64,000 nt of DNA from the NCBI GenBank assembly GCA_943840615.1, contig CALSVI010000012.1, positions 1-64,000 of the forward strand, read 5' to 3'. Shown here in pieces: positions 1-64,000 of this stretch. This stretch comes from an uncultured Luminiphilus sp. (GTDB taxonomy: Bacteria > Pseudomonadota > Gammaproteobacteria > Pseudomonadales > Halieaceae). The notes under the pieces are model-generated. The model was not told where the DNA came from, searched no databases, and was given only the letters and a program-made list of their open reading frames with translations. How positions within the stretch are numbered: the stretch's first letter is position 1; every line of letters begins with the position of its first letter. The position numbers and the translations under genes are program-made.

Positions 1-125
1 TCACCTCGCCCCAGGTAGCGCCTGATCTGCTCTGAGTCTCCTAATACGGCCTCTACTCTGCTCACGCTTGTCTTGGCAAGGCAAGCTGGCTTTGCCATGG
101 GAAGGGTCGTCGCTTGTCGTGACGC

Positions 126-1505
126 TCAACTGTCAGACAGTAGAGCCTCAGCAACCGCCAAATAAAAAGTCAGGATGCCGTATTCTGATCTTGGCCCGAG
201 CATAGCCATCGGGAGCGAGGCCACCCAATTCGACTCTGCCAGCACTAAGGGATTGAGGCGCATTTTTCGGTCATCAGAGGCATTAAGAATAGGCACGTAG
301 AGGCTGTTACGCACCAAAACAATATCGTTCTTTTGATCTACCAGGATGTACTGGCCGTCAAAGCCTATTGTCATCACCAAGACATTCTCGCAATCAGGCG
401 AAGCCGTAAAAGGCGGGCTGTCGCAGTAGGCCCAGAACTGATTTCGGTAGGCTTCTTCCTGAGCCAGTATCTCCGATACGTATGACGCATAGTTTTTCCC
501 TTCGGAGGTCTCAATGCCGCCAAGTAGCAGCATGTAGCCAAATTTGGCGAAATCTTGTGCCGTAGAATCTAGGCAGCAATAAGTCAGGTAATTACCATTC
601 GCCTGACCCGTCTCAACATCGTCGCGCCACCAGTTCGCTTCCATATTCAAGGGATCAAACAAATTCTGTTGCGCAAACAGACCCGGATCTTGCCCCGTTG
701 CGCGAAAAATTATTTCACCGAGCATCTGGGTGTCACAGTTCGAGTAATAGAACTGTCCCGCCTCATAAGCGCCATCTCCTTCTGGCGATACCCAGGGATA
801 GACCGTGCCGGGAACGGCAAAGTCACGGTCAATGCATTCAGACAACTGATCAACCGCATACACAATGTTACCGCCGGAACTTGCACTCAAATAGTCACTG
901 CACTCACCGACTAGCCCAGTGGCAGGACTCGAGCACTTCGGTATTAGGCCGGAGCGCATATCCAGAAGCTGCTGAATCGTAATGCTCGCCCGGTCATCTG
1001 CTTCCCATTCGTCGATAAAGTCGGATGCCGGTTGTGAGGTGGAGTCGATCAAGCCTTGTTCGATCGCCATACCGATCAAGACACTGGTGAATGACTTGGC
1101 TGAAGACCAGGACGTTACCGCGCTGGCCGCATCTCGATCACCGTACAGGTCTTGCCAATAGCTAGCGCTCTGCGCCTCAGGCAAGCTCGAGATCGACGCA
1201 AGTTCTGCAGCCTCTGCGTCGGTGATGCCGCGATAACGCTCTTTAACCAACTTGCCGTCTTTTATCAGCAGCACCGCCTGAGTATAAAACCCATCGGTCG
1301 TAGCATATTCAAAGGCGCTGTCGAGGGCATCCTCATCAAACCCGGCTTCCGAGGCATTCACGTTCTCCCAGATGTTGGGGTGGGGCGACTCAAATACGGG
1401 GGGGGGAGTGGTTGTCACGGTTTCGCCCGAGGGCCCACCGCCGCCGCCACAAGCCGAGATGAAAGCAAATATCAGTACACTGGAAAAACTCCAACGAGCT
1501 CGCAT
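126..1505 (-). CDS. serine hydrolase (beta-lactamase class C-like), predicted lipoprotein
   Basis: Lipobox-like N-terminus (FAFISACGGGG), SxxK-like WSSAKSFTSVLIG, YSNCDTQMLGEII. Confidence 0.8.
   Translation of the reverse strand: MRARWSFSSVLIFAFISACGGGGGPSGETVTTTPPPVFESPHPNIWENVNASEAGFDEDALDSAFEYATTDGFYTQAVLLIKDGKLVKERYRGITDAEAAELASISSLPEAQSASYWQDLYGDRDAASAVTSWSSAKSFTSVLIGMAIEQGLIDSTSQPASDFIDEWEADDRASITIQQLLDMRSGLIPKCSSPATGLVGECSDYLSASSGGNIVYAVDQLSECIDRDFAVPGTVYPWVSPEGDGAYEAGQFYYSNCDTQMLGEIIFRATGQDPGLFAQQNLFDPLNMEANWWRDDVETGQANGNYLTYCCLDSTAQDFAKFGYMLLLGGIETSEGKNYASYVSEILAQEEAYRNQFWAYCDSPPFTASPDCENVLVMTIGFDGQYILVDQKNDIVLVRNSLYVPILNASDDRKMRLNPLVLAESNWVASLPMAMLGPRSEYGILTFYLAVAEALLSDS
1398..1406. 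repeat. nine-base G/C homopolymer in the coding sequence of the serine hydrolase lipoprotein
   Basis: ggggggggg; encodes PPP in the linker after the lipobox. Confidence 0.9.
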
Positions 1506-1894
1506 GCCGCTACCAACGACCAGGACGTTAACTCCACCTTACGAGGCTTTTGGGTGCTTTACCAGTTTGTGTGCGTGTATTACACCCCAGCGATGCTTGA
1601 TAAAGCTGACCTGCTCAAATACATCCCGCTTTCAGAAGCTTAGGCTGAATTTCTTTTGCAAATCGATGCAGGCACTGCCGATGTCAGCGAGGCCATGGGC
1701 GCATTTCTTGAAAAAAGATCACCGCGGTGGAAAAACCAATAACACACATCAGGGCCGTGTAATGCCGCGCTCGCGAGCGGAACCGAACCGCCGAAAAGAG
1801 GATTTTCAATCTTCTAGTCAAGAGACAGCCAGGTCGTCAGTCATCTGGTATGGTCATTCTCCTTCAACCTCTCTTTTTGCAGAGTAATCAAGAT

Positions 1895-3349
1895 ATGCAG
1901 AGTTCGGCAGAATCGGTCGACGTGCTCATTATTGGCGCAGGTCTGTCAGGTATTGGTGGCGCGTGCCAGTTACGGTCTAAGTGCCCCAATCAGAGTTTCA
2001 TGATCCTCGAGTCGCGAGAAGCCAGCGGCGGCACATGGGATCTCTTCCGATACCCTGGCATCCGCTCTGACAGCGACATGTACACCATGAGCTATGGCTT
2101 CAAGCCTTGGCGCGATGCCGCCGCCATTGCCGATGGCGATAAAATTCTTCGCTACATCCGGGAAACCGCCGCGGAGTATGACGTCGAGCAGCACATTCGC
2201 TACCAGCATAAGGTCGTTTCCGCGCACTGGTCCTCACTCGAGAAACGCTGGCGGGTGACCGCTGAGCGCGGCGATACCGGTGAGCAAATCACTGTGAGCT
2301 GCAAGTTCATCTTTAGTTGCAGTGGCTACTACGACTATGAGTCGGGTTATACACCGGATTTTGAGGGCGTCGATCAATTTCAGGGGCAGCTGTTTCATGC
2401 CCAGCATTGGCCCGAAGCGCTCGATTACGCGGGCAAAAGGGTTGTCGTGGTGGGTAGCGGCGCGACCGCGGTCACTCTGGTACCCACCATGTCTCATCAC
2501 ACGAGCCAACTTGTGATGCTGCAACGTTCACCGACCTACATCGCCACCGTCCCACAGGAAGATCCCACTGCCCGAGTGTTGCGAAAATTCTTGCCCATTA
2601 GCTGGGCCTTTCGCCTGACACGCTGGAAAAAAGTCCTTTTCCAAATTTACCTGTATCGGCTCTCGCGAAGACGACCAAGAGGCTTGCGCCGCTTTCTCCT
2701 TGATCAGGTACGCGAGGAATTGGGCCCCGACTACGATGTGGCCACGCACTTTACGCCTAACTACAACCCCTGGGATCAGCGTCTGTGCGCGGTGCCCGAC
2801 GGCGACATGTTTGCCGCTATTCGTGAGGGGCGCGCAGAAGTGGTAACCGATCATATTGACCATTTCACCGCTACGGGGCTGCAACTCAAGTCAGGCGCGC
2901 ACCTTGAAGCCGATATTGTGGTGCTGGCAACGGGACTCAACCTCAAGTTTGCGGGCGGAGTGGCATATCAAATCGACGAGAGGCCCGTCGACTTTACCGA
3001 GCACTATATTTATCGGGGCATGATGTTCTCCGATATGCCGAACATGGCCTTTACGGTTGGCTATACCAACTCCTCCTGGACACTCAAAGTGGAACTCACC
3101 GCAAACTACCTGTGTCGACTGCTCAATCACATGCAAAAGCGAGGTCACGATTGCGTTGTGCCAAAATTGAAAGGTGGCATACAAGAAGAGCCCTTTCTCG
3201 ATTTTAACGCGGGATACGTGCTGCGCTCCCGAGACCGTTTTCCAAAACAGGGCAACCGGTTACCGTGGAAAAACCATCAGAATTACATCAAGGATTTTAT
3301 TAGCTTGCGCCTTGGCAAACTACGCGACAAGGAACTGGAGTTTCGCTAG
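1895..3349 (+). CDS. flavin-containing monooxygenase, Baeyer-Villiger type
   Basis: GxGxSG dinucleotide fold (IIGAGLSGIGGA), GGTWDLFRYPGIRSDSDMYTMSYGFKPW motif; the 1850 start is probably too early, ATG at 1895 preferred. Confidence 0.85.
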   Translation: MQSSAESVDVLIIGAGLSGIGGACQLRSKCPNQSFMILESREASGGTWDLFRYPGIRSDSDMYTMSYGFKPWRDAAAIADGDKILRYIRETAAEYDVEQHIRYQHKVVSAHWSSLEKRWRVTAERGDTGEQITVSCKFIFSCSGYYDYESGYTPDFEGVDQFQGQLFHAQHWPEALDYAGKRVVVVGSGATAVTLVPTMSHHTSQLVMLQRSPTYIATVPQEDPTARVLRKFLPISWAFRLTRWKKVLFQIYLYRLSRRRPRGLRRFLLDQVREELGPDYDVATHFTPNYNPWDQRLCAVPDGDMFAAIREGRAEVVTDHIDHFTATGLQLKSGAHLEADIVVLATGLNLKFAGGVAYQIDERPVDFTEHYIYRGMMFSDMPNMAFTVGYTNSSWTLKVELTANYLCRLLNHMQKRGHDCVVPKLKGGIQEEPFLDFNAGYVLRSRDRFPKQGNRLPWKNHQNYIKDFISLRLGKLRDKELEFR

Positions 3350-3400
3350 TGACCCTAATGGTCTTTGACGAAATGGGCCTCTAGGGCGCGACCAAAGTAA

Positions 3401-4528
3401 TCATTGCCAGACCTCAAGGTTATTACACCGGATCATGCGTCGATCGAGTGCGGTGGTGACTATCGGCGCCATCCCGCATGCCTCCAGCAATGCGCTCACC
3501 TCATCTCTCCTCTCCTGTGAAAAATCAGCAAAGGCATCGTGCACCCGCTGAAGCAGATAAAACCGATGCGGTTGGGCAAGCGCCGTGATCCGCTCGCCCC
3601 GCACGGTGAAGTCGGCGGTGCCCAAAGCTTCCGCCAAGCGCCCTACCGCCATCGAACCTGCCTCAGGCTGATGCTCATCGAGCCAGCCATTGATAAGGTC
3701 AGCGGCGGCCAGCGTTTCGGGCACAAAATCCTCGGCGAGTATTTTCAGCACCTCTACCAGCGTGTCGGGCACCTCGTCGTCAGCCAGAAAGTCGCTGCCG
3801 GCATTGAAGAACTCTGGAGCATCCTGATCTTCGCGATTCATGCGCTCTACCCATCGGCACACGGCCGGAGCGCGCTGTTGCATGAGCCTCGCGGGATGCG
3901 GGTCGCGCCCTAAATGGGCATACATGGGCGCGAGCAATCCGAAATCACCGATGCAGGGGCGCCAACCCAGAAGATAAGGGTAGCTTTCGAAGTGAGCGTT
4001 CAGCGCATCGAGGTACTCGAGGTACAACTCCTCCACTAGCTTTTGACTCTGCTCGGTCACACCAAAAATCATGGCCGCATGCCGCATTCTATTCATCATG
4101 GCTTCCGTTTTTGCTGCGCGCTCCGGCACATCACGTTGTGAGTGCAAGAAGTGATAGCGCACGAACTCGAGATTGTCCTCGGGGAAGTTCCAGCGATAGT
4201 GCATGGCTGGTCGCAGCAGACCGTCGGTGCCGATCACATCAAACAACGCGCTGATCATCTGCTGGCGGGCTCCTACTGGACGGCAAGCGCGCCCGTTGGC
4301 GGCCTCAAAGTGCTCAATGATGGCACCCCCATCGCGAATCACCTCGCCCTCTGCTGTGACCAAAGTAGGAATAGTCGGCAGCTTGCCTTTGGGGAGCACC
4401 TCAGCCTTGAAGCTCTCGTGCCCTGTTGAGCGCTCCTCAAAGGGTATGCGATTTTTTATGAGGTAGCTGCGGGCGCGCCCCGAGTAGAGCGAGTGCGGCA
4501 TGGCATAGAGGATTTGCTGCTGGGTCAC
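3401..4528 (-). CDS. glutathione S-transferase family protein (long form), GTG start
   Basis: Thioredoxin-like N-terminal GST domain (YSGRARSYLIKNRIPFEE...GKLPTIPTLVTAEGEVIRDGGAIIEHFE). Confidence 0.75.
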   Translation of the reverse strand: MTQQQILYAMPHSLYSGRARSYLIKNRIPFEERSTGHESFKAEVLPKGKLPTIPTLVTAEGEVIRDGGAIIEHFEAANGRACRPVGARQQMISALFDVIGTDGLLRPAMHYRWNFPEDNLEFVRYHFLHSQRDVPERAAKTEAMMNRMRHAAMIFGVTEQSQKLVEELYLEYLDALNAHFESYPYLLGWRPCIGDFGLLAPMYAHLGRDPHPARLMQQRAPAVCRWVERMNREDQDAPEFFNAGSDFLADDEVPDTLVEVLKILAEDFVPETLAAADLINGWLDEHQPEAGSMAVGRLAEALGTADFTVRGERITALAQPHRFYLLQRVHDAFADFSQERRDEVSALLEACGMAPIVTTALDRRMIRCNNLEVWQ

Positions 4529-4529
4529 C

Positions 4530-4640
4530 TCAGATTTTTCGCCTCATACGATAGGCCACTAAAAACGGCAGCATAATGAGTGCGGTGATAAGCCCCACCA
4601 TCACCTTAGTGCGCCACTGTTGGTGAAGCCTGTTAATCAC
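4530..4640 (-). CDS. putative 36-aa single-TM protein directly upstream of the GST gene
   Basis: Manual reading: GTG start, VINRLHQQWRTKVMVGLITALIMLPFLVAYRMRRKI*; stop is one nt from the GST GTG start. Not in ORF track (size cutoff). Confidence 0.4.
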   Translation of the reverse strand: MINRLHQQWRTKVMVGLITALIMLPFLVAYRMRRKI

Positions 4641-4680
4641 CGCCTGCTTGATATGGGCATAGCCGTGGCTTCAAAATATA

Positions 4681-4699
4681 TTGGCACTTATTATGCCAT
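4681..4699. promoter_or_regulatory. inverted repeat TTGGCA-CTTATTA-TGCCAT upstream of GST locus 1
   Basis: Near-identical to the dyad at 35352-35370 upstream of GST locus 2. Confidence 0.55.
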
Positions 4700-4726
4700 A
4701 TTATGCGGGGTGGGGGGAGCTGCCTC

Positions 4727-4750
4727 AAAAGACCTCTCGCAGAGAGGTCT
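4727..4750 (-). terminator. rho-independent terminator for the acyl-CoA ligase
   Basis: Minus strand AGACCTCTC-TGC-GAGAGGTCT-TTT, 7 nt after the ligase stop. Confidence 0.8.
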
Positions 4751-4756
4751 CACACT

Positions 4757-6358
4757 TCAGCCCTCGAATAACTGTTTGCGCAAACGGTCCTTGCGTACTT
4801 TGCCACTCGGCGTGCGGGGCAGGTCCTCAACGACTTCAACCCGCTCCGGAATTTTCTGACGAGCAAGCCCCTGACTCTCGGTAAAGGCAGCTACCGACGC
4901 TTGCGACAGGGTGTCACTGCCTGGTTGCAGAATAATAAACACACACACACCCTCGCCCAGCCGCTCATGCGGCATGGCGACAACGGCCGCCTCTTTCACA
5001 TCGGGATGCAGATGCAGCTTATCTTCGATCTCCTTTGCACTGATATTTTCACCGCCGCGGATAATGATGTCTTTTTTTCTATCTGTAATCAGGATCGCGC
5101 CGTCTGCCGTTCTTCGGCCAATATCACCGGTATAGAAGAACCCGTCATCTGTGTGCGCCTCTGTATTTTGATCCGGATCGGCATAGCCCAAGAACATCCC
5201 TGAGCCACGCGCGGTGATTTCGCCATCTTCGCCGTCGGGAACCTCGTCGCCATTGTCATCAACAATGCGCACTTCGTAACCATAGGGGTGGCCGTCAGTA
5301 GTCGCCGCTAGCTGCGCATCCTCGAGCCAGCCCAGCGTGATAATGGGCGCCTCCGTGCTGCCATAAACTCGCACCGTTCGGCAGTTTTCGAGCACGTCAT
5401 AAGCCCGCAGGACTAAAGCGGGGGGCACGGCAGCGCCGCCGCAGGAGAAGACTCGCATGCTCGGCAGCGCATCGCCTCGACGTTCTGCCGCATCCAGCAA
5501 CTCCTGAAGGAAGGGTGTGGCTCCCACCGTCATCGTTCCACCCACTCGATGAATGAAATCAATACACTGGTCGGCGTCCCATCGCTCCATCAGCGCCGAG
5601 CGCCCCTCACGAATAAAAGGCAGGTTTAAGCCGCTGCTATAACCCGTAATGTGAGTAATGGGTGAAGGCATCACCATCACATCAGTTGCGTCGCTACCAG
5701 CATGCTCGCTCGAGTTGTCGAGGATACGAATCAGCGTGTTGTGGCTATGCAGCACTGCTTTCGGAAAACCCGTGGTACCTGACGTGTAGAGACGACACTT
5801 CACTGAGTTGGGATCAATACTGGGCAAGTCGGCTTCATCAGCTGGCTCGCAGTCGATCAGCTGCTCATACTGAACGGTATCTGGAGACTCCTTTGCGGCG
5901 CGAAGTGTCACAACATGCTCGAGGCTGGGTAGCTCAGAACGAAGCCCAGAAATCATATTGACGTAATCGATGCTCCGATGTTGATCAGGGATAAATATCA
6001 GCTTGCTCGCGGCATCACTCAAAATGAAGCGCAGCTCGGCGTCTCGGTAAATCGGCACAATGGGATTTACAACCAACCCCAGAGCCGCCGCCGCAATGTC
6101 GATAACGGCGCCCTCTCGCCAGTTGGGTAACTGAAAGCTGATCACATCACCCTGGCGCAAACCCAATGATTTTAGCGCCGCAATCAGCCGCAAGGCCTCG
6201 TCGGCAATAGCCCCATAGGTTGCGTCTGGTTCATTCTCTAAATAAATGGCAACGTCATCGGGTTGCGCCTGCGCCTTTCTGAATGCTTCTACCGCTATCG
6301 TCGTATCGCGCCATTCTGAGGCGTCGCGGGACAGTCTGTCGTCACTGATAGTGATCAT
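4757..6358 (-). CDS. AMP-dependent acyl-CoA synthetase/ligase
   Basis: YTSGTTGFPKAV motif, DRKKDIIIRGGENISAKEIE, PRTPSGKVRKDRLR; ATGA overlap with the upstream ADH places the start at 6358. Confidence 0.9.
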   Translation of the reverse strand: MITISDDRLSRDASEWRDTTIAVEAFRKAQAQPDDVAIYLENEPDATYGAIADEALRLIAALKSLGLRQGDVISFQLPNWREGAVIDIAAAALGLVVNPIVPIYRDAELRFILSDAASKLIFIPDQHRSIDYVNMISGLRSELPSLEHVVTLRAAKESPDTVQYEQLIDCEPADEADLPSIDPNSVKCRLYTSGTTGFPKAVLHSHNTLIRILDNSSEHAGSDATDVMVMPSPITHITGYSSGLNLPFIREGRSALMERWDADQCIDFIHRVGGTMTVGATPFLQELLDAAERRGDALPSMRVFSCGGAAVPPALVLRAYDVLENCRTVRVYGSTEAPIITLGWLEDAQLAATTDGHPYGYEVRIVDDNGDEVPDGEDGEITARGSGMFLGYADPDQNTEAHTDDGFFYTGDIGRRTADGAILITDRKKDIIIRGGENISAKEIEDKLHLHPDVKEAAVVAMPHERLGEGVCVFIILQPGSDTLSQASVAAFTESQGLARQKIPERVEVVEDLPRTPSGKVRKDRLRKQLFEG

Positions 6359-7371
6359 AATTCGGTGAGCACCTTGCATTGTGTCGTGGGTGATCTGAGC
6401 GCCTCAAAAGCGGCCGGCATGTCATCTAGTTTCACTACATCTGTAATCATCGCAGTCGCGTCGATTCTATGCTGACCTAGCATTGCGATGACCGTCTCGA
6501 AGTCGTTACGGTTATAGGCAATGGCAAAGTAAAGCCGTAACTCTTTCACCAGAGCGAGAACGGGCACTATCGTGTCTGGCTGCTCGCAGACGCCAACAGG
6601 GACAATTCGCGACCGGCGAGGAGCAATTTCGATCGTCTCCTGAAGTAAGCCCGGGGCCCCTACACACTCAAAAATCACATCTGGAACGCCCCCGCTCACG
6701 TCGCCGAACTGCTCTCCTAGCGTGGCGCCGGGAGTCAGGGTGCCGGTGGCGCCCAGCTGTGTCGCCAGCGCGAGTCTTTGCTCGGCCATTTCCGACACCA
6801 ATACGTCCCGTGCACCAAAAAATTGACACCAAAGCGATACCGCAAGACCAACCGGCCCACCGCCAATAATGAGCACCCGTTCTCCTGCCTTGAGCTGGGC
6901 TATGCGCACCGCATGAAGTCCAACAGCAAGGGGCTCGATTAGCGCCGCGCTCTGCATGGCCAAGTCATCAGGCAGTTTAAGCGTTTCACTGGCGCCAGTT
7001 TTGACGTATTCGGCGAATCCACCAGGACTATTCATCCCCGTCAATTTCACCTGAGCACACTCAAATGGACGTCCGTTGACGCACGACACACAGACGCCAC
7101 AGCCGATGAACGGTAGGGCCGTCACGCGATCACCAATCTCCCACTGGCCTTTTAAACCAGACCCCACCTCAGCAACGTGACCACAAAATTCGTGCCCTAA
7201 AATCGAGTCACACTCAGCGGCAAAAGGCCCTTCCCGAGTCGAGTGAAGATCAGTGCCACAAATGCCGCAGTAGCTAACCTTTACCACCAATTCAGCGGCT
7301 TCGGGCGAGGGGTCTGGAACCGTCTCCACCTGCAGAGGCTCTCCCAAGCTTTTCAATACTGCTGCTTTCAT
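6355..7371 (-). CDS. zinc-dependent alcohol/sorbitol dehydrogenase family (MDR)
   Basis: CGICGTDLH, GHEFCGHVAEVG, structural zinc Cys cluster, GGGPVGL. Confidence 0.9.
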   Translation of the reverse strand: MKAAVLKSLGEPLQVETVPDPSPEAAELVVKVSYCGICGTDLHSTREGPFAAECDSILGHEFCGHVAEVGSGLKGQWEIGDRVTALPFIGCGVCVSCVNGRPFECAQVKLTGMNSPGGFAEYVKTGASETLKLPDDLAMQSAALIEPLAVGLHAVRIAQLKAGERVLIIGGGPVGLAVSLWCQFFGARDVLVSEMAEQRLALATQLGATGTLTPGATLGEQFGDVSGGVPDVIFECVGAPGLLQETIEIAPRRSRIVPVGVCEQPDTIVPVLALVKELRLYFAIAYNRNDFETVIAMLGQHRIDATAMITDVVKLDDMPAAFEALRSPTTQCKVLTEL

Positions 7372-7539
7372 AACGCCATCACCTATACGCTTTTGAATGA
7401 ATCAAGCTAGTCGCAATCCATCAAACCACGTTTACCAAAATGTCGCATCAAAGCGCCCGGATTTCAATAACTCGAATGCAAAAAATGCGCATTGCATTGG
7501 ATCCGCTAGCCGTTGCTAGCCATGTAAAAATTTTGAACC

Positions 7540-9465
7540 CTATTTATCGGAGACTGAGGACTCTCCGGCCTCCATAGACTCCAGCTTCTCTTGCTCTGCA
7601 ATCCACTGGCTCTCCAGCGCCGCCAATTCAAGCTTTACTGCGCCTTCTTGCTTGAGTAACTGAGCCAGCTCCGCATTATCCGGCTGCGCGTACAGCTGTT
7701 CATCCGCCAACCGGTCCTGCAGTGCAAGCAATGACTGTTCAGATTCTTCGATACATCGCTCTAATTTTTGCACTGCTTTTTTCAGCGGCTGTAATTGCGC
7801 CCGCTGATCGGCCGCAGATTGGCGACGCGCTTTCCGATCCCCCGCCGGAGCAGACGAACTAATCTGTGCATCAGGGGTGTCAGGTTCTTGCGAGTTTCCT
7901 GCTGATAACACCCATTTTTCGTAGCTCTCTACGTCACCGGAATAGTCAGAGACCGCCCCGTCGTGGACGAGCAGCAGCTGCTCCACCGAGTTGCGGAGTA
8001 AATGACGATCGTGGCTGACCAGCACGATAGCGCCCGCGTAGTTCTGAAGTGCCACCTCAAGGGCATGACGCATATCGAGATCAAGGTGGTTCGTGGGCTC
8101 ATCAAGAATCAGTACGTTCGGCGCCTGCCACACGACATTTGCCAGCGCGAGTCGTGCTTTCTCCCCGCCCGAAAAAGGTCGAATCGCCTCTTTGGCGCGG
8201 TCTCCACGGAAATTGAACCCACCTAAAAAATCGAGAATCTCTTGATCCCGAACCTTGGGAGATAACCTTTGCAAGTGAAGAAGCGGACTCGCATCCAGAT
8301 CAAGTACTTCGAGCTGTTGCTGGTCAAAATAGCCTATCTTCAGATGAGCCCCCTCGGTGCGCTCTCCCGCCATTAATGGGAGGTCGCCAGTAAGGCTTTT
8401 GAGCAGCGTCGATTTGCCGGCGCCGTTTTTCCCCAACAGCCCAATACGATCGCCGGGACTCAACGACAACGACACTTCCAACAATACTTTTCGCTCCCGA
8501 TGTCCCAACGACGCGTCGCTGAGAGTTAAGAGTGGATCGCTGACTTTACCCGGCGCCGGAAAGGTAAAGCTGAAGGGTGAGTCGACGTGTGCCTGAGCGA
8601 CTTTCTGCATGCGCTCAAGCTCTTTAAGCCGCGACTGTGCCTGGCGCGCTTTAGTGGCTTTAGCCCTGAAACGACGAACAAAATCCTCGATATCGGCGAT
8701 ACGTCGCTGCTGCTTCTCAAATGAAGCCTGCTGTTGTGCCATTTGCTCCGCGCGCTGGCCCTCGTAGTCTGAATACCCGCCCCGATACGCCGTCACCGTT
8801 TGGTGCGCAATCTCCACCGTGCGTTCACAGGTCGCATCAATAAAGTCTCGATCATGAGAAATCATGAGCAAGGTGCCGCGATAACCCTGTAACCAGCTTT
8901 GAAGCCAGAGCGTGGTGTCGAGATCTAAGTGATTAGTGGGCTCATCCAGCAGCATCAGGTCAGAGGGTGCCATGAGGGCGCGTGCGAGATTAAGCCGAAT
9001 TCGCCAGCCACCCGAGAAGCTCGACATCGGATTCTCTAACTGCGCCCGTTGAAACCCTAATCCCAGCAACAGGTGCTCGGCTCGCCGGTCAGCGCTGTAA
9101 CCGTCGAGCTCCTCCATCTGTTGATGCAGCGTTGCCGACTGCTCGTAATCTTCTGCCGCGTCGGAGATCACCAAGGCTTTCAGCACATCATAGAGCGCTT
9201 CATCACCGGCGATCACATAATCTCTCGCCGATAGTTCACTCCGCTCTGTCTCCTGTGCCATATGGGAGATACGCAGCCCCGATAGGCCCCGAATATCCCC
9301 ACTGTCGGCTTGCAGCGTGCCCAGCAGCAGGGCGAACAGGCTGGATTTACCGCTGCCGTTACCGCCGATCAGGGCAATTTTTTGCCCGGGTTGCAGCGTG
9401 GCAGAGGCACTTGAAAACAGGAGCTTCTGCCCTCTGCGCAAGGCAATATTTTCTAGAATAATCAT
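7540..9465 (-). CDS. yheS: ABC-F family ATP-binding protein (YheS-like)
   Basis: Two ABC domains with LSGGW/FSGGE signatures, no TM segments; start MIILENIALRRGQ at 9465. Confidence 0.8.
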   Translation of the reverse strand: MIILENIALRRGQKLLFSSASATLQPGQKIALIGGNGSGKSSLFALLLGTLQADSGDIRGLSGLRISHMAQETERSELSARDYVIAGDEALYDVLKALVISDAAEDYEQSATLHQQMEELDGYSADRRAEHLLLGLGFQRAQLENPMSSFSGGWRIRLNLARALMAPSDLMLLDEPTNHLDLDTTLWLQSWLQGYRGTLLMISHDRDFIDATCERTVEIAHQTVTAYRGGYSDYEGQRAEQMAQQQASFEKQQRRIADIEDFVRRFRAKATKARQAQSRLKELERMQKVAQAHVDSPFSFTFPAPGKVSDPLLTLSDASLGHRERKVLLEVSLSLSPGDRIGLLGKNGAGKSTLLKSLTGDLPLMAGERTEGAHLKIGYFDQQQLEVLDLDASPLLHLQRLSPKVRDQEILDFLGGFNFRGDRAKEAIRPFSGGEKARLALANVVWQAPNVLILDEPTNHLDLDMRHALEVALQNYAGAIVLVSHDRHLLRNSVEQLLLVHDGAVSDYSGDVESYEKWVLSAGNSQEPDTPDAQISSSAPAGDRKARRQSAADQRAQLQPLKKAVQKLERCIEESEQSLLALQDRLADEQLYAQPDNAELAQLLKQEGAVKLELAALESQWIAEQEKLESMEAGESSVSDK

Positions 9466-9469
9466 TATC

Positions 9470-11263
9470 TTATGCCTGAGCTCGAAGCTGTATTTGCCAT
9501 AGCTCCGCGTACTTTCCTGAAGCGGCAAGCAAGCTCGCGTGAGTGCCCTCCTCGATAACAGCACCTCGATCGATAACAACGATTCGGTCGGCATCAACGA
9601 TGGTGGACAGTCGGTGGGCAATCACCAATGCCGTATGTCGACCAGCCAACTGGCGGAATGCAGCCATGACCGCTTGCTCCGAATGACTATCCAGGCTGGA
9701 AGTGGCCTCATCAAAAATCAGAATGTCCGCCTCCTTTAACACGGCCCTGGCGATCGATACACGTTGACGCTCACCTCCAGATAACTTCAGTCCACGCTCT
9801 CCTACCACTGTGTCGAGCCCATCTGGCAAGCGCTCAACGACCTCGTTGAGAAAGGCGGCCTCGACTGCCCGATCGACTTCATCGTCGGTTGCACTGGGCC
9901 GCCCGTAGCGAATATTTTCACGCAGCGAATCATTAAACAAAACGCAGTCCTGCGGCACGACGGCAATGGCCTGTCGCAATGACTCAAGGCTCACCGAACG
10001 GATATCAGTGTCATCGATTTCAATCGCGCCCCCCTTAGGGTCATAAAATCGAAACAGCAGCTTGCTCACCGTCGATTTTCCCGCGCCACTGGAACCGACT
10101 AACGCGACGGTTTCACCCCCAGCGATATCCATCGTAAAGCGCCGCAGCACCTCACTACCCTCGCGGTAGGAAAAATCGACCCCCGCAAAGTGAATCCGAC
10201 CTTCGGTCACCGACAGCGCCTTCGCATTCGGCTCGCTTTGAATGGAAACCCTCTCCTCCAGAACGCTAAACAGCCGCTCTATATTGGCCAGTGCTGCCTT
10301 GATTTCTCGATAGACAAAGCCCAAAAAACCTAATGGCATAAAGAGCTGCAGCATGAATTGGTTCACCAGAATAAAATCACCGAGGGTCATACTTCCCTCG
10401 TCTACCGCCATTGCAGCCATACCCAGCATGGCGGTCTGGCTCACGGCAATAATGAGTGCCTGCCCTCCATTGAGCGCAAATAACGACAGCCGATTTTTAC
10501 GCCGGGCTTGTTCCCAGATATCGAGCGCCACGTCGTAGCGCTCTGCTTCAAACGCTTCGTTATTGAAGTACTTCACTGTTTCGTAATTAAGGAGGCTATC
10601 GACTGCGCGGGTGTTGCTGTCTGAGTCGGCCGCGTTAACCTCGCGAACATACTGCGTGCGCCAGCGGGTCGCGCGAAAGGAAAAACTGCCGTAGAGGAGC
10701 ACTGATACGACAATCACCGCCGCATATTCCGCACCGTAATTAACCAGCAAAATCCCTGCGACCATCGTAATTTCAAACAGGGTGGGGGCAATGTTGAAAA
10801 TAAAAAATCGAAGCAGAAAGCTAATGCCGTTGGTGCCCCGCTCAATATCTCGCGCCAGCCCACCAGTGCGCCGGTTTAAGTGGTAGTCAACGTCGAGGCT
10901 GTGAACGTGTCGAAACGTTTGCAGGCTAATGCTATGCATCGCCTTTTCTGTGACCCGACCAAACAAGGTATCGCGCAGTTCGGCAAATAGTGTGTTGGTC
11001 AGCCTGGCGGCTCCGTAAGCCAACACCAGCAATAAAATAACGTGTATCGCCAACTGCCCGGAATCGGTATCCAACCCATCGACCAGCGCCTTCAGCAGAA
11101 AAGGAATGCAGAGCAGCCCCGCCTTCGCCCCAAGCAGGCAGAGGAGCGCCAACGCGACCCGATTACGACTAACACGCAAAATAGGAGCGAGGCGCCACCA
11201 CAGCTTGGAGATCAGATAACGAGTACTCGCCGTGGTGTCTTCGTTGAATCCTTGGCTACGCAT
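9470..11263 (-). CDS. ABC transporter, permease and ATPase fused (Atm1/HMT1-type)
   Basis: TM domain with NYETVKYFNNEAFE, Walker A GSSGAGKST, LSGGERQRVSIARA; internal start MRSQGFN at 11263 preferred. Confidence 0.85.
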   Translation of the reverse strand: MRSQGFNEDTTASTRYLISKLWWRLAPILRVSRNRVALALLCLLGAKAGLLCIPFLLKALVDGLDTDSGQLAIHVILLLVLAYGAARLTNTLFAELRDTLFGRVTEKAMHSISLQTFRHVHSLDVDYHLNRRTGGLARDIERGTNGISFLLRFFIFNIAPTLFEITMVAGILLVNYGAEYAAVIVVSVLLYGSFSFRATRWRTQYVREVNAADSDSNTRAVDSLLNYETVKYFNNEAFEAERYDVALDIWEQARRKNRLSLFALNGGQALIIAVSQTAMLGMAAMAVDEGSMTLGDFILVNQFMLQLFMPLGFLGFVYREIKAALANIERLFSVLEERVSIQSEPNAKALSVTEGRIHFAGVDFSYREGSEVLRRFTMDIAGGETVALVGSSGAGKSTVSKLLFRFYDPKGGAIEIDDTDIRSVSLESLRQAIAVVPQDCVLFNDSLRENIRYGRPSATDDEVDRAVEAAFLNEVVERLPDGLDTVVGERGLKLSGGERQRVSIARAVLKEADILIFDEATSSLDSHSEQAVMAAFRQLAGRHTALVIAHRLSTIVDADRIVVIDRGAVIEEGTHASLLAASGKYAELWQIQLRAQA

Positions 11264-11588
11264 GCCACTCCAAGCCGTATCCCCGAGGGGCCGTATCGAA
11301 TGAATACTCGAGACACCGACCGCTCGCGCCCTGAGTATGAAGCGGAAAGCGGTTGGCATGCCTACGCTGTAAGGCAGCGGCACCTCAACATCTCCCGGCG
11401 CACACATTGCCCCGATTCGCTTCCTATTGCTACTGATCTAAATGCCATCGATTTTTGATCGGCAGTGGCGGCATTTTAAAAAGACTGGCGCATCGAATCT
11501 GAAAAGGCGATGCTCACCAAAATCCAGTCATGATTGGCTTTGATACCCAGAACGCCACGTGCACTGGTCAAAATAAAGGAAAAGCGTT

Positions 11589-12437
11589 ATGCCGCAAGTC
11601 AGGCACCTGCCACCGGATTGCTCGACCGACGACCTTATCGATCTGCTCGAACAGGACGGGGCAGCCATTGTGGATGGCTTTGTCAGTGATGCTTGGCTGG
11701 CAGAGTTCAACGCCGCTGTTCAAACCTCGGTCGACCACTACACGCCCTATGATTACGGAGAGCCAGAAGCGGAAGAATTTCTGGGTCGTCAAACCGTAAG
11801 GTTGAATGGCCTTTTGAATAAGGCTCCGAACTACATCGACTTGATCTCCGACGAACGACTGCTCACCGTCATGGATCACTTTCTTGGGCCCCAATGCGGT
11901 CAGTACCGCCTCAATTCCAGCGAAGTCATTGAAATTCATCGTGGTGAGACTGCGCAAGAGCTTCATTGGGATGATGTGATCTGGCCCGCCCATTTCTGGG
12001 CGCCCGACAAGTTATTGCAATTTAATGTGATGGTTGCCGCAACTGATTTCACAGAAAATAACGGTGCGACACAGGTCGTACCCGGCAGCCATCAGTGGGA
12101 TCACAGCACACGCGAAGCAAAGGCAGAAGAAGTCACGTTGGCCACAATGAAGGCGGGGAGCGCTGTCTTCATACCAGGTAAAACGCTTCATGGCGGCGGC
12201 ACCAATACCGATGGCACGAAGCGCAGAGCCATTGTGGCGTCTTATGTGCTGGGCTGGCTTCGCACTCAGGAGAATCACTTTCTGCACACCACGGTGGAGC
12301 AAGCCAGGCAGTGGCCGGAGAGGGTCCGGCAACTATTGGGCTATGATCTGTACGCGCACTACGACGAGAATATTCAAGGCGGCCCGCTGGGCTACTACGA
12401 ATACGGCAGCCCTAGCGCCCTATTTGAAAACAAGTGA
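11589..12437 (+). CDS. phytanoyl-CoA dioxygenase (PhyH) family protein
   Basis: ELHWDDVIWPAHFWAPDKLLQFNVMVAATDFTENNGATQVVPGSH, HGGGTNTDGTKRRAI. Confidence 0.8.
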   Translation: MPQVRHLPPDCSTDDLIDLLEQDGAAIVDGFVSDAWLAEFNAAVQTSVDHYTPYDYGEPEAEEFLGRQTVRLNGLLNKAPNYIDLISDERLLTVMDHFLGPQCGQYRLNSSEVIEIHRGETAQELHWDDVIWPAHFWAPDKLLQFNVMVAATDFTENNGATQVVPGSHQWDHSTREAKAEEVTLATMKAGSAVFIPGKTLHGGGTNTDGTKRRAIVASYVLGWLRTQENHFLHTTVEQARQWPERVRQLLGYDLYAHYDENIQGGPLGYYEYGSPSALFENK

Positions 12438-12458
12438 CAGCAGTAACGCTTATGTGTG

Positions 12459-12483
12459 CGCGCTAACTGCTGGCAGTAGCGCG
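12459..12483. terminator. hairpin between convergent PhyH and phoB-like genes
   Basis: CGCGCT-A-ACTG-CTGG-CAGT-AGCGCG; no clear U-tract. Confidence 0.4.
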
Positions 12484-12492
12484 AGATGATAG

Positions 12493-13191
12493 TTAGCCTA
12501 GATCTCTAGGGGAGAATCGATAACCCGTCCCGTACACCGTCTGGATGAGGTCGCTGTATGAGGGATTAACGTCCTCCAGCACTTTGCGAAGCCTTCTAAC
12601 GTGAACATCGATGGTGCGCTCCTGCACAGACACATTGGCTTCCCAAATCCGCTCCAGTAACTGCGCTCGCGAGAAAGCGTGCTCAGGGTGTTCCATAAAA
12701 AACTGGAGCAACTTGAACTCTTTCGGCCCTACCGAGAGGACACTGGGGCCCATGGTAATTCGATGGCTGTCCACTTCCAAAACCAGGTCGCCCACTCTTA
12801 ATTTTTCTCGCTGGCTTCCGCCTTCAGCACTGCGGAATAGGGCCCGAATTCGCGCAAGTAACTCCTTCGGCGAGAAAGGCTTGGTGATGTAGTCATGAGC
12901 CCCCATGTCGAGCCCCTGAATAATGCTCTCTTCATCGGTTTTCGCAGTCAGCATGATGACAGGGAGAAAGCGGGTCGCCTCCTCTTTGCGCAGCCTTTTT
13001 AACAGCTCTATGCCGCTGGCCCCAGGGAGCATCCAGTCGAGCAACACCAAGTCTGGAAGTTGATCCGTGATCAACCAATAAGCGTCCTGAATATCGGCAG
13101 CCTCCAGACACTCGAAACCAGCAACGCCCAGTGAAGTTATAAGCATTTCCCTGATGGCTGGCTCATCGTCGACTACCAATATCTTCCTCAC
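12493..13191 (-). CDS. phoB: PhoB-like OmpR-family response regulator
   Basis: VRKILVVDDEPAIREML receiver and winged helix DVHVRRLRKVLEDVNPSYSDLIQTVYGTGYRFSPR; GTG start at 13191 preferred; no adjacent histidine kinase. Confidence 0.75.
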   Translation of the reverse strand: MRKILVVDDEPAIREMLITSLGVAGFECLEAADIQDAYWLITDQLPDLVLLDWMLPGASGIELLKRLRKEEATRFLPVIMLTAKTDEESIIQGLDMGAHDYITKPFSPKELLARIRALFRSAEGGSQREKLRVGDLVLEVDSHRITMGPSVLSVGPKEFKLLQFFMEHPEHAFSRAQLLERIWEANVSVQERTIDVHVRRLRKVLEDVNPSYSDLIQTVYGTGYRFSPRDLG

Positions 13192-13336
13192 GAGAATGCC
13201 GTCCACCAATAAAAATGGCGGTGGCAAAATATCGCAGGCTTGCTGCCAACCACATTGATCTCACCAAGAGCGGTCGCCACCCTCGACCAGCTATACCGTT
13301 GCCTCAGCAACTCCGCTGCATGATGTGCAGTTGCGT

Positions 13337-14809
13337 TCATAGCGTCCCGGGAAGTGTCCAAGATGCCCACCAAGGATCTGTGCCGTCGGGATTGACCGCA
13401 CCGATATAGGTGGTTGAGTCGAGATACTCCCCATCAGCGACAGATTCGGGGTAAGCGCCATTAATCACCTCCCAGTCCAGAGCCGCCAGGCCAAATGCCT
13501 CGGGTGCCTGAGAACTTAATAGGTCGTCCAACTGCGCATCCGTCTCTGTGACGCTGGAGGCATCAAACACCACATTTGGCGACGAAAGCGCACCGTGAAC
13601 ACCTACGCCCTGACCGCAATCCTGTATCCAGTTGTTAATCACAAGTGCGGTGCTGACCAGCGCTTCTGAACCAGAGCCATCAACATTAATACAGCTATCG
13701 ACCGCAGTTTCGGAGGAATCCGTGACCGTCACGACAGTGTTATGAAAAAAGCCGCCCGAACGCTTCTTGAAGTTCAAACTGTAGGTGTCGCGATCCGCGA
13801 CTTTATCGTTGATGATCGTAACGTTCGCCAAGGTTGGCTTGGAGAGAAAACCCTCTGAAGAACCCTCTGTATCCATTTCGAACGCTTCACCCTTTGCACC
13901 GTCCTGCTTGACGATAATGTACTGAAGGTTGCCCTGATAACCTTCATCCCAGTCGACCGAGTCATCGTTGTTATTGGTGAAGACGCCATGCTTCACATTG
14001 ACAGTGCCGCCGTAGAATTCAATACCGTCATCCGAGTTGCCATGCACCTGGATGTAGTCCATCTCGGTACCTCGACCAACCCCCACCAATGAGATGCCGT
14101 TAATCTCATTACCTGTAGAGAACTCGTAGCCACCTTCAGCCACGACGACGTAGCGGAGCACGCCACTGCTGTCATCAGGGTCATAACCTCCCGCAAAGCC
14201 AGACTCACCCTCGGAGTCGATGTCGCAGTAACTGCCGCCCAGAGCACACTCGTTGTGCGGCGCGTAACCATGAATAATCAAGCCACCCCATTCACCAGCG
14301 CCGTCATAGCCATCGTCATCTGAAGAGAAGACGATTGGCGCATCGGATGTACCCATAGCCATAATTTTGCTGCCGCGGGTAATCAACAAATTGGCAAATG
14401 TGCCGCTCTTACCCAACACTTCAACTCCCGCCTCGATAGTCAACGTCACGGCCTGAACGGCGCTGCCGTCGTCCAGCGTGCCGTCACTGTTGATTTCGAG
14501 TTGTCCGTTACCGTTGCCAACAGTCACGCGGTCAGACATCAAATAGCTCAAACCAGAGGAAAGTGTCATATCTTCAGAGATCGTGGCAGGGAGTTCACAT
14601 AACCCCTCGCTGACTTCAGAAGTATCCTCGGGACACGCCTTTGCAGCGTCGCTACCAGAGTCACCGCCGCTGGAGTCGCCACCACTTGAGCCTCCACCAT
14701 CATTTGCGGGTGCTTCAATATTGATCGTCGTGCTCTCATCACCCGAACAGGCGCTGAGCAAAAAGGCGAGAAAAGTTAATACAAAGATCTGCTTCATCAG
14801 GGGCCTCAT
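13337..14809 (-). CDS. secreted lipoprotein, probably repetitive beta fold
   Basis: Lipobox FLLSACSGDES, Gly/Ser/Asp linker, D/N-rich repetitive body. Confidence 0.65.
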   Translation of the reverse strand: MRPLMKQIFVLTFLAFLLSACSGDESTTINIEAPANDGGGSSGGDSSGGDSGSDAAKACPEDTSEVSEGLCELPATISEDMTLSSGLSYLMSDRVTVGNGNGQLEINSDGTLDDGSAVQAVTLTIEAGVEVLGKSGTFANLLITRGSKIMAMGTSDAPIVFSSDDDGYDGAGEWGGLIIHGYAPHNECALGGSYCDIDSEGESGFAGGYDPDDSSGVLRYVVVAEGGYEFSTGNEINGISLVGVGRGTEMDYIQVHGNSDDGIEFYGGTVNVKHGVFTNNNDDSVDWDEGYQGNLQYIIVKQDGAKGEAFEMDTEGSSEGFLSKPTLANVTIINDKVADRDTYSLNFKKRSGGFFHNTVVTVTDSSETAVDSCINVDGSGSEALVSTALVINNWIQDCGQGVGVHGALSSPNVVFDASSVTETDAQLDDLLSSQAPEAFGLAALDWEVINGAYPESVADGEYLDSTTYIGAVNPDGTDPWWASWTLPGTL

Positions 14810-14846
14810 CTAGTTGAAGTCTTTGGAAAGTGATTGAGGTGGGGCG

Positions 14847-17800
14847 TTAAAACTGCCAGTCCAGACCGAGCTGTATCGTCGGTCCGCGGTTATAAACTTG
14901 AAATGGCTGGCCTCCCTGCGTGTACTCAACTTTCTTATCCAGCAGGTTCTCTAGCTTGGCTTTTACAGTCAGCGCATCGGAGATGTCGAAGCGGTAAACA
15001 AGGTTGAGATCGAGCCGTGGTTCCAGGAACACATCTGGTTGACCCGATACGCCCACGTCTGCGATGGACTTACCGTTCTGGTTTAGCAGCACCGTTAGCT
15101 GATGCCCTGCACTGAGGTGGTCGTAGCCAAAAATAATATTGGCTGTATATTCCGGCTGCCCTTGCAGCGCACGGCTGGGCTGATTTTCAGCAGAAACCTC
15201 AGATTCAATGAACGCCGCGTTAAACGCCAGAAAGAACGATTGGTCGTAACCATCACCGAGGAGAAACTCGAACCGACCATCTACCTCGACGCCATATAAC
15301 TCCGCAGAGTCGGAATTTTGGAAAGTGCGTGAGTTCCCCGCCGTTCCAGAAGCAGCCTGAACGACCCTCTCAATCGGCTTGTCCATGTCCTTGTAAAACA
15401 AAGCCACAGATAAGCTGTCGGCCTCTGACAGATACCATTCCCAGCGGAGATCCGCGTTGATGATGTCTGATATTTCGAGGAACGGATTACCCCGCACTCG
15501 AAAGTTAAACTCATTGTCATAAAAAGTCGCGTTAGCTGCCTCTTTGAAATCGGGCCTTGCTACCGTCTGAGAGACTGCCAAGCGCAATTGCTGGGTATCG
15601 TTGATAAACCAGTTGACACCAAGGCTAGGTAAAAAGCTGTCTTCGTCTATGACAGATTGCACTGCCCCCTGCTCACCCTGCAGTGAGAACGTGTCGGTTG
15701 TCTGTTCGTAGGTTTCGTAGCGTCCCCCAAAAACCACCTGCCAGACAGACTCAAAGGTGTGGTCGTACATCAGGTAGGCGCTGTTGTACTTCAACTCCGC
15801 GTCATAACTATCCGACGCAAGGGTTTTATCCACGAACACCAAGCCCGTGTTTGGGCTGTTGGAAATGCCTCCCTGGCCGCCAGCATCGCAACCGCTTCGG
15901 GTCGCCGTGCCATCGCAGGTATACACCACATCTGACACCAGCAAGCTGTCAGTACGGAGCAAATCGTCGCGGACCTGGTTCACATTGAAGCCGTAGGTCG
16001 CACTATCAGAGTCCCGCTCGCGGGATATCAGCTGCAAGCCCGTTGTGAGTTGAGAGAAACTCGCGCCGTTATCAAATACGTCCCAGCTCAGTTGAGCTGA
16101 CAGATCAAGATTGTCATCCACCAGTTCGTCATAGCGGCGGATGATCGTGCCTGGCTCTAAAATAAAACCATTAAATAAATTGGATTGCTGATCATTAGCC
16201 TTTTGAAAGTCGTATTGCGCTTTCAATGGCCCGGGATCGGTAGCACTGGCTGCCGCTGTAAAATCAAACTCTCTGCGATCCGGAGCGTATCGATCGGCTT
16301 GGCTCAGCGTCGCCTGCCAATCGAGCAAGACAGACCCTGCATCGTCCAAAAAATGGGAACCCGCGAACTGAGTCGATAAGTACTGTCGCTCTTCCCATTG
16401 GATGGTCTGGCGAAGAAGCGCCTGAAACTCGTCCCCTTCCTGGCCGACCGACCGCTCCAACTGGCTCTCGGTGACCCTAGAGGCCACGGTGTTCCACTCA
16501 AAGGTGTTGTCGCCTATGTTCCATCCCACAGAGACAAAACCATTTACCTCCACCATATTGGTGTACTGACGGTAGAGAAAGTTATCGGCAATTTCCCCCT
16601 GGGATTCATAGGTGTAGCGCTCACCATTCTCACGTTTACTCCAGGCGTTGGAGTAGTTCATTGCGGCGTAGACGCCAAGCTCCGATTCGTCAAATAGAAA
16701 CAGATCACCAAAATTGAGCCCAAACTTGGCATCAGGTGAAGCGGCCTTGAACTGAGGGTCAAAGCCGTCTTGCATTAACAAGGCGCCCGCGCGACGAAGC
16801 TCCCCCTCAGTAAAATCATCTAGTGCGAAGCGCTGTCCTGTTTCGCTGTCAATCGCCTCGCCAGATTGGAGAAACTCGGAGATCACCGAGAGCGCTGCGT
16901 CCTCACGCCTGGTACCGTCATCCCAGCCAACAACATCAAAATCACCCCCGAGAGGATCGACGAAAATGGTTTCGCCAGTAAGACCCGTGGTAAAGCCGCC
17001 CTGCATGGACAACTCCCGCACCCGTTCGTCCGGGAAGGTTTTCGTATTGATCACAAGATTGCCGCCGGTGGATTCACCCGGCATGGGAGTCAAAAAGGTC
17101 TTTTTGATATCGAGCTGATTGACGAAGTTTGAGGGGAACAGGTCTAGGGGAACGGTCCTTTTTGAGGGATTCGTTGAGGGCATAGTGGCGTTGTTCAGTG
17201 TTGCGGAGACATACCGTCCACCAAGACCCCGAATAAATACGTACTTGTTATCCTGAACCGAAACTCCCGGTACTCGAACAACTGAAGCAGCCACATCGGA
17301 GTCTGCAAATCTTGCCAACAGTTCGACGCCAATCGTGTCGACAATGTTGGTGGTGTCGCGCTCACTGACCTCAAGACCAGCCGGGTCAAAAGAGGCGACT
17401 ACAAACACCTCCTCAAGATCAGGTGCCAAGACCTGCATTGTTTCACCGGCTTCATTGATAGTGAGTTGGACCGAACGTGTAAGCCCTCCCACGACGCGAA
17501 AGTTCCCAGTTTGATCAGCGACTTGGGTCCTATAGCGACCGCGAGGCAGCGTTACGGCGGCTTCTCCCGCGCTGTTCGTTTGAAGGGATATTCCCAGCCC
17601 GGCGATATAAACAGGTTCATACCTAGCAGGGGCCTCACCCCGCCTCACCCTAATATTCAGGGTTCCCTCAGCAGCTGCTTTGCGCTCAGTAACACCTTCG
17701 ATTTGAGAATAAACATCCACAAAGACATCGTTTCGATCCATCTGCACAATGGCATCCACGAGCTGTCCAGCGCCCGAAGTGAAGCGAGTAGTGATGCGCC

Positions 17801-18050
17801 CCTCTGAAGTGTCGATTCCCAAAGTGTGAGTCCCTTCACCCGGAAGATCAGCAAAGAGCGAACCGTCCGTTGCAGTCGTACCGACCCAAACTTGATCTAT
17901 GGATACCTTGGCATCAGCAAGCGGAGCGTCAGCCGAGAAAACATGGACAAGAATTTCATCAGCGGCATCGGCAGAGCTGGCAATAGATATCCAGCACACC
18001 ATCACTGACAGAATGGGAAAACAACATCGAACTAGTGAATGGAAAAACAT
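14847..18050 (-). CDS. TonB-dependent receptor with N-terminal carboxypeptidase-regulatory-like domains
   Basis: Signal peptide, plug (VVRVPGVSVQDNKYVFIRGLGGRYVSATLNNATMPS), beta-barrel C-terminus LGLDWQF. Confidence 0.85.
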   Translation of the reverse strand: MFFHSLVRCCFPILSVMVCWISIASSADAADEILVHVFSADAPLADAKVSIDQVWVGTTATDGSLFADLPGEGTHTLGIDTSEGRITTRFTSGAGQLVDAIVQMDRNDVFVDVYSQIEGVTERKAAAEGTLNIRVRRGEAPARYEPVYIAGLGISLQTNSAGEAAVTLPRGRYRTQVADQTGNFRVVGGLTRSVQLTINEAGETMQVLAPDLEEVFVVASFDPAGLEVSERDTTNIVDTIGVELLARFADSDVAASVVRVPGVSVQDNKYVFIRGLGGRYVSATLNNATMPSTNPSKRTVPLDLFPSNFVNQLDIKKTFLTPMPGESTGGNLVINTKTFPDERVRELSMQGGFTTGLTGETIFVDPLGGDFDVVGWDDGTRREDAALSVISEFLQSGEAIDSETGQRFALDDFTEGELRRAGALLMQDGFDPQFKAASPDAKFGLNFGDLFLFDESELGVYAAMNYSNAWSKRENGERYTYESQGEIADNFLYRQYTNMVEVNGFVSVGWNIGDNTFEWNTVASRVTESQLERSVGQEGDEFQALLRQTIQWEERQYLSTQFAGSHFLDDAGSVLLDWQATLSQADRYAPDRREFDFTAAASATDPGPLKAQYDFQKANDQQSNLFNGFILEPGTIIRRYDELVDDNLDLSAQLSWDVFDNGASFSQLTTGLQLISRERDSDSATYGFNVNQVRDDLLRTDSLLVSDVVYTCDGTATRSGCDAGGQGGISNSPNTGLVFVDKTLASDSYDAELKYNSAYLMYDHTFESVWQVVFGGRYETYEQTTDTFSLQGEQGAVQSVIDEDSFLPSLGVNWFINDTQQLRLAVSQTVARPDFKEAANATFYDNEFNFRVRGNPFLEISDIINADLRWEWYLSEADSLSVALFYKDMDKPIERVVQAASGTAGNSRTFQNSDSAELYGVEVDGRFEFLLGDGYDQSFFLAFNAAFIESEVSAENQPSRALQGQPEYTANIIFGYDHLSAGHQLTVLLNQNGKSIADVGVSGQPDVFLEPRLDLNLVYRFDISDALTVKAKLENLLDKKVEYTQGGQPFQVYNRGPTIQLGLDWQF

Positions 18051-18144
18051 TGATCGCTCTGGCTAGGTTTGGCTGTCGAGCTAAACCTTAGGGCCAGAGC
18101 GTGAAACTTTGATGGCGATGACTTTACGGAACGTTGAATTATTT

Positions 18145-18162
18145 GTTTCATTTATGTGACAT
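18145..18162 (-). promoter_or_regulatory. Pho-box-like site upstream of the TonB receptor
   Basis: Minus strand ATGTCACATAAATGAAAC matches CTGTCATAWAWCTGTCAY at 13 of 18 positions by hand count, about 95 nt upstream of the start codon. Confidence 0.4.
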
Positions 18163-18171
18163 GAGCGCGCA

Positions 18172-18198
18172 CAAAAAAGCCCGGCGAATGCCGGGCTT
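18172..18198 (-). terminator. rho-independent terminator of the thiolase gene
   Basis: Minus strand AAGCCCGGC-ATTC-GCCGGGCTT followed by a T-run. Confidence 0.9.
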
Positions 18199-18218
18199 CC
18201 CAGAAAAACGTTCTCGAA

Positions 18219-19460
18219 TTACACGCGTTCAATAATGATCGCGGGGGCCATACCGCCCGCCGCGCACATGGTAATCAGTGCGTAGCGCCCATTCTGGCGC
18301 TCGAGCTCATCGAGTGCTGTGCCCACCAGAATCGAACCGGTCGCGCCGATGGGATGGCCCAGGGCCATCGCACCGCCGTTGATATTGACCTTTTCTCGAT
18401 CGAGGTCGAGCCTCCGGATGAAACGCTCTGCCACAACAGAGAACGCCTCGTTGATTTCCCACACATCGATATCATCTTTGGTGAGTCCGGCTTTCATCAG
18501 AACTTTCTCTGCCGCCGGCACCGGCGCGTTTAACATCAGCGTGGGGCAATCGCCCATGTTTGCTGTGGCGACAATCCGTGCCCGCGGCGTCATGCCGCTT
18601 TTTTCCATGTAGGCCTCTGAGGCCAGCAAGAGTGCCGCCGCACCGTCGACCACGCCCGAAGAATTGCCAGCATGATGGATATGGTTGAACTCAGTTATCT
18701 CGGGATATTTCTGTTGGATCAGAGCGCCGTAGGTGGTGCCCGCCTCGTCGACCGGCACATCTCGCACCACGCTGAAGACCGTTTTCAGCTCTGACAGGCC
18801 CTCTCTTGTAGTCTCGGGTCGAGGGAATTCCTCGTGATCGAGGGCCACTGTGCCATCGGGGTTCTTGACCGTGACCAAAGACTTGTCGAAGCGGCCCTCG
18901 GCAATGGCCTGCGCGGCCCGCGCCTGGCTTACCAGCGCAAGGTCATCCACCGCGTCACGATCAATGCCCTCAAGAGTGGCAATCGCATCGGCACAGACAC
19001 CCTGCTGCGACTGGGGGTGCATGGCGCGCAGTTCCAGGTTGCCCGAGTCGATCATGGGCGGCGTAGACGGGTCAGCAATCTGGCCGTGGTAGCTCATCAT
19101 CTCGGTACCACCTGCGATCACCAGATCTTCCATGCCCGACATGATCTGCGCCGCGGCGAGATTCACGGTGGTAATGCCCGAGCCGCAGAAACGGTCCAAA
19201 GTCACACCCGAAGAGCGCACGTCGTAGCCGGCGTTGAGTGCTGCCATGCGGCCCAGATCACCGCCCTGCTTACCCGCTTGCGATGAGGTGCCCCAGATGA
19301 TGTCGTCGACGTCGGCAGTATTGAGGCTGTTCCGCTCGGCCATGGCAGCGAGCACAGTGGAACCGAGGTAAGAGGGATGCAGGTGCGCGAGTGCGCCCTT
19401 TCCGACCTTGCCGATGCCGCGGGGGGTGCGGCACGCATCAACAATATAGGCATTACCCAT
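18219..19460 (-). CDS. acetyl-CoA C-acetyltransferase (thiolase)
   Basis: DRFCGSGITTVNLAAAQIMSG, INGGAMALGHPIGATG, CAAGGMAPA; start MGNAYIVDA at 19460. Confidence 0.9.
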   Translation of the reverse strand: MGNAYIVDACRTPRGIGKVGKGALAHLHPSYLGSTVLAAMAERNSLNTADVDDIIWGTSSQAGKQGGDLGRMAALNAGYDVRSSGVTLDRFCGSGITTVNLAAAQIMSGMEDLVIAGGTEMMSYHGQIADPSTPPMIDSGNLELRAMHPQSQQGVCADAIATLEGIDRDAVDDLALVSQARAAQAIAEGRFDKSLVTVKNPDGTVALDHEEFPRPETTREGLSELKTVFSVVRDVPVDEAGTTYGALIQQKYPEITEFNHIHHAGNSSGVVDGAAALLLASEAYMEKSGMTPRARIVATANMGDCPTLMLNAPVPAAEKVLMKAGLTKDDIDVWEINEAFSVVAERFIRRLDLDREKVNINGGAMALGHPIGATGSILVGTALDELERQNGRYALITMCAAGGMAPAIIIERV

Positions 19461-19645
19461 AATTTTTCTCCTGAAACATCTGGCTGTGACGCGCATGCGC
19501 GTCTTTGATTTATTAATGACTGCCGGAGCAGTAGAAATGACCCTGCACGCTACGTGGCGTGCTGAAGGGAGTCAAATGACTGACAGGTCATGCCTCTTCA
19601 GACAATTATCTGGACATTGCCAGCATTGCCGAAAAGGCTGTTGAT

Positions 19646-19870
19646 TTAACGCCGATAAAATCTCTTGGCCAACAAAAGCATCAGACCGCCCAAAGCCGCT
19701 AACCCGAGGGTGGGCACTGTTGGCACAGGCTTGGGATGACAGATATCTGGGTCGACGCCCGCACTGATGTCGACAAGACAGTGGTCTGCCATAGCGGAAG
19801 CGGACGCGACATAGGCGACCACGCCCTTAAAAGTGGCGGTTATAGCCTGCCGGCGCGTTATCGATTGCAT
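19646..19870 (-). CDS. 74-aa precursor with N-terminal signal peptide and IPTL/VPTL-CTERM-like sorting tail
   Basis: MQSITRRQAITATFKGVVAYVASASAMA | DHCLVDISAGVDPDICHPKPVPT | VPTLGLAALGGLMLLLAKRFYRR*; AGGTGG Shine-Dalgarno upstream. Confidence 0.6.
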   Translation of the reverse strand: MQSITRRQAITATFKGVVAYVASASAMADHCLVDISAGVDPDICHPKPVPTVPTLGLAALGGLMLLLAKRFYRR

Positions 19871-19898
19871 TTTTTCCACCTGAAAACTCTTCACGTCA

Positions 19899-20654
19899 TT
19901 AGTCACGTCCAGCGTAATATGAACCTCTGTAGCCACACAAGCCTAAAAGGTTTCCCGTCAATTGCGCTAACGATGCCCATGCGTCGTGCACAACCTCAGA
20001 CCGATTCTTGGAACGCAGCGTGTAAGCGAACATCACCTTCACCCACATGAGAAATACGTTAAAAAAACGCCGCGGCAATTGAATCGACACGCCTACTGCG
20101 ATCGCAAGTGGCGTGCCGTATTTTTTTAGCATCAACATACCCGCTACGCCATGATCCAATTTTCGGTGAAATCCCACCTTAAAAGTGATTCTCTGACCGG
20201 TAATCGTCTCCCGAATCACCGCTTTGGGAACAGGGACCGCTTCGATATCCAGTGCAGCTGCCTGCCGACGAAAATCGGTATCCTCTGATCCACAGGCGTC
20301 AAATCGCGGATCAAATCGCAATTCACACTCGCGGTAGAGACTGGCATGAATCAGCAAATTGCCGCCGCCAAACCGCGTAGGCCTCTCAAACATTTGCTCC
20401 AAATTGTCCGGGTCCCTCTCGATTGCCAGAGAGTAGCCATCGGGAAAGCGATACCAGTATTGGCCATGAAACAGCCGACCCTCGGGCTTCGATTTCATCG
20501 CTTCCGTGTAGGCTTCTAACCACGATTCAATAGGGAGAACATCGTCGTCCAAGCACGCCACCCACTCAGCATCGAGCCGCTCCGCCTCAGCGAAAACACG
20601 ATTTCGGACCGCAGATAACCCAAGCTCCGGCTCTAGGAAGCAATGGGTTAGCAA
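19899..20654 (-). CDS. glycosyltransferase family 2; N-terminus probably extends upstream to about 20810
   Basis: DDDVLP DXD-like motif, GSEDTDF; open frame upstream encodes LILLAICTRDTAVFEAHCAQGIAKLSFPPGFRYEVLLVENRRE. Confidence 0.75.
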   Translation of the reverse strand: MLTHCFLEPELGLSAVRNRVFAEAERLDAEWVACLDDDVLPIESWLEAYTEAMKSKPEGRLFHGQYWYRFPDGYSLAIERDPDNLEQMFERPTRFGGGNLLIHASLYRECELRFDPRFDACGSEDTDFRRQAAALDIEAVPVPKAVIRETITGQRITFKVGFHRKLDHGVAGMLMLKKYGTPLAIAVGVSIQLPRRFFNVFLMWVKVMFAYTLRSKNRSEVVHDAWASLAQLTGNLLGLCGYRGSYYAGRD

Positions 20655-20876
20655 TCCGGTTTCAACCTTGCCTAGCCTCGGCGAAGCCTCGCGTCGGTTT
20701 TCGACGAGCAGAACCTCATAACGAAAACCGGGGGGAAATGAGAGCTTGGCTATGCCCTGAGCACAGTGCGCTTCAAAAACTGCCGTGTCTCGCGTGCAAA
20801 TCGCCAGCAGAATGAGCGGTTTCTCTTCTTTTTCTCCGCACTCGCTCAGTGTTTCTGCTCCGATTCGATCGTTTGA

Positions 20877-22473
20877 TCAGTTGCTGGATGAAGATACCAG
20901 TTCACGGAGCGTGGTTTTGAGAATCTTGCCGATGTGACTCCGCGGCAGCTCATCGAGCTGCTTGAGCGCCGAGATGCGCTGGGTTTTGCCCAGCTCGGCA
21001 TTGGCGCGAGCGCAGACTGCAACGAGGTCCAGCTGCTCACCGTCCCGCCGCGACCACAAAGCCCAAAGGCGTCTCGCCCCACTCCCTGGAGGGGATGCCA
21101 ATCACAGCAGCATCCGCCACTTCAGGTTGCTTTAGGAGCGCATCCTCCAGATCCCGGGGGTAAATGTTGAAACCGCCAGAAATAATCATGTCCTTGGAGC
21201 GGCCCAGCAGGGTAACGAAACCCTCTTCGTCTACGCGACCAATATCGCCCATGCGCTGCCAGCGCTCGCCGTGGTCGTCGTACCAACTGGCCTCTTCGGT
21301 TTTGTCGGGCTGGTTCTGATAGCCCGACATCATGGTGGTCGAGCGACCCACCAACTCGCCAATCTCGCCTACAGGTAACCGATTCAATTGCTCGTCAATG
21401 GTGAACACTTCGCTACCGCCCCAAGGGATCCCAACCGTGTGGAGCTTATCGGGGTTGGTGTCGGCGCGGAGCAGACAGACCACGCCACCCTCGGTCATAG
21501 AGTAAATCTCAATCAGCGCCCCGGGCATGCGCCGCACAACCTCGGCTTTGAGCTCCGCCGAAAACGGCGCACTGGTGCAGTACTTGAGCGCCATACTTGA
21601 GAGGTCGTAGTCATCAAACTGCGGGAAGTCCATCAGTCTCTGGTACTGCACCGGCACCAAAATGGTATGCGTCGCCCGGTGTTGCTGGGCCAGCTCCAGC
21701 CAGCGCGCGCAATCGAACTTGCGCATCAGCACCGCGGTGCCGCCGTAGGCCATGGTGGCCACAAAAATCCCCAGCGTGGTATTGGAGTACATCGGCGTAG
21801 ACAGCAGCGTTACCTGACCCGGCAACCCCAAGCCACTCTCTTCTCCCACTGCCATCTGGTACCAGCGCATCTGGCGGCTGTGCACAATGCCTTTTGGTGT
21901 GCCCGTCGTGCCGCTGGAATAGATGATGTTGTAAGGGTCGTTAGGGCCAGTCTCGACCTCAAGTGGTGTGGCACCCTCGGCGGCCATCCAATCGAACAGG
22001 AACGGCGCACCATCAGACTCGTCTGGCGCATCCATCATCACGTGCTTAAGGGTCGGCAACGCGACACCACTGTCGACGAGCTCCGCGCGCTTTATGTGAT
22101 CTATGAACAAATGCTCCGCGCCGCTATCGGTCATCATGGCGGCGAGTTGCTGCGGGGTCGCAGAGGTGGTCAGGGGCGCGGCACAGCCGCCCGCGGCAAT
22201 GGCCCCGAGATACACCAACGCATAACGAATGGTGGTGGTGCCGAGAATGGAGACTGCCTGACCCTTTTGTAGGCCCTCAGCTTGCAGCTGTGCGGCAATC
22301 CGATTCACCAGTGCTGCAGTCTGTGACCAGGTCAGCTGCTCTTCACCATCATCGAGCGCAATACGGTCTGGCTGGTTTGCGGCGTGGGCGTTAATGAGCC
22401 AAGCCAGCTCACCATAAGGCTGCTTGAGATATTGCAGCGTCTCGGTGGCGGGTATTGAGGTATTGGGAGTCAT
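20877..22473 (-). CDS. AMP-dependent acyl-CoA synthetase, interrupted by a +1 frameshift near 21044
   Basis: YSSGTTGTPKGIVHSR; C-terminal domain continues in another frame: DGEQLDLVAVCARANAELGKTQRISALKQLDELPRSHIGKILKTTLREL. Confidence 0.8.
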
Positions 22474-22546
22474 AGCGCGCTCGGTTCGCGTCCGCAGTCA
22501 GGTTGCCAACTGCGTTTTACCACGGGCGCTACGCTAGTGGCAGGGT

Positions 22547-23872
22547 TTAGGCACTGGCGCGAGCGGGTTTCCGGTTGCGGCCGCCCTGCTTTGCCGACTG
22601 TCCACCCTGACTTTTGTTGGCCTGACCACCGCGATGCTTCTTGGCGCCAGACTTTGCCTTATTAGAAGGGCGCTTACCGCCGGTTTTATTCGGGGGCCGC
22701 TTGCCGCTGGATTTGACTGGCTTGGTGGGCAAGCGATGCTCGGGCTCAAATCCCTCGATCTCTTCCCGTGGAATCGATTTTTTGATCAGCCTCTCGATTT
22801 TCTGAAGCTGGGAAACCTCGTCCGCGCTCACTAACGAGAGCGCAATGCCCGCCTCGCCCGCGCGACCTGTTCGGCCGATGCGATGCACATAATCTTCCGC
22901 GACATGGGGCAGATCAAAATTCACGACCCGCGGTAGCTGTTGAATATCGATCCCCCGCGCAGCAATATCAGTGGCCACCAGTACCTGTAGTCGCCCGTCT
23001 TTAAATTGCTTCAACGCGCGGGTGCGTGACCCCTGTGTCTTATCGCCATGAATCGAGTCGCTATTGATGCCCGCGTTGCATAGCTTGCGCGATATCTTGT
23101 CAGCACCATGTTTGGTGCGAGAGAAAACCAGTACCTGACCCCATCGCTCGCTGGTCACCAAATGCTTCAACAGATCTGTTTTACGCGTTTTGTCGACGGG
23201 ATATACCGTCTGATCGATGAGGCTAACGGTGGTATTGGCCGGCGTGACCTGAATTTTTTGTGGCTGGTGTAAAAACTCGCCTGCCAGAGACTCGATCTCG
23301 CGAGAGAATGTGGCGGAAAACATCAGTGTTTGGCGCTTTTTGGGCAACTCCGCATGGATGCGGCGCATCGCAGGGATAAAACCCATATCGAGCATCCTGT
23401 CAGCCTCATCCAGCACCCACATCCTCACGCGGTCGAGCCGCACGGCGCCCTGCCCCAATAAATCTAACAAGCGGCCAGGGGTCGCGACCAGAATATCGGT
23501 ACCTCGGGCGAGCTGGCGAATCTGAGGACGGATGTTGACGCCACCGCACACCATTTGGCTATGCAGCTTGAGTCCCGCGCCGTAGCCCCGAATGTCATCG
23601 GCGATCTGCGCTGCGAGCTCCCGGGTAGGGGTCAAAATTAAACAACTGACGTCTTTCGGCCCCGGGCGTGCCCCCCCCTTGAGCATATGAAGCACAGGCA
23701 GCGTAAAAGCAGCCGTTTTGCCGGTTCCGGTTTGTGCGGCCGCCATCAGGTCACAACCTGACAGCACCTGCGGGATGGCCTTGGCCTGAATCGGCGAAGG
23801 CGTGTCGTAACCCTTGGCCGTAATATTTTGTATGAGCTTGGCGTTCAGGCCCAGCTCGTTAAATGCGGTCAT
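22547..23872 (-). CDS. rhlE: DEAD-box ATP-dependent RNA helicase, RhlE-like
   Basis: AQTGTGKTAAF, DEAD, SATF, HRIGRTGRAG, basic C-terminal tail. Confidence 0.9.
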   Translation of the reverse strand: MTAFNELGLNAKLIQNITAKGYDTPSPIQAKAIPQVLSGCDLMAAAQTGTGKTAAFTLPVLHMLKGGARPGPKDVSCLILTPTRELAAQIADDIRGYGAGLKLHSQMVCGGVNIRPQIRQLARGTDILVATPGRLLDLLGQGAVRLDRVRMWVLDEADRMLDMGFIPAMRRIHAELPKKRQTLMFSATFSREIESLAGEFLHQPQKIQVTPANTTVSLIDQTVYPVDKTRKTDLLKHLVTSERWGQVLVFSRTKHGADKISRKLCNAGINSDSIHGDKTQGSRTRALKQFKDGRLQVLVATDIAARGIDIQQLPRVVNFDLPHVAEDYVHRIGRTGRAGEAGIALSLVSADEVSQLQKIERLIKKSIPREEIEGFEPEHRLPTKPVKSSGKRPPNKTGGKRPSNKAKSGAKKHRGGQANKSQGGQSAKQGGRNRKPARASA

Positions 23873-24030
23873 CGTGTGCTCTGTGTTGGGTATCGCGTTT
23901 AGGTGCAACGTGACGTGAGGGAGTCGAGAGTGGTGTTACGCAGCGCAACCCTCAACGGATGGCGCGCAGTATGCGGGGGCAGGCCTACAATACAAGTTTT
24001 ATTTCACCGCACTATCTACCAAAGCCATTT

Positions 24031-25345
24031 TTAGGATCGCGATGGTGTCGCCTCTCGCGTCATCGCCCCAAGACCTCGCCACATCAACAGCACTGCCAGC
24101 GGGAGGAAGATCGCTCCGACCAAAGACAAAGAGGCACCCACCGCGCGCGCATCCGCAAAGATATAGTCGTTTGCCAACGCCACACTGGCGGGCCCCAGCG
24201 ACAGTCCGATCAGATTCGTACAGAGCACGTAACAACCCGCCATCAAACCTCGCATTTCATTGGGACATGCGTTCTGCAGCCCTGTGGCGAAGAGCGCCAG
24301 TGGAAAAGTGACCAAATAGCTTGCGCAGGCAATGAAGCTCAGTGCGATAGGCAATGAAGTCGCCAGTCCAGCTGAGATCAATACCGGTATCAGCAGAAGG
24401 GTAGATAGAATCGAAGTCAGCAGCGGCGCGCCACTGCCATGCCCGCGTCGTACCATCCAGCGCGACATGACAGGGCCGCTTAACACACCCGCTGAACCGG
24501 CTAGTAAGGCGATTGTCCCGTAATAACGTCCCGCCTGAACTATCTCGAGGTCATGCACTCTGATCAACAAGCTTGGAACCCATGCCTGAAGTGCGTACAA
24601 CACCAGAACGATAAAAGGGGAGCCCAGCAAATACGCGCCAAAGATCCCGCGGCGCGGCCATATATATTCAGCTACCTCCCGCCACGTCAGACTCACCGAG
24701 GCCTCTGAGACCCGCTCCGTCCTCGGGGGATCGCGGAGCAGAGGTAATAAGAAGACCATACATAAACCAGGAATAGCCACTAACATGAATGTCAGCTGCC
24801 ACGGCGCCAATACACCCAGCAGCGGCAACTCTATGGCACCCAACGCACTCGCCCAGCGCACAACCTCAGCGCCCAGAATGAGAGATAAACCGGCACCCAG
24901 ATAGGGACCCATTAAAAAAATACTGACGGGTAAAGCCCGCCTCTCCTCTGGAAAATAATCTGCGAGTAAAGACCAGGAAGCGGGGGTCACACTGGCCTCT
25001 CCGGCGCCAACACCCATGCGAGCCACACCCAATTGCCAAAAGTTCTTGCTCAGACCGCAGCTCACACAACTGACTGTCCAAACAAGAATCCCGATCACCA
25101 GAACGCGAATTCGGTTGGCCCGATCAACAATGCGACCCAACGGGATGCTCAAAATGACATAGGGTAAAACAAAGGCCAGCCCCTGAAGAAAGCTGAACCT
25201 GCGAGTCGGATAAAGACAGATCTGTGCGAATGGGATCGACCAACAAATTGATGATCTGCCGGTCGATAAAAGAAAAAGTATATGTTGCCGTCAACAGCGC
25301 CAGAGCCCACCAGGCAGCCCTGCCGCGAGTTTGACGCTCGCTCAA
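24031..25345 (-). CDS. MFS transporter, interrupted by a +1 frameshift near 25189
   Basis: N-part TFSFIDRQIINLLVDPIRTDLSLSDSQVQL, C-part IPLGRIVDRANRIRV...GAGEASVTPASWSLLADYFP. Confidence 0.8.
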
Positions 25346-25794
25346 AGCCCCGACCCATCCTCTGAATAAATCACCCAGATCTTGCGATAACCCTCAGTCT
25401 CCCAGCGTCCAATCCACTCTTTGGGAATGGTTACCGCCTCGCCCGCATTGACGGTCATCGCCCTGCCATCCGACGAGGTCAGTATCACACTGCCCTCAAG
25501 GAAGAACATGAACTCATCCACACCGTAAGGCTCGGTGATATCAAAGACCTGTGGCCCGGCTTTGTACAGGCCTGAAGCAAACTTACCGTCGCTCGATTTG
25601 AGCGAAGTAAAGTCGAGAATCTTTTGACCCGACTGCTCCGTCGTGACGGTCGTAGGGTGATCGAATACCGCCCCTCCAAGGTCAATCACCGACAATTTAG
25701 CGGGATGCTTCACGTCAGCGAAGGCAAGTTCGCCGCTTAATAAGGCCACCACAGTAATACCAACCCTGTTTATCCATGCCTGCTTTTTCTTCAT
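25342..25794 (-). CDS. secreted cupin-domain protein
   Basis: Signal peptide; cupin core DEFMFFLEGSVILTSSDGRAMTVNAGEAVTIPKEWIGRWET. Confidence 0.7.
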   Translation of the reverse strand: MKKKQAWINRVGITVVALLSGELAFADVKHPAKLSVIDLGGAVFDHPTTVTTEQSGQKILDFTSLKSSDGKFASGLYKAGPQVFDITEPYGVDEFMFFLEGSVILTSSDGRAMTVNAGEAVTIPKEWIGRWETEGYRKIWVIYSEDGSGL

Positions 25795-25927
25795 TGCTGC
25801 TTGCTCCTGGTTCGCTGGACCTAAGATGTTACTGGTACTCTTCACCAACGCACAGAACTTATGACCTACAAGCCGAATCCCTCGTGGAGGACAAGGGCCC
25901 TATCGAGACGAGAAGCTCGGAGCCAAT

Positions 25928-27808
25928 ATGACGCGAAAAACTGACAGGCAGTTGGGCATGTTCAAACCCATTACCCGGCGTGACTTCGTTCAGGGAGCCG
26001 CGGTAATCGCTGGCGCGACACTGCACCCAAATGCTTTGGGTGATCCCAGAGCCATTGGAAACGCCGGGCAACCTGATATCGGTAGCCGCTCACATTATCC
26101 GCCGACGAAAACGGGTATGCGAGGTTCACATCCGGGAGCATACGAAGCGGCCCACGCACTGGGGCGCCATGGCGCAGCGTTCCCAGAGCCGGCAGACACT
26201 GGCGAGCACTATGACCTTGTGGTGGTAGGCGCCGGAATCTCCGGTCTGGCTGCAGCTCACTTTTACCGTGAGAAGATGGGCCCGGATGCTCGCATTCTGC
26301 TGCTTGAAAATCACGATGACTTCGGCGGTCACGCCAAGCGGAATGAGTTTCACCAGAGCGGCAAGATGGTCTTGTCGCTCGGCGGCACTCACAACCTCGA
26401 GTGGTGGAAATTCAGCGATACCGTGAATGCCGTCCTAAAAGACCATGGCGTTAACCCGCAAACCATGCTCGACGAGATGACTTTCGAGTACGGACGCGAC
26501 GCACCCCATAGCCCCGCAACGTGGTTTGATAAAGAGCACTACGGTGAAAATCGCCTGTTAACGAACTTCAGCTTGAGAAGCCGCCTTACTGCCGAACAGA
26601 TAAGCCGTATTCCAATCTCTGACGCAGGGCGCGCGTCACTGACCAGTTTCTACGCCAGCGGTCCAACACACGCCGATCAATCAGAAGATGAGACAGAGAG
26701 ACTGCTGGGCAACATCAGCTACCCCGCTTTTCTTCGTCAATACGGTGGTCTGACCGAGGATGCAGTCCAGCTATTTGACAAAGAACAGCATGGTTCATGG
26801 GGACTGGAAATGCGTGCACTTTCAGCAGCCGAAGCGATAGAGGAAGGCTATCCGGGTGCACATTTATTCGGTCACAACTGGGAGCAGGAGGACTTTGAGT
26901 ATCCGGTCGCGATGTGGCCAGACGGCAACGCGAGTCTCGCACGGCTTATGGTCGCGAGGTTAATCCCCGAGGTCGCTCCAGGAGTCACGGCAGGCAGCGT
27001 GGCGACCGCGCAATTCGATTACACCGTTTTAGATCAGGACAGTGCCGCTGTTCGACTGAGACTCAACGCAACGGTCGTTGGCGCGGAAAATACCGACTCG
27101 GGTGTAGTAGTGAACTATTTTTCGGGTGGCCAGGTTCAGCAAGTCTCGGCACGGCATGCGGTACTGGCCTGCTATCACAGCATGATTCCGTCTATTTGCC
27201 CTTCGATGACTGACACCCAGAAAGCAGCATTGAAGTATCAGGTCAAGATGCCCCTGATACTGACCAACGTTCTGATCCGCAATCGTGAAGCGCTCGACAG
27301 GCTCGGGGTCGATGCCATCTCCTGTCCGGGAAGATTACACGCCAGATTGTTCCTTTTTCAGGGCATTCACTCAGGCGGATACGAGGGGCCCGAAGACAGT
27401 AGTGACGCCGTTTCTCTCGTCTTTTGGGGGTCGATATCACCTCCGCAGGAAGCGATCGACATCCATAGTCAGCTGAGGGGATCTCGGCAGAAACTGCTTG
27501 ATCTGACGTTGGACGACTTTGAGCGCGAGGTCCGGACGGTCCTGGACGGATTATTGGGACCGGAGGGTTTCGATGTCGCGGAGGATATTCTTGCCATTAC
27601 GGTAAACCGCTGGCCCCATGGTTACGCCTATGAGTACATGCAGCTATGGGATCCTGATTGGGCACCCGGACAGGCGCCGCATGAAATCGCCCGCAAACGC
27701 TTTGGCTCCATTGCCATTGCGAATGCCGACGCGGGCGCCTCGGCCTATACCCATGTCGCTATTGACCAAGCACAACGAGCCGTAGACGAGTTGCCAGAAA
27801 CGTCATGA
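25928..27808 (+). CDS. Tat-exported NAD(P)/FAD-binding oxidoreductase
   Basis: ITRRDFVQGAAVIAG Tat motif; VVVGAGISGLAAAHFYRE dinucleotide-binding fold. Confidence 0.75.
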   Translation: MTRKTDRQLGMFKPITRRDFVQGAAVIAGATLHPNALGDPRAIGNAGQPDIGSRSHYPPTKTGMRGSHPGAYEAAHALGRHGAAFPEPADTGEHYDLVVVGAGISGLAAAHFYREKMGPDARILLLENHDDFGGHAKRNEFHQSGKMVLSLGGTHNLEWWKFSDTVNAVLKDHGVNPQTMLDEMTFEYGRDAPHSPATWFDKEHYGENRLLTNFSLRSRLTAEQISRIPISDAGRASLTSFYASGPTHADQSEDETERLLGNISYPAFLRQYGGLTEDAVQLFDKEQHGSWGLEMRALSAAEAIEEGYPGAHLFGHNWEQEDFEYPVAMWPDGNASLARLMVARLIPEVAPGVTAGSVATAQFDYTVLDQDSAAVRLRLNATVVGAENTDSGVVVNYFSGGQVQQVSARHAVLACYHSMIPSICPSMTDTQKAALKYQVKMPLILTNVLIRNREALDRLGVDAISCPGRLHARLFLFQGIHSGGYEGPEDSSDAVSLVFWGSISPPQEAIDIHSQLRGSRQKLLDLTLDDFEREVRTVLDGLLGPEGFDVAEDILAITVNRWPHGYAYEYMQLWDPDWAPGQAPHEIARKRFGSIAIANADAGASAYTHVAIDQAQRAVDELPETS

Positions 27809-28003
27809 GCGAGGCTCTCGGGCTGGCCCTATAATCCGGCTTGCTCACGCGACTTTCAGGAGGAACCGAAAACTCAACGTCAGACTAGCGGCCACCTTGA
27901 TACAGTCTAGCCGGCACCTCTGGTTAGCCCCTCTCAAGCCTGGTTCTTCTTCAATTCAGAAACATCCATCGCACACTAACCGCGGTATTTTTGAGGTCGC
28001 ACC

Positions 28004-28516
28004 ATGACTGAACGGATCATCCAAAACGCCTACTACGTTCCCAACATAGATGAGGGCATTCAGCAGTTTCATCATCTGTGGGGGCTGGGTCCTTTTTTCG
28101 TGCGTCGTCATATCGACTTGGAGAACGTTCTATACCGTGGTCATCCCGCCGAACTGGATATTTCAGCGGCCTATACTCAGGCCGGTGATCTCATGATTGA
28201 ACTGGTCACACAACATGACGATGCCCCGTCCATATTCAGAGATATGTACAGCGCCGACGAGGGTGGCTTTCATCATGTAGCGTTGGACTTTGGTGATCAT
28301 GATGAGCGGGTCCACCATTTCAACCAACTCGGATACGAATCAGTCACGAGCTTCAAAACCGCAGAAGGTCGCGGCGCCACCTATCTCGACACCATGGCGG
28401 CGGTAGGGCACGCGACCGAAATCTATATCGTTAATGACAGCCTTTTTCATTTATATTCGGAGGTCAAGCACGCGTCAGAGCATTGGGATGAAAAACATTT
28501 AATTCTTGAACTCTGA
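28004..28516 (+). CDS. VOC (glyoxalase/bleomycin resistance) family protein
   Basis: Length and fold pattern; GGFHHVALDFGDHDERV. Confidence 0.7.
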   Translation: MTERIIQNAYYVPNIDEGIQQFHHLWGLGPFFVRRHIDLENVLYRGHPAELDISAAYTQAGDLMIELVTQHDDAPSIFRDMYSADEGGFHHVALDFGDHDERVHHFNQLGYESVTSFKTAEGRGATYLDTMAAVGHATEIYIVNDSLFHLYSEVKHASEHWDEKHLILEL

Positions 28517-28614
28517 CCGCTTCATTGAGAAGTAGCGCGATTGAATTCATTAATACAGCGTCCTAATGGCGCAGTCAGAGCGCATCAACCAATAACAGGA
28601 GTGCTAACTCGCTC

Positions 28615-29055
28615 ATGGAACACACTTGCCAATGCCCTTGCGGAACTAATCAATTCTCGGTGAGTGGCGAACCGATCGTCCGCTTTTTCTGCCACTGCTC
28701 TATTTGCCAAGATAAATACAACGCGCCCTTTGCAGACGTCGCGCTATTTAAATTGTCATCCGTAGCGGTCCCTGAGCAGGCCGTCACTTACGGCCAATAC
28801 AAGCGCTTTGTGGCGATTGATCGCGGTATCTGCGATGAGTGTCATAACCCTGTCATGGCCAAAATGGGCGCAGGGGAAAAAGGTTATGCATTTATTGCAG
28901 CACAGAATTTCGCCAACCCGGAGGCTCTGCCGGCCAGCAGCATGCACGTGTTTTACGGCACCCGCGCCACTGACGTCGACGATCTGTTACCCAAACACCA
29001 CAATTGGTTGAGTAGTCAGTGGGCGTTCTTAAAACTACTGAGATCGGCGGGCTGA
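28615..29055 (+). CDS. GFA (glutathione-dependent formaldehyde-activating-like) family protein
   Basis: CQCPCGTNQFSVSG, CHCSICQ, CDECHNPV zinc-binding Cys pattern. Confidence 0.8.
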   Translation: MEHTCQCPCGTNQFSVSGEPIVRFFCHCSICQDKYNAPFADVALFKLSSVAVPEQAVTYGQYKRFVAIDRGICDECHNPVMAKMGAGEKGYAFIAAQNFANPEALPASSMHVFYGTRATDVDDLLPKHHNWLSSQWAFLKLLRSAG

Positions 29056-29100
29056 GCGCCATGGCTCCGCTTTTGGTGTCACCACTTCTCGACCCAGTGG

Positions 29101-29967
29101 CTACACGTGCACCGTGACAGTGGGTACCCGCGCGGAGCGCAACAGATGATTCGTCCTGCTCCCTAAAAAGAGGCTCTTTAAAGGCGAGTGGCTATAAGCC
29201 CCCATCACCAGCATGTCGACTTCTCTGTCGGCCAGCGCCTGCGTAACTTGTTGTTCGGGATCTCCCGGAAGATAGGCCGTTTCGACCTGAAATCCGCTCG
29301 CAGTGAGCGTGCTTTTCGCCCAGTCCAAGTGTTTTTCTGCGTCACTCTTTTGCTTACCCGACATCACGACATGAATCGGCAAATCAGCCAGCCCCGGGTT
29401 AGCGGCAATCAAGCTGATGCACCTGCGTGTCATTCGCTTGCCGTCATAAGCGACCAGCGCACTTTTTGGCTCGGAGAATTCGCTGGCAACAGTGAGTATC
29501 GGCCTGCGAATATTGCGGCTGATGCTTTCAACATGGCGCCCTAGATCATGCTCGGTATGTGCCGCTGACTTACCACGTCGACCCAACACGTAAAGCGCGA
29601 CATCCTGTTGTTGGTCGTCAAGGGTCTCCAGCAATTGTCCATAGCGCTGTCTGACATCGACCGTGATGGCGTCTACACGCTCGCAGCGCTTTTTCAGCTC
29701 ATTGAGAAAAATTCGACCCCGCTCGCGGGTCTCGCGAGACCGCTCACCCTCCTCTTCGGCGAGCCGGTTCAGCAGGTTCTCTTGCGCATCAAAGCCAATA
29801 GCACCACTGTGATCGTCACTGGTCGCTACCTCCTGATGACGGTCTATGATGTGCAACAGCTCGAGAGGCAAAGCAAACCGCCGCGCCGCCCAGGCGCTGT
29901 AGTCGGCTACATAGTCGGCATAAGGAGACTGATCAACACAGGCAAGAATTTTTTTGGATTGCTTCAC
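29101..29967 (-). CDS. universal stress protein, tandem domain
   Basis: Two USP domains; C-terminal MLVMGAYSHSPLKSLFLGSRTNHLLRSARVPTVTV. Confidence 0.85.
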   Translation of the reverse strand: MKQSKKILACVDQSPYADYVADYSAWAARRFALPLELLHIIDRHQEVATSDDHSGAIGFDAQENLLNRLAEEEGERSRETRERGRIFLNELKKRCERVDAITVDVRQRYGQLLETLDDQQQDVALYVLGRRGKSAAHTEHDLGRHVESISRNIRRPILTVASEFSEPKSALVAYDGKRMTRRCISLIAANPGLADLPIHVVMSGKQKSDAEKHLDWAKSTLTASGFQVETAYLPGDPEQQVTQALADREVDMLVMGAYSHSPLKSLFLGSRTNHLLRSARVPTVTVHV

Positions 29968-29976
29968 AGATAGCGT

Positions 29977-31452
29977 CTACTGAGGGAGGAGCAAATCTTC
30001 TGCCCCTTCTTTGTCATGCAAGCCAAAGCGATCCACCATCGTGGCGCTGGCCTCGTTCAAACCGATCACTTCAACGTCTGCGCCCTCGCGTCGGAACTTG
30101 ATCACAACCTTATCGAGGGCACTGACTGCAGTGATATCCCAGAAATGAGCGCGACTGACATCAATGCGCACGATATCAATCACCTCCTTGAAATCAAAAG
30201 ACTGGCCAAATCGATCAGCGCTAGCAAAGAAAACTTGCCCCAGTACCGTATAAGTACGCACTCGACCCTCGTCTTCTGACTGAGACCGTATCACCAAAAT
30301 ACGGCCCACTTTGTGGGCAAAGAAAAACCCTGATAGCAGCACACCGGATAATACGCCCTGCGCGAGGTCGTGGGTCGATACCGTCACCGCTACCGTGACG
30401 ATCATGACGAAACTGGAACTCGGCGGATGGCTGCGCAGGCTGCGGATCGAATCCCAATTAAAGGTACCGATCGACACCATAATCATAACGGCCACCAATG
30501 CCGCCATGGGTATTTGTCGAACCCAATCACCAAAGAACAGCAGCAGTAGAAGTAAGAAAACACCGGCGCTGAGTGTGGAGAGCCGGCCACGACCTCCCGA
30601 TTTCACGTTGATCACCGATTGTCCGATCATCGCGCAACCCGCCATACCGCCGAGGAAACCACTGGTTATGTTGGCAACACCCTGCCCCACGCACTCGCGG
30701 CTTTTATTGCTATTTGTGTCCGTCAGGTCGTCCACGATTGTGGCGGTCATGAGCGATTCGAGCAGCCCCACGACCATCAAGGTAACGGCATAGGGAAAAA
30801 TGATCTCCAGCGTTGCCCAATTCAGGGGGATATCAGGAATCAAGAAAACCGGCAGTGTTGAGGGCAGGTCTCCCATATCCCCCACGGTCCTCACATCGAT
30901 ACCAAACAATATGGCAGCCGCCGTCAACAACACAATCGCCACCAGCGGCGAGGGCACAATCCGGGTAATAAAAGGCAACCCATAAATGATCCCGAGCCCT
31001 GCCGCCGCCATCACATAGACCGCATAGGGCACATCGATCAATTCCGGCAACTGGGCCATAAAAATCAAAATAGCCAGCGCATTGACGAATCCGGTAACAA
31101 CCGAGCGCGAAACGAAGCGCATTAGCTCGCCCAGGCGAATCCAGCCCGCAATAATTTGGAGTACACCGGTGAGAATGGTCGCGGCAAAAAGGTATTCCAG
31201 ACCATGCTCTTTGACCAGCGTCACCATCAGTAGTGCCATCGCGCCCGTCGCAGCAGAGATCATTCCAGGACGGCCGCCAGCAAAGGCGATGACCACGGCA
31301 ATACAGAATGACGCATACAGGCCCACTCTGGGGTCCACGCCGGCGATAATAGAAAACGCGATCGCCTCGGGTATCAGTGCCAGTGCTACCACCAACCCCG
31401 CCAGCAGGTCGCTGCGAATATTGGAGAACCACTCCTGCCGAAGTTTATTCAT
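29977..31452 (-). CDS. SulP/SLC26 family anion permease with STAS domain
   Basis: [35 protein letters not shown]-terminal STAS. Confidence 0.9.
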
Positions 31453-31691
31453 GGGGGAACCGATAAAGAGGATGCGCCGGATTGCCTTGGCGATACGCCT
31501 GAATACAGGGAACGGATCGTTTCACTCCAAACCCAGCTGCAGCTGGACCCGGAACATGAGAATGATTACCCAAAAAATCACCGGCGGCGCTCAACTCAAC
31601 TTGCCGCACACGTCCTACAATTCGGCGCCCCGCCATAACGGGTAGATAAACGCCATTGGTTAAACGCAGTTCATTAATCGAGAGAGACACC

Positions 31692-32846
31692 ATGACAGAC
31701 ACCGCATCGGCAGAATTTGGCTTCGGCACCCAAATCCGTAAATCGCCTTTTTTTGACGCCACCGTCCGCTGGGGGGCAACCGACTTCTCCGTTTATAACC
31801 ACATGTATATCCCCCGGTCTTTCGGCGACCCCGAACAGAACTTTTGGCATCTGGTGAACGACGCAATCCTCTGTGACGTCGCCGTAGAGCGGCAGGTTGA
31901 AATTACCGGAAAAGACGCCGCTCGCTTTGTTCAGTTATTGACTCCTCGTAACCTCTCACAATGTGCAGTGGGGCAATGCAAATACGCACTGATTACCAAT
32001 GCAGCAGGCGGCATTTTGAATGACCCGGTGTTGCTGAGGTTGGAGGAGAACCGGTTCTGGCTGTCATTGGCCGACAGCGACATATTGCTCTGGGCTCAAG
32101 GCGTTGCCACGCACTCTGGCCTAGAGGTGAGTCTTTGCGAGCCCGACGTATCGCCACTGCAACTTCAGGGACCCAAAAGCGGCGACATTATGGCCGCACT
32201 TTTTGGTGAGCAGATCCGTGACCTTAAGTACTACTGGCTGGAGCACTTTGAACTCGATGGCATCCCGTTGGTCATTTCACGAACCGGGTGGTCGAGTGAA
32301 CTGGGCTATGAACTGTATCTGCTCGATGGCTCCCAAGGTGATGCGCTGTGGGAGAAGCTGATGGCCGTTGGCGGCCCGCTGGGTCTCAAGCCGGGACATA
32401 CCTCCTCAATCAGACGCATAGAAGGCGGGATGCTCTCTTATCATGCCGATATGGATGCCGCGACCAATCCCTTCGAGCTCGGTCTCGATCGGCTGGTCGA
32501 TCTTGAAATGTCTGCCGACTTCATCGGCAAAGAGGCGCTTCGGCAGATCCGTCAACAGGGCGTCACTCGCTGTCAGGTTGGCCTCGAGATTGACGGCGAC
32601 CGGCTGTCCGGTCCCAATACCCGGCTCTGGCCCGTATCACTGGACAGTACTCCTGTAGGAAAAGTCACCTCCGCCGTGTATTCGCCTCGCCTCAAGAAAA
32701 ATATTGCGCTGGCCATGGTGACGGCAGACGCTGCCACCTTAGGTGCCTCGGTTGAGGTTGATATGGCCGGCGAGATCCGCAGTGCCACCATCGTGCCAAA
32801 ACCCTTTTACGATCCGAAGAAGAGCATCACCGCAGGTACGGCGTGA
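31692..32846 (+). CDS. dmdA: GcvT-family demethylase, DmdA-like (DMSP demethylase candidate)
   Basis: YNHMYIPRSF, DVAVERQVEITGKDAARFVQLLTPRNL, VGQCKYALITNAAGGILNDPV, WLSLADSDILLW, EPDVSPLQLQGPKS resemble DmdA as I recall it. Confidence 0.65.
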   Translation: MTDTASAEFGFGTQIRKSPFFDATVRWGATDFSVYNHMYIPRSFGDPEQNFWHLVNDAILCDVAVERQVEITGKDAARFVQLLTPRNLSQCAVGQCKYALITNAAGGILNDPVLLRLEENRFWLSLADSDILLWAQGVATHSGLEVSLCEPDVSPLQLQGPKSGDIMAALFGEQIRDLKYYWLEHFELDGIPLVISRTGWSSELGYELYLLDGSQGDALWEKLMAVGGPLGLKPGHTSSIRRIEGGMLSYHADMDAATNPFELGLDRLVDLEMSADFIGKEALRQIRQQGVTRCQVGLEIDGDRLSGPNTRLWPVSLDSTPVGKVTSAVYSPRLKKNIALAMVTADAATLGASVEVDMAGEIRSATIVPKPFYDPKKSITAGTA

Positions 32847-32966
32847 CGCGCCATCTGCACTAAACGACTCGAACCGGGTGGGGTCGAGGTCCGGACCCCT
32901 TTAACGCCACGACCGGCCCGGCACCACCGGTTGTGGCGCGGGCATACTGGAGTATGTTGAGAAGGG

Positions 32967-34598
32967 CTACCGCAGCGACTCAACGCGCTCACGCAAGGCG
33001 GTCTTGAGAATCTTGCCCGTCGATGTTTTGGGAAGCGCTTCAAAGATCACTCGTTTGGGCCGCTTATAGCCGGCTAGCTCACCCCGGGCATGTTCAATTA
33101 AATCGGCCTCGCTAATGTCACAGCCTTCTACCAACTCCACAAACGCGCACGGCACTTCCCCCCATTTCTCATCGGGCATGGCCACTACTGCGACACAGGC
33201 CACCGCTGAGTGGCTGTAGAGTGCATTTTCCACCTCGATGGAGGAAATATTTTCCCCCCCCGAGATGATAATGTCTTTGGAGCGATCCCTGATCTCAATG
33301 TAGCCATCGGCATGCTGAACCGCTAGATCCCCTGACCAGAACCAACCATCGTTGAATGCCTTCGCCGTTGTGTCGAGCTGCTTGAGATAACCCTTCATGA
33401 CGATGTTGCCCCGAAACGCGACCTCTCCCTGGGTGACCCCATCCCAGGGCACAGGCCGTCGGGTGTCCGGATCCAGCACCATGACATCCTCCTGCAACTC
33501 GTAGGCCACACCCTGCCGGGCCTTCAGCTTCGCTTGTTCTTCCGCACTGAGGCTCGACCAGGTTGCCCGCTCCGCGCACACCACGGCGGGCCCATAAACC
33601 TCGGTGAGACCGTATACATGGGTAATCGATATGCCCATATTTTCCATGGCGAGGATGGTCTGGGGCGGTGGCGGTGCTGCCGCGGTCATCATGCGAACAG
33701 ACTGTGAGAACGACTGTTCCTCGGCGCCTGCGGCGCTGATGATCATTGACATAATAATGGGCGCCCCACACAGGTGTGTCACTCCGTGATCAGAGAATGC
33801 AGCGTAGATTCCCTCCGCTGTGGGGCTCCTTAAGAACACATGGGTGCCTGCGAGTAGCGTAATCGTCCAGGGGAAGCACCATCCGTTGCAATGAAAGAGT
33901 GGCAATGTCCACAGGTAAACCGGGTGATGGGGCATTTCCCAGGTCACCACATTATTCACGGCATTGGTCCAGGCACCGCGATGGGAGTACACCACACCCT
34001 TAGGTTGCCCAGTGGTACCAGAAGTGTAGTTGAGGGCGATCGCATCCCATTCATCGTCAGGGAGACGGTAATCAAACTCGGGATCTCCCTCGGCCAGCAG
34101 CGCGTCATAGGTCAGCGCACCAATGCACTCCCCACCCGGCCCTTCGGGGTCCTCAATATCGATAATCAGCAAGTCTCGTCCAGATCGCTCCACTGCCTCT
34201 TTTGCCAGCTCGGCGTACTCGGTGTCGACCAGCAGCACCTTGGCTTCCCCGTGATCAAGGATGTAGCCCAGCGTCTTGGCGTCCAATCGCACATTATTGG
34301 CATTGAGTACCGCTCCCAGCATGGGAACGGCCAGCGAGCATTCCAGTGCTTCCGGTATATTGGGCGCGATCAGCGCGACAGTGTCGCCCTTACCCACCCC
34401 CCTCAGTGAGAGCGCTGAGGCAAGCCGCTTGCACCGCTCAGCTACCTCACCCCAATTCCGCCGGATACTGCCATGAATTTGCGCAGGAAGATCTGAATAG
34501 ACCCGCTCGGTGCGCTTGAGCACCGAGACGGGCGTCAGCGGGGCAAAGTTGGCACTGTTCTGGCCGAGCTCTGGCCCGGTGTAGATATTCATACTCAA
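32967..34598 (-). CDS. acyl-CoA synthetase, DmdB-like (MMPA-CoA ligase candidate)
   Basis: NYTSGTTGQPKGVVYSHRG, HCNGWCFPW, RSKDIIISGGENISSIEVE, KTSTGKILKTALRE. Confidence 0.8.
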   Translation of the reverse strand: MSMNIYTGPELGQNSANFAPLTPVSVLKRTERVYSDLPAQIHGSIRRNWGEVAERCKRLASALSLRGVGKGDTVALIAPNIPEALECSLAVPMLGAVLNANNVRLDAKTLGYILDHGEAKVLLVDTEYAELAKEAVERSGRDLLIIDIEDPEGPGGECIGALTYDALLAEGDPEFDYRLPDDEWDAIALNYTSGTTGQPKGVVYSHRGAWTNAVNNVVTWEMPHHPVYLWTLPLFHCNGWCFPWTITLLAGTHVFLRSPTAEGIYAAFSDHGVTHLCGAPIIMSMIISAAGAEEQSFSQSVRMMTAAAPPPPQTILAMENMGISITHVYGLTEVYGPAVVCAERATWSSLSAEEQAKLKARQGVAYELQEDVMVLDPDTRRPVPWDGVTQGEVAFRGNIVMKGYLKQLDTTAKAFNDGWFWSGDLAVQHADGYIEIRDRSKDIIISGGENISSIEVENALYSHSAVACVAVVAMPDEKWGEVPCAFVELVEGCDISEADLIEHARGELAGYKRPKRVIFEALPKTSTGKILKTALRERVESLR

Positions 34599-34683
34599 AC
34601 TTTACCCTCATCAGGATCCAAGCCTGCGTGACGCCTCCGGCGTCCCACGCGGGCTCAAGACAGAGAGTGTAGCGCGAGGCCCC

Positions 34684-35295
34684 TCAGGCAGAAAATGCCT
34701 TGGCGCAAGCGGGCCTGGCCATCAGTCGATCTGCGTAGGCGCTCAGATTGGGATACGCCTCATCGGTAATGATGCCCAACCGCTTCGACATAATGCAGGC
34801 GTGACCAAGCATCGTGTCGGCCGCAGAGAATGCGCCAATCAGATAGTCACGACCGGCTATTGCGGCTTCCACCGGCAACCAAGCCTTGGACAACAGGCGC
34901 TCTGCCTGCGAGCGCACCGTCTCGTCCTGTCGATCGGGGGGCAACAACAGAGTATGGACAACGATGGTATTGATGGGCGGCATGACCATGCCCTCACAAT
35001 AATGAAACCACTGCAGATACTCGGGGAAATGCGGATCGTCTGAGGCAGGCTTTAAGCCACCATTTTTATGGCGCTCGAGAATATATTCCGCAATCGCACC
35101 CGACTCATAAATCGAGATATCACCATCTTCCAAAACGGGAATCCGTCCGAGGGGGTGGCGTGCCCGATGGTCATCGGATTTGAGGTCCTTGGGGTGAAAA
35201 TCCATGCGGTTGAGCTCGTACTCGAGCCCCAGCTCTTCGAGTAACCACAAAGTCCGGCTGGCACGACTGTTGGGGGCAAAATGGAGTTTTAACAT
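34684..35295 (-). CDS. glutathione S-transferase
   Basis: MLKLHFAPNSRASRTLWLLEELGLEYELNRMDF...GRIPVLEDGDISIYESGAIAEYI; start 35295 preferred. Confidence 0.9.
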   Translation of the reverse strand: MLKLHFAPNSRASRTLWLLEELGLEYELNRMDFHPKDLKSDDHRARHPLGRIPVLEDGDISIYESGAIAEYILERHKNGGLKPASDDPHFPEYLQWFHYCEGMVMPPINTIVVHTLLLPPDRQDETVRSQAERLLSKAWLPVEAAIAGRDYLIGAFSAADTMLGHACIMSKRLGIITDEAYPNLSAYADRLMARPACAKAFSA

Positions 35296-35351
35296 GACAT
35301 CACATCCTTTCATTGAGCCAGGATCGCACTGGCCTTGTGTCCATCCATATA

Positions 35352-35370
35352 TTGGCACATAAAATGCCAA
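35352..35370. promoter_or_regulatory. perfect inverted repeat TTGGCA-CATAAAA-TGCCAA upstream of GST locus 2
   Basis: 6-bp perfect arms, shared with 4681-4699, about 57 nt upstream of the GST start. Confidence 0.6.
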
Positions 35371-35407
35371 TTTTTGAACCTTTGATTAGTGTTCTGCAAG
35401 AGGTGTA

Positions 35408-36463
35408 TCAGAGAACGGTAGACCGCTCAGAGGCGTGCTCGCCCTCGCTGATGAGACGAACACCCAGACCAATCAAACGTATCGGTCGAGACTTTCGCTC
35501 CCAACCCTCAACCAACAGGTCTTCATAGTCGGCCTCTACGGCCTTGGTGCCTACGCGCTCTACAGTGGTGGTAGTGAAATCGTTGAACTTCAGCTTAATG
35601 AAGGCTTTGTCGATCGCGTGCCATGCCTTGGCCGCTTCTATGCGCTCCATCAGGTTGAGGTAAAGCCCCTCAATAATCGGCGACCACTCAGCAGGACCGC
35701 TCACATCCTCTGCAAAGGTACGTTCGACACTGATTGACTTCCGTACCCGGCTAGGCTGGACCGGCCGCTCATCACGGCCTCGAGCCCGTTCATGCAGCAC
35801 CACGCCAAACTGACCAAAACGTCGCCGCAGATCGTGCAAACTCCACTCCCGCACGTCAGCGCAGGTTCTGAGACCGTAGCGGTGCATTTTATCGGCTGTC
35901 ACCGCACCCACACCGGGAATTTTTTTGACGGACAGTGCCGCGACGAACGCGTCGACTTCGGTGGGGGTGACGACGGTCAAGCCATTGGGTTTTTCCCAGT
36001 CGGAGGCGACCTTGGCGATAAACTTATTGACCGAAACCCCCGCCGATACAGTGATCGCCAACTCTTCCTCTACGCGCTTTCGGATCATCTTGGCAATGCG
36101 GGTAGCCGTGAGGTCTTCCTCGCAAACCTCGCTGACATCAAGGTAAGCCTCATCAAGAGATAACGGCTCAATGACTTCGGTGAAATCGGCGAAAATGCTC
36201 CGCATCACTTTTGACGCCTCACGATACTTGTGCATTTGCGGCGGCACGACGGTTAGCTGGGGACACAAGCGCATCGCCTGCGCGGTGGGCATGGCAGAGC
36301 GCACGCCGTAGGCTCGTGCATCGTAATTGCAAGTGGTGAGCACACCTCTGCGCTCGGCGCTCCCCCCCACGGCCATCGGAATACCCCGCAGTTCCGGCCG
36401 ATCGCGCATTTCAATCGCGGCGTAAAAGCAATCGGCGTCGATGTGGATAATCTTGCGCTGCAT
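35408..36463 (-). CDS. dinB: DNA polymerase IV
   Basis: HIDADCFYAAIEMRD, SLDEAYLDVS, SAGVSVNKFIAKVASDWEKPNG. Confidence 0.95.
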   Translation of the reverse strand: MQRKIIHIDADCFYAAIEMRDRPELRGIPMAVGGSAERRGVLTTCNYDARAYGVRSAMPTAQAMRLCPQLTVVPPQMHKYREASKVMRSIFADFTEVIEPLSLDEAYLDVSEVCEEDLTATRIAKMIRKRVEEELAITVSAGVSVNKFIAKVASDWEKPNGLTVVTPTEVDAFVAALSVKKIPGVGAVTADKMHRYGLRTCADVREWSLHDLRRRFGQFGVVLHERARGRDERPVQPSRVRKSISVERTFAEDVSGPAEWSPIIEGLYLNLMERIEAAKAWHAIDKAFIKLKFNDFTTTTVERVGTKAVEADYEDLLVEGWERKSRPIRLIGLGVRLISEGEHASERSTVL

Positions 36464-36549
36464 AGCGCGAGGGTACACTGAAAAACCGGGGCTTTACCCG
36501 CACTCTAAATTGCCGCAGGCTTTCTGCGTGAACACTGCCAGGACCGTTG

Positions 36550-37719
36550 ATGACTCTCGTCAAACAAAATACCGCCGCCTCTCGCCAACCCCTGCTTAAT
36601 GAGACGCAGCTGGCGGAGCGAATTTTTCAACATATCGATCACGGTACGACAGACCTCGGCGATACCGTGTGGCAGGCCCCCGTGGAGCACTACCTGAGTC
36701 TCGAGCGGTTTGAAGCCGAATGTGCGCTGATACGGCGATATCCCACCCCTTTTTGTCCTTCAACGGCGCTGCTCGACAACGGAAGTTATATCGCGAGGAA
36801 GGCGGCCGGAAATCCGCTGCTGGTCGTAAGAGGCGACGACGGGCGAGTGCGCGCTTTTATCAATGCCTGCCGGCATCGCGGGATGCAAGTCGCAGAGGGC
36901 AGCGGCTGCGCCAAGGCTTTCTCCTGCCCCTATCATGCCTGGACTTATGGGCTCGACGGCACGCTGAAGGGCGTACCAGGTCAGGACGGCTTTCCCGGCC
37001 TTGATCGGAGCCAGCGTGGCTTAAAAGAAGTCGCCGCCCTTGAACGCGGCGGTATCGTCTACGTGCAGCAAGACGGCGAAATTGATCCGAGGCTGCTCGA
37101 TGATGCGCTGGATTATTTTGAGGCCGATCAGGTGCTTTTCGACCAGAGGGTGCTGACTGATCAAGCCAACTGGAAGCTCCTCTACGAAACGCTGATGGAG
37201 GGTTATCACATCAAGTCTCTGCATCGAGACTCGTTCTACCCCTTTGGCTTTAACAATCTCAATGTAGTAGAAACTTTTGGTCCGCACTCGCGGGTGGTGT
37301 ATCCCTTCCAGCGCATCGAGCAAATCCGATCTCTCGAGCCCAGCCAGCGCAAAGTCGGTGGTCTGGTGACCTCGGTCTACATGTTATTTCCCAATGCCAG
37401 TATTTCTGTCCTCTCAAAACACGCCAACCTGGTGATCCTTGAGCCGGTGTCGCCGACGCAGTCACAGTGGGTCATCTACAGCGTGGTTAGTTCTTCACAT
37501 TCGGACAACCCGGTCTCTATTGAAGAAGCACAGCGAGATGCCGCCTTCGTTAACGACTCGGGTCAGGAAGAGGATCGTGCAGCCGCTGCAGCTATTCAAG
37601 AGACGCTTGCGAGTGGCGCCAATACTCACTTGACGTTTGGCCACTTTGAAAAAGCGATTGTGCACTTTCATCAGCAACTGGAGCAGGCGCTGACCACCCG
37701 CTCCGCTTCGCAAAACTAG
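36550..37719 (+). CDS. Rieske aromatic ring-hydroxylating dioxygenase alpha subunit family
   Basis: CRHRGMQVAEG...CPYHAWTYGLDG Rieske cluster; ETLMEGYHIKSLH iron site. Confidence 0.9.
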   Translation: MTLVKQNTAASRQPLLNETQLAERIFQHIDHGTTDLGDTVWQAPVEHYLSLERFEAECALIRRYPTPFCPSTALLDNGSYIARKAAGNPLLVVRGDDGRVRAFINACRHRGMQVAEGSGCAKAFSCPYHAWTYGLDGTLKGVPGQDGFPGLDRSQRGLKEVAALERGGIVYVQQDGEIDPRLLDDALDYFEADQVLFDQRVLTDQANWKLLYETLMEGYHIKSLHRDSFYPFGFNNLNVVETFGPHSRVVYPFQRIEQIRSLEPSQRKVGGLVTSVYMLFPNASISVLSKHANLVILEPVSPTQSQWVIYSVVSSSHSDNPVSIEEAQRDAAFVNDSGQEEDRAAAAAIQETLASGANTHLTFGHFEKAIVHFHQQLEQALTTRSASQN

Positions 37720-37745
37720 CCTACAAAACGCGTAAGGAGCTTGTG

Positions 37746-38315
37746 ATGACTCGAATTGCAGCACCCGGAGATGAGCTGCTGAGTCAGTGTGCCCCCCTGC
37801 TTGCGCAAGCTGAACATACCATGGGGTATCGACCGAACGACGTACTGAGCCTGTGCCACTGGCCGGAGCTGTTACAGAGCCTCGGCGGATTAGTGCAGAC
37901 CGTACTTCAAACCGGTGAGGTGGATCCAACGCTGAAGCGGTTGATTGGTATCATCAGTAGCCGCACCCAAGGCTGCACTTACTGCACAGCCCATTCGAGC
38001 TATGGCGCGAACCAGCTGGGCGTTGAAGCAGACAAAATCGCCGCCGTCTTTGAGTTCGAAACCTCGCCGCTTTTCAGTGATGCAGAGCGGGTGGTGCTCC
38101 GCGTCGCATGGCACGGGGCTTTGCAACCCAATGCGGTCAGCGATGCGGATTTCGCTGCCCTAAAGGAGTACTTTTCGGAGCGGGAGATCGTCGAAATTGT
38201 GGCAGTGCTGTCGCTGTACGGTTTTCTCAATCGCTGGAACGACACCTTAAAAACGGAGCTAGAGGCACCGCCCGCGGCTTTCGCGACATCACTCGCCGAT
38301 ACCGGTCAGGTATAA
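37746..38315 (+). CDS. carboxymuconolactone decarboxylase/AhpD-like protein
   Basis: GCTYCTAHSSYGANQLG CxxC motif. Confidence 0.8.
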   Translation: MTRIAAPGDELLSQCAPLLAQAEHTMGYRPNDVLSLCHWPELLQSLGGLVQTVLQTGEVDPTLKRLIGIISSRTQGCTYCTAHSSYGANQLGVEADKIAAVFEFETSPLFSDAERVVLRVAWHGALQPNAVSDADFAALKEYFSEREIVEIVAVLSLYGFLNRWNDTLKTELEAPPAAFATSLADTGQV

Positions 38316-38787
38316 AGCTTACTTCCGCGTCGCCGGCCTGTACCTTTTCGAAATGGGCCTCGAGGATCTCACTACCCAGAGTAGAGCCATCGTTATTGCC
38401 CAGCTTGATCGCCGGCCAGGCGCCGGTGGCAAACATAAAGAGCACCGTCGTGCCCTCCGGTCCGGCGACGAGCGGGCCATACCCTCTATTGGCAAGGCCA
38501 ATGCGGATATCCCCCGCCTCATGCCAGGTAGCACCGACCCGCTGCGAACCCTCGAGAATAATCTCGGTGTAGTCGCAGTCATGGGTGTGCGCCTCAATGG
38601 TGCAGCCCGGCGGGTAAAAGACTTTGAAGACTGTCGGTGATTCCGGGCGGGTCGGGTCCCCGATCCGGTACATGGAAGAGATCACCCCGGTGGGCAGCTC
38701 AATCTTGTCGAGATCTTCCCAGTTCAGCGCGTAGTGGCCCTTGCGCTCAAGCGCTTCTTTAATTTCTTGATCAGTTGCCTGCGCCAC
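38227..38787 (-). CDS. cupin-domain protein
   Basis: PPGCTIEAHTHDCDYTEIILEGSQRVG; 3' end overlaps the convergent neighbour by 89 nt. Confidence 0.7.
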   Translation of the reverse strand: MAQATDQEIKEALERKGHYALNWEDLDKIELPTGVISSMYRIGDPTRPESPTVFKVFYPPGCTIEAHTHDCDYTEIILEGSQRVGATWHEAGDIRIGLANRGYGPLVAGPEGTTVLFMFATGAWPAIKLGNNDGSTLGSEILEAHFEKVQAGDAEVSFIPDRYRRVMSRKPRAVPLAPFLRCRSSD

Positions 38788-39740
38788 TTTGGCCCCCTAT
38801 TTTCCAGCTCGCGCGAAGAGACATAGCTGCTGCAACGCCACGTTGCGGCAGCCAGCGAGGTAATCGCACCTACATCGTACTGGGGCGCCACCTCCACTAC
38901 GTCCATACCCACCAGATTAATGCCCCTCAAGTGCTGCAATATCTGCATAGCTTGATGTGTCGACAACCCACCTACCACCGGCGTACCGGTTCCAGGCGCG
39001 AAGCTGGGGTCGAGGCAATCAATATCGAAGGTCAGGTAACAGGGCCGGTCGCCGACAATGTCCTTCACCCTGGCGGCTAAATCGACAGCCTTCAAATCAT
39101 GGACGGCGGCAGCGTCGAAAATATGAAAACCGTGGTCACTATCGTTATGGGTACGCAGGCCGATCTGCGCCGAGTGGGCTGGCGACACGAGCCCTTGCTG
39201 TGCGGCGTGATAGAACATGGTGCCATGATCAATTCGCTGGTGCTCCTCTGCCCAGGTATCGGAATGCGCGTCGAAGTGGATCAGCGACAGCTCACCGTGC
39301 TTCTCCGCATGCGCCCTGAGCAACGGATAGGACACAAAGTGATCGCCACCAATCGACAACAACGCCGTATCGGTGGCGAGAATCTGTCGCGCACAGTCAT
39401 AAATTTCGTCAGGCACCCCGGCAGGATGACCTGCATCAAAATCGCAGTCTCCGTAATCGACCACCGCGAGCTCGTCAAAGGGGGAAAAGTCCCACCCCAC
39501 GGGCTGGCGCTCCCAAGCAAGACTGGCCGATGCCTCACGCACTGCACGGGGACCATACCGACTTCCCGGGCGGGCGGTGGTCGCCAAATCAAAGGGTATA
39601 CCCAGAATCGCCACGTCGGCTTCAGAAAGATCGCGCGAGTAGCGCCTGCGCATAAAACTCAGAATACCGCCGTAGGTGGCCTCCTCGGTGACGCCGTATA
39701 GGCTCTCTCGCAGCAGCGCCTGATCAGGGGGTGAACTCAT
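38724..39740 (-). CDS. speB: agmatinase/arginase family; probable frameshift near 38840, likely true end 38797
   Basis: GGDHFVSYPLLRAH, HFDAHSDTW, TFDIDCLDPSFAPGTGTPVVGG; downstream frame gives LALQQLCLFARAGK*. Confidence 0.85.
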   Translation of the reverse strand: MSSPPDQALLRESLYGVTEEATYGGILSFMRRRYSRDLSEADVAILGIPFDLATTARPGSRYGPRAVREASASLAWERQPVGWDFSPFDELAVVDYGDCDFDAGHPAGVPDEIYDCARQILATDTALLSIGGDHFVSYPLLRAHAEKHGELSLIHFDAHSDTWAEEHQRIDHGTMFYHAAQQGLVSPAHSAQIGLRTHNDSDHGFHIFDAAAVHDLKAVDLAARVKDIVGDRPCYLTFDIDCLDPSFAPGTGTPVVGGLSTHQAMQILQHLRGINLVGMDVVEVAPQYDVGAITSLAAATWRCSSYVSSRELENRGPKWRRQLIKKLKKRLSARATTR

Positions 39741-39886
39741 GATCGATTTCCTGTTGTGGTGACTCGCGACTCAATAAGTAAATCACATAACCCATTGCAA
39801 AGCAGACGAACACCCGCAAATTGGTCCTAGTGCGGCGTGAGTGGCTGGCCAAGCTTTTTGCCTGCTGTTCCCACGCATTAACGATG

Positions 39887-41275
39887 TCAGGACGCCGCCA
39901 CCATCACCGGGCGCTTACCGTCCTTGCCATAGAGATTGACCTGCAAGCTCGAAATCGCGTGGACTAAAATAATAGGCTCGATTTTCTGCTTACCCGTCCA
40001 GTGAATATTCGGGAAACGTTCCAGAATGCGCTCATAGGCCATCTTGAGCTGCAGCTGCGCAACCCGATTGCCCAGACAACGATGCACGCCATGACCGAAA
40101 GCCAGGTGCTTGTCGACGTTGTCGCGCATCATGTCGAACTGGTCGGGGTTGGGGAACACGGATGGGTCCCGGTTCGCCGCGCCGTACCACATGACCACTT
40201 TTTCATCTTTGGCGATGCGCTGTCCCGCGACTTCAGTGTCTTCCATCGCAGTGCGCCGCATATGCATCACGGGTGACACCATGCGCAGTGCCTCGTGGGA
40301 CATCCGTTCGATCAGTGAGGGGTCATCGAGCACCATCTGCCGCTGTTCCGGAAACTCAGTTAGCAGGCGAATCGTGCCCGATAGCGAGTTGCGGGTCGTA
40401 TCGTTGCCCGCGAAAATAATAAGCAGCCAGGATCCATCCAGATAACTCTGCGAGAGCGGCTTCTCGCCCAGGGTCGCATTGGCGATCGTGGTCAGCAAAT
40501 CTTCACGCGGGTTTTGAATCCGATCTGCCATAACGCGTTCGCCATAGCTGAACATGTCATGCAGTATTTTCTCGAACTTGAACGGGAAGGACGGCTCTGC
40601 GAGCAGCATCCGAATCGGGTGCGTGATGAACTGGGGTGCAAGCTCAAGATAGTGCATCCACTTAATGATATCGGCGCGATCTTCCTCGTCGACCCCGAGC
40701 ATCTCGCATAAGGTAAACATCGGCAGTTCAATAGAAAACAGCTTGGCAAAGTCCACCACGGGCCCTTGCCGCTCCATATTATCCAGCAGTTCGTCGATCT
40801 TGCGACCGATTCGCTCCTTCAAAGTCTCAATATAGGTCGGAAAAAAGAACGCCGCCTGCTGGGTGCGTAAATCGCGGTGTAAATCGGCGTCAAGATTAAT
40901 CAGGGAGTTATACGCCGCATACATCAGCCGTTCCGCCCTGCCTTTATCGTTACGCAAGACGCTCATATTGATGCTGCCGCGCTGCGAAGAAAAGATTTGC
41001 GGATTGAGCTCGACCTGCTTGACGTCGTCGTAGCGCACCACGGACCAAAACCCGGATGAGGGTTTTTTGATCTGCGACCACATCACCGGTGCCTCTTCCC
41101 GCATCTGCCGATAGAAGTCGAAGGGCTGTCCACGCGTCCAGGAATGCGTCACCCCCAACTTAAAGCCCGGCAGCCGAGGATAGATCTCCTCAAATGCCGG
41201 GTCGCGAGCGCCTGTGTCCAGCAGAATGTTATCGCTTACCGCGGGGTGATGTTTTGTTGATTGAGCACTGTTCAT
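39887..41275 (-). CDS. cytochrome P450
   Basis: FAGNDTTRN I-helix, FGHGVHRCLGNRVAQLQ heme-binding loop. Confidence 0.95.
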   Translation of the reverse strand: MNSAQSTKHHPAVSDNILLDTGARDPAFEEIYPRLPGFKLGVTHSWTRGQPFDFYRQMREEAPVMWSQIKKPSSGFWSVVRYDDVKQVELNPQIFSSQRGSINMSVLRNDKGRAERLMYAAYNSLINLDADLHRDLRTQQAAFFFPTYIETLKERIGRKIDELLDNMERQGPVVDFAKLFSIELPMFTLCEMLGVDEEDRADIIKWMHYLELAPQFITHPIRMLLAEPSFPFKFEKILHDMFSYGERVMADRIQNPREDLLTTIANATLGEKPLSQSYLDGSWLLIIFAGNDTTRNSLSGTIRLLTEFPEQRQMVLDDPSLIERMSHEALRMVSPVMHMRRTAMEDTEVAGQRIAKDEKVVMWYGAANRDPSVFPNPDQFDMMRDNVDKHLAFGHGVHRCLGNRVAQLQLKMAYERILERFPNIHWTGKQKIEPIILVHAISSLQVNLYGKDGKRPVMVAAS

Positions 41276-41472
41276 GATATTTCCGGATTAATCTGGCTGG
41301 GTTTGTCGCGCCCGAGAGACGCACCCATAAGACGCGTCATGTTAGGGGTATTCGGTCGAAAGTACAGCCTGGATCAGGCCCAGGCCAGCCGATTAGAGGG
41401 GCGCGGGATCGAGCAGACCTGTTTGGCCCCCGGCACCGTATACTCTGGCGCGCCACTCGAGAGGAACACCCC

Positions 41473-42396
41473 TTGCGACACCTAATATTGAGTCTGATCT
41501 GCCTCATCTCGCCTCTCATGGCGCAGGCAGACTATTCACGCACCTACCTAGATAGTCATCCCTTGCAGAGGGCGCAAGTGAATGACCTCGAGATCGCCTA
41601 CCGGATCGTCTCAGAAGGCGAGAACAAGCCCAAAGCGGTCGTCATCATGGGGCTCGGCGGCTCCAACGTCGCATGGGGCGATGACCTCATTTCGGGGTTG
41701 GCCAATGGCGGATATGAAGTGCTCTTGCTGGATAATCGCGACACCGGGGCGTCGACGCGTTTCGACGACTGGGGGCAACCGCTGCTGTGGTGGGAACTCC
41801 TCAAATACCGTTTGGGTTTCTCGGTCAACGCGCCCTATACCCTGAATGATATGGCGGCCGATATCGCGGGACTCATGGAACAAGTTGGCTATGAAGAGGC
41901 GCATATCATTGGCGCCTCGATGGGCGGCATGATTGCCCAGATTGTTGCCGCACAATACCCCGACAAAACCCGGAGCCTCATATCCATCATGTCCACGACC
42001 AATGCGCCGCACCTCCCACCGCCCACTTCAGAGGCAGAAATGAACCTGCGAAACCTCGCGACGGGCGAAGCGGAAGAAGACCGTGAGCAGTCGATTCGTG
42101 ACAGAGGCTTCTATCCAGAATCCATGCAGCGCCACCTGATGGCCATCTTTAAAACCGGTGACCGTTCACGCGATGTCGCTACGATTACAGCACCAACACT
42201 CGTCTTACATGGAGCAGATGATGGCCTGGTCCCTCCTGAACACGGGCGACACACCGCAGAGCTTATTCAGGGGTCGGACTTTCTGTTAATCGACGGTATG
42301 GCACACAATATGCCCGAAGCGATTATTCCGATTTTGGTGACAGAGATGACCAGCCATATGAATCGCGTTGAGGCAGTACCCGTCGCAAGTCGTTAA
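41473..42396 (+). CDS. secreted alpha/beta hydrolase, TTG start
   Basis: Signal peptide; GASMGGMIAQ nucleophile elbow; DDGLVPPEHG; His near C-terminus. Confidence 0.85.
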   Translation: MRHLILSLICLISPLMAQADYSRTYLDSHPLQRAQVNDLEIAYRIVSEGENKPKAVVIMGLGGSNVAWGDDLISGLANGGYEVLLLDNRDTGASTRFDDWGQPLLWWELLKYRLGFSVNAPYTLNDMAADIAGLMEQVGYEEAHIIGASMGGMIAQIVAAQYPDKTRSLISIMSTTNAPHLPPPTSEAEMNLRNLATGEAEEDREQSIRDRGFYPESMQRHLMAIFKTGDRSRDVATITAPTLVLHGADDGLVPPEHGRHTAELIQGSDFLLIDGMAHNMPEAIIPILVTEMTSHMNRVEAVPVASR

Positions 42397-42408
42397 GGGG
42401 CTAAAGCG

Positions 42409-42430
42409 AGTGGCGTCAAAAGACGCCACT
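42409..42430. terminator. hairpin between convergent hydrolase and TonB receptor
   Basis: AGTGGCGTC-AAAA-GACGCCACT 9-bp stem; no U-tract. Confidence 0.5.
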
Positions 42431-42443
42431 GCTCAAGTGCTGA

Positions 42444-44793
42444 TCAGAAATCCAGACGGACACGCACACCAAGGTTACGACCTGGCAGCGGCACCTGATC
42501 TTTCACAAACGACGCATGATTGCGGGCCACCTCATCGGTGAGATTGCGCGCAAATGCGGTGAGGGTGAGGCGTGTCGAATCATTGAACCCGTAGGACCAG
42601 GACGCATCGGCATTCACCAAAGTAAAGCCGTCGGTCGTCGATTCGCCCAATGCGACATTGCTTTGACGCTCCACGTCCTTCACCCGCAATTTGGCTGAGA
42701 AATCATCAAGCGTGTAGCGCGCCGTGAACATGTTTCTCACTGGCACGATACGCGGGACATCTCCTCCCCCCCGGGTGAACTCCGCATTGACCTCATCGCG
42801 GCCCAGCGTTAACTCCAGTTGGCCTCGAGGCAACTCAAAACGGGTGCCGATTTCGATCTCGTAACCGGTGAACTCGGCGTCTTGCTGGCTGTACTCCGAC
42901 AAGATCAAGCCGCCATGATCAACGTGCTCATCGTCATGGTGCGCTTCTTCGTGATCCGCCTCCATGTGTGCCTCATGCTCTTCCTCAAGCTCATCGCGGA
43001 GATAGATGTAATTGTCGACCCGGTTGTAATAGACCGAAGCGGATCCAAACCACCCGTGTAAATCGAAGTTGAACGCCAAATCGATATTGTCGGACCGCTC
43101 CGTATCCAGCGTGATGTCGCCAAGCTCGTAACGGCTGCTGGCCAAATGCTCGCCATTCATGAATAACTCGACGGCCGATGGCGTTTTGCTGACGCTGGCA
43201 AGGCTCAGAGACAGTGAGGCATGCTGGTTCAAATCGCGCCGCAGTGTGGCCGCCGCACTGAACACCTCGTCACTGAATGACGCAGGCTCATACTCCATCT
43301 CGCCTTCATGGGGCTCTTCATGCTCACTCTCACTGCTCACCTTCGTGCTCTTCGTGTTCGCCTTCATGCTCTTCGTCGTGATGCATTTCGGCAGTGAAGC
43401 CATCGCGGTCCACATGATCAAAGCGCAAACCCAGATCCAGCGTGGCAAAGCCCAGATCATCAGAGCTGAAGAATCCCAGCGTGGTCTCGGTGGAATCTAC
43501 CGGCGCCATGAAAGCCTCTTCGCCAATAATAGAGATCTCTTCTTCCGCGTAATTCAGTACGACCCTGCGGATCCGCTCATCAACGCTCAAGTCCAACGCA
43601 ATCGATACTTCGGTCGCCTCATTACTGAAAACAGTGGGGCCCTCCTCGTGATCGTGCCCCTCTTCTTCTTCACCGTCCTCGCCCTCGGCGTGCTGCTCTG
43701 TCAGCTCGTAATCCGTGTTCTTCACGGTAAAATCAATCGCGTTGAGAAACGGCAAAGACGTTTTAAGCGAGCCGCTTAGCGCGATCACTTCGGAGTCTGT
43801 TTTAGAGAAAATCCGCTCGTCATCATGCTCATCGTGATGCGCTTCTTCATGCTCGTCATGGTGGACTTCTCCCTCCTCTTCGGCGAGCTCTCCATCATGC
43901 TCGCCCGCGTGTTCCTCGCCATGCTCTTCGTGCGCGGCCTCGGAATGGAACGGAATTCCATAGGTGCTGCTCAGGTCGCTGTAGGAGAGACCAACAAAGC
44001 CCCAGTCACCGGTGGTTGAGAGTCCGAGCCGGTGAGACGTGGTCGACACATCTGAATTGGCGAGCGTGTCCATCTCGCCGTGACCGGCCTCATGCTCTTC
44101 TTCATGTTCATCAGCATGCTCTTCATGCTCTTCTTCGTGGTGTCCTTCATGCGCATCCAGGACCGCCCCGCCGGGGATCTCATAATTTTCCTGATCGACA
44201 TCCTGATAGCTATAGGTCAGGTTCAGACCACCTAGATTGCCACGCAGCGACAGATCAACGGCTTCGCCCTCATTGACCGACTGCGCTTCGGCACCCAGAG
44301 AACCGCTAAAACCCTCAAGGTCAGTAGTCGGGATACTGTTATCAACCACGTTGACAATGCCGCCCGTCGAGCCATTGGAGTACATCAGAGCCGACGGGCC
44401 TCTCACTATCTCGATCTGCTGAACGTCATTGAGTGTGACATCGACCGCATGGTCGGGACCCAAGGCAGAGACATCGCGCACCACTGTGCCATTGTTCAGA
44501 ACTTTGACCCGGTTACCACTCATACCCCTGATGATGGGCTGACCAACCGCCGCACCAAAATCGGCGTTGGACACGCCCAGCAGGGCATCCACATGCTCAC
44601 CCAGCGACTGTATGCCCCCGTCCGTGACAGCTTTACCATTCAAGACGTGGATAGGTCGTGTTGCTGAGGATTCGTTGACGCCGACAAACGAAGCCGTGAC
44701 AACAATTTCTTCCAATAATGTTTCTTCGCTCCCGATGGCCGACAGCGGACTTACCGCAACGGCCACGAGAGTATGAGCTGCAATGCGTCGCAT
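42444..44793 (-). CDS. TonB-dependent receptor with His/Glu-rich loops (ZnuD-like zinc receptor candidate), interrupted by a frameshift near 43333
   Basis: ETLLEEIVVTA TonB box region, plug, loops HHEEEHEEHADEHEEEHEAGHGE; two ORFs join across the break. Confidence 0.8.
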
Positions 44794-44840
44794 GCTCGCC
44801 TCCTAATAAATAAGGTTTCAGTGAACTTAAGGGTTGGAGT

Positions 44841-45125
44841 TCAGCTGAGAGGCGGTGCGCGAGCCTGAAAAGTCGCTGTGGGAGCAGCGACGAAAGTCGG
44901 AACAACTAAAACCGGGTGCTCGATAACCCGTGACTGGAATGAACTGGTCGGTACTTGGGCAACCGCAGCACTGTGCTCAACCGAGCAGTGATTGCACTCG
45001 CTATGGCTTTGACTCAGATCAGCGCTGACATCATGCTCAATCGCATGCACAGCGTTGCCCGCAGCGAAAAGAATCGCCGCGCAAAGCACCCACCGGGCAT
45101 AACGTTTGTAATCTTTGAGCATCAT
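44841..45125 (-). CDS. small secreted His/Cys protein upstream of the zinc-receptor-like gene
   Basis: Signal peptide WVLCAAILFAAGNAVHA; IEHDVSADLSQSHSECNHCSVEHS. Confidence 0.55.
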   Translation of the reverse strand: MMLKDYKRYARWVLCAAILFAAGNAVHAIEHDVSADLSQSHSECNHCSVEHSAAVAQVPTSSFQSRVIEHPVLVVPTFVAAPTATFQARAPPLS

Positions 45126-45238
45126 ATTGTGAGCAAAAATCGCAGGTCAGTTATTGGCCAAGAGCGAAGGGTAGACTATTCCGTACCGTGGGCTCAAGGC
45201 CGCGTGCCGGCAATATGGCATCGGATTCAGCCAGCGGA

Positions 45239-46402
45239 TCACGCGGTATAGACCTCGCTGAAGACGCGATCGAACACCTCAAGCTCTTCTATCCGCCCCA
45301 TGCTGACGCGGGAATAGGTCTCGTAGCCGTCATAAATACCCCGGATCCTGACATTGCGGGCCGCCATCTCCGCCTTGAACGCATCGGCATTGCGATCGAT
45401 ATTGGCGTACACGAAGCTCGCTTGTGAAGGCAACGGTTCGATCCCGTGGCGGCGGAAGGTGGCGGTGACCATCTCGCGGCCCTGCAGGATCTTGTCGCGC
45501 GAGAAGGCGATAAAGTCCTCATCCAGGTAGCTGTGGTAGGCAGCGTAAAGGCCTACCCCGTTGGGCCAGGCCATCACATGATCTTTGGCTACGCTCACAA
45601 TATCGGGGTGGCCCATACCGTATCCCACCCGCAGACCCGCCATACCAAAAATTTTCGAGAACGTTCGCGTCACGAGGATATTTTCGCCGCTCCTCACCAG
45701 ATCGACCATCGAGGAGTCATCGGGCTTGTCTGTGAGTTCGTTGTAAGCCTCGTCGATCATCACCGGCGCTTTGCGACTGACTTCTCGGCAAAAGCTGCGC
45801 AGCTCGTCACCTTCAATGGCCATGCCCGTCGGATTGTTGGGGTTGCAGAGATAGACGAGGCTCACGGAGTCATCTACCGCCCGCGCCATCGCCTCGAGGT
45901 CAATTGCCATGTCCTGACGCAGAGGCACTCGAAGCACTTCAACGCCCAGCTTTTCGGCATAGTTGAGGTGGTCGGAATAAGTGAGTGAAGGCGCTATTAC
46001 CTTGCCGCGTTTGCCAAAGGCCATCATCGCTGCCTGCAGACCTTCGTTGGATCCTGACGCCAGAAACACCTGCTTGCGATCCAGCTGATGACGCGCCATG
46101 AAGAGCCCCATAAGCGCTTCCTCAATGGCACCGGGATAGTAAGCGGTCTTGGGTAACATTTTCGCCACCTCGGCAAGGGCTTTGGGGCTGGGGCCATAAG
46201 GGTTTTCGTTAAACATCAGGCGTATCTCGCCCGGCGGTATCTCTACTTGTCCGAAGATACTGGGCGTGAACGCCGCGCCTGCGGCACCAAGGAGCATGCC
46301 CTGCAGCACTTTGCGACGATCAATTGCTGGCATCCCTGCCGGTTGGCCGGTCATCAACGCGGTCGCTGATCGTAACTGTTCAGCTGTGAGGTGTTGCGAC
46401 AT
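45239..46402 (-). CDS. PLP-dependent aminotransferase (histidinol-phosphate aminotransferase-like) with Tat signal
   Basis: DRRKVLQGMLLGAAGAAFTPS; RLMFNENPYGPSPKAL, NPNNPTGMAI, TRTFSKIFGMAGLRVGY. Confidence 0.85.
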   Translation of the reverse strand: MSQHLTAEQLRSATALMTGQPAGMPAIDRRKVLQGMLLGAAGAAFTPSIFGQVEIPPGEIRLMFNENPYGPSPKALAEVAKMLPKTAYYPGAIEEALMGLFMARHQLDRKQVFLASGSNEGLQAAMMAFGKRGKVIAPSLTYSDHLNYAEKLGVEVLRVPLRQDMAIDLEAMARAVDDSVSLVYLCNPNNPTGMAIEGDELRSFCREVSRKAPVMIDEAYNELTDKPDDSSMVDLVRSGENILVTRTFSKIFGMAGLRVGYGMGHPDIVSVAKDHVMAWPNGVGLYAAYHSYLDEDFIAFSRDKILQGREMVTATFRRHGIEPLPSQASFVYANIDRNADAFKAEMAARNVRIRGIYDGYETYSRVSMGRIEELEVFDRVFSEVYTA

Positions 46403-46440
46403 TTTCTCCCTCCTATTGGTATTACCCGGTGGCCGGCTGG

Positions 46441-47115
46441 CTATCGGTCGTCTTCTTTTAGGCATGCGTGCAGCGCTTCCAGTACCACCATCTTGCAGAC
46501 CGATCCCTCAGAATGCACGTAAGGCTCTTCACGCAGCACATGCAACCGTGCTCGACCAGATGCCACGAATTGATCGAGCATGGAAGGGAACTCCGTCTCT
46601 TGCCAATACTCCTCGCGCACCGTGCAACACACAACGCCGCCGTGACGCGTCACCCGAATGAGCTCTTTCAGCGCATCGGGCACAACATGCGCCGAGGTAA
46701 AAGTCCCCACGCAGGTGACGCCGTCGTAAGTGCCCGAATCGATCGGCAGCAGCGCGTTCATATTCATTTGCTCGAGGCGACGATAGACCGCCTTTTTAGC
46801 TGCCTCAGCCAACATCGCCTTGGAATAGTCGATACCCTCGACGTGTGCAAACCCCCCCTGAGCCAACGCCACCCCCACCAATCCCGTGCCACAGCCGGCA
46901 TCAAGCACTTTCGCACCATCCGGATCCAGATACTGTTTTAGCCAGTACAGCGTGCGCTCGGGTCCGCTATAGCCCCAGCTTTCCTTCACGTCCTGATCGT
47001 AGTGTACGGCCCAGTCTTCATACAGCGCCATTAACTCGTCGGTCGATCGGGTATTGAGAACCTGTTCGTGGATGGCTGTCTTTTTACCCACTTTTTTCCC
47101 TCTCGCTTCGACCAA
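46441..47115 (-). CDS. class I SAM-dependent methyltransferase
   Basis: VLDAGCGTGLVGVALAQGGF; VEGIDYSKAML. Confidence 0.85.
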   Translation of the reverse strand: MVEARGKKVGKKTAIHEQVLNTRSTDELMALYEDWAVHYDQDVKESWGYSGPERTLYWLKQYLDPDGAKVLDAGCGTGLVGVALAQGGFAHVEGIDYSKAMLAEAAKKAVYRRLEQMNMNALLPIDSGTYDGVTCVGTFTSAHVVPDALKELIRVTRHGGVVCCTVREEYWQETEFPSMLDQFVASGRARLHVLREEPYVHSEGSVCKMVVLEALHACLKEDDR

Positions 47116-47189
47116 CGCCGCTACATCATTGGCGAATTCGCCTTATCATACTCGCCTCGTTAAAAGGGTACTCATTAGGACGTTGTGTC

Positions 47190-48206
47190 ATGCATAACAC
47201 CGTTGCTCAAATCATTGCAGAGAAAGGCTGGTGCGTAGCCGACGGTGCCACGGGCTCCAATTTCTTTGACCGAGGCCTTGAAGCCGGTTACCCCCCCGAT
47301 CTCTGGTGTGTTGAGCGGCCGGAAGAGGTGCTTCGGCTTCACAGCGCCTTTCTAAAGGCCGGTGCTGACATCATTTTGACCAATAGCTTCGGTGCCAACG
47401 CTCCGCGGCTGAAGCTGCACAAGGCAGAGAATCGCGTCGGCGAGCTCAACACCGCCGCCGCCGAGTTGGCGCGTACGGCGACCCAGCAACATTATGACGA
47501 CACGGGCCGACGCACCGTTGTGGCGGGCTCTATCGGGCCCACAGGTGAGCTCTTCGAGCCCATGGGGTCGCTCAATCACGAACAAACCGTTGCTATTTTT
47601 ACCGTGCAAGCTGTTGCGCTGGCCGAGGGTGGTGCCGAGGTGATTTGGATCGAAACCATGTCCTCAACCGAGGAGGTGGCCGCCGCGGCAGAAGCCGGCC
47701 GCGCGACGGGCTTACCCGTTTGCGCCACCCTGACATTTGATACTGCGCGGCGTTCGATGATGGGCATTACGCCAGCAGATTATGCCCAATTCGCCACACA
47801 AATTGGTCTCGATATGGCCGGCTCGAACTGCGGTGTTGGCCCCGCCGAACTGATGGATTCCACCCAAGGGCTGATTGCGACGGGCATCGACATCCCGATC
47901 GTTGCCAAAGGTAACTGCGGCATCCCGCAGTATGTCGATGGCGCGATTCATTTCCACGGTAGCCCCGAACTGATGGCGCAATACGCACTGTTCGCGCGTG
48001 ATGCGGGAGCCACCATTATTGGCGGTTGCTGCGGCACAACGCCTGAGCACATCGCGGCCATGGTGAGGGCCCTCAATACCAGCGCCCCGAGGCGACTGGA
48101 TAGCCAAGCCATGTCTGCAGCGTTGGGAGAGCCTTGGGCGGCTTTGGCGGCGAACGAGCGGAGCACTGACGGCGGAAAAAGACGATCGCGCCGGCGAAAG
48201 CTCTAA
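47190..48206 (+). CDS. homocysteine S-methyltransferase family (BHMT-like)
   Basis: VADGATGSNFFDRGLEAGYPPDLW; GGCCGTTPEHI zinc site. Confidence 0.85.
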   Translation: MHNTVAQIIAEKGWCVADGATGSNFFDRGLEAGYPPDLWCVERPEEVLRLHSAFLKAGADIILTNSFGANAPRLKLHKAENRVGELNTAAAELARTATQQHYDDTGRRTVVAGSIGPTGELFEPMGSLNHEQTVAIFTVQAVALAEGGAEVIWIETMSSTEEVAAAAEAGRATGLPVCATLTFDTARRSMMGITPADYAQFATQIGLDMAGSNCGVGPAELMDSTQGLIATGIDIPIVAKGNCGIPQYVDGAIHFHGSPELMAQYALFARDAGATIIGGCCGTTPEHIAAMVRALNTSAPRRLDSQAMSAALGEPWAALAANERSTDGGKRRSRRRKL

Positions 48207-48253
48207 TATGATACGGGCGATGTAGCAGCCCCTTATCGGCTCCGTGCGCAGGT

Positions 48254-50224
48254 TTAGATTGGCGCACCCTCCTCCCGCAGCAAGGTTTCAAGGGGTTCGA
48301 GGTGTGAGTGATAGTGCTTCCAGAGGTTCAGGGCGTCGCGATAAATAGGCTGTCTGACCTGCTCAGAACTGGCTGTGCGCACCGCGCGATCCTTCTCGTA
48401 GTAGCGCAGACACGCCGCTTCAAAATCCAGCTTGGCATGGGAGAGCAACTGCTTCACCTGAGTATCGAGGTCTTCCACAACGTCCTCGTACTGGACGGTG
48501 AGTAAACCTCTCGGGAAGACACTGTGCCAGTGATCCATCAAACGCAGATAATCAGCGTAGTAACGACCGATATCCTCCAGCGAGTAGGTAAACTCTTGGC
48601 CCCGCGCGAACAACTGCTTGAAGTTGGCGAAACACGCCGCCATGGGATGGCGCCGCGCATCGATAATGGTGGCGTTGGGCAGGATGGTCTTGATCAGTGC
48701 CACGTGCTCCCAATTGTTGGGTAGCTTGTCGATGAACCGCGACTTGCCAGTGCGATAGCCCGCCGCCAAATCAAGGTACTGCTGCCCCATGGCCACACGC
48801 TCTTCAACCCTGAGCTTATTCAGGATATGGGGATAAAGCGGTTCATCAGCACGAGCTCTTCCGGCGACCATCTCACCGATGATTCTGCCGATAAAGGGCA
48901 GTTCAGCCGTGGCCTCGACCTGCGAATGGCTCGCCAATATTTGCTCCAGCAATGTCGAGCCTGCTCTGGGCAAACCGATCACAAAGATCGCCTCATCGGA
49001 AGGGTGCCCGTCACCGTCCCAGAGGTTAGCACCGCACTGCGTAATCAGTCGGTCTACCCTCGCGCTGGTCTTCTCGGCGTCATAACCGCTCATCTGGCGC
49101 TTGATGGCGTTGCCCTCGGCATACGCGGCAAAGGACGGGTCGTAGTCCTCCCTGTCTTCCAATGCCTTGCCCACTGCAAACGCCAGATGGGTCTTGTCTT
49201 CACTGGGTCGCGTCAGCCCGGCGAGCGCTGATTGCATGCTCGCCAGCCGGGCATCGTCAAATCGAAACGTTTTGAGGTTAGCCAGACTCCAGTAGGCCTC
49301 CCCGGCCGAGGGCTCCGCCTCGATGGCGCGCAGATACACCGCGATCGCTTCCTCGCCCTTGCCGCCGTAGCGCAGCGAATGCCCATAACTGGTCAGGATG
49401 CGCTCGTTATCCGGCGCCTGCTCCAGTACTTTGGCGAACTCACCATGCGCCGTATCGAATCGCCCGGCCATGGACAGCGTGGTGGCAAACTGCACCTGAT
49501 GCGCCAAGTTGTTGGGTTGTGCTGTTCTGAGCTGTTCGTTTTCCGCTAGCGCCTCGTCAAAACGCTGATGCCGCGCGAGCGCCGTCACGTAATTAGCCCG
49601 CGCCACATGAAACTCCGGCGCCAGCTCGAGGCAGCGCTCGAGCAGCAATATCGCCTCACCAATGGTGCCTATTGATATACCCACCTCTGCCAACAACCGA
49701 ATGGCGTCAACATCATGGGGGCGCCGTTTGAGGTACTCGCGGCAAATGCCCTCGGCAACGCCGAGTCGACCTTGACCCACCAGCTCAAGGGCTTTGCGCA
49801 GCAATGGGTCGAGCTCCTTGTTGCCCATCGCTTGCCGGTAGGCCTCCGCAGCACCGACATCATCCCCCTCAGCCGCGCGCACTTCATAAAGGTCCCGCCA
49901 TGCTGAGATCATCTTGGGGCTCAAGGTAACAGCTTGCTCCATCGCCCGGCGCGCCTCGCTGAGACGGCCCAGCCCCTTGAGCGCCAGGCCCAATTCTTGG
50001 TGCGCAATCTCCAAGCCAGGGTCCACGCTAAGGGTACGGCGCAGCAATGGCTCGGCCTCGGCGTCATCTCCCGAGCGCCGCAGTGCAAATCCATGCAGCA
50101 TCACCAGGCGGGGGTCATCGGGATCCTGCCGCCGGGCCTCAGCACACAAATCTTTCGCACGCTCCGGGTCCTGATTTCGCAAGGCGTCGCTGGCTTGCGC
50201 GAAAAGTGTCTCGACAGATGACAT
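48254..50224 (-). CDS. TPR-repeat sulfotransferase family protein
   Basis: Tandem TPRs; FVIGLPRAGSTLLEQILASH (5'-PSB-like loop). Confidence 0.85.
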   Translation of the reverse strand: MSSVETLFAQASDALRNQDPERAKDLCAEARRQDPDDPRLVMLHGFALRRSGDDAEAEPLLRRTLSVDPGLEIAHQELGLALKGLGRLSEARRAMEQAVTLSPKMISAWRDLYEVRAAEGDDVGAAEAYRQAMGNKELDPLLRKALELVGQGRLGVAEGICREYLKRRPHDVDAIRLLAEVGISIGTIGEAILLLERCLELAPEFHVARANYVTALARHQRFDEALAENEQLRTAQPNNLAHQVQFATTLSMAGRFDTAHGEFAKVLEQAPDNERILTSYGHSLRYGGKGEEAIAVYLRAIEAEPSAGEAYWSLANLKTFRFDDARLASMQSALAGLTRPSEDKTHLAFAVGKALEDREDYDPSFAAYAEGNAIKRQMSGYDAEKTSARVDRLITQCGANLWDGDGHPSDEAIFVIGLPRAGSTLLEQILASHSQVEATAELPFIGRIIGEMVAGRARADEPLYPHILNKLRVEERVAMGQQYLDLAAGYRTGKSRFIDKLPNNWEHVALIKTILPNATIIDARRHPMAACFANFKQLFARGQEFTYSLEDIGRYYADYLRLMDHWHSVFPRGLLTVQYEDVVEDLDTQVKQLLSHAKLDFEAACLRYYEKDRAVRTASSEQVRQPIYRDALNLWKHYHSHLEPLETLLREEGAPI

Positions 50225-50301
50225 GGTCAGGTCAGTGCACTCGTGTTGCGGGCAGGGTGTGACAAAACATCGTGAGTATGGAGTCCGGACCCCATCAAAG
50301 C

Positions 50302-50326
50302 AAAGGGCGCCCAAGAGGCGCCCTTT
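50302..50326 (-). terminator. hairpin terminator of TonB-dependent receptor
   Basis: AAAGGGCGCC-TCTTG-GGCGCCCTTT on minus strand, directly after receptor stop. Confidence 0.65.
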
Positions 50327-50349
50327 CCATTGTCACCTGAGCTTAACGA

Positions 50350-52773
50350 TCAGAATCGCTGCTGCCATCGGAAACCGATTGTGCGGGGTTGGTTGATGGT
50401 CACGCGCTGATCCCAGTTCACGTCGTTGATCCAGATGTCACCGCGCTCATCCGTCAGATTTTGCACATAGAGCTCTGCCGTCCAATTGCTGCGCTCCAGG
50501 CCGAATGAGGCATTCACCACATCGTAAGAGCCCTGCAACTGCCGGAAACCACCGAACAGATCGTTGTAAGAATCACCCGTGTACATATAAGCCGCCTGAG
50601 CAAACCACTCGTTGGCAAAGGTATAGCGGGTAGAAAGATTCCACTTCAATTCCGGAACGCGCGGGAGTCGCGAGCCCGCCGCTGCATCAGGTTCTGGACT
50701 GCTCGCCGAACGACGATAATCTTCCGACAACGTAGAGTCGAGGAAACTTGCTGCGCCGCTCAGCGTCCAGTTATCAGTAATCATCGAGGTAAAGTCGAAC
50801 TCAACGCCATTACTCTCAGCGTTACCGACGTTAAAGGTCAACGTGATCGGCGAAATGGAGGTGTCCAATCGCGACAGCTGGAAATCATCCCACTCCTGCC
50901 AGAACGCCGCCGCGTTCAAGCGCAGCCGGCCGTCAAACAGCGTTGACTTAAAGCCGAGCTCATAAGCCGTCAGGATGTCAGACTCAAACGCACAACCGAT
51001 ATTGACGTTGCCCTGACCACCCAAACCGTCCGGGATACGCGTCTCACAGAAGCGGTTCAGGCCACCCGGTCGGTAACCCTCACCCCATGTGGTGTAGAGC
51101 ATGATGTCATCGGTCACGCTCCACTCCAGGCTGGCCCGGTAGACCTCGTCCTTGCTCGTGACCGTGCGGGCTGTAGATGCACAATCCGCACCGTAGTTAC
51201 TCGCGGGGCGATCACCTTGTGGCCCGAAGCCACCACAGGGCCAAAAGACCGTGCCTGAGAAGCCGTCCAGCGTACTGTCGTAGTCGAACTGGCGTGCACT
51301 CGCTGTAACCGTCAGGCGATCGGTGATATCAAAAGACACCTCACCAAAGATCGAGGTCTCTTCGTAGTCACGGCCAAAGTCGGTGGTCCAGTAGATATCT
51401 GGGGCATCAACCGCAGCTTGCGGCGTGTCGGCCAGGCCGAGCACGTGCCACTCGTTATCACTGGTGTTCTCTACCTCGACGCTGTAGTAACCCACCATGT
51501 AGCGGAAACGCTTCTCAGAATCAGACGTATAGCGTATTTCAAAGGTCGTGCGGTCCTGCTCGGAGTCGTTGGTGTACTGCTGGCGAGGATCGCCACAGGT
51601 GCCAAAGTAGCTCACGTAGCAGTTGTAGTAGGGCTCGACGAAACCAGATGCGATTTCCTGGTCGCTGTATAGCGAGTAGTCGCTGGCAACCTCGTACTCA
51701 CGATTCAGCAACGCGGCGGTCGCCATGAGCGTGCCTCCAAACAGCTCGCCTTCAATTTTGCCCGAGTACTGGCTCCACTTGTCGTCCATTGTCTCGGGAA
51801 GCAACAGCATGACCTGCAGGTCACCAACCGTGGGGTCGTGATCCCAGACGCCCTCGCGCTCGAGGTCCTGGAACATCGCACCGGCGGTAAAGGTCCACGA
51901 GTCGTTGAGATCGATGCGCAGCGCGGCACGACCACCAAAGGTTGTCGCCTCGTTAAAGTTCTCCTCGACCACATCCTCGTTAGTGACCGTGACGTCGGCC
52001 GCGATCGCTCGCAGCGGGCTGTCTTCCGGCAGACCGGCGCGGATGTTGCTGCGGCTGAAGGTGTGGCCGCCCAAGACGTTATCGATGTAACCGCCGTCGC
52101 GCTTGTAGAAGCCCATCATGCGCAAGGCAGAACGCTCACCCAGCGGGATGTTCATAAAACCCTCGGCGCGGTAACTCATATCACCACTCTTGGGCTGGCT
52201 ACCATCGAGGCTATATCCGCCGGAGAACTCACCGAGCTCGGGCTGATTGGTCATAATGCGAATCGCACCTGACTGCGCGTTGGCGCCGAAGGTGGTGCCC
52301 TGTGGGCCGGCCAGTACTTCAATCCGGTTGATGTCGTAAATATGCGGGTTAAGGTAGGCGCCCACCAGCGTCACGGGCTGCTCGTCCAGATACACCGCCA
52401 CCGCCGGGTTGGCGCCGAGCAAACTCTCACCACCGCTGGAAATACCGCGGATGTAGATGCTACCGGTACTTGGGCCCAAGGAGATAAAGCCGACGTTTGG
52501 AAGCATCATTAAATAATCTTCCATGTCGGTCACGTTCAGATCTGTAAGCTGGGCTTCACCCAACACCGACACGCTCATCGGGATATCCTGAACGCTCTCG
52601 GCACGACGGGTAGCCGTTACCAGTACCTCTTCTAGACTTTGTGATAATGCCGGAGCACTGATCGACATTGACCCCACCACACCACACGCGGCAGACACTG
52701 CTACGGCAAGTGGCCTGCGTACCTGTTGGCGTTGGAACAGTGGGGAAGAGAGTGGCTTATATTTTGTTTTCAT
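50350..52773 (-). CDS. TonB-dependent receptor
   Basis: SLEEVLVTATRRAESVQDIPMSVSVLGEAQL; barrel end TIGFRWQQRF. Confidence 0.9.
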   Translation of the reverse strand: MKTKYKPLSSPLFQRQQVRRPLAVAVSAACGVVGSMSISAPALSQSLEEVLVTATRRAESVQDIPMSVSVLGEAQLTDLNVTDMEDYLMMLPNVGFISLGPSTGSIYIRGISSGGESLLGANPAVAVYLDEQPVTLVGAYLNPHIYDINRIEVLAGPQGTTFGANAQSGAIRIMTNQPELGEFSGGYSLDGSQPKSGDMSYRAEGFMNIPLGERSALRMMGFYKRDGGYIDNVLGGHTFSRSNIRAGLPEDSPLRAIAADVTVTNEDVVEENFNEATTFGGRAALRIDLNDSWTFTAGAMFQDLEREGVWDHDPTVGDLQVMLLLPETMDDKWSQYSGKIEGELFGGTLMATAALLNREYEVASDYSLYSDQEIASGFVEPYYNCYVSYFGTCGDPRQQYTNDSEQDRTTFEIRYTSDSEKRFRYMVGYYSVEVENTSDNEWHVLGLADTPQAAVDAPDIYWTTDFGRDYEETSIFGEVSFDITDRLTVTASARQFDYDSTLDGFSGTVFWPCGGFGPQGDRPASNYGADCASTARTVTSKDEVYRASLEWSVTDDIMLYTTWGEGYRPGGLNRFCETRIPDGLGGQGNVNIGCAFESDILTAYELGFKSTLFDGRLRLNAAAFWQEWDDFQLSRLDTSISPITLTFNVGNAESNGVEFDFTSMITDNWTLSGAASFLDSTLSEDYRRSASSPEPDAAAGSRLPRVPELKWNLSTRYTFANEWFAQAAYMYTGDSYNDLFGGFRQLQGSYDVVNASFGLERSNWTAELYVQNLTDERGDIWINDVNWDQRVTINQPRTIGFRWQQRF

Positions 52774-53212
52774 ATGCTGTTTTCCTCTTGGGCAAGCCCA
52801 GAAACAACTGCTTCGACTATGTTGAATTGCACCCCTCGCGAACCGGTCAACCAAAACGGACTTTTTCGCGCCGCAATCCATACGGTTTTAACCCAGAATG
52901 CAAGACAATCGCAAATGCAGCGGTGCTCCAATCAGCCGCGCCACCCAGAGGGCCATCCGGTGCAAACTGGGTAGTGCCGGCGTTTAAGCCTACCACCAAA
53001 CCAGCAGATGGCGTTGCAAGCGGCTGTTTTTTATAATAATTAGTTAAGTGATACCGCACCCTTTGCTTGAGACCGGCCCCTCGAAGACTGTTTCATGGGC
53101 AGAATTGCTGTCTGATATACAACCCATTCACCTTATCAATACAGACACGGGTTGCCTCGTTCGCTCACACCGGTGGTGCGGCCAACTTTCCAAGAGGCCA
53201 TCTGGACAAGCG

Positions 53213-54421
53213 TCAACGAACGGGGTCGGCCCCCATCTCGAGATGCAGTGCGGTCCCCGTCCACGGATTCTCTCGCGCGACTGACTCATTGAGTGACACC
53301 CCCAGCCCCGGCTCGGAAGACGGGATCACGTAGCCGTCCTGCCACTGCACTGGCTCAGTCAAGAGCTGCGCCTGAAATCCCCCCCATGTCTCAATGCCCT
53401 CGAGAATCAAGAAATTAGGCGAGCACGTTGCGAGCTGGATGTTGGCCGCGCCGACGATCGGCCCGCAGTAGAGGTGAGGTGCAATCTGCGCGTATTTCAC
53501 TTCGGCCAGTGCGGCAATTTTTTTGGCCTCCAGCAAACCACCAACTCGGCCCAGATTTAATTGCAAAATCGCGGCCGCGCCCTCCTCAAGTACCCGGGCA
53601 AATTCATACTTGGTGCACAGCCTTTCCCCCGTTGCGACAGGGATTGAAGTCGCGGTCGCCACCACTGCCATCTGCGCCGGATCTTCGGGTGGGACAGGCT
53701 CCTCAAACCAAAGCGGGTCGTAGGGCTCTAGTCGCTTAGCCAACCGGATGGCTCCCGCAGGGCAGAACTGGCCATGAGTGCCAAATAACAGATCGACGCC
53801 TCCGCCAACGGCCTCTCGAAGCGAGCGCATAAAGGCTTCCGAGCGGTCTAGCTCTTGGCCGGTGGGCATGCCCCCATCGAACACCGTATACGGTCCTGCG
53901 GGGTCAAATTTCAGTGCGGTGAAGCCCATCTCAACGTATTCGAGCGCGCGCTCAGCTGCCCGGGCTGGATTGGTATAAACGTGATCGGTGTCGTCCGCGT
54001 CAGGGTAAACATCACCCTCCCGAGGGTAGATATACGTATAACTGCGCAACTTTTCGTGGACTTGACCGCCCAACAGTTCGTATACCGGCTTGCCACACTC
54101 CTTACCAATGATGTCCCAACAAGCCATCTCTAAAGCAGATAGCACGCTCACCAGCGAAATGTCAGGGCGGAGGCTATATCCAGATCCGTAAACTCGGCGC
54201 CAGAGCGTCTCGATGTGAAAGGGATCGTGACCAATCAGATATCGTTCTGCCGTGTCCTTGAGCATCGTTTCAACCGTTTTCGCACCAAAAGTCGCGCAGT
54301 AAGCTTCGCCGTAACCCACTACGCCGGTATCGGTTACCAGCTTTATAAATATGAAATAGCGACCACCAAATCGAGGGGGCGGGTTAGCCACGACAAAGGT
54401 TTCGAATTCTTTGATGATCAT
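53213..54421 (-). CDS. mandelate racemase/muconate lactonizing enzyme family (sugar-acid dehydratase-like)
   Basis: LSALEMACWDIIGKECGKPVYELLGG; WFEEPVPPEDPAQMAVVA; VATGERLCTKYEF. Confidence 0.85.
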   Translation of the reverse strand: MIIKEFETFVVANPPPRFGGRYFIFIKLVTDTGVVGYGEAYCATFGAKTVETMLKDTAERYLIGHDPFHIETLWRRVYGSGYSLRPDISLVSVLSALEMACWDIIGKECGKPVYELLGGQVHEKLRSYTYIYPREGDVYPDADDTDHVYTNPARAAERALEYVEMGFTALKFDPAGPYTVFDGGMPTGQELDRSEAFMRSLREAVGGGVDLLFGTHGQFCPAGAIRLAKRLEPYDPLWFEEPVPPEDPAQMAVVATATSIPVATGERLCTKYEFARVLEEGAAAILQLNLGRVGGLLEAKKIAALAEVKYAQIAPHLYCGPIVGAANIQLATCSPNFLILEGIETWGGFQAQLLTEPVQWQDGYVIPSSEPGLGVSLNESVARENPWTGTALHLEMGADPVR

Positions 54422-55563
54422 TTGAAAACAACCAGATTACGCAACGCCTCACCTCGTTTGACCGACGCGATGGCCTCGTTGATATCTTCTAAGACAAAGC
54501 GCTGACTCACCAGCTCGTCGAGCTTCAAATCCCCCTGCTGATAAAGCGCTACCAGCTTCGGGATGTCTCGACTTACTGAGCTCGAACCCATTTTTGACCC
54601 CACTATGGACTGTCCCTTTGAAGCGAGGTCACCCGGGTCGTACTCCGCCAATACTTCGCTCGCAGGCATGCCCACTATAACTGTGGTACCCGCCCTCCCG
54701 AGAATCTCCAGAGATTGTTCGATAGCAGACTTTGCACCGACTGTGACGAACACATAATCTGCGCCTCGACCACCACTCAGACCCAACACATCGTCAACGA
54801 ATGTGGGCAATGAACTATTGACGGTGTGAGTGGCGCCAAATCGGAGGGCTTGCTCGAGTTTTTCATCCAGCACATCAATAGCAATCACACGTGAGGCTCC
54901 CCGGTACGCTGCCGCCTGTATGCTATTGATACCCACCCCGCCGCAGCCCATCACGGCAACAATGCTCCCGGGCCTGACCTCTACCGTGTTGGTGACCGCG
55001 CCGAACCCTGTGAGTACTCCGCAGCCTAAAATGGATGCCACTTCCAGTGGAATATCGTCGGGAATACGGCAGGCCTGACTTTGCTCGATGACCACAGATT
55101 CTGCAAATGCCCCAGCATTGAGCCCCTGGGTAACAACAGCACCTTCATGATCTGACAGCGGGCTATGCTCATCGAGTGGAAAGCTTGCGTCGCATTGGGT
55201 TTCGATCGCATGCGCGCAGTAATGGCATTGGCCGCAAGATCGGATCAGCGTCACCACCACGCGGTCTCCCACCGCTAAATCATGCACGCCCGGCCCCAGC
55301 GATTCGACGATGCCAGAGGCTTCGTGGCCATATATTGCGGGCAACTCACCGCCCCACTGCCCTTCGGCAAGCATGATGTCGCTATGACAAATCGCACAGG
55401 CAGCGAGCTTCACTTTCACCTCACCCTCGCCCGGATCAGCAATAGTGATGTCTTCAACTATCAGGGGGTGGCCAAATGTTCGACAAACCGCTGCTTTCAA
55501 TGTTTTTTCCTTGGCAATCGAATGCGACTCAACGCGCATCACTGGCGCGATCATCGGGTTCAC
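54418..55563 (-). CDS. zinc-dependent alcohol dehydrogenase (MDR)
   Basis: CAICHSDIMLAEG, YGHEASGIVESLG, CGQCHYCAHAIETQC, GCGGVGINSIQAA; ATGA overlap with downstream gene. Confidence 0.9.
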   Translation of the reverse strand: MNPMIAPVMRVESHSIAKEKTLKAAVCRTFGHPLIVEDITIADPGEGEVKVKLAACAICHSDIMLAEGQWGGELPAIYGHEASGIVESLGPGVHDLAVGDRVVVTLIRSCGQCHYCAHAIETQCDASFPLDEHSPLSDHEGAVVTQGLNAGAFAESVVIEQSQACRIPDDIPLEVASILGCGVLTGFGAVTNTVEVRPGSIVAVMGCGGVGINSIQAAAYRGASRVIAIDVLDEKLEQALRFGATHTVNSSLPTFVDDVLGLSGGRGADYVFVTVGAKSAIEQSLEILGRAGTTVIVGMPASEVLAEYDPGDLASKGQSIVGSKMGSSSVSRDIPKLVALYQQGDLKLDELVSQRFVLEDINEAIASVKRGEALRNLVVFK

Positions 55564-55789
55564 CTGAATATATCACCGGCATCTCCTTCGCTGGAAAACG
55601 ATCTCTAGCGACGCCGTGTCTCGAGACAATCTGGCTCCGCCGACATCCACCACAAACCAATAAAATAATCATGACTCCTGCCATGAGTCGAACATTTAAC
55701 AGCGCAATGGTCTCAGGCCGATGCCGAATCGATCTAGCTATCGCCCAAAAGGCCGATCACAATACACAGATACTGCGAGGGACAAGGAC

Positions 55790-57148
55790 ATGCGCATACG
55801 GGAACCGGCTAGGGAAGTGCAGGTCGTTCACGAGACCGAGGTACTGGTCGTCGGATCGGGTCCGGGGGGCTTAGCCGCCGCACTTGGTGCTGCCCGCGCA
55901 GGAAGTCAGGTCACACTGCTCGAGCGATTTGGTTGCTTTGGCGGCAATATCACCGCGGTTGGCGTGGAAGGTTTCGCCTGGTATCGCCACGAAAATACCG
56001 TCGATACTGAGGGCGTTGGTATCGAGTTTGAAGAGCGTGCCCGGGCCATGGGTGCTGCAGTGAAGGAGCCTCAGTCGGATAGTCACGCCATCGACGGCGA
56101 AGCGTTCAAATGGGTCGCCGATACGCTGGTGGAGGAAGCCGGCATCATGCCCATGCTGCATCGACTATTCGTTGCCCCGATCATGGACGGCGACGTCATT
56201 ACAGGCGTGATCGTCGAGAGCAAGGCCGGGCGTGAAGCAATTCTGGCTGAACGCGTCATCGACGCCACAGGTGATGCGGATGTGGCGCACCGCGCGGGTG
56301 CAATCACGCTCAAGCAAGCCAAGGAAGACATGATCGGCGCCTCGGTGATGTTCTCGATGTCGGGCGTGAACAAAACCCGGTTTATTGACCATGTTAAAGC
56401 CGATCCACAGACCTACCGGGACTGGGCATACGGACAGTGGACGGTGGAAACCACCGGAAAGGAGGATGAGATGTTCTCGCCTTTTTTACGCAAGCCCTTT
56501 GAAAAAGCCCGCGAGGCAGGGTTGATTCCCGAGCACCTCGATACCATCGCCGGCACCTGGGGTGCGCTCTATGACACCGGGGACCTCACCTACCTGAACT
56601 TGGTGCACCTTCTGGGCTATGACGGCACCGACCCCAATGATCTGACCCGCGGTGAGATGGAGGGTCGCAAGCAGGCCATGCTGGCGATCGAGGCGCTCAA
56701 GCAATACACCCCCGGCTGCGAGAACGCCAAGCTGCGTAACTTCGGCATGACGCTGGGCATTCGCGATACCCGCAAAATCGATGCCGCTTACAACATGACC
56801 GAGGCCGACGTGCGCGATCAGGCCCGCTTTGAAGACAGCATCGGCATCTTCCCCGAATTCATCGATGGCTATGGGATTCTCATTCTGCCCACTACCGGTC
56901 GTTACTTTCAGGTGCCCTACCGAACCCTGCTGCCCAAGGGGGTCAAAAATCTAATCTGTGCCGGTCGGGTCACCGGCGGTGATCGCGTCAGTCACGCGGC
57001 CACCCGTAACATGATGTGCTGTACGGTCACCGGGCAAGGCGCCGGCGTGGCCGCGGCGGTCGCAGTACAGCAAAAGTGCGGCTTCGATGAGCTGGACGTG
57101 GATCAAGTTCAGGCCGAACTGAAGCGGCAGGACGTGCGGCTCCACTGA
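55790..57148 (+). CDS. FAD-dependent oxidoreductase (FAD_oxidored type)
   Basis: VLVVGSGPGGLAAALGAARAG; VIDATGDADVAHRAG; LICAGRVTGGDRVSHAATRNM. Confidence 0.85.
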   Translation: MRIREPAREVQVVHETEVLVVGSGPGGLAAALGAARAGSQVTLLERFGCFGGNITAVGVEGFAWYRHENTVDTEGVGIEFEERARAMGAAVKEPQSDSHAIDGEAFKWVADTLVEEAGIMPMLHRLFVAPIMDGDVITGVIVESKAGREAILAERVIDATGDADVAHRAGAITLKQAKEDMIGASVMFSMSGVNKTRFIDHVKADPQTYRDWAYGQWTVETTGKEDEMFSPFLRKPFEKAREAGLIPEHLDTIAGTWGALYDTGDLTYLNLVHLLGYDGTDPNDLTRGEMEGRKQAMLAIEALKQYTPGCENAKLRNFGMTLGIRDTRKIDAAYNMTEADVRDQARFEDSIGIFPEFIDGYGILILPTTGRYFQVPYRTLLPKGVKNLICAGRVTGGDRVSHAATRNMMCCTVTGQGAGVAAAVAVQQKCGFDELDVDQVQAELKRQDVRLH

Positions 57149-57186
57149 CGGCGCATGCAGACTCCCCAACAACGCGCCATCACTGG

Positions 57187-57993
57187 ATGCACATGAACGA
57201 TACCGACCTATCGGCTTTGGGAAAATCACTCGCCAACGCGCAACAGCAGCTCGAGAACGACGGCTACCTGCTGGTGGAAGGCTTGGGCGACCCCGAGCTT
57301 GTTGCGCATCTGCTTGAGGTCTCACTAAGCCGCAGCAATGAGGTGATGGCGGCGCTGGGTGGTCAGACGATCGGCATTGGCAGTGCCGCCGGCTTCGACG
57401 AGGTGGTGCAAAGATCGCCCGGCCGCTGGGACATTCCGATCTCACCACCCGAGTTTGGTGTTAATGAGCGCGCGCTACCTTGGTGGCCGCTGATTGCGGC
57501 CGTCCTTGGCGATAATGCCGAACACTCTTTCAGCGGCGTGGTGTATTCCGACCCGGGTACCCCCGCGCAGTGCTGGCATATCGACTCACCCCATGTCAGC
57601 TCTGATCACCTTCTACCCCATGCGCTTAATGTCATGGTTGCACTCCATGACACACCATTGGCAATGGGCCCCACCGAACTGGCGAGAGGCTCGCATCGAC
57701 TGACCAATCACCTTCAGAACCCCGCTCTCGTCAGCGATGAACTGGTCTATCAGCATGAGAAGACAGTGCCTGAACAGCTGGTGGCAAACACTGAGCAAGC
57801 GGTGCCCGAAGGCGTATCGTCTTTACTCACTGCTGGGTCGTGCCTCATCTTCGATGACCGCATCCTGCACCGCGGGCGGGCCAACGACTCGACGAGTAGG
57901 CGCAGCATGGTCTACTTCTCGTATCGTCAGGCTGGCTACGCTGCAAACACGCACTTTGAAGCGCAGCGTTCGGTCTATGACGCCGGACGATGA
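57187..57993 (+). CDS. phytanoyl-CoA dioxygenase family protein
   Basis: QCWHIDSPHVS; LPHALNVMVALHDTPLAMGPTELARGSH; DDRILHRGRANDSTSRRSMVYFSY. Confidence 0.85.
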   Translation: MHMNDTDLSALGKSLANAQQQLENDGYLLVEGLGDPELVAHLLEVSLSRSNEVMAALGGQTIGIGSAAGFDEVVQRSPGRWDIPISPPEFGVNERALPWWPLIAAVLGDNAEHSFSGVVYSDPGTPAQCWHIDSPHVSSDHLLPHALNVMVALHDTPLAMGPTELARGSHRLTNHLQNPALVSDELVYQHEKTVPEQLVANTEQAVPEGVSSLLTAGSCLIFDDRILHRGRANDSTSRRSMVYFSYRQAGYAANTHFEAQRSVYDAGR

Positions 57994-58089
57994 CTGGGGG
58001 TGGCAGTTGAATTTAGCTAGCGTTGATTTAGATGATGGCATCAACAACAGTGCGCTGCCGGCGCACGCAATCTCGACGGTATTAAATCT

Positions 58090-59367
58090 ATGAGCATCCG
58101 AGCCCTGTTATTCCTGTCGCTACTGGCCACGCGGCTACAAGCAGCAGACGTGACCATCGTTGACCCCGAGCCAGTCGGCTTCTCTGGCGACCGGCTTGGC
58201 AAGATCACCGAGTTCGTAGAACGCGAGATTGCCAACGGGAATCTCGTGGGCACTGTGACGCTGATCGCGCGTCATGGGCAGGTCGTACACTTTGAATCTG
58301 CGGGTCGCTTTGGGCTCGAAGATGACCGACCCATGGATAAAGATGCGCTGTTCCGCATTTTCTCCATGACCAAACCGATTACCACGGTGGCGGCGATGAT
58401 CCTCTACGAGGAGGGCGCCTTCCACCTTGGTGACCCGGTAGCCAAGTATCTGCCTGAGCTGGCCGGCATGCAGCTGATGGTCGATGGAGAAACCGTTCCC
58501 CCCCAAACTCAGATGACCATCGAGCAACTGATGACCCATACCGCGGGCCTCACCAATGGCTGGCATGTGGAACACCCCGTTGAGCGCGCGTACCGCGATG
58601 CCGCGCTATCCCAAAGCGCTAATCTGACAGCGTTTATCGATAACCTGGCAACGCTCCCCCTGCGCTTTGAGCCCGGCACCCGATACCACTACAGCGTGGC
58701 GACTGACGTGCTCGGTGCACTGGTGGAGCGATTGAGCGGGCAAACCCTGGAGCAGTTTTTTCAGACGCGCATTTTCGATCCGCTAGACATGCGCGACACG
58801 TTCTTCAACGTGCCGAACGACAAGATAGCGCGCATGGCCGGTAATCACCTGTGGAACGCCGACCGTCAGGAGATGGCGCCGATGCCAGCAGGGCTGCTGC
58901 CACCCCCATCTGGCGTAACGCTATTCTCAGGTGGTGGCGGGTTGATCTCCACAGCGCAGGATTACTGGCGCTTTTGCGAAATGCTGCGCCGCGGCGGCAG
59001 CCTTGACGGCGTGCGCCTTCTTGGACCCAAGACGGTGCAAGCCATGGCGATGGCGAGGCTGACACCCGAGATCAGAAATAAGGGTGCAACCGAGTACCCC
59101 GCCTCGCATCTGTATCCGGGGCAGTCCTTCGGGCTCGGTGCCGGCGTGATCACCGACCCCGCACAAGCGCAGGTGATCTCCTCCCGAGGGGAATACTCCT
59201 GGGGTGGGATTGCCAATACCAAATTCTGGATCGACCCTGAGGAAGACCTCATTGTCGTCTTCATGACGCAGGTGATGGGCACACCACACAGTGATCGACA
59301 CCGCTTCGACCTTAAAGTAGCGACCTATCAGGCGCTCACTGAGCTGGGTAATTCAGGCGGAGACTGA
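58090..59367 (+). CDS. secreted serine hydrolase (beta-lactamase class C family)
   Basis: Signal peptide; FRIFSMTKPITTVAAMIL SxxK; YHYSVATDVLG. Confidence 0.9.
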   Translation: MSIRALLFLSLLATRLQAADVTIVDPEPVGFSGDRLGKITEFVEREIANGNLVGTVTLIARHGQVVHFESAGRFGLEDDRPMDKDALFRIFSMTKPITTVAAMILYEEGAFHLGDPVAKYLPELAGMQLMVDGETVPPQTQMTIEQLMTHTAGLTNGWHVEHPVERAYRDAALSQSANLTAFIDNLATLPLRFEPGTRYHYSVATDVLGALVERLSGQTLEQFFQTRIFDPLDMRDTFFNVPNDKIARMAGNHLWNADRQEMAPMPAGLLPPPSGVTLFSGGGGLISTAQDYWRFCEMLRRGGSLDGVRLLGPKTVQAMAMARLTPEIRNKGATEYPASHLYPGQSFGLGAGVITDPAQAQVISSRGEYSWGGIANTKFWIDPEEDLIVVFMTQVMGTPHSDRHRFDLKVATYQALTELGNSGGD

Positions 59368-60484
59368 TCGCAGCGCAGCGCGGCGCATAAAGATCAGCGA
59401 GTAAATGGCCGCGTAGATCCCGACGACAACCAGCCCCACCCACTCGATCTTGAAAGGCGTGAACTGAAAGGCCAGCACCAGCGCAAACAGGACGACCCAA
59501 TTGAGGGCGACGTAGCGCCCGGTGCCGAGCCTCTCCACAGTCAGCCCGGTGTTCTGAGTGTATAGCCGTGTAAGCGAGTCGAGCGAATTCACGACGAACA
59601 AAACGCCCACACCCATCATGGCCCAGCTCATCAGACCTGCGATCGAAATGTCGTTAGCGAAGTACCAGTAGAGCACCGAGAACCACAGGGCGATAGGAAT
59701 CGACGGCACAACCAATAACAGAAGCAGCAACTGCCACGCAGTGAAGCCGCTCACAAAACGCGATACAAACTGCCCGATCATGATGCTCCACGCGAACCAC
59801 CAGAACAGGTAAAAGGCGTGATAATCATTAATCGGAAACACAAAGCGCGGCAGTTGGCCGAAGTAATCACCCAGCTCACCTACGGTACTCGCAAAACCCG
59901 ATACACCCATCCCTGATGCCCAAAAAGAGCCTGCTATCAGGGCAAAGAACAATCCGCTCGAGGCCAAACTGAGTGCCTTCACGAAGCGGATCTGAGTACT
60001 GGAAATCACCGCCACCAGCACCGTGCCCGCCACCAGAGCAGTAGCGCACCGCGTCGGGAATGCCCTCGATATAGCCGGGCAGATAGTGCAGAAACAGATA
60101 GCCCGTGAAGGCACAGGTGCCAATAATGGTGAGGTTATTGATCAGCTTGATCAGCGGTATCTCAAAGAGCTGTAGTCGGGGTTCGACCACACAGAAATAA
60201 AAGGTAGTGAGAAAATAAAAGCCCCAGACCAGAAAACCCCAGAAGCCAAACTCCAATGCCAGTGGGTTAGCAAACGCATAGTCCGCCTCGCTGGCAAAAA
60301 TCTCAAAGTCGACCATGGGGAACATGAGTAGCCCCACATCCAGCCCCGAGGTGAACAACACCGCCAAAAAAGTCACCCGCGGCATGGGCGTACTGCCCTC
60401 GATACGGACATTACGGTAACGCAGCACCAATAGCAGGGATGTCAGCGTCGTCAGCGCAATCGCCGTGGAGAGAATCGCGTTCAT
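59353..60484 (-). CDS. short BCCT-type (betaine/choline/carnitine) transporter, interrupted by a frameshift near 60033-60052
   Basis: FYLFWWFAWSIMIGQFVSRFVSGFTAWQLLLLLLVVPSIPIALWFSVLYWYF; N-part GLDVGLLMFPMVDFE; two ORFs join across the break. Confidence 0.7.
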
Positions 60485-60494
60485 TGTCGCGGCG

Positions 60495-62191
60495 TCATGT
60501 GCGCGGGCCTGCCGGCACGGCTCTCACCGGCTCACCCTCGCGTTGCCGGCTCTGCCACTCAGTGGCCTGCCACACCGGGGCTTCCTCTCTCTGCGGCGCC
60601 CTGCCCCGAATCAGATCAGACGCCCGCTCGGCCACCATAATGGTCGGCGCATTGAGGTTGCCATTGGGAATCATCGGGAAGATCGACGAATCGACAACGC
60701 GGAGTCCTTCGAGGCCGCGAACACGGCACTCGGGATCGACCACGGCCATGCGTCATCCGCCGCTCCCATCTTGCAGGAACAGGAAGGATGATAGGCCGTC
60801 TCCACGTTGTCCCTCACCCAGGTATCCACGGCCTCGTCGTCCGATAAATCGACCGCTGGCTGGATCTCCTCAGCGCGATAAGCATCCAATGCCGGCTGTT
60901 GAAGTATTTCTCGCGTCAGGCGCAGACAGCTGCGCCAATCTGCCCGATCCCGCTCAGTGGCCAGGTAGTTAAAGAGAATGCGGGGTTCGTCCTGCGCGTT
61001 AGGGCCGGAGATGCGCACCGTGCCGCGGCTTTCCGGTTTGTTGGGGCCCACGTGCACCTGAAAACCGTGGCCGGAAAAAGCGGCGCGGCCGTCGTAGCGG
61101 ATGGCCGCAGGCAAAAAGTGGTATTGAATATCGGGCGAGGCGATCCCGGAACGCGATCGGATAAATCCACAGGACTCGAAGTGATTCGTGGCGCCCAACC
61201 CCGTTTTAGTCAGGACCCACTGCACACCGATACGGAGTTTCGCCCACCAACTCAAATGGCCATTAACGGTGATCGGCGCCTCGCAGCGGTACTGAAAATA
61301 CACCTCAAGATGATCTTGCAAGTTTTCGCCCACACCGGGAAGTTCGTGCTGCACCTCGACTCCCGCCTCGGCGAGGATCGCCACGGGCCCGATCCCTGAG
61401 CGCTGCAAAATCGTGGGCGAGCCGATTGATCCGGCACTCAGAATCACTTCCCGACTAGCGTTTGCGACACAGGCCTGTCCACGACGATGATATCGAACGC
61501 CCGTCACACGTTGATCCGAGAGGATCAACGTATCGACCTCAGCTTCAGTCACAACCGTTAAATTGGATCGCTTGCGGGCGGGCTCGAGATAGGCCAGATC
61601 GGTGGAACATCGCTCGCCCCGCCGCACTGTCATGTGCATGGGACCGAAGCCTTCCTGCCGATAACCGTTGTAATCCTCGGTCTTGCCGTAGCCCGCTTCC
61701 TCTCCCGCGGCAACGAACGCTTCATAGAGCGGATTTCGCATATTGTTACCGTTGCAGGTATCAACGGGGCCTTCGCCGCCGCGATAAGTGTCCTCACCCC
61801 CCATCCAGCGCTCAGCGCGCTTGAAATAAGGCAGGCAATCCGCGTAGCTCCACCCTGTGGCACCGGCACCGACCCACTGATCAAAATCCGCGGCGTGCCC
61901 TCGCACATACACCATGCCATTGATGGCCGACGAGCCACCCAATACCTTGCCCCGCGCACAGTCCATGCGTCGCCCGTCCAGGCCGGGCTCTGGCTGCCCC
62001 CAATAACCCCAGCTAAATCGCGCGCTATTCATGGGAATCGACAACGCGGTTGGCATACGGATGAAAAGACTACGATCGTCCTTGCCCGCTTCAAGCAGTA
62101 ACACTGAATGCGCGGGATCTTCGCTCAAACGATTCGCCAGCACACAGCCCGCAGAGCCGGCGCCGATCACGATGTAGTCAAACTCGTTCAT
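60495..62191 (-). CDS. GMC oxidoreductase (choline dehydrogenase-like), interrupted by a frameshift near 60750
   Basis: [34 protein letters not shown]-terminus [45 protein letters not shown] in another frame. Confidence 0.85.
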
Positions 62192-62313
62192 GCACCCTCG
62201 ATAAGCGACTGACGCTGCGTCAGCCGGCACAACAGCCAGAACGCCACCATACCCATACCCGCCACCGCGATGATCATAATCTGAGCATAAGCGGCAATGC
62301 GTTCTCGATTCAT
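62188..62313 (-). CDS. 41-aa single-TM protein, ATGA-overlapping with GMC oxidoreductase
   Basis: Manual reading: [41 protein letters not shown]; absent from ORF track because of length. Confidence 0.6.
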
Positions 62314-62321
62314 ATCGGCTC

Positions 62322-63374
62322 CTAGTCGATGAACGACGCACCATCCAAGTGACGCGCCACATGATCGGGAATGGTAATCCCCAGATGCCTCGCAACAGAA
62401 GGATAGATATCGACGATCTCGGGCGTATTGAAAAACCGCGGGGTTAACCGCTCGCTATTGGTTGCGATCCAGATGGTGCGCTCGCGCTCACTCTGACCGC
62501 CATGGTCCCGCCCGGTTGCTTCATCCCGGCCATGATCGGTGGTGACAATGACCAGCCAATCTTCATGATGCGCATGCTGTCGTGCGAGCACGGCTGACCA
62601 GAGTCGGTGGACCCGCCTGTCCATATCTATCACCGCGCGATCAAATTCGACACTGTCACCGTACTCGTGGGCAACATCATCGGTGTACTGCAGGTATACC
62701 CAAGACAAATCGGGACCCTCAGTCTCAATCACCGTTGCGGCTTCCTCGCTGACGGCATCATCAATATCAGCGATCTGTCCGGCCAGATCCTGAAAAGGGA
62801 AACGCTTAGCATCGTCCTCCAAGCCATCCAACACAAAATCAAAGCGGAAGTCTCCGCCCTCGGGAAGGCCTGCGCCCACTAATATCGTGCGGTTGTCCGT
62901 CCAGGTGGAGAAGATACCCAGACGCAGCTCTGGCTTAACGGTTTTTGCAACGCGAAAAATATTCCAGTAATCGTAGTTGGGAGAAATCAGATAGTTTCTG
63001 TACACATTGTGTTTGTTAGCCCAGGTACCGGTTAGCAAACCCATATAACCCGGCGCAGAAATCGTCGGGGTCTCCCCAGGCTTACCAATGGGACCACCCA
63101 CCTGAGCGCGGTGATATGCGCCCACAGCGGCGATCGCATCAATGGCAGGAGTGGGAACGCGCTCGATTACATCGGCGGGGATCCCATCGACAATGACGAA
63201 GACTACTTTCGGCGCCGGCGGCGTCCCGGCATGGGCTATCCATGCGTTTAGCGCGACGATCAGCACCACGGCGCCGCAGAGCACCTTAAGGGGCGCCGCT
63301 CCGCAGGGCAGCCGGCGCATCCATGTCGACGCAGTCAAAAATAGTAGGGCACCGGTGAGGCGCCGTCGGGTCAT
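62322..63374 (-). CDS. alkaline phosphatase superfamily protein (nucleotide pyrophosphatase/phosphodiesterase type), membrane anchored or exported
   Basis: [58 protein letters not shown]. Confidence 0.8.
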
Positions 63375-63568
63375 CATCACTTACAACCTGCGAGCAGTAC
63401 CGGTGCCATTATGCCGACTACCGGAAAGTAGGGGAAAGCCTCACGGCATCGCTATTCATTGAACGTTAGCCCGCTTTACAGACCGTCCCCTGCTCGTTGA
63501 AGATAGAAGGCGCCACCGTCCGCAGGGACACAGGCTCGCCGACTACTCATAATAGGGTTTGGAACGCC

Positions 63569-64000
63569 ATGCCTGCGATACCCTCGATTCCGCTCATTCA
63601 CCTCGAGCACGACGACAACCAGATCCTGCCAACGCTGGAGCGCGCCCTGACTGCAACAGGCTTTGTGCTGGTAGAAGGGCACGGCGTCCCCCGGTTACTG
63701 GTCGCCACTATGCGACGGCAGCTGGCCGCCTATTTTGCCCGACCGTTGGTCGATAAAATGGCCGAGCACATCACAGCGCACAACTATCGTGGTTATATCC
63801 CCCTCGGGTTTTTTTCGCCCAACATCGAAGGCGTTTCGGCTGATCAATATGAAGGTTACAAGCTGCATAATGAGACGGCAGCAGACGACCCTATCTGTGC
63901 CGTCTGTGACCTCTATGGCCCTAATCGTTGGCCTGAACAGCCCGCCGGGTTGCACGACACCGTGCAGACCTTTTGGCAGGCCTGCGATACGGCGGGGCAG
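63569..64000 (+). CDS. 2-oxoglutarate/Fe(II) oxygenase family (isopenicillin N synthase-like), truncated by window end
   Basis: Manual reading: MPAIPSIPLIHLEHDDNQILPTLERALTATGFVLVEGHGVPRLLVATMRRQLAAYFARPLVDKMAE...; no stop before 64000. Confidence 0.7.
   Translation, partial: MPAIPSIPLIHLEHDDNQILPTLERALTATGFVLVEGHGVPRLLVATMRRQLAAYFARPLVDKMAEHITAHNYRGYIPLGFFSPNIEGVSADQYEGYKLHNETAADDPICAVCDLYGPNRWPEQPAGLHDTVQTFWQACDTAGQ

Follow-up and report, generated by a model that had tools for sequence, protein, structure and literature searches.

A 74-residue precursor with an exosortase H-type tail beside a lone glycosyltransferase gene in Luminiphilus, a probable minimal sorting substrate

The precursor gene and its inserted segment

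The window, a stretch of 64,000 nucleotides from an uncultured Luminiphilus sp., carries on its minus strand a gene for a 74-residue precursor downstream of a family-2-like glycosyltransferase gene (Table 1). The precursor consists of a predicted signal peptide, a core of ~23 residues with two Cys, a PVPTVPT motif, a transmembrane helix and a KRFYRR end. Its ATG lies at 19870..19868 and its stop at 19646. The initial annotation had described this ORF without stating the strand; the sequence is as given there, and the reported AGGTGG ribosome site and the 28-nt gap between the glycosyltransferase stop and the precursor ATG were both found. The putative signal peptide is visible by eye, with SASAMA followed by D at the predicted cut, as well as by hydropathy, and has a weak h-region.

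Table 1. Positions of the precursor gene, its parts and its surroundings in the window
Feature	Position	Strand	Remark
Inserted two-gene segment (glycosyltransferase and precursor)	19585..20900 (end points approximate)	minus	Empty site in seven related genomes
Family-2-like glycosyltransferase	19899..20849	minus	PF00535 17.9 bits, under the 23.3 cut-off
Ribosome-binding site AGGTGG	19876..19881	minus	5 nt spacing to the precursor ATG
Precursor gene, 74 aa	19646..19870	minus	Translation MQSITRRQAITATFKGVVAYVASASAMADHCLVDISAGVDPDICHPKPVPTVPTLGLAALGGLMLLLAKRFYRR
N-terminal signal peptide, residues 1-28 (ITRRQAI...KGVVAYVASASAMA)	19787..19870	minus	Predicted cut before D29
Core, residues 29-51 (DHCLVDISAGVDPDICHPKPVPT)	19718..19786	minus	Contains the 2-aa indel
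IPTL-CTERM-like sorting tail, residues 48-74 (PVPTVPTLGLAALGGLMLLLAKRFYRR)	19649..19729	minus	Profile match; dN/dS 0.14

The glycosyltransferase has no ATG, GTG or TTG at its conserved N-terminus (20847-20849), where a CTG with GGAG 8 nt upstream is found both here and in the Halieaceae isolate AH-326-F22 (G020); translation apparently starts at this CTG. No relatives of the enzyme were found in viral contigs, and no solved structure was found for it. The glycosyltransferase and precursor genes probably form one operon. Together they make up an insertion of ~1.3 kb, flanked by genes for an acyl-CoA ligase and a thiolase, with approximate end points at 20892-20908 (left) and ~19585 (right). In seven related genomes (G062, G036, G034, G028, G070, G061 and G024) the ligase and thiolase genes are adjacent and neither inserted gene is present; the empty-site junction was aligned for five of the seven. 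The two filled genomes are not sisters on the thiolase tree, where the genome of the window (G000) groups with G062 and G020 with G028, indicating either transfer or repeated loss, between which one gene tree cannot decide. The initial annotation had connected the precursor with exopolysaccharide genes. This link is weak, as a single glycosyltransferase stands alone between the acyl-CoA ligase and thiolase genes and the listed neighbouring genes include no exopolysaccharide cluster; the precursor is thus not part of such a locus.

The acyl-CoA ligase gene upstream is frameshifted at 21040-21060 (~21055) by one extra base compared with its relatives, leaving its last ~55 residues in another frame, which reflects either sequence error or decay. 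In G020, no acyl-CoA ligase gene was found in the interval that separates the helicase gene from the glycosyltransferase gene.

Ortholog, selective constraint and a longer Haliea protein

Among the 58 relatives searched, G020 holds the one ortholog of the precursor, a 72-residue protein with 79% identity, the same neighbours and the same stop position. Its core carries a clean 6-nt in-frame deletion, while C31, C44, H45 directly after the second Cys, TRRQA and PVPTVPT are all kept, and the DNA downstream of the gene is less conserved between the two genomes. A two-row profile search of 57 genus genomes yielded no further close ortholog, and the searched genome contigs and viral contigs contained no relatives of the precursor peptide. 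Comparison of the two genes by the Nei-Gojobori method gave a dN/dS of 0.22 (bootstrap 0.10-0.43), lowest in the tail (0.14) and 0.35 in the signal peptide; shifted frames of the same pair gave 0.67 and 3.98, and the differences per codon position were 14/5/23. That the ORF is a real gene, more than a chance reading frame, is confirmed by the ortholog in the same context, the clean in-frame deletion, this dN/dS value and the tail-profile match described below.

The precursor might instead be what is left of a surface protein gene in decay, without any function. Decay or sequence error does occur in this genome, where both the acyl-CoA ligase gene (~21055) and one substrate gene of the xrtH locus are frameshifted, and few genomes of the genus carry the insertion. 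However, the low dN/dS with its upper bound of 0.43, the in-frame indel and the conservation of the Cys pair, tail, ribosome-binding region and stop make such a remnant very improbable. As judged from the aligned pair, the gene is not decayed but exists in its short form in two species under purifying selection.

A longer protein was found beside a homologous enzyme in an uncultured Haliea (G508; CAJXWP010000080.1, L130/L137). There, a glycosyltransferase homolog with 57% identity is followed by a gene starting MLNKKPSLTRRQAIYRSLVGVFLYISVSSARAVVYLNDTSS, whose first ~35 residues (LTRRQAI..) align ungapped to the precursor, past the signal peptide. In region-wise shuffles, scores as high against the Haliea N-terminus were reached in 0/20,000 cases for the precursor and 4/20,000 for the G020 ortholog. 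The Haliea protein shares with the precursor the neighbouring gene and the similar N-terminus, but differs in going on into repeats with weak Fn3 resemblance up to the contig end, so that its C-terminus, which was sought, is not assembled. The linkage to the glycosyltransferase is retained in three genomes. Based on the ungapped N-terminal match beside the same glycosyltransferase, the precursor is best seen as a putative surface protein of the Haliea type without its passenger.

The sorting tail and exosortase H

The genome of the window (2.09 Mb, 82% complete) encodes an XrtH that scores 209 bits against a cut-off of 86 and covers profile positions 1-155 of 158. The gene for an XrtH-associated membrane protein (XrtH_assoc, 133 bits) adjoins it. 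A Cys, an Arg and a His are invariant in 12 XrtH sequences of the genus, and we take them to be the catalytic exosortase triad. The export-to-transfer model of exosortases is also applied to XrtH. XrtH is patchy in the genus, occurring in 21/57 species genomes. The G020 genome yielded no exosortase of any type; with a completeness of 88% and three tailed ends besides that of the ortholog, this genome probably just lacks XrtH in its assembly.

The C-terminal extreme of the precursor carries a P-x-P-like motif, a helix and a basic cluster, as in IPTL-CTERM proteins. Searches with the two curated models proposed by the initial annotation gave weak matches, 17.1 bits for IPTL-CTERM (TIGR04174; 17.7 in the genome search, cut-off 20.5) and 20.2 bits for midcut-by-XrtH (NF033207; cut-off 45). 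A genus tail profile was built from 13 tails, with the precursor and its ortholog left out. In the window genome it ranked two xrtH-adjacent proteins first (E 2e-12 and 1.5e-11) and the precursor third (E 9.6e-7), and it matched the G020 ortholog at E 1.4e-8, although the profile keeps some dependence on the precursor, as its rows were found partly via similarity to it. Among the proteins near xrtH, the tails VPALPAFMLFALSGLLALFGFFRASK and PVATLPTFFLLGLTGLLALFGFSRVRASK occur; a further very short protein located there ends LPVPFMPLWATITLAVALWVVAYLMRSKES. One genus tail of the same pattern (L174) scores 23.5 bits, above the NCBI cut-off for IPTL-CTERM. The initial annotation had called for a search of the genome for an exosortase and for other proteins sharing the tail, the lack of which would have spoken against its reading; the full xrtH with its partner gene and other same-tail proteins are present, so neither objection applies. 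Its assignment of an IPTL-CTERM/XrtH-type tail holds for the motif, the genus profile and the presence of xrtH, and falls short at both curated cut-offs. The view that the precursor would work like an IPTL-CTERM substrate is therefore supported, yet it is a formal member of neither IPTL-CTERM nor midcut-by-XrtH.

The precursor could also be a plain small protein of the inner membrane that has a signal at its N-terminus, an anchor at its C-terminus and an incidental likeness to sorting tails. A short helix followed by basic residues is widespread, and weak matches to the IPTL model do appear in many control genomes. We regard this as having very little probability, since the PVPTVPT-L-GL-ALGGL pattern agrees with the tails of the genus at E ~1e-6, and the occurrence of these tails follows that of XrtH in near-complete genomes. 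Strong tails occur in 4/5 genomes with XrtH versus 1/12 without it when completeness is at least 90% (Fisher P 0.01; phylogeny ignored); the tracking is less clean across all 57 genomes (12/21 versus 8/36, phylogeny again ignored).

Alternatively, the precursor could derive from a midcut-by-XrtH protein through loss of the second helix and the C-terminal domain, the N-terminal half having survived. Midcut-by-XrtH is the best curated family match, in an alignment that covers profile positions 10-62 of 175 and stops at the end of the first helix, and both proteins have a signal peptide, ~20 residues, P-x-P, a helix and basic residues. Nevertheless, the score is under half of the cut-off, the midcut proteins read from this family have neither of the core Cys and run on into a second helix, and it is the Haliea repeat protein that the precursor N-terminus resembles. 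In addition, the stop follows directly after RR and no domain of the missing half lies downstream in any frame. We consider this origin unlikely.

Several further observations concern tailed proteins. The second very short one near xrtH (L009:11611-11895) has about 80 residues counted from its ATG and one core Cys, and a copy of its tail lies in another ORF (L009:14233-14406). A tailed substrate near xrtH (L009:10688-11449) is split by a frameshift into two ORFs here and is intact, with about 213 residues, in G020 (L168). Elsewhere, L014 and L015 (G015:C15:115070-116176) are convergent genes with near-identical C-terminal regions and IPTL-type tails, and a short ORF lies between them. Weak tail matches on C8, C7 and C1 were discarded, being within or opposite other genes or too low in score.

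Proposed processing and comparison with known systems

We propose, with a probability of roughly 0.72, that exosortase H processes the precursor as a naturally occurring minimal substrate. Set against this are the scores under both curated cut-offs, the G020 genome that yielded no exosortase, the single ortholog, the partial dependence of the tail profile on the precursor, the lost C-terminus of the Haliea protein and the absence of a Tat profile match. We infer the export route, the cleavage, the acceptor and any role of the peptide or the glycosyltransferase as follows. The precursor would first be exported, TRRQA hinting at Tat, and signal peptidase would cut after ASAMA. The C-terminal helix would then anchor the protein in the inner membrane, its short core exposed on the outer side, and XrtH would cleave at or near PVPT/VPT. 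An acidic, probably disulfide-bonded peptide of 21-26 residues (predicted 2.3-2.7 kDa, pI 4.0-4.5) may finally be passed to a lipid or sugar acceptor. The initial annotation had suggested a secreted peptide with one disulfide; the two Cys that such a bond would join are conserved in the G020 ortholog. The order of steps, from export and loss of the signal peptide through anchoring via the tail to cleavage with transfer, is that of the general exosortase model for PEP-CTERM/EpsH (PMC1569441).

The twin-Arg motif TRRQA is common to the precursor, the G020 ortholog and the Haliea protein, and the h-regions of these TRRQA proteins have KD values of 1.7-1.9 versus 2.5-2.8 in two substrates of the xrtH locus. 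Motif and weak h-region together suggest Tat export; the Tat HMM profiles gave no match to the precursor. A more elaborate scheme, attractive but in our view unlikely, is that the glycosyltransferase modifies the precursor in the cytoplasm, Tat exports it and XrtH fixes a glycopeptide of ~23 residues to the envelope. The two genes would then be a module coating the cell with a short peptide in place of a surface protein, and its TRRQA signal and glycosyltransferase would have stayed linked through the loss or gain of the passenger.

The literature collection searched contained no paper naming both exosortase and XrtH, nor one joining exosortase with Halieaceae. A natural substrate with a predicted mature form of 21-26 residues would let ordinary peptide mass spectrometry reveal where XrtH cuts and which group is attached. 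Moreover, the occurrence of a short and a long protein next to homologous glycosyltransferases suggests that sorted surface proteins can lose, or gain, passengers, apparently with both end signals retained under selection.

Compared with known systems, the precursor resembles IPTL-CTERM (TIGR04174)/exosortase H (TIGR04177) substrates in its predicted signal peptide and in its C-terminal P-x-P, helix and basic end, and its genome has XrtH and XrtH_assoc; it differs in its score (17.1 versus 20.5), its TRRQ signal peptide and the lack of a passenger domain. Similar to midcut-by-XrtH proteins (NF033207), it has a short span between signal peptide and sorting motif, whereas it ends at the basic residues without a second helix and C-terminal domain and has two Cys in its core. 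In contrast to PEP-CTERM/EpsH (PMC1569441), it has no PEP motif, an XrtH exosortase and a lone glycosyltransferase instead of an EPS cluster, but it shares with that system the tripartite tail, a predicted signal peptide, a glycosyltransferase neighbour and little homology beyond the tail.
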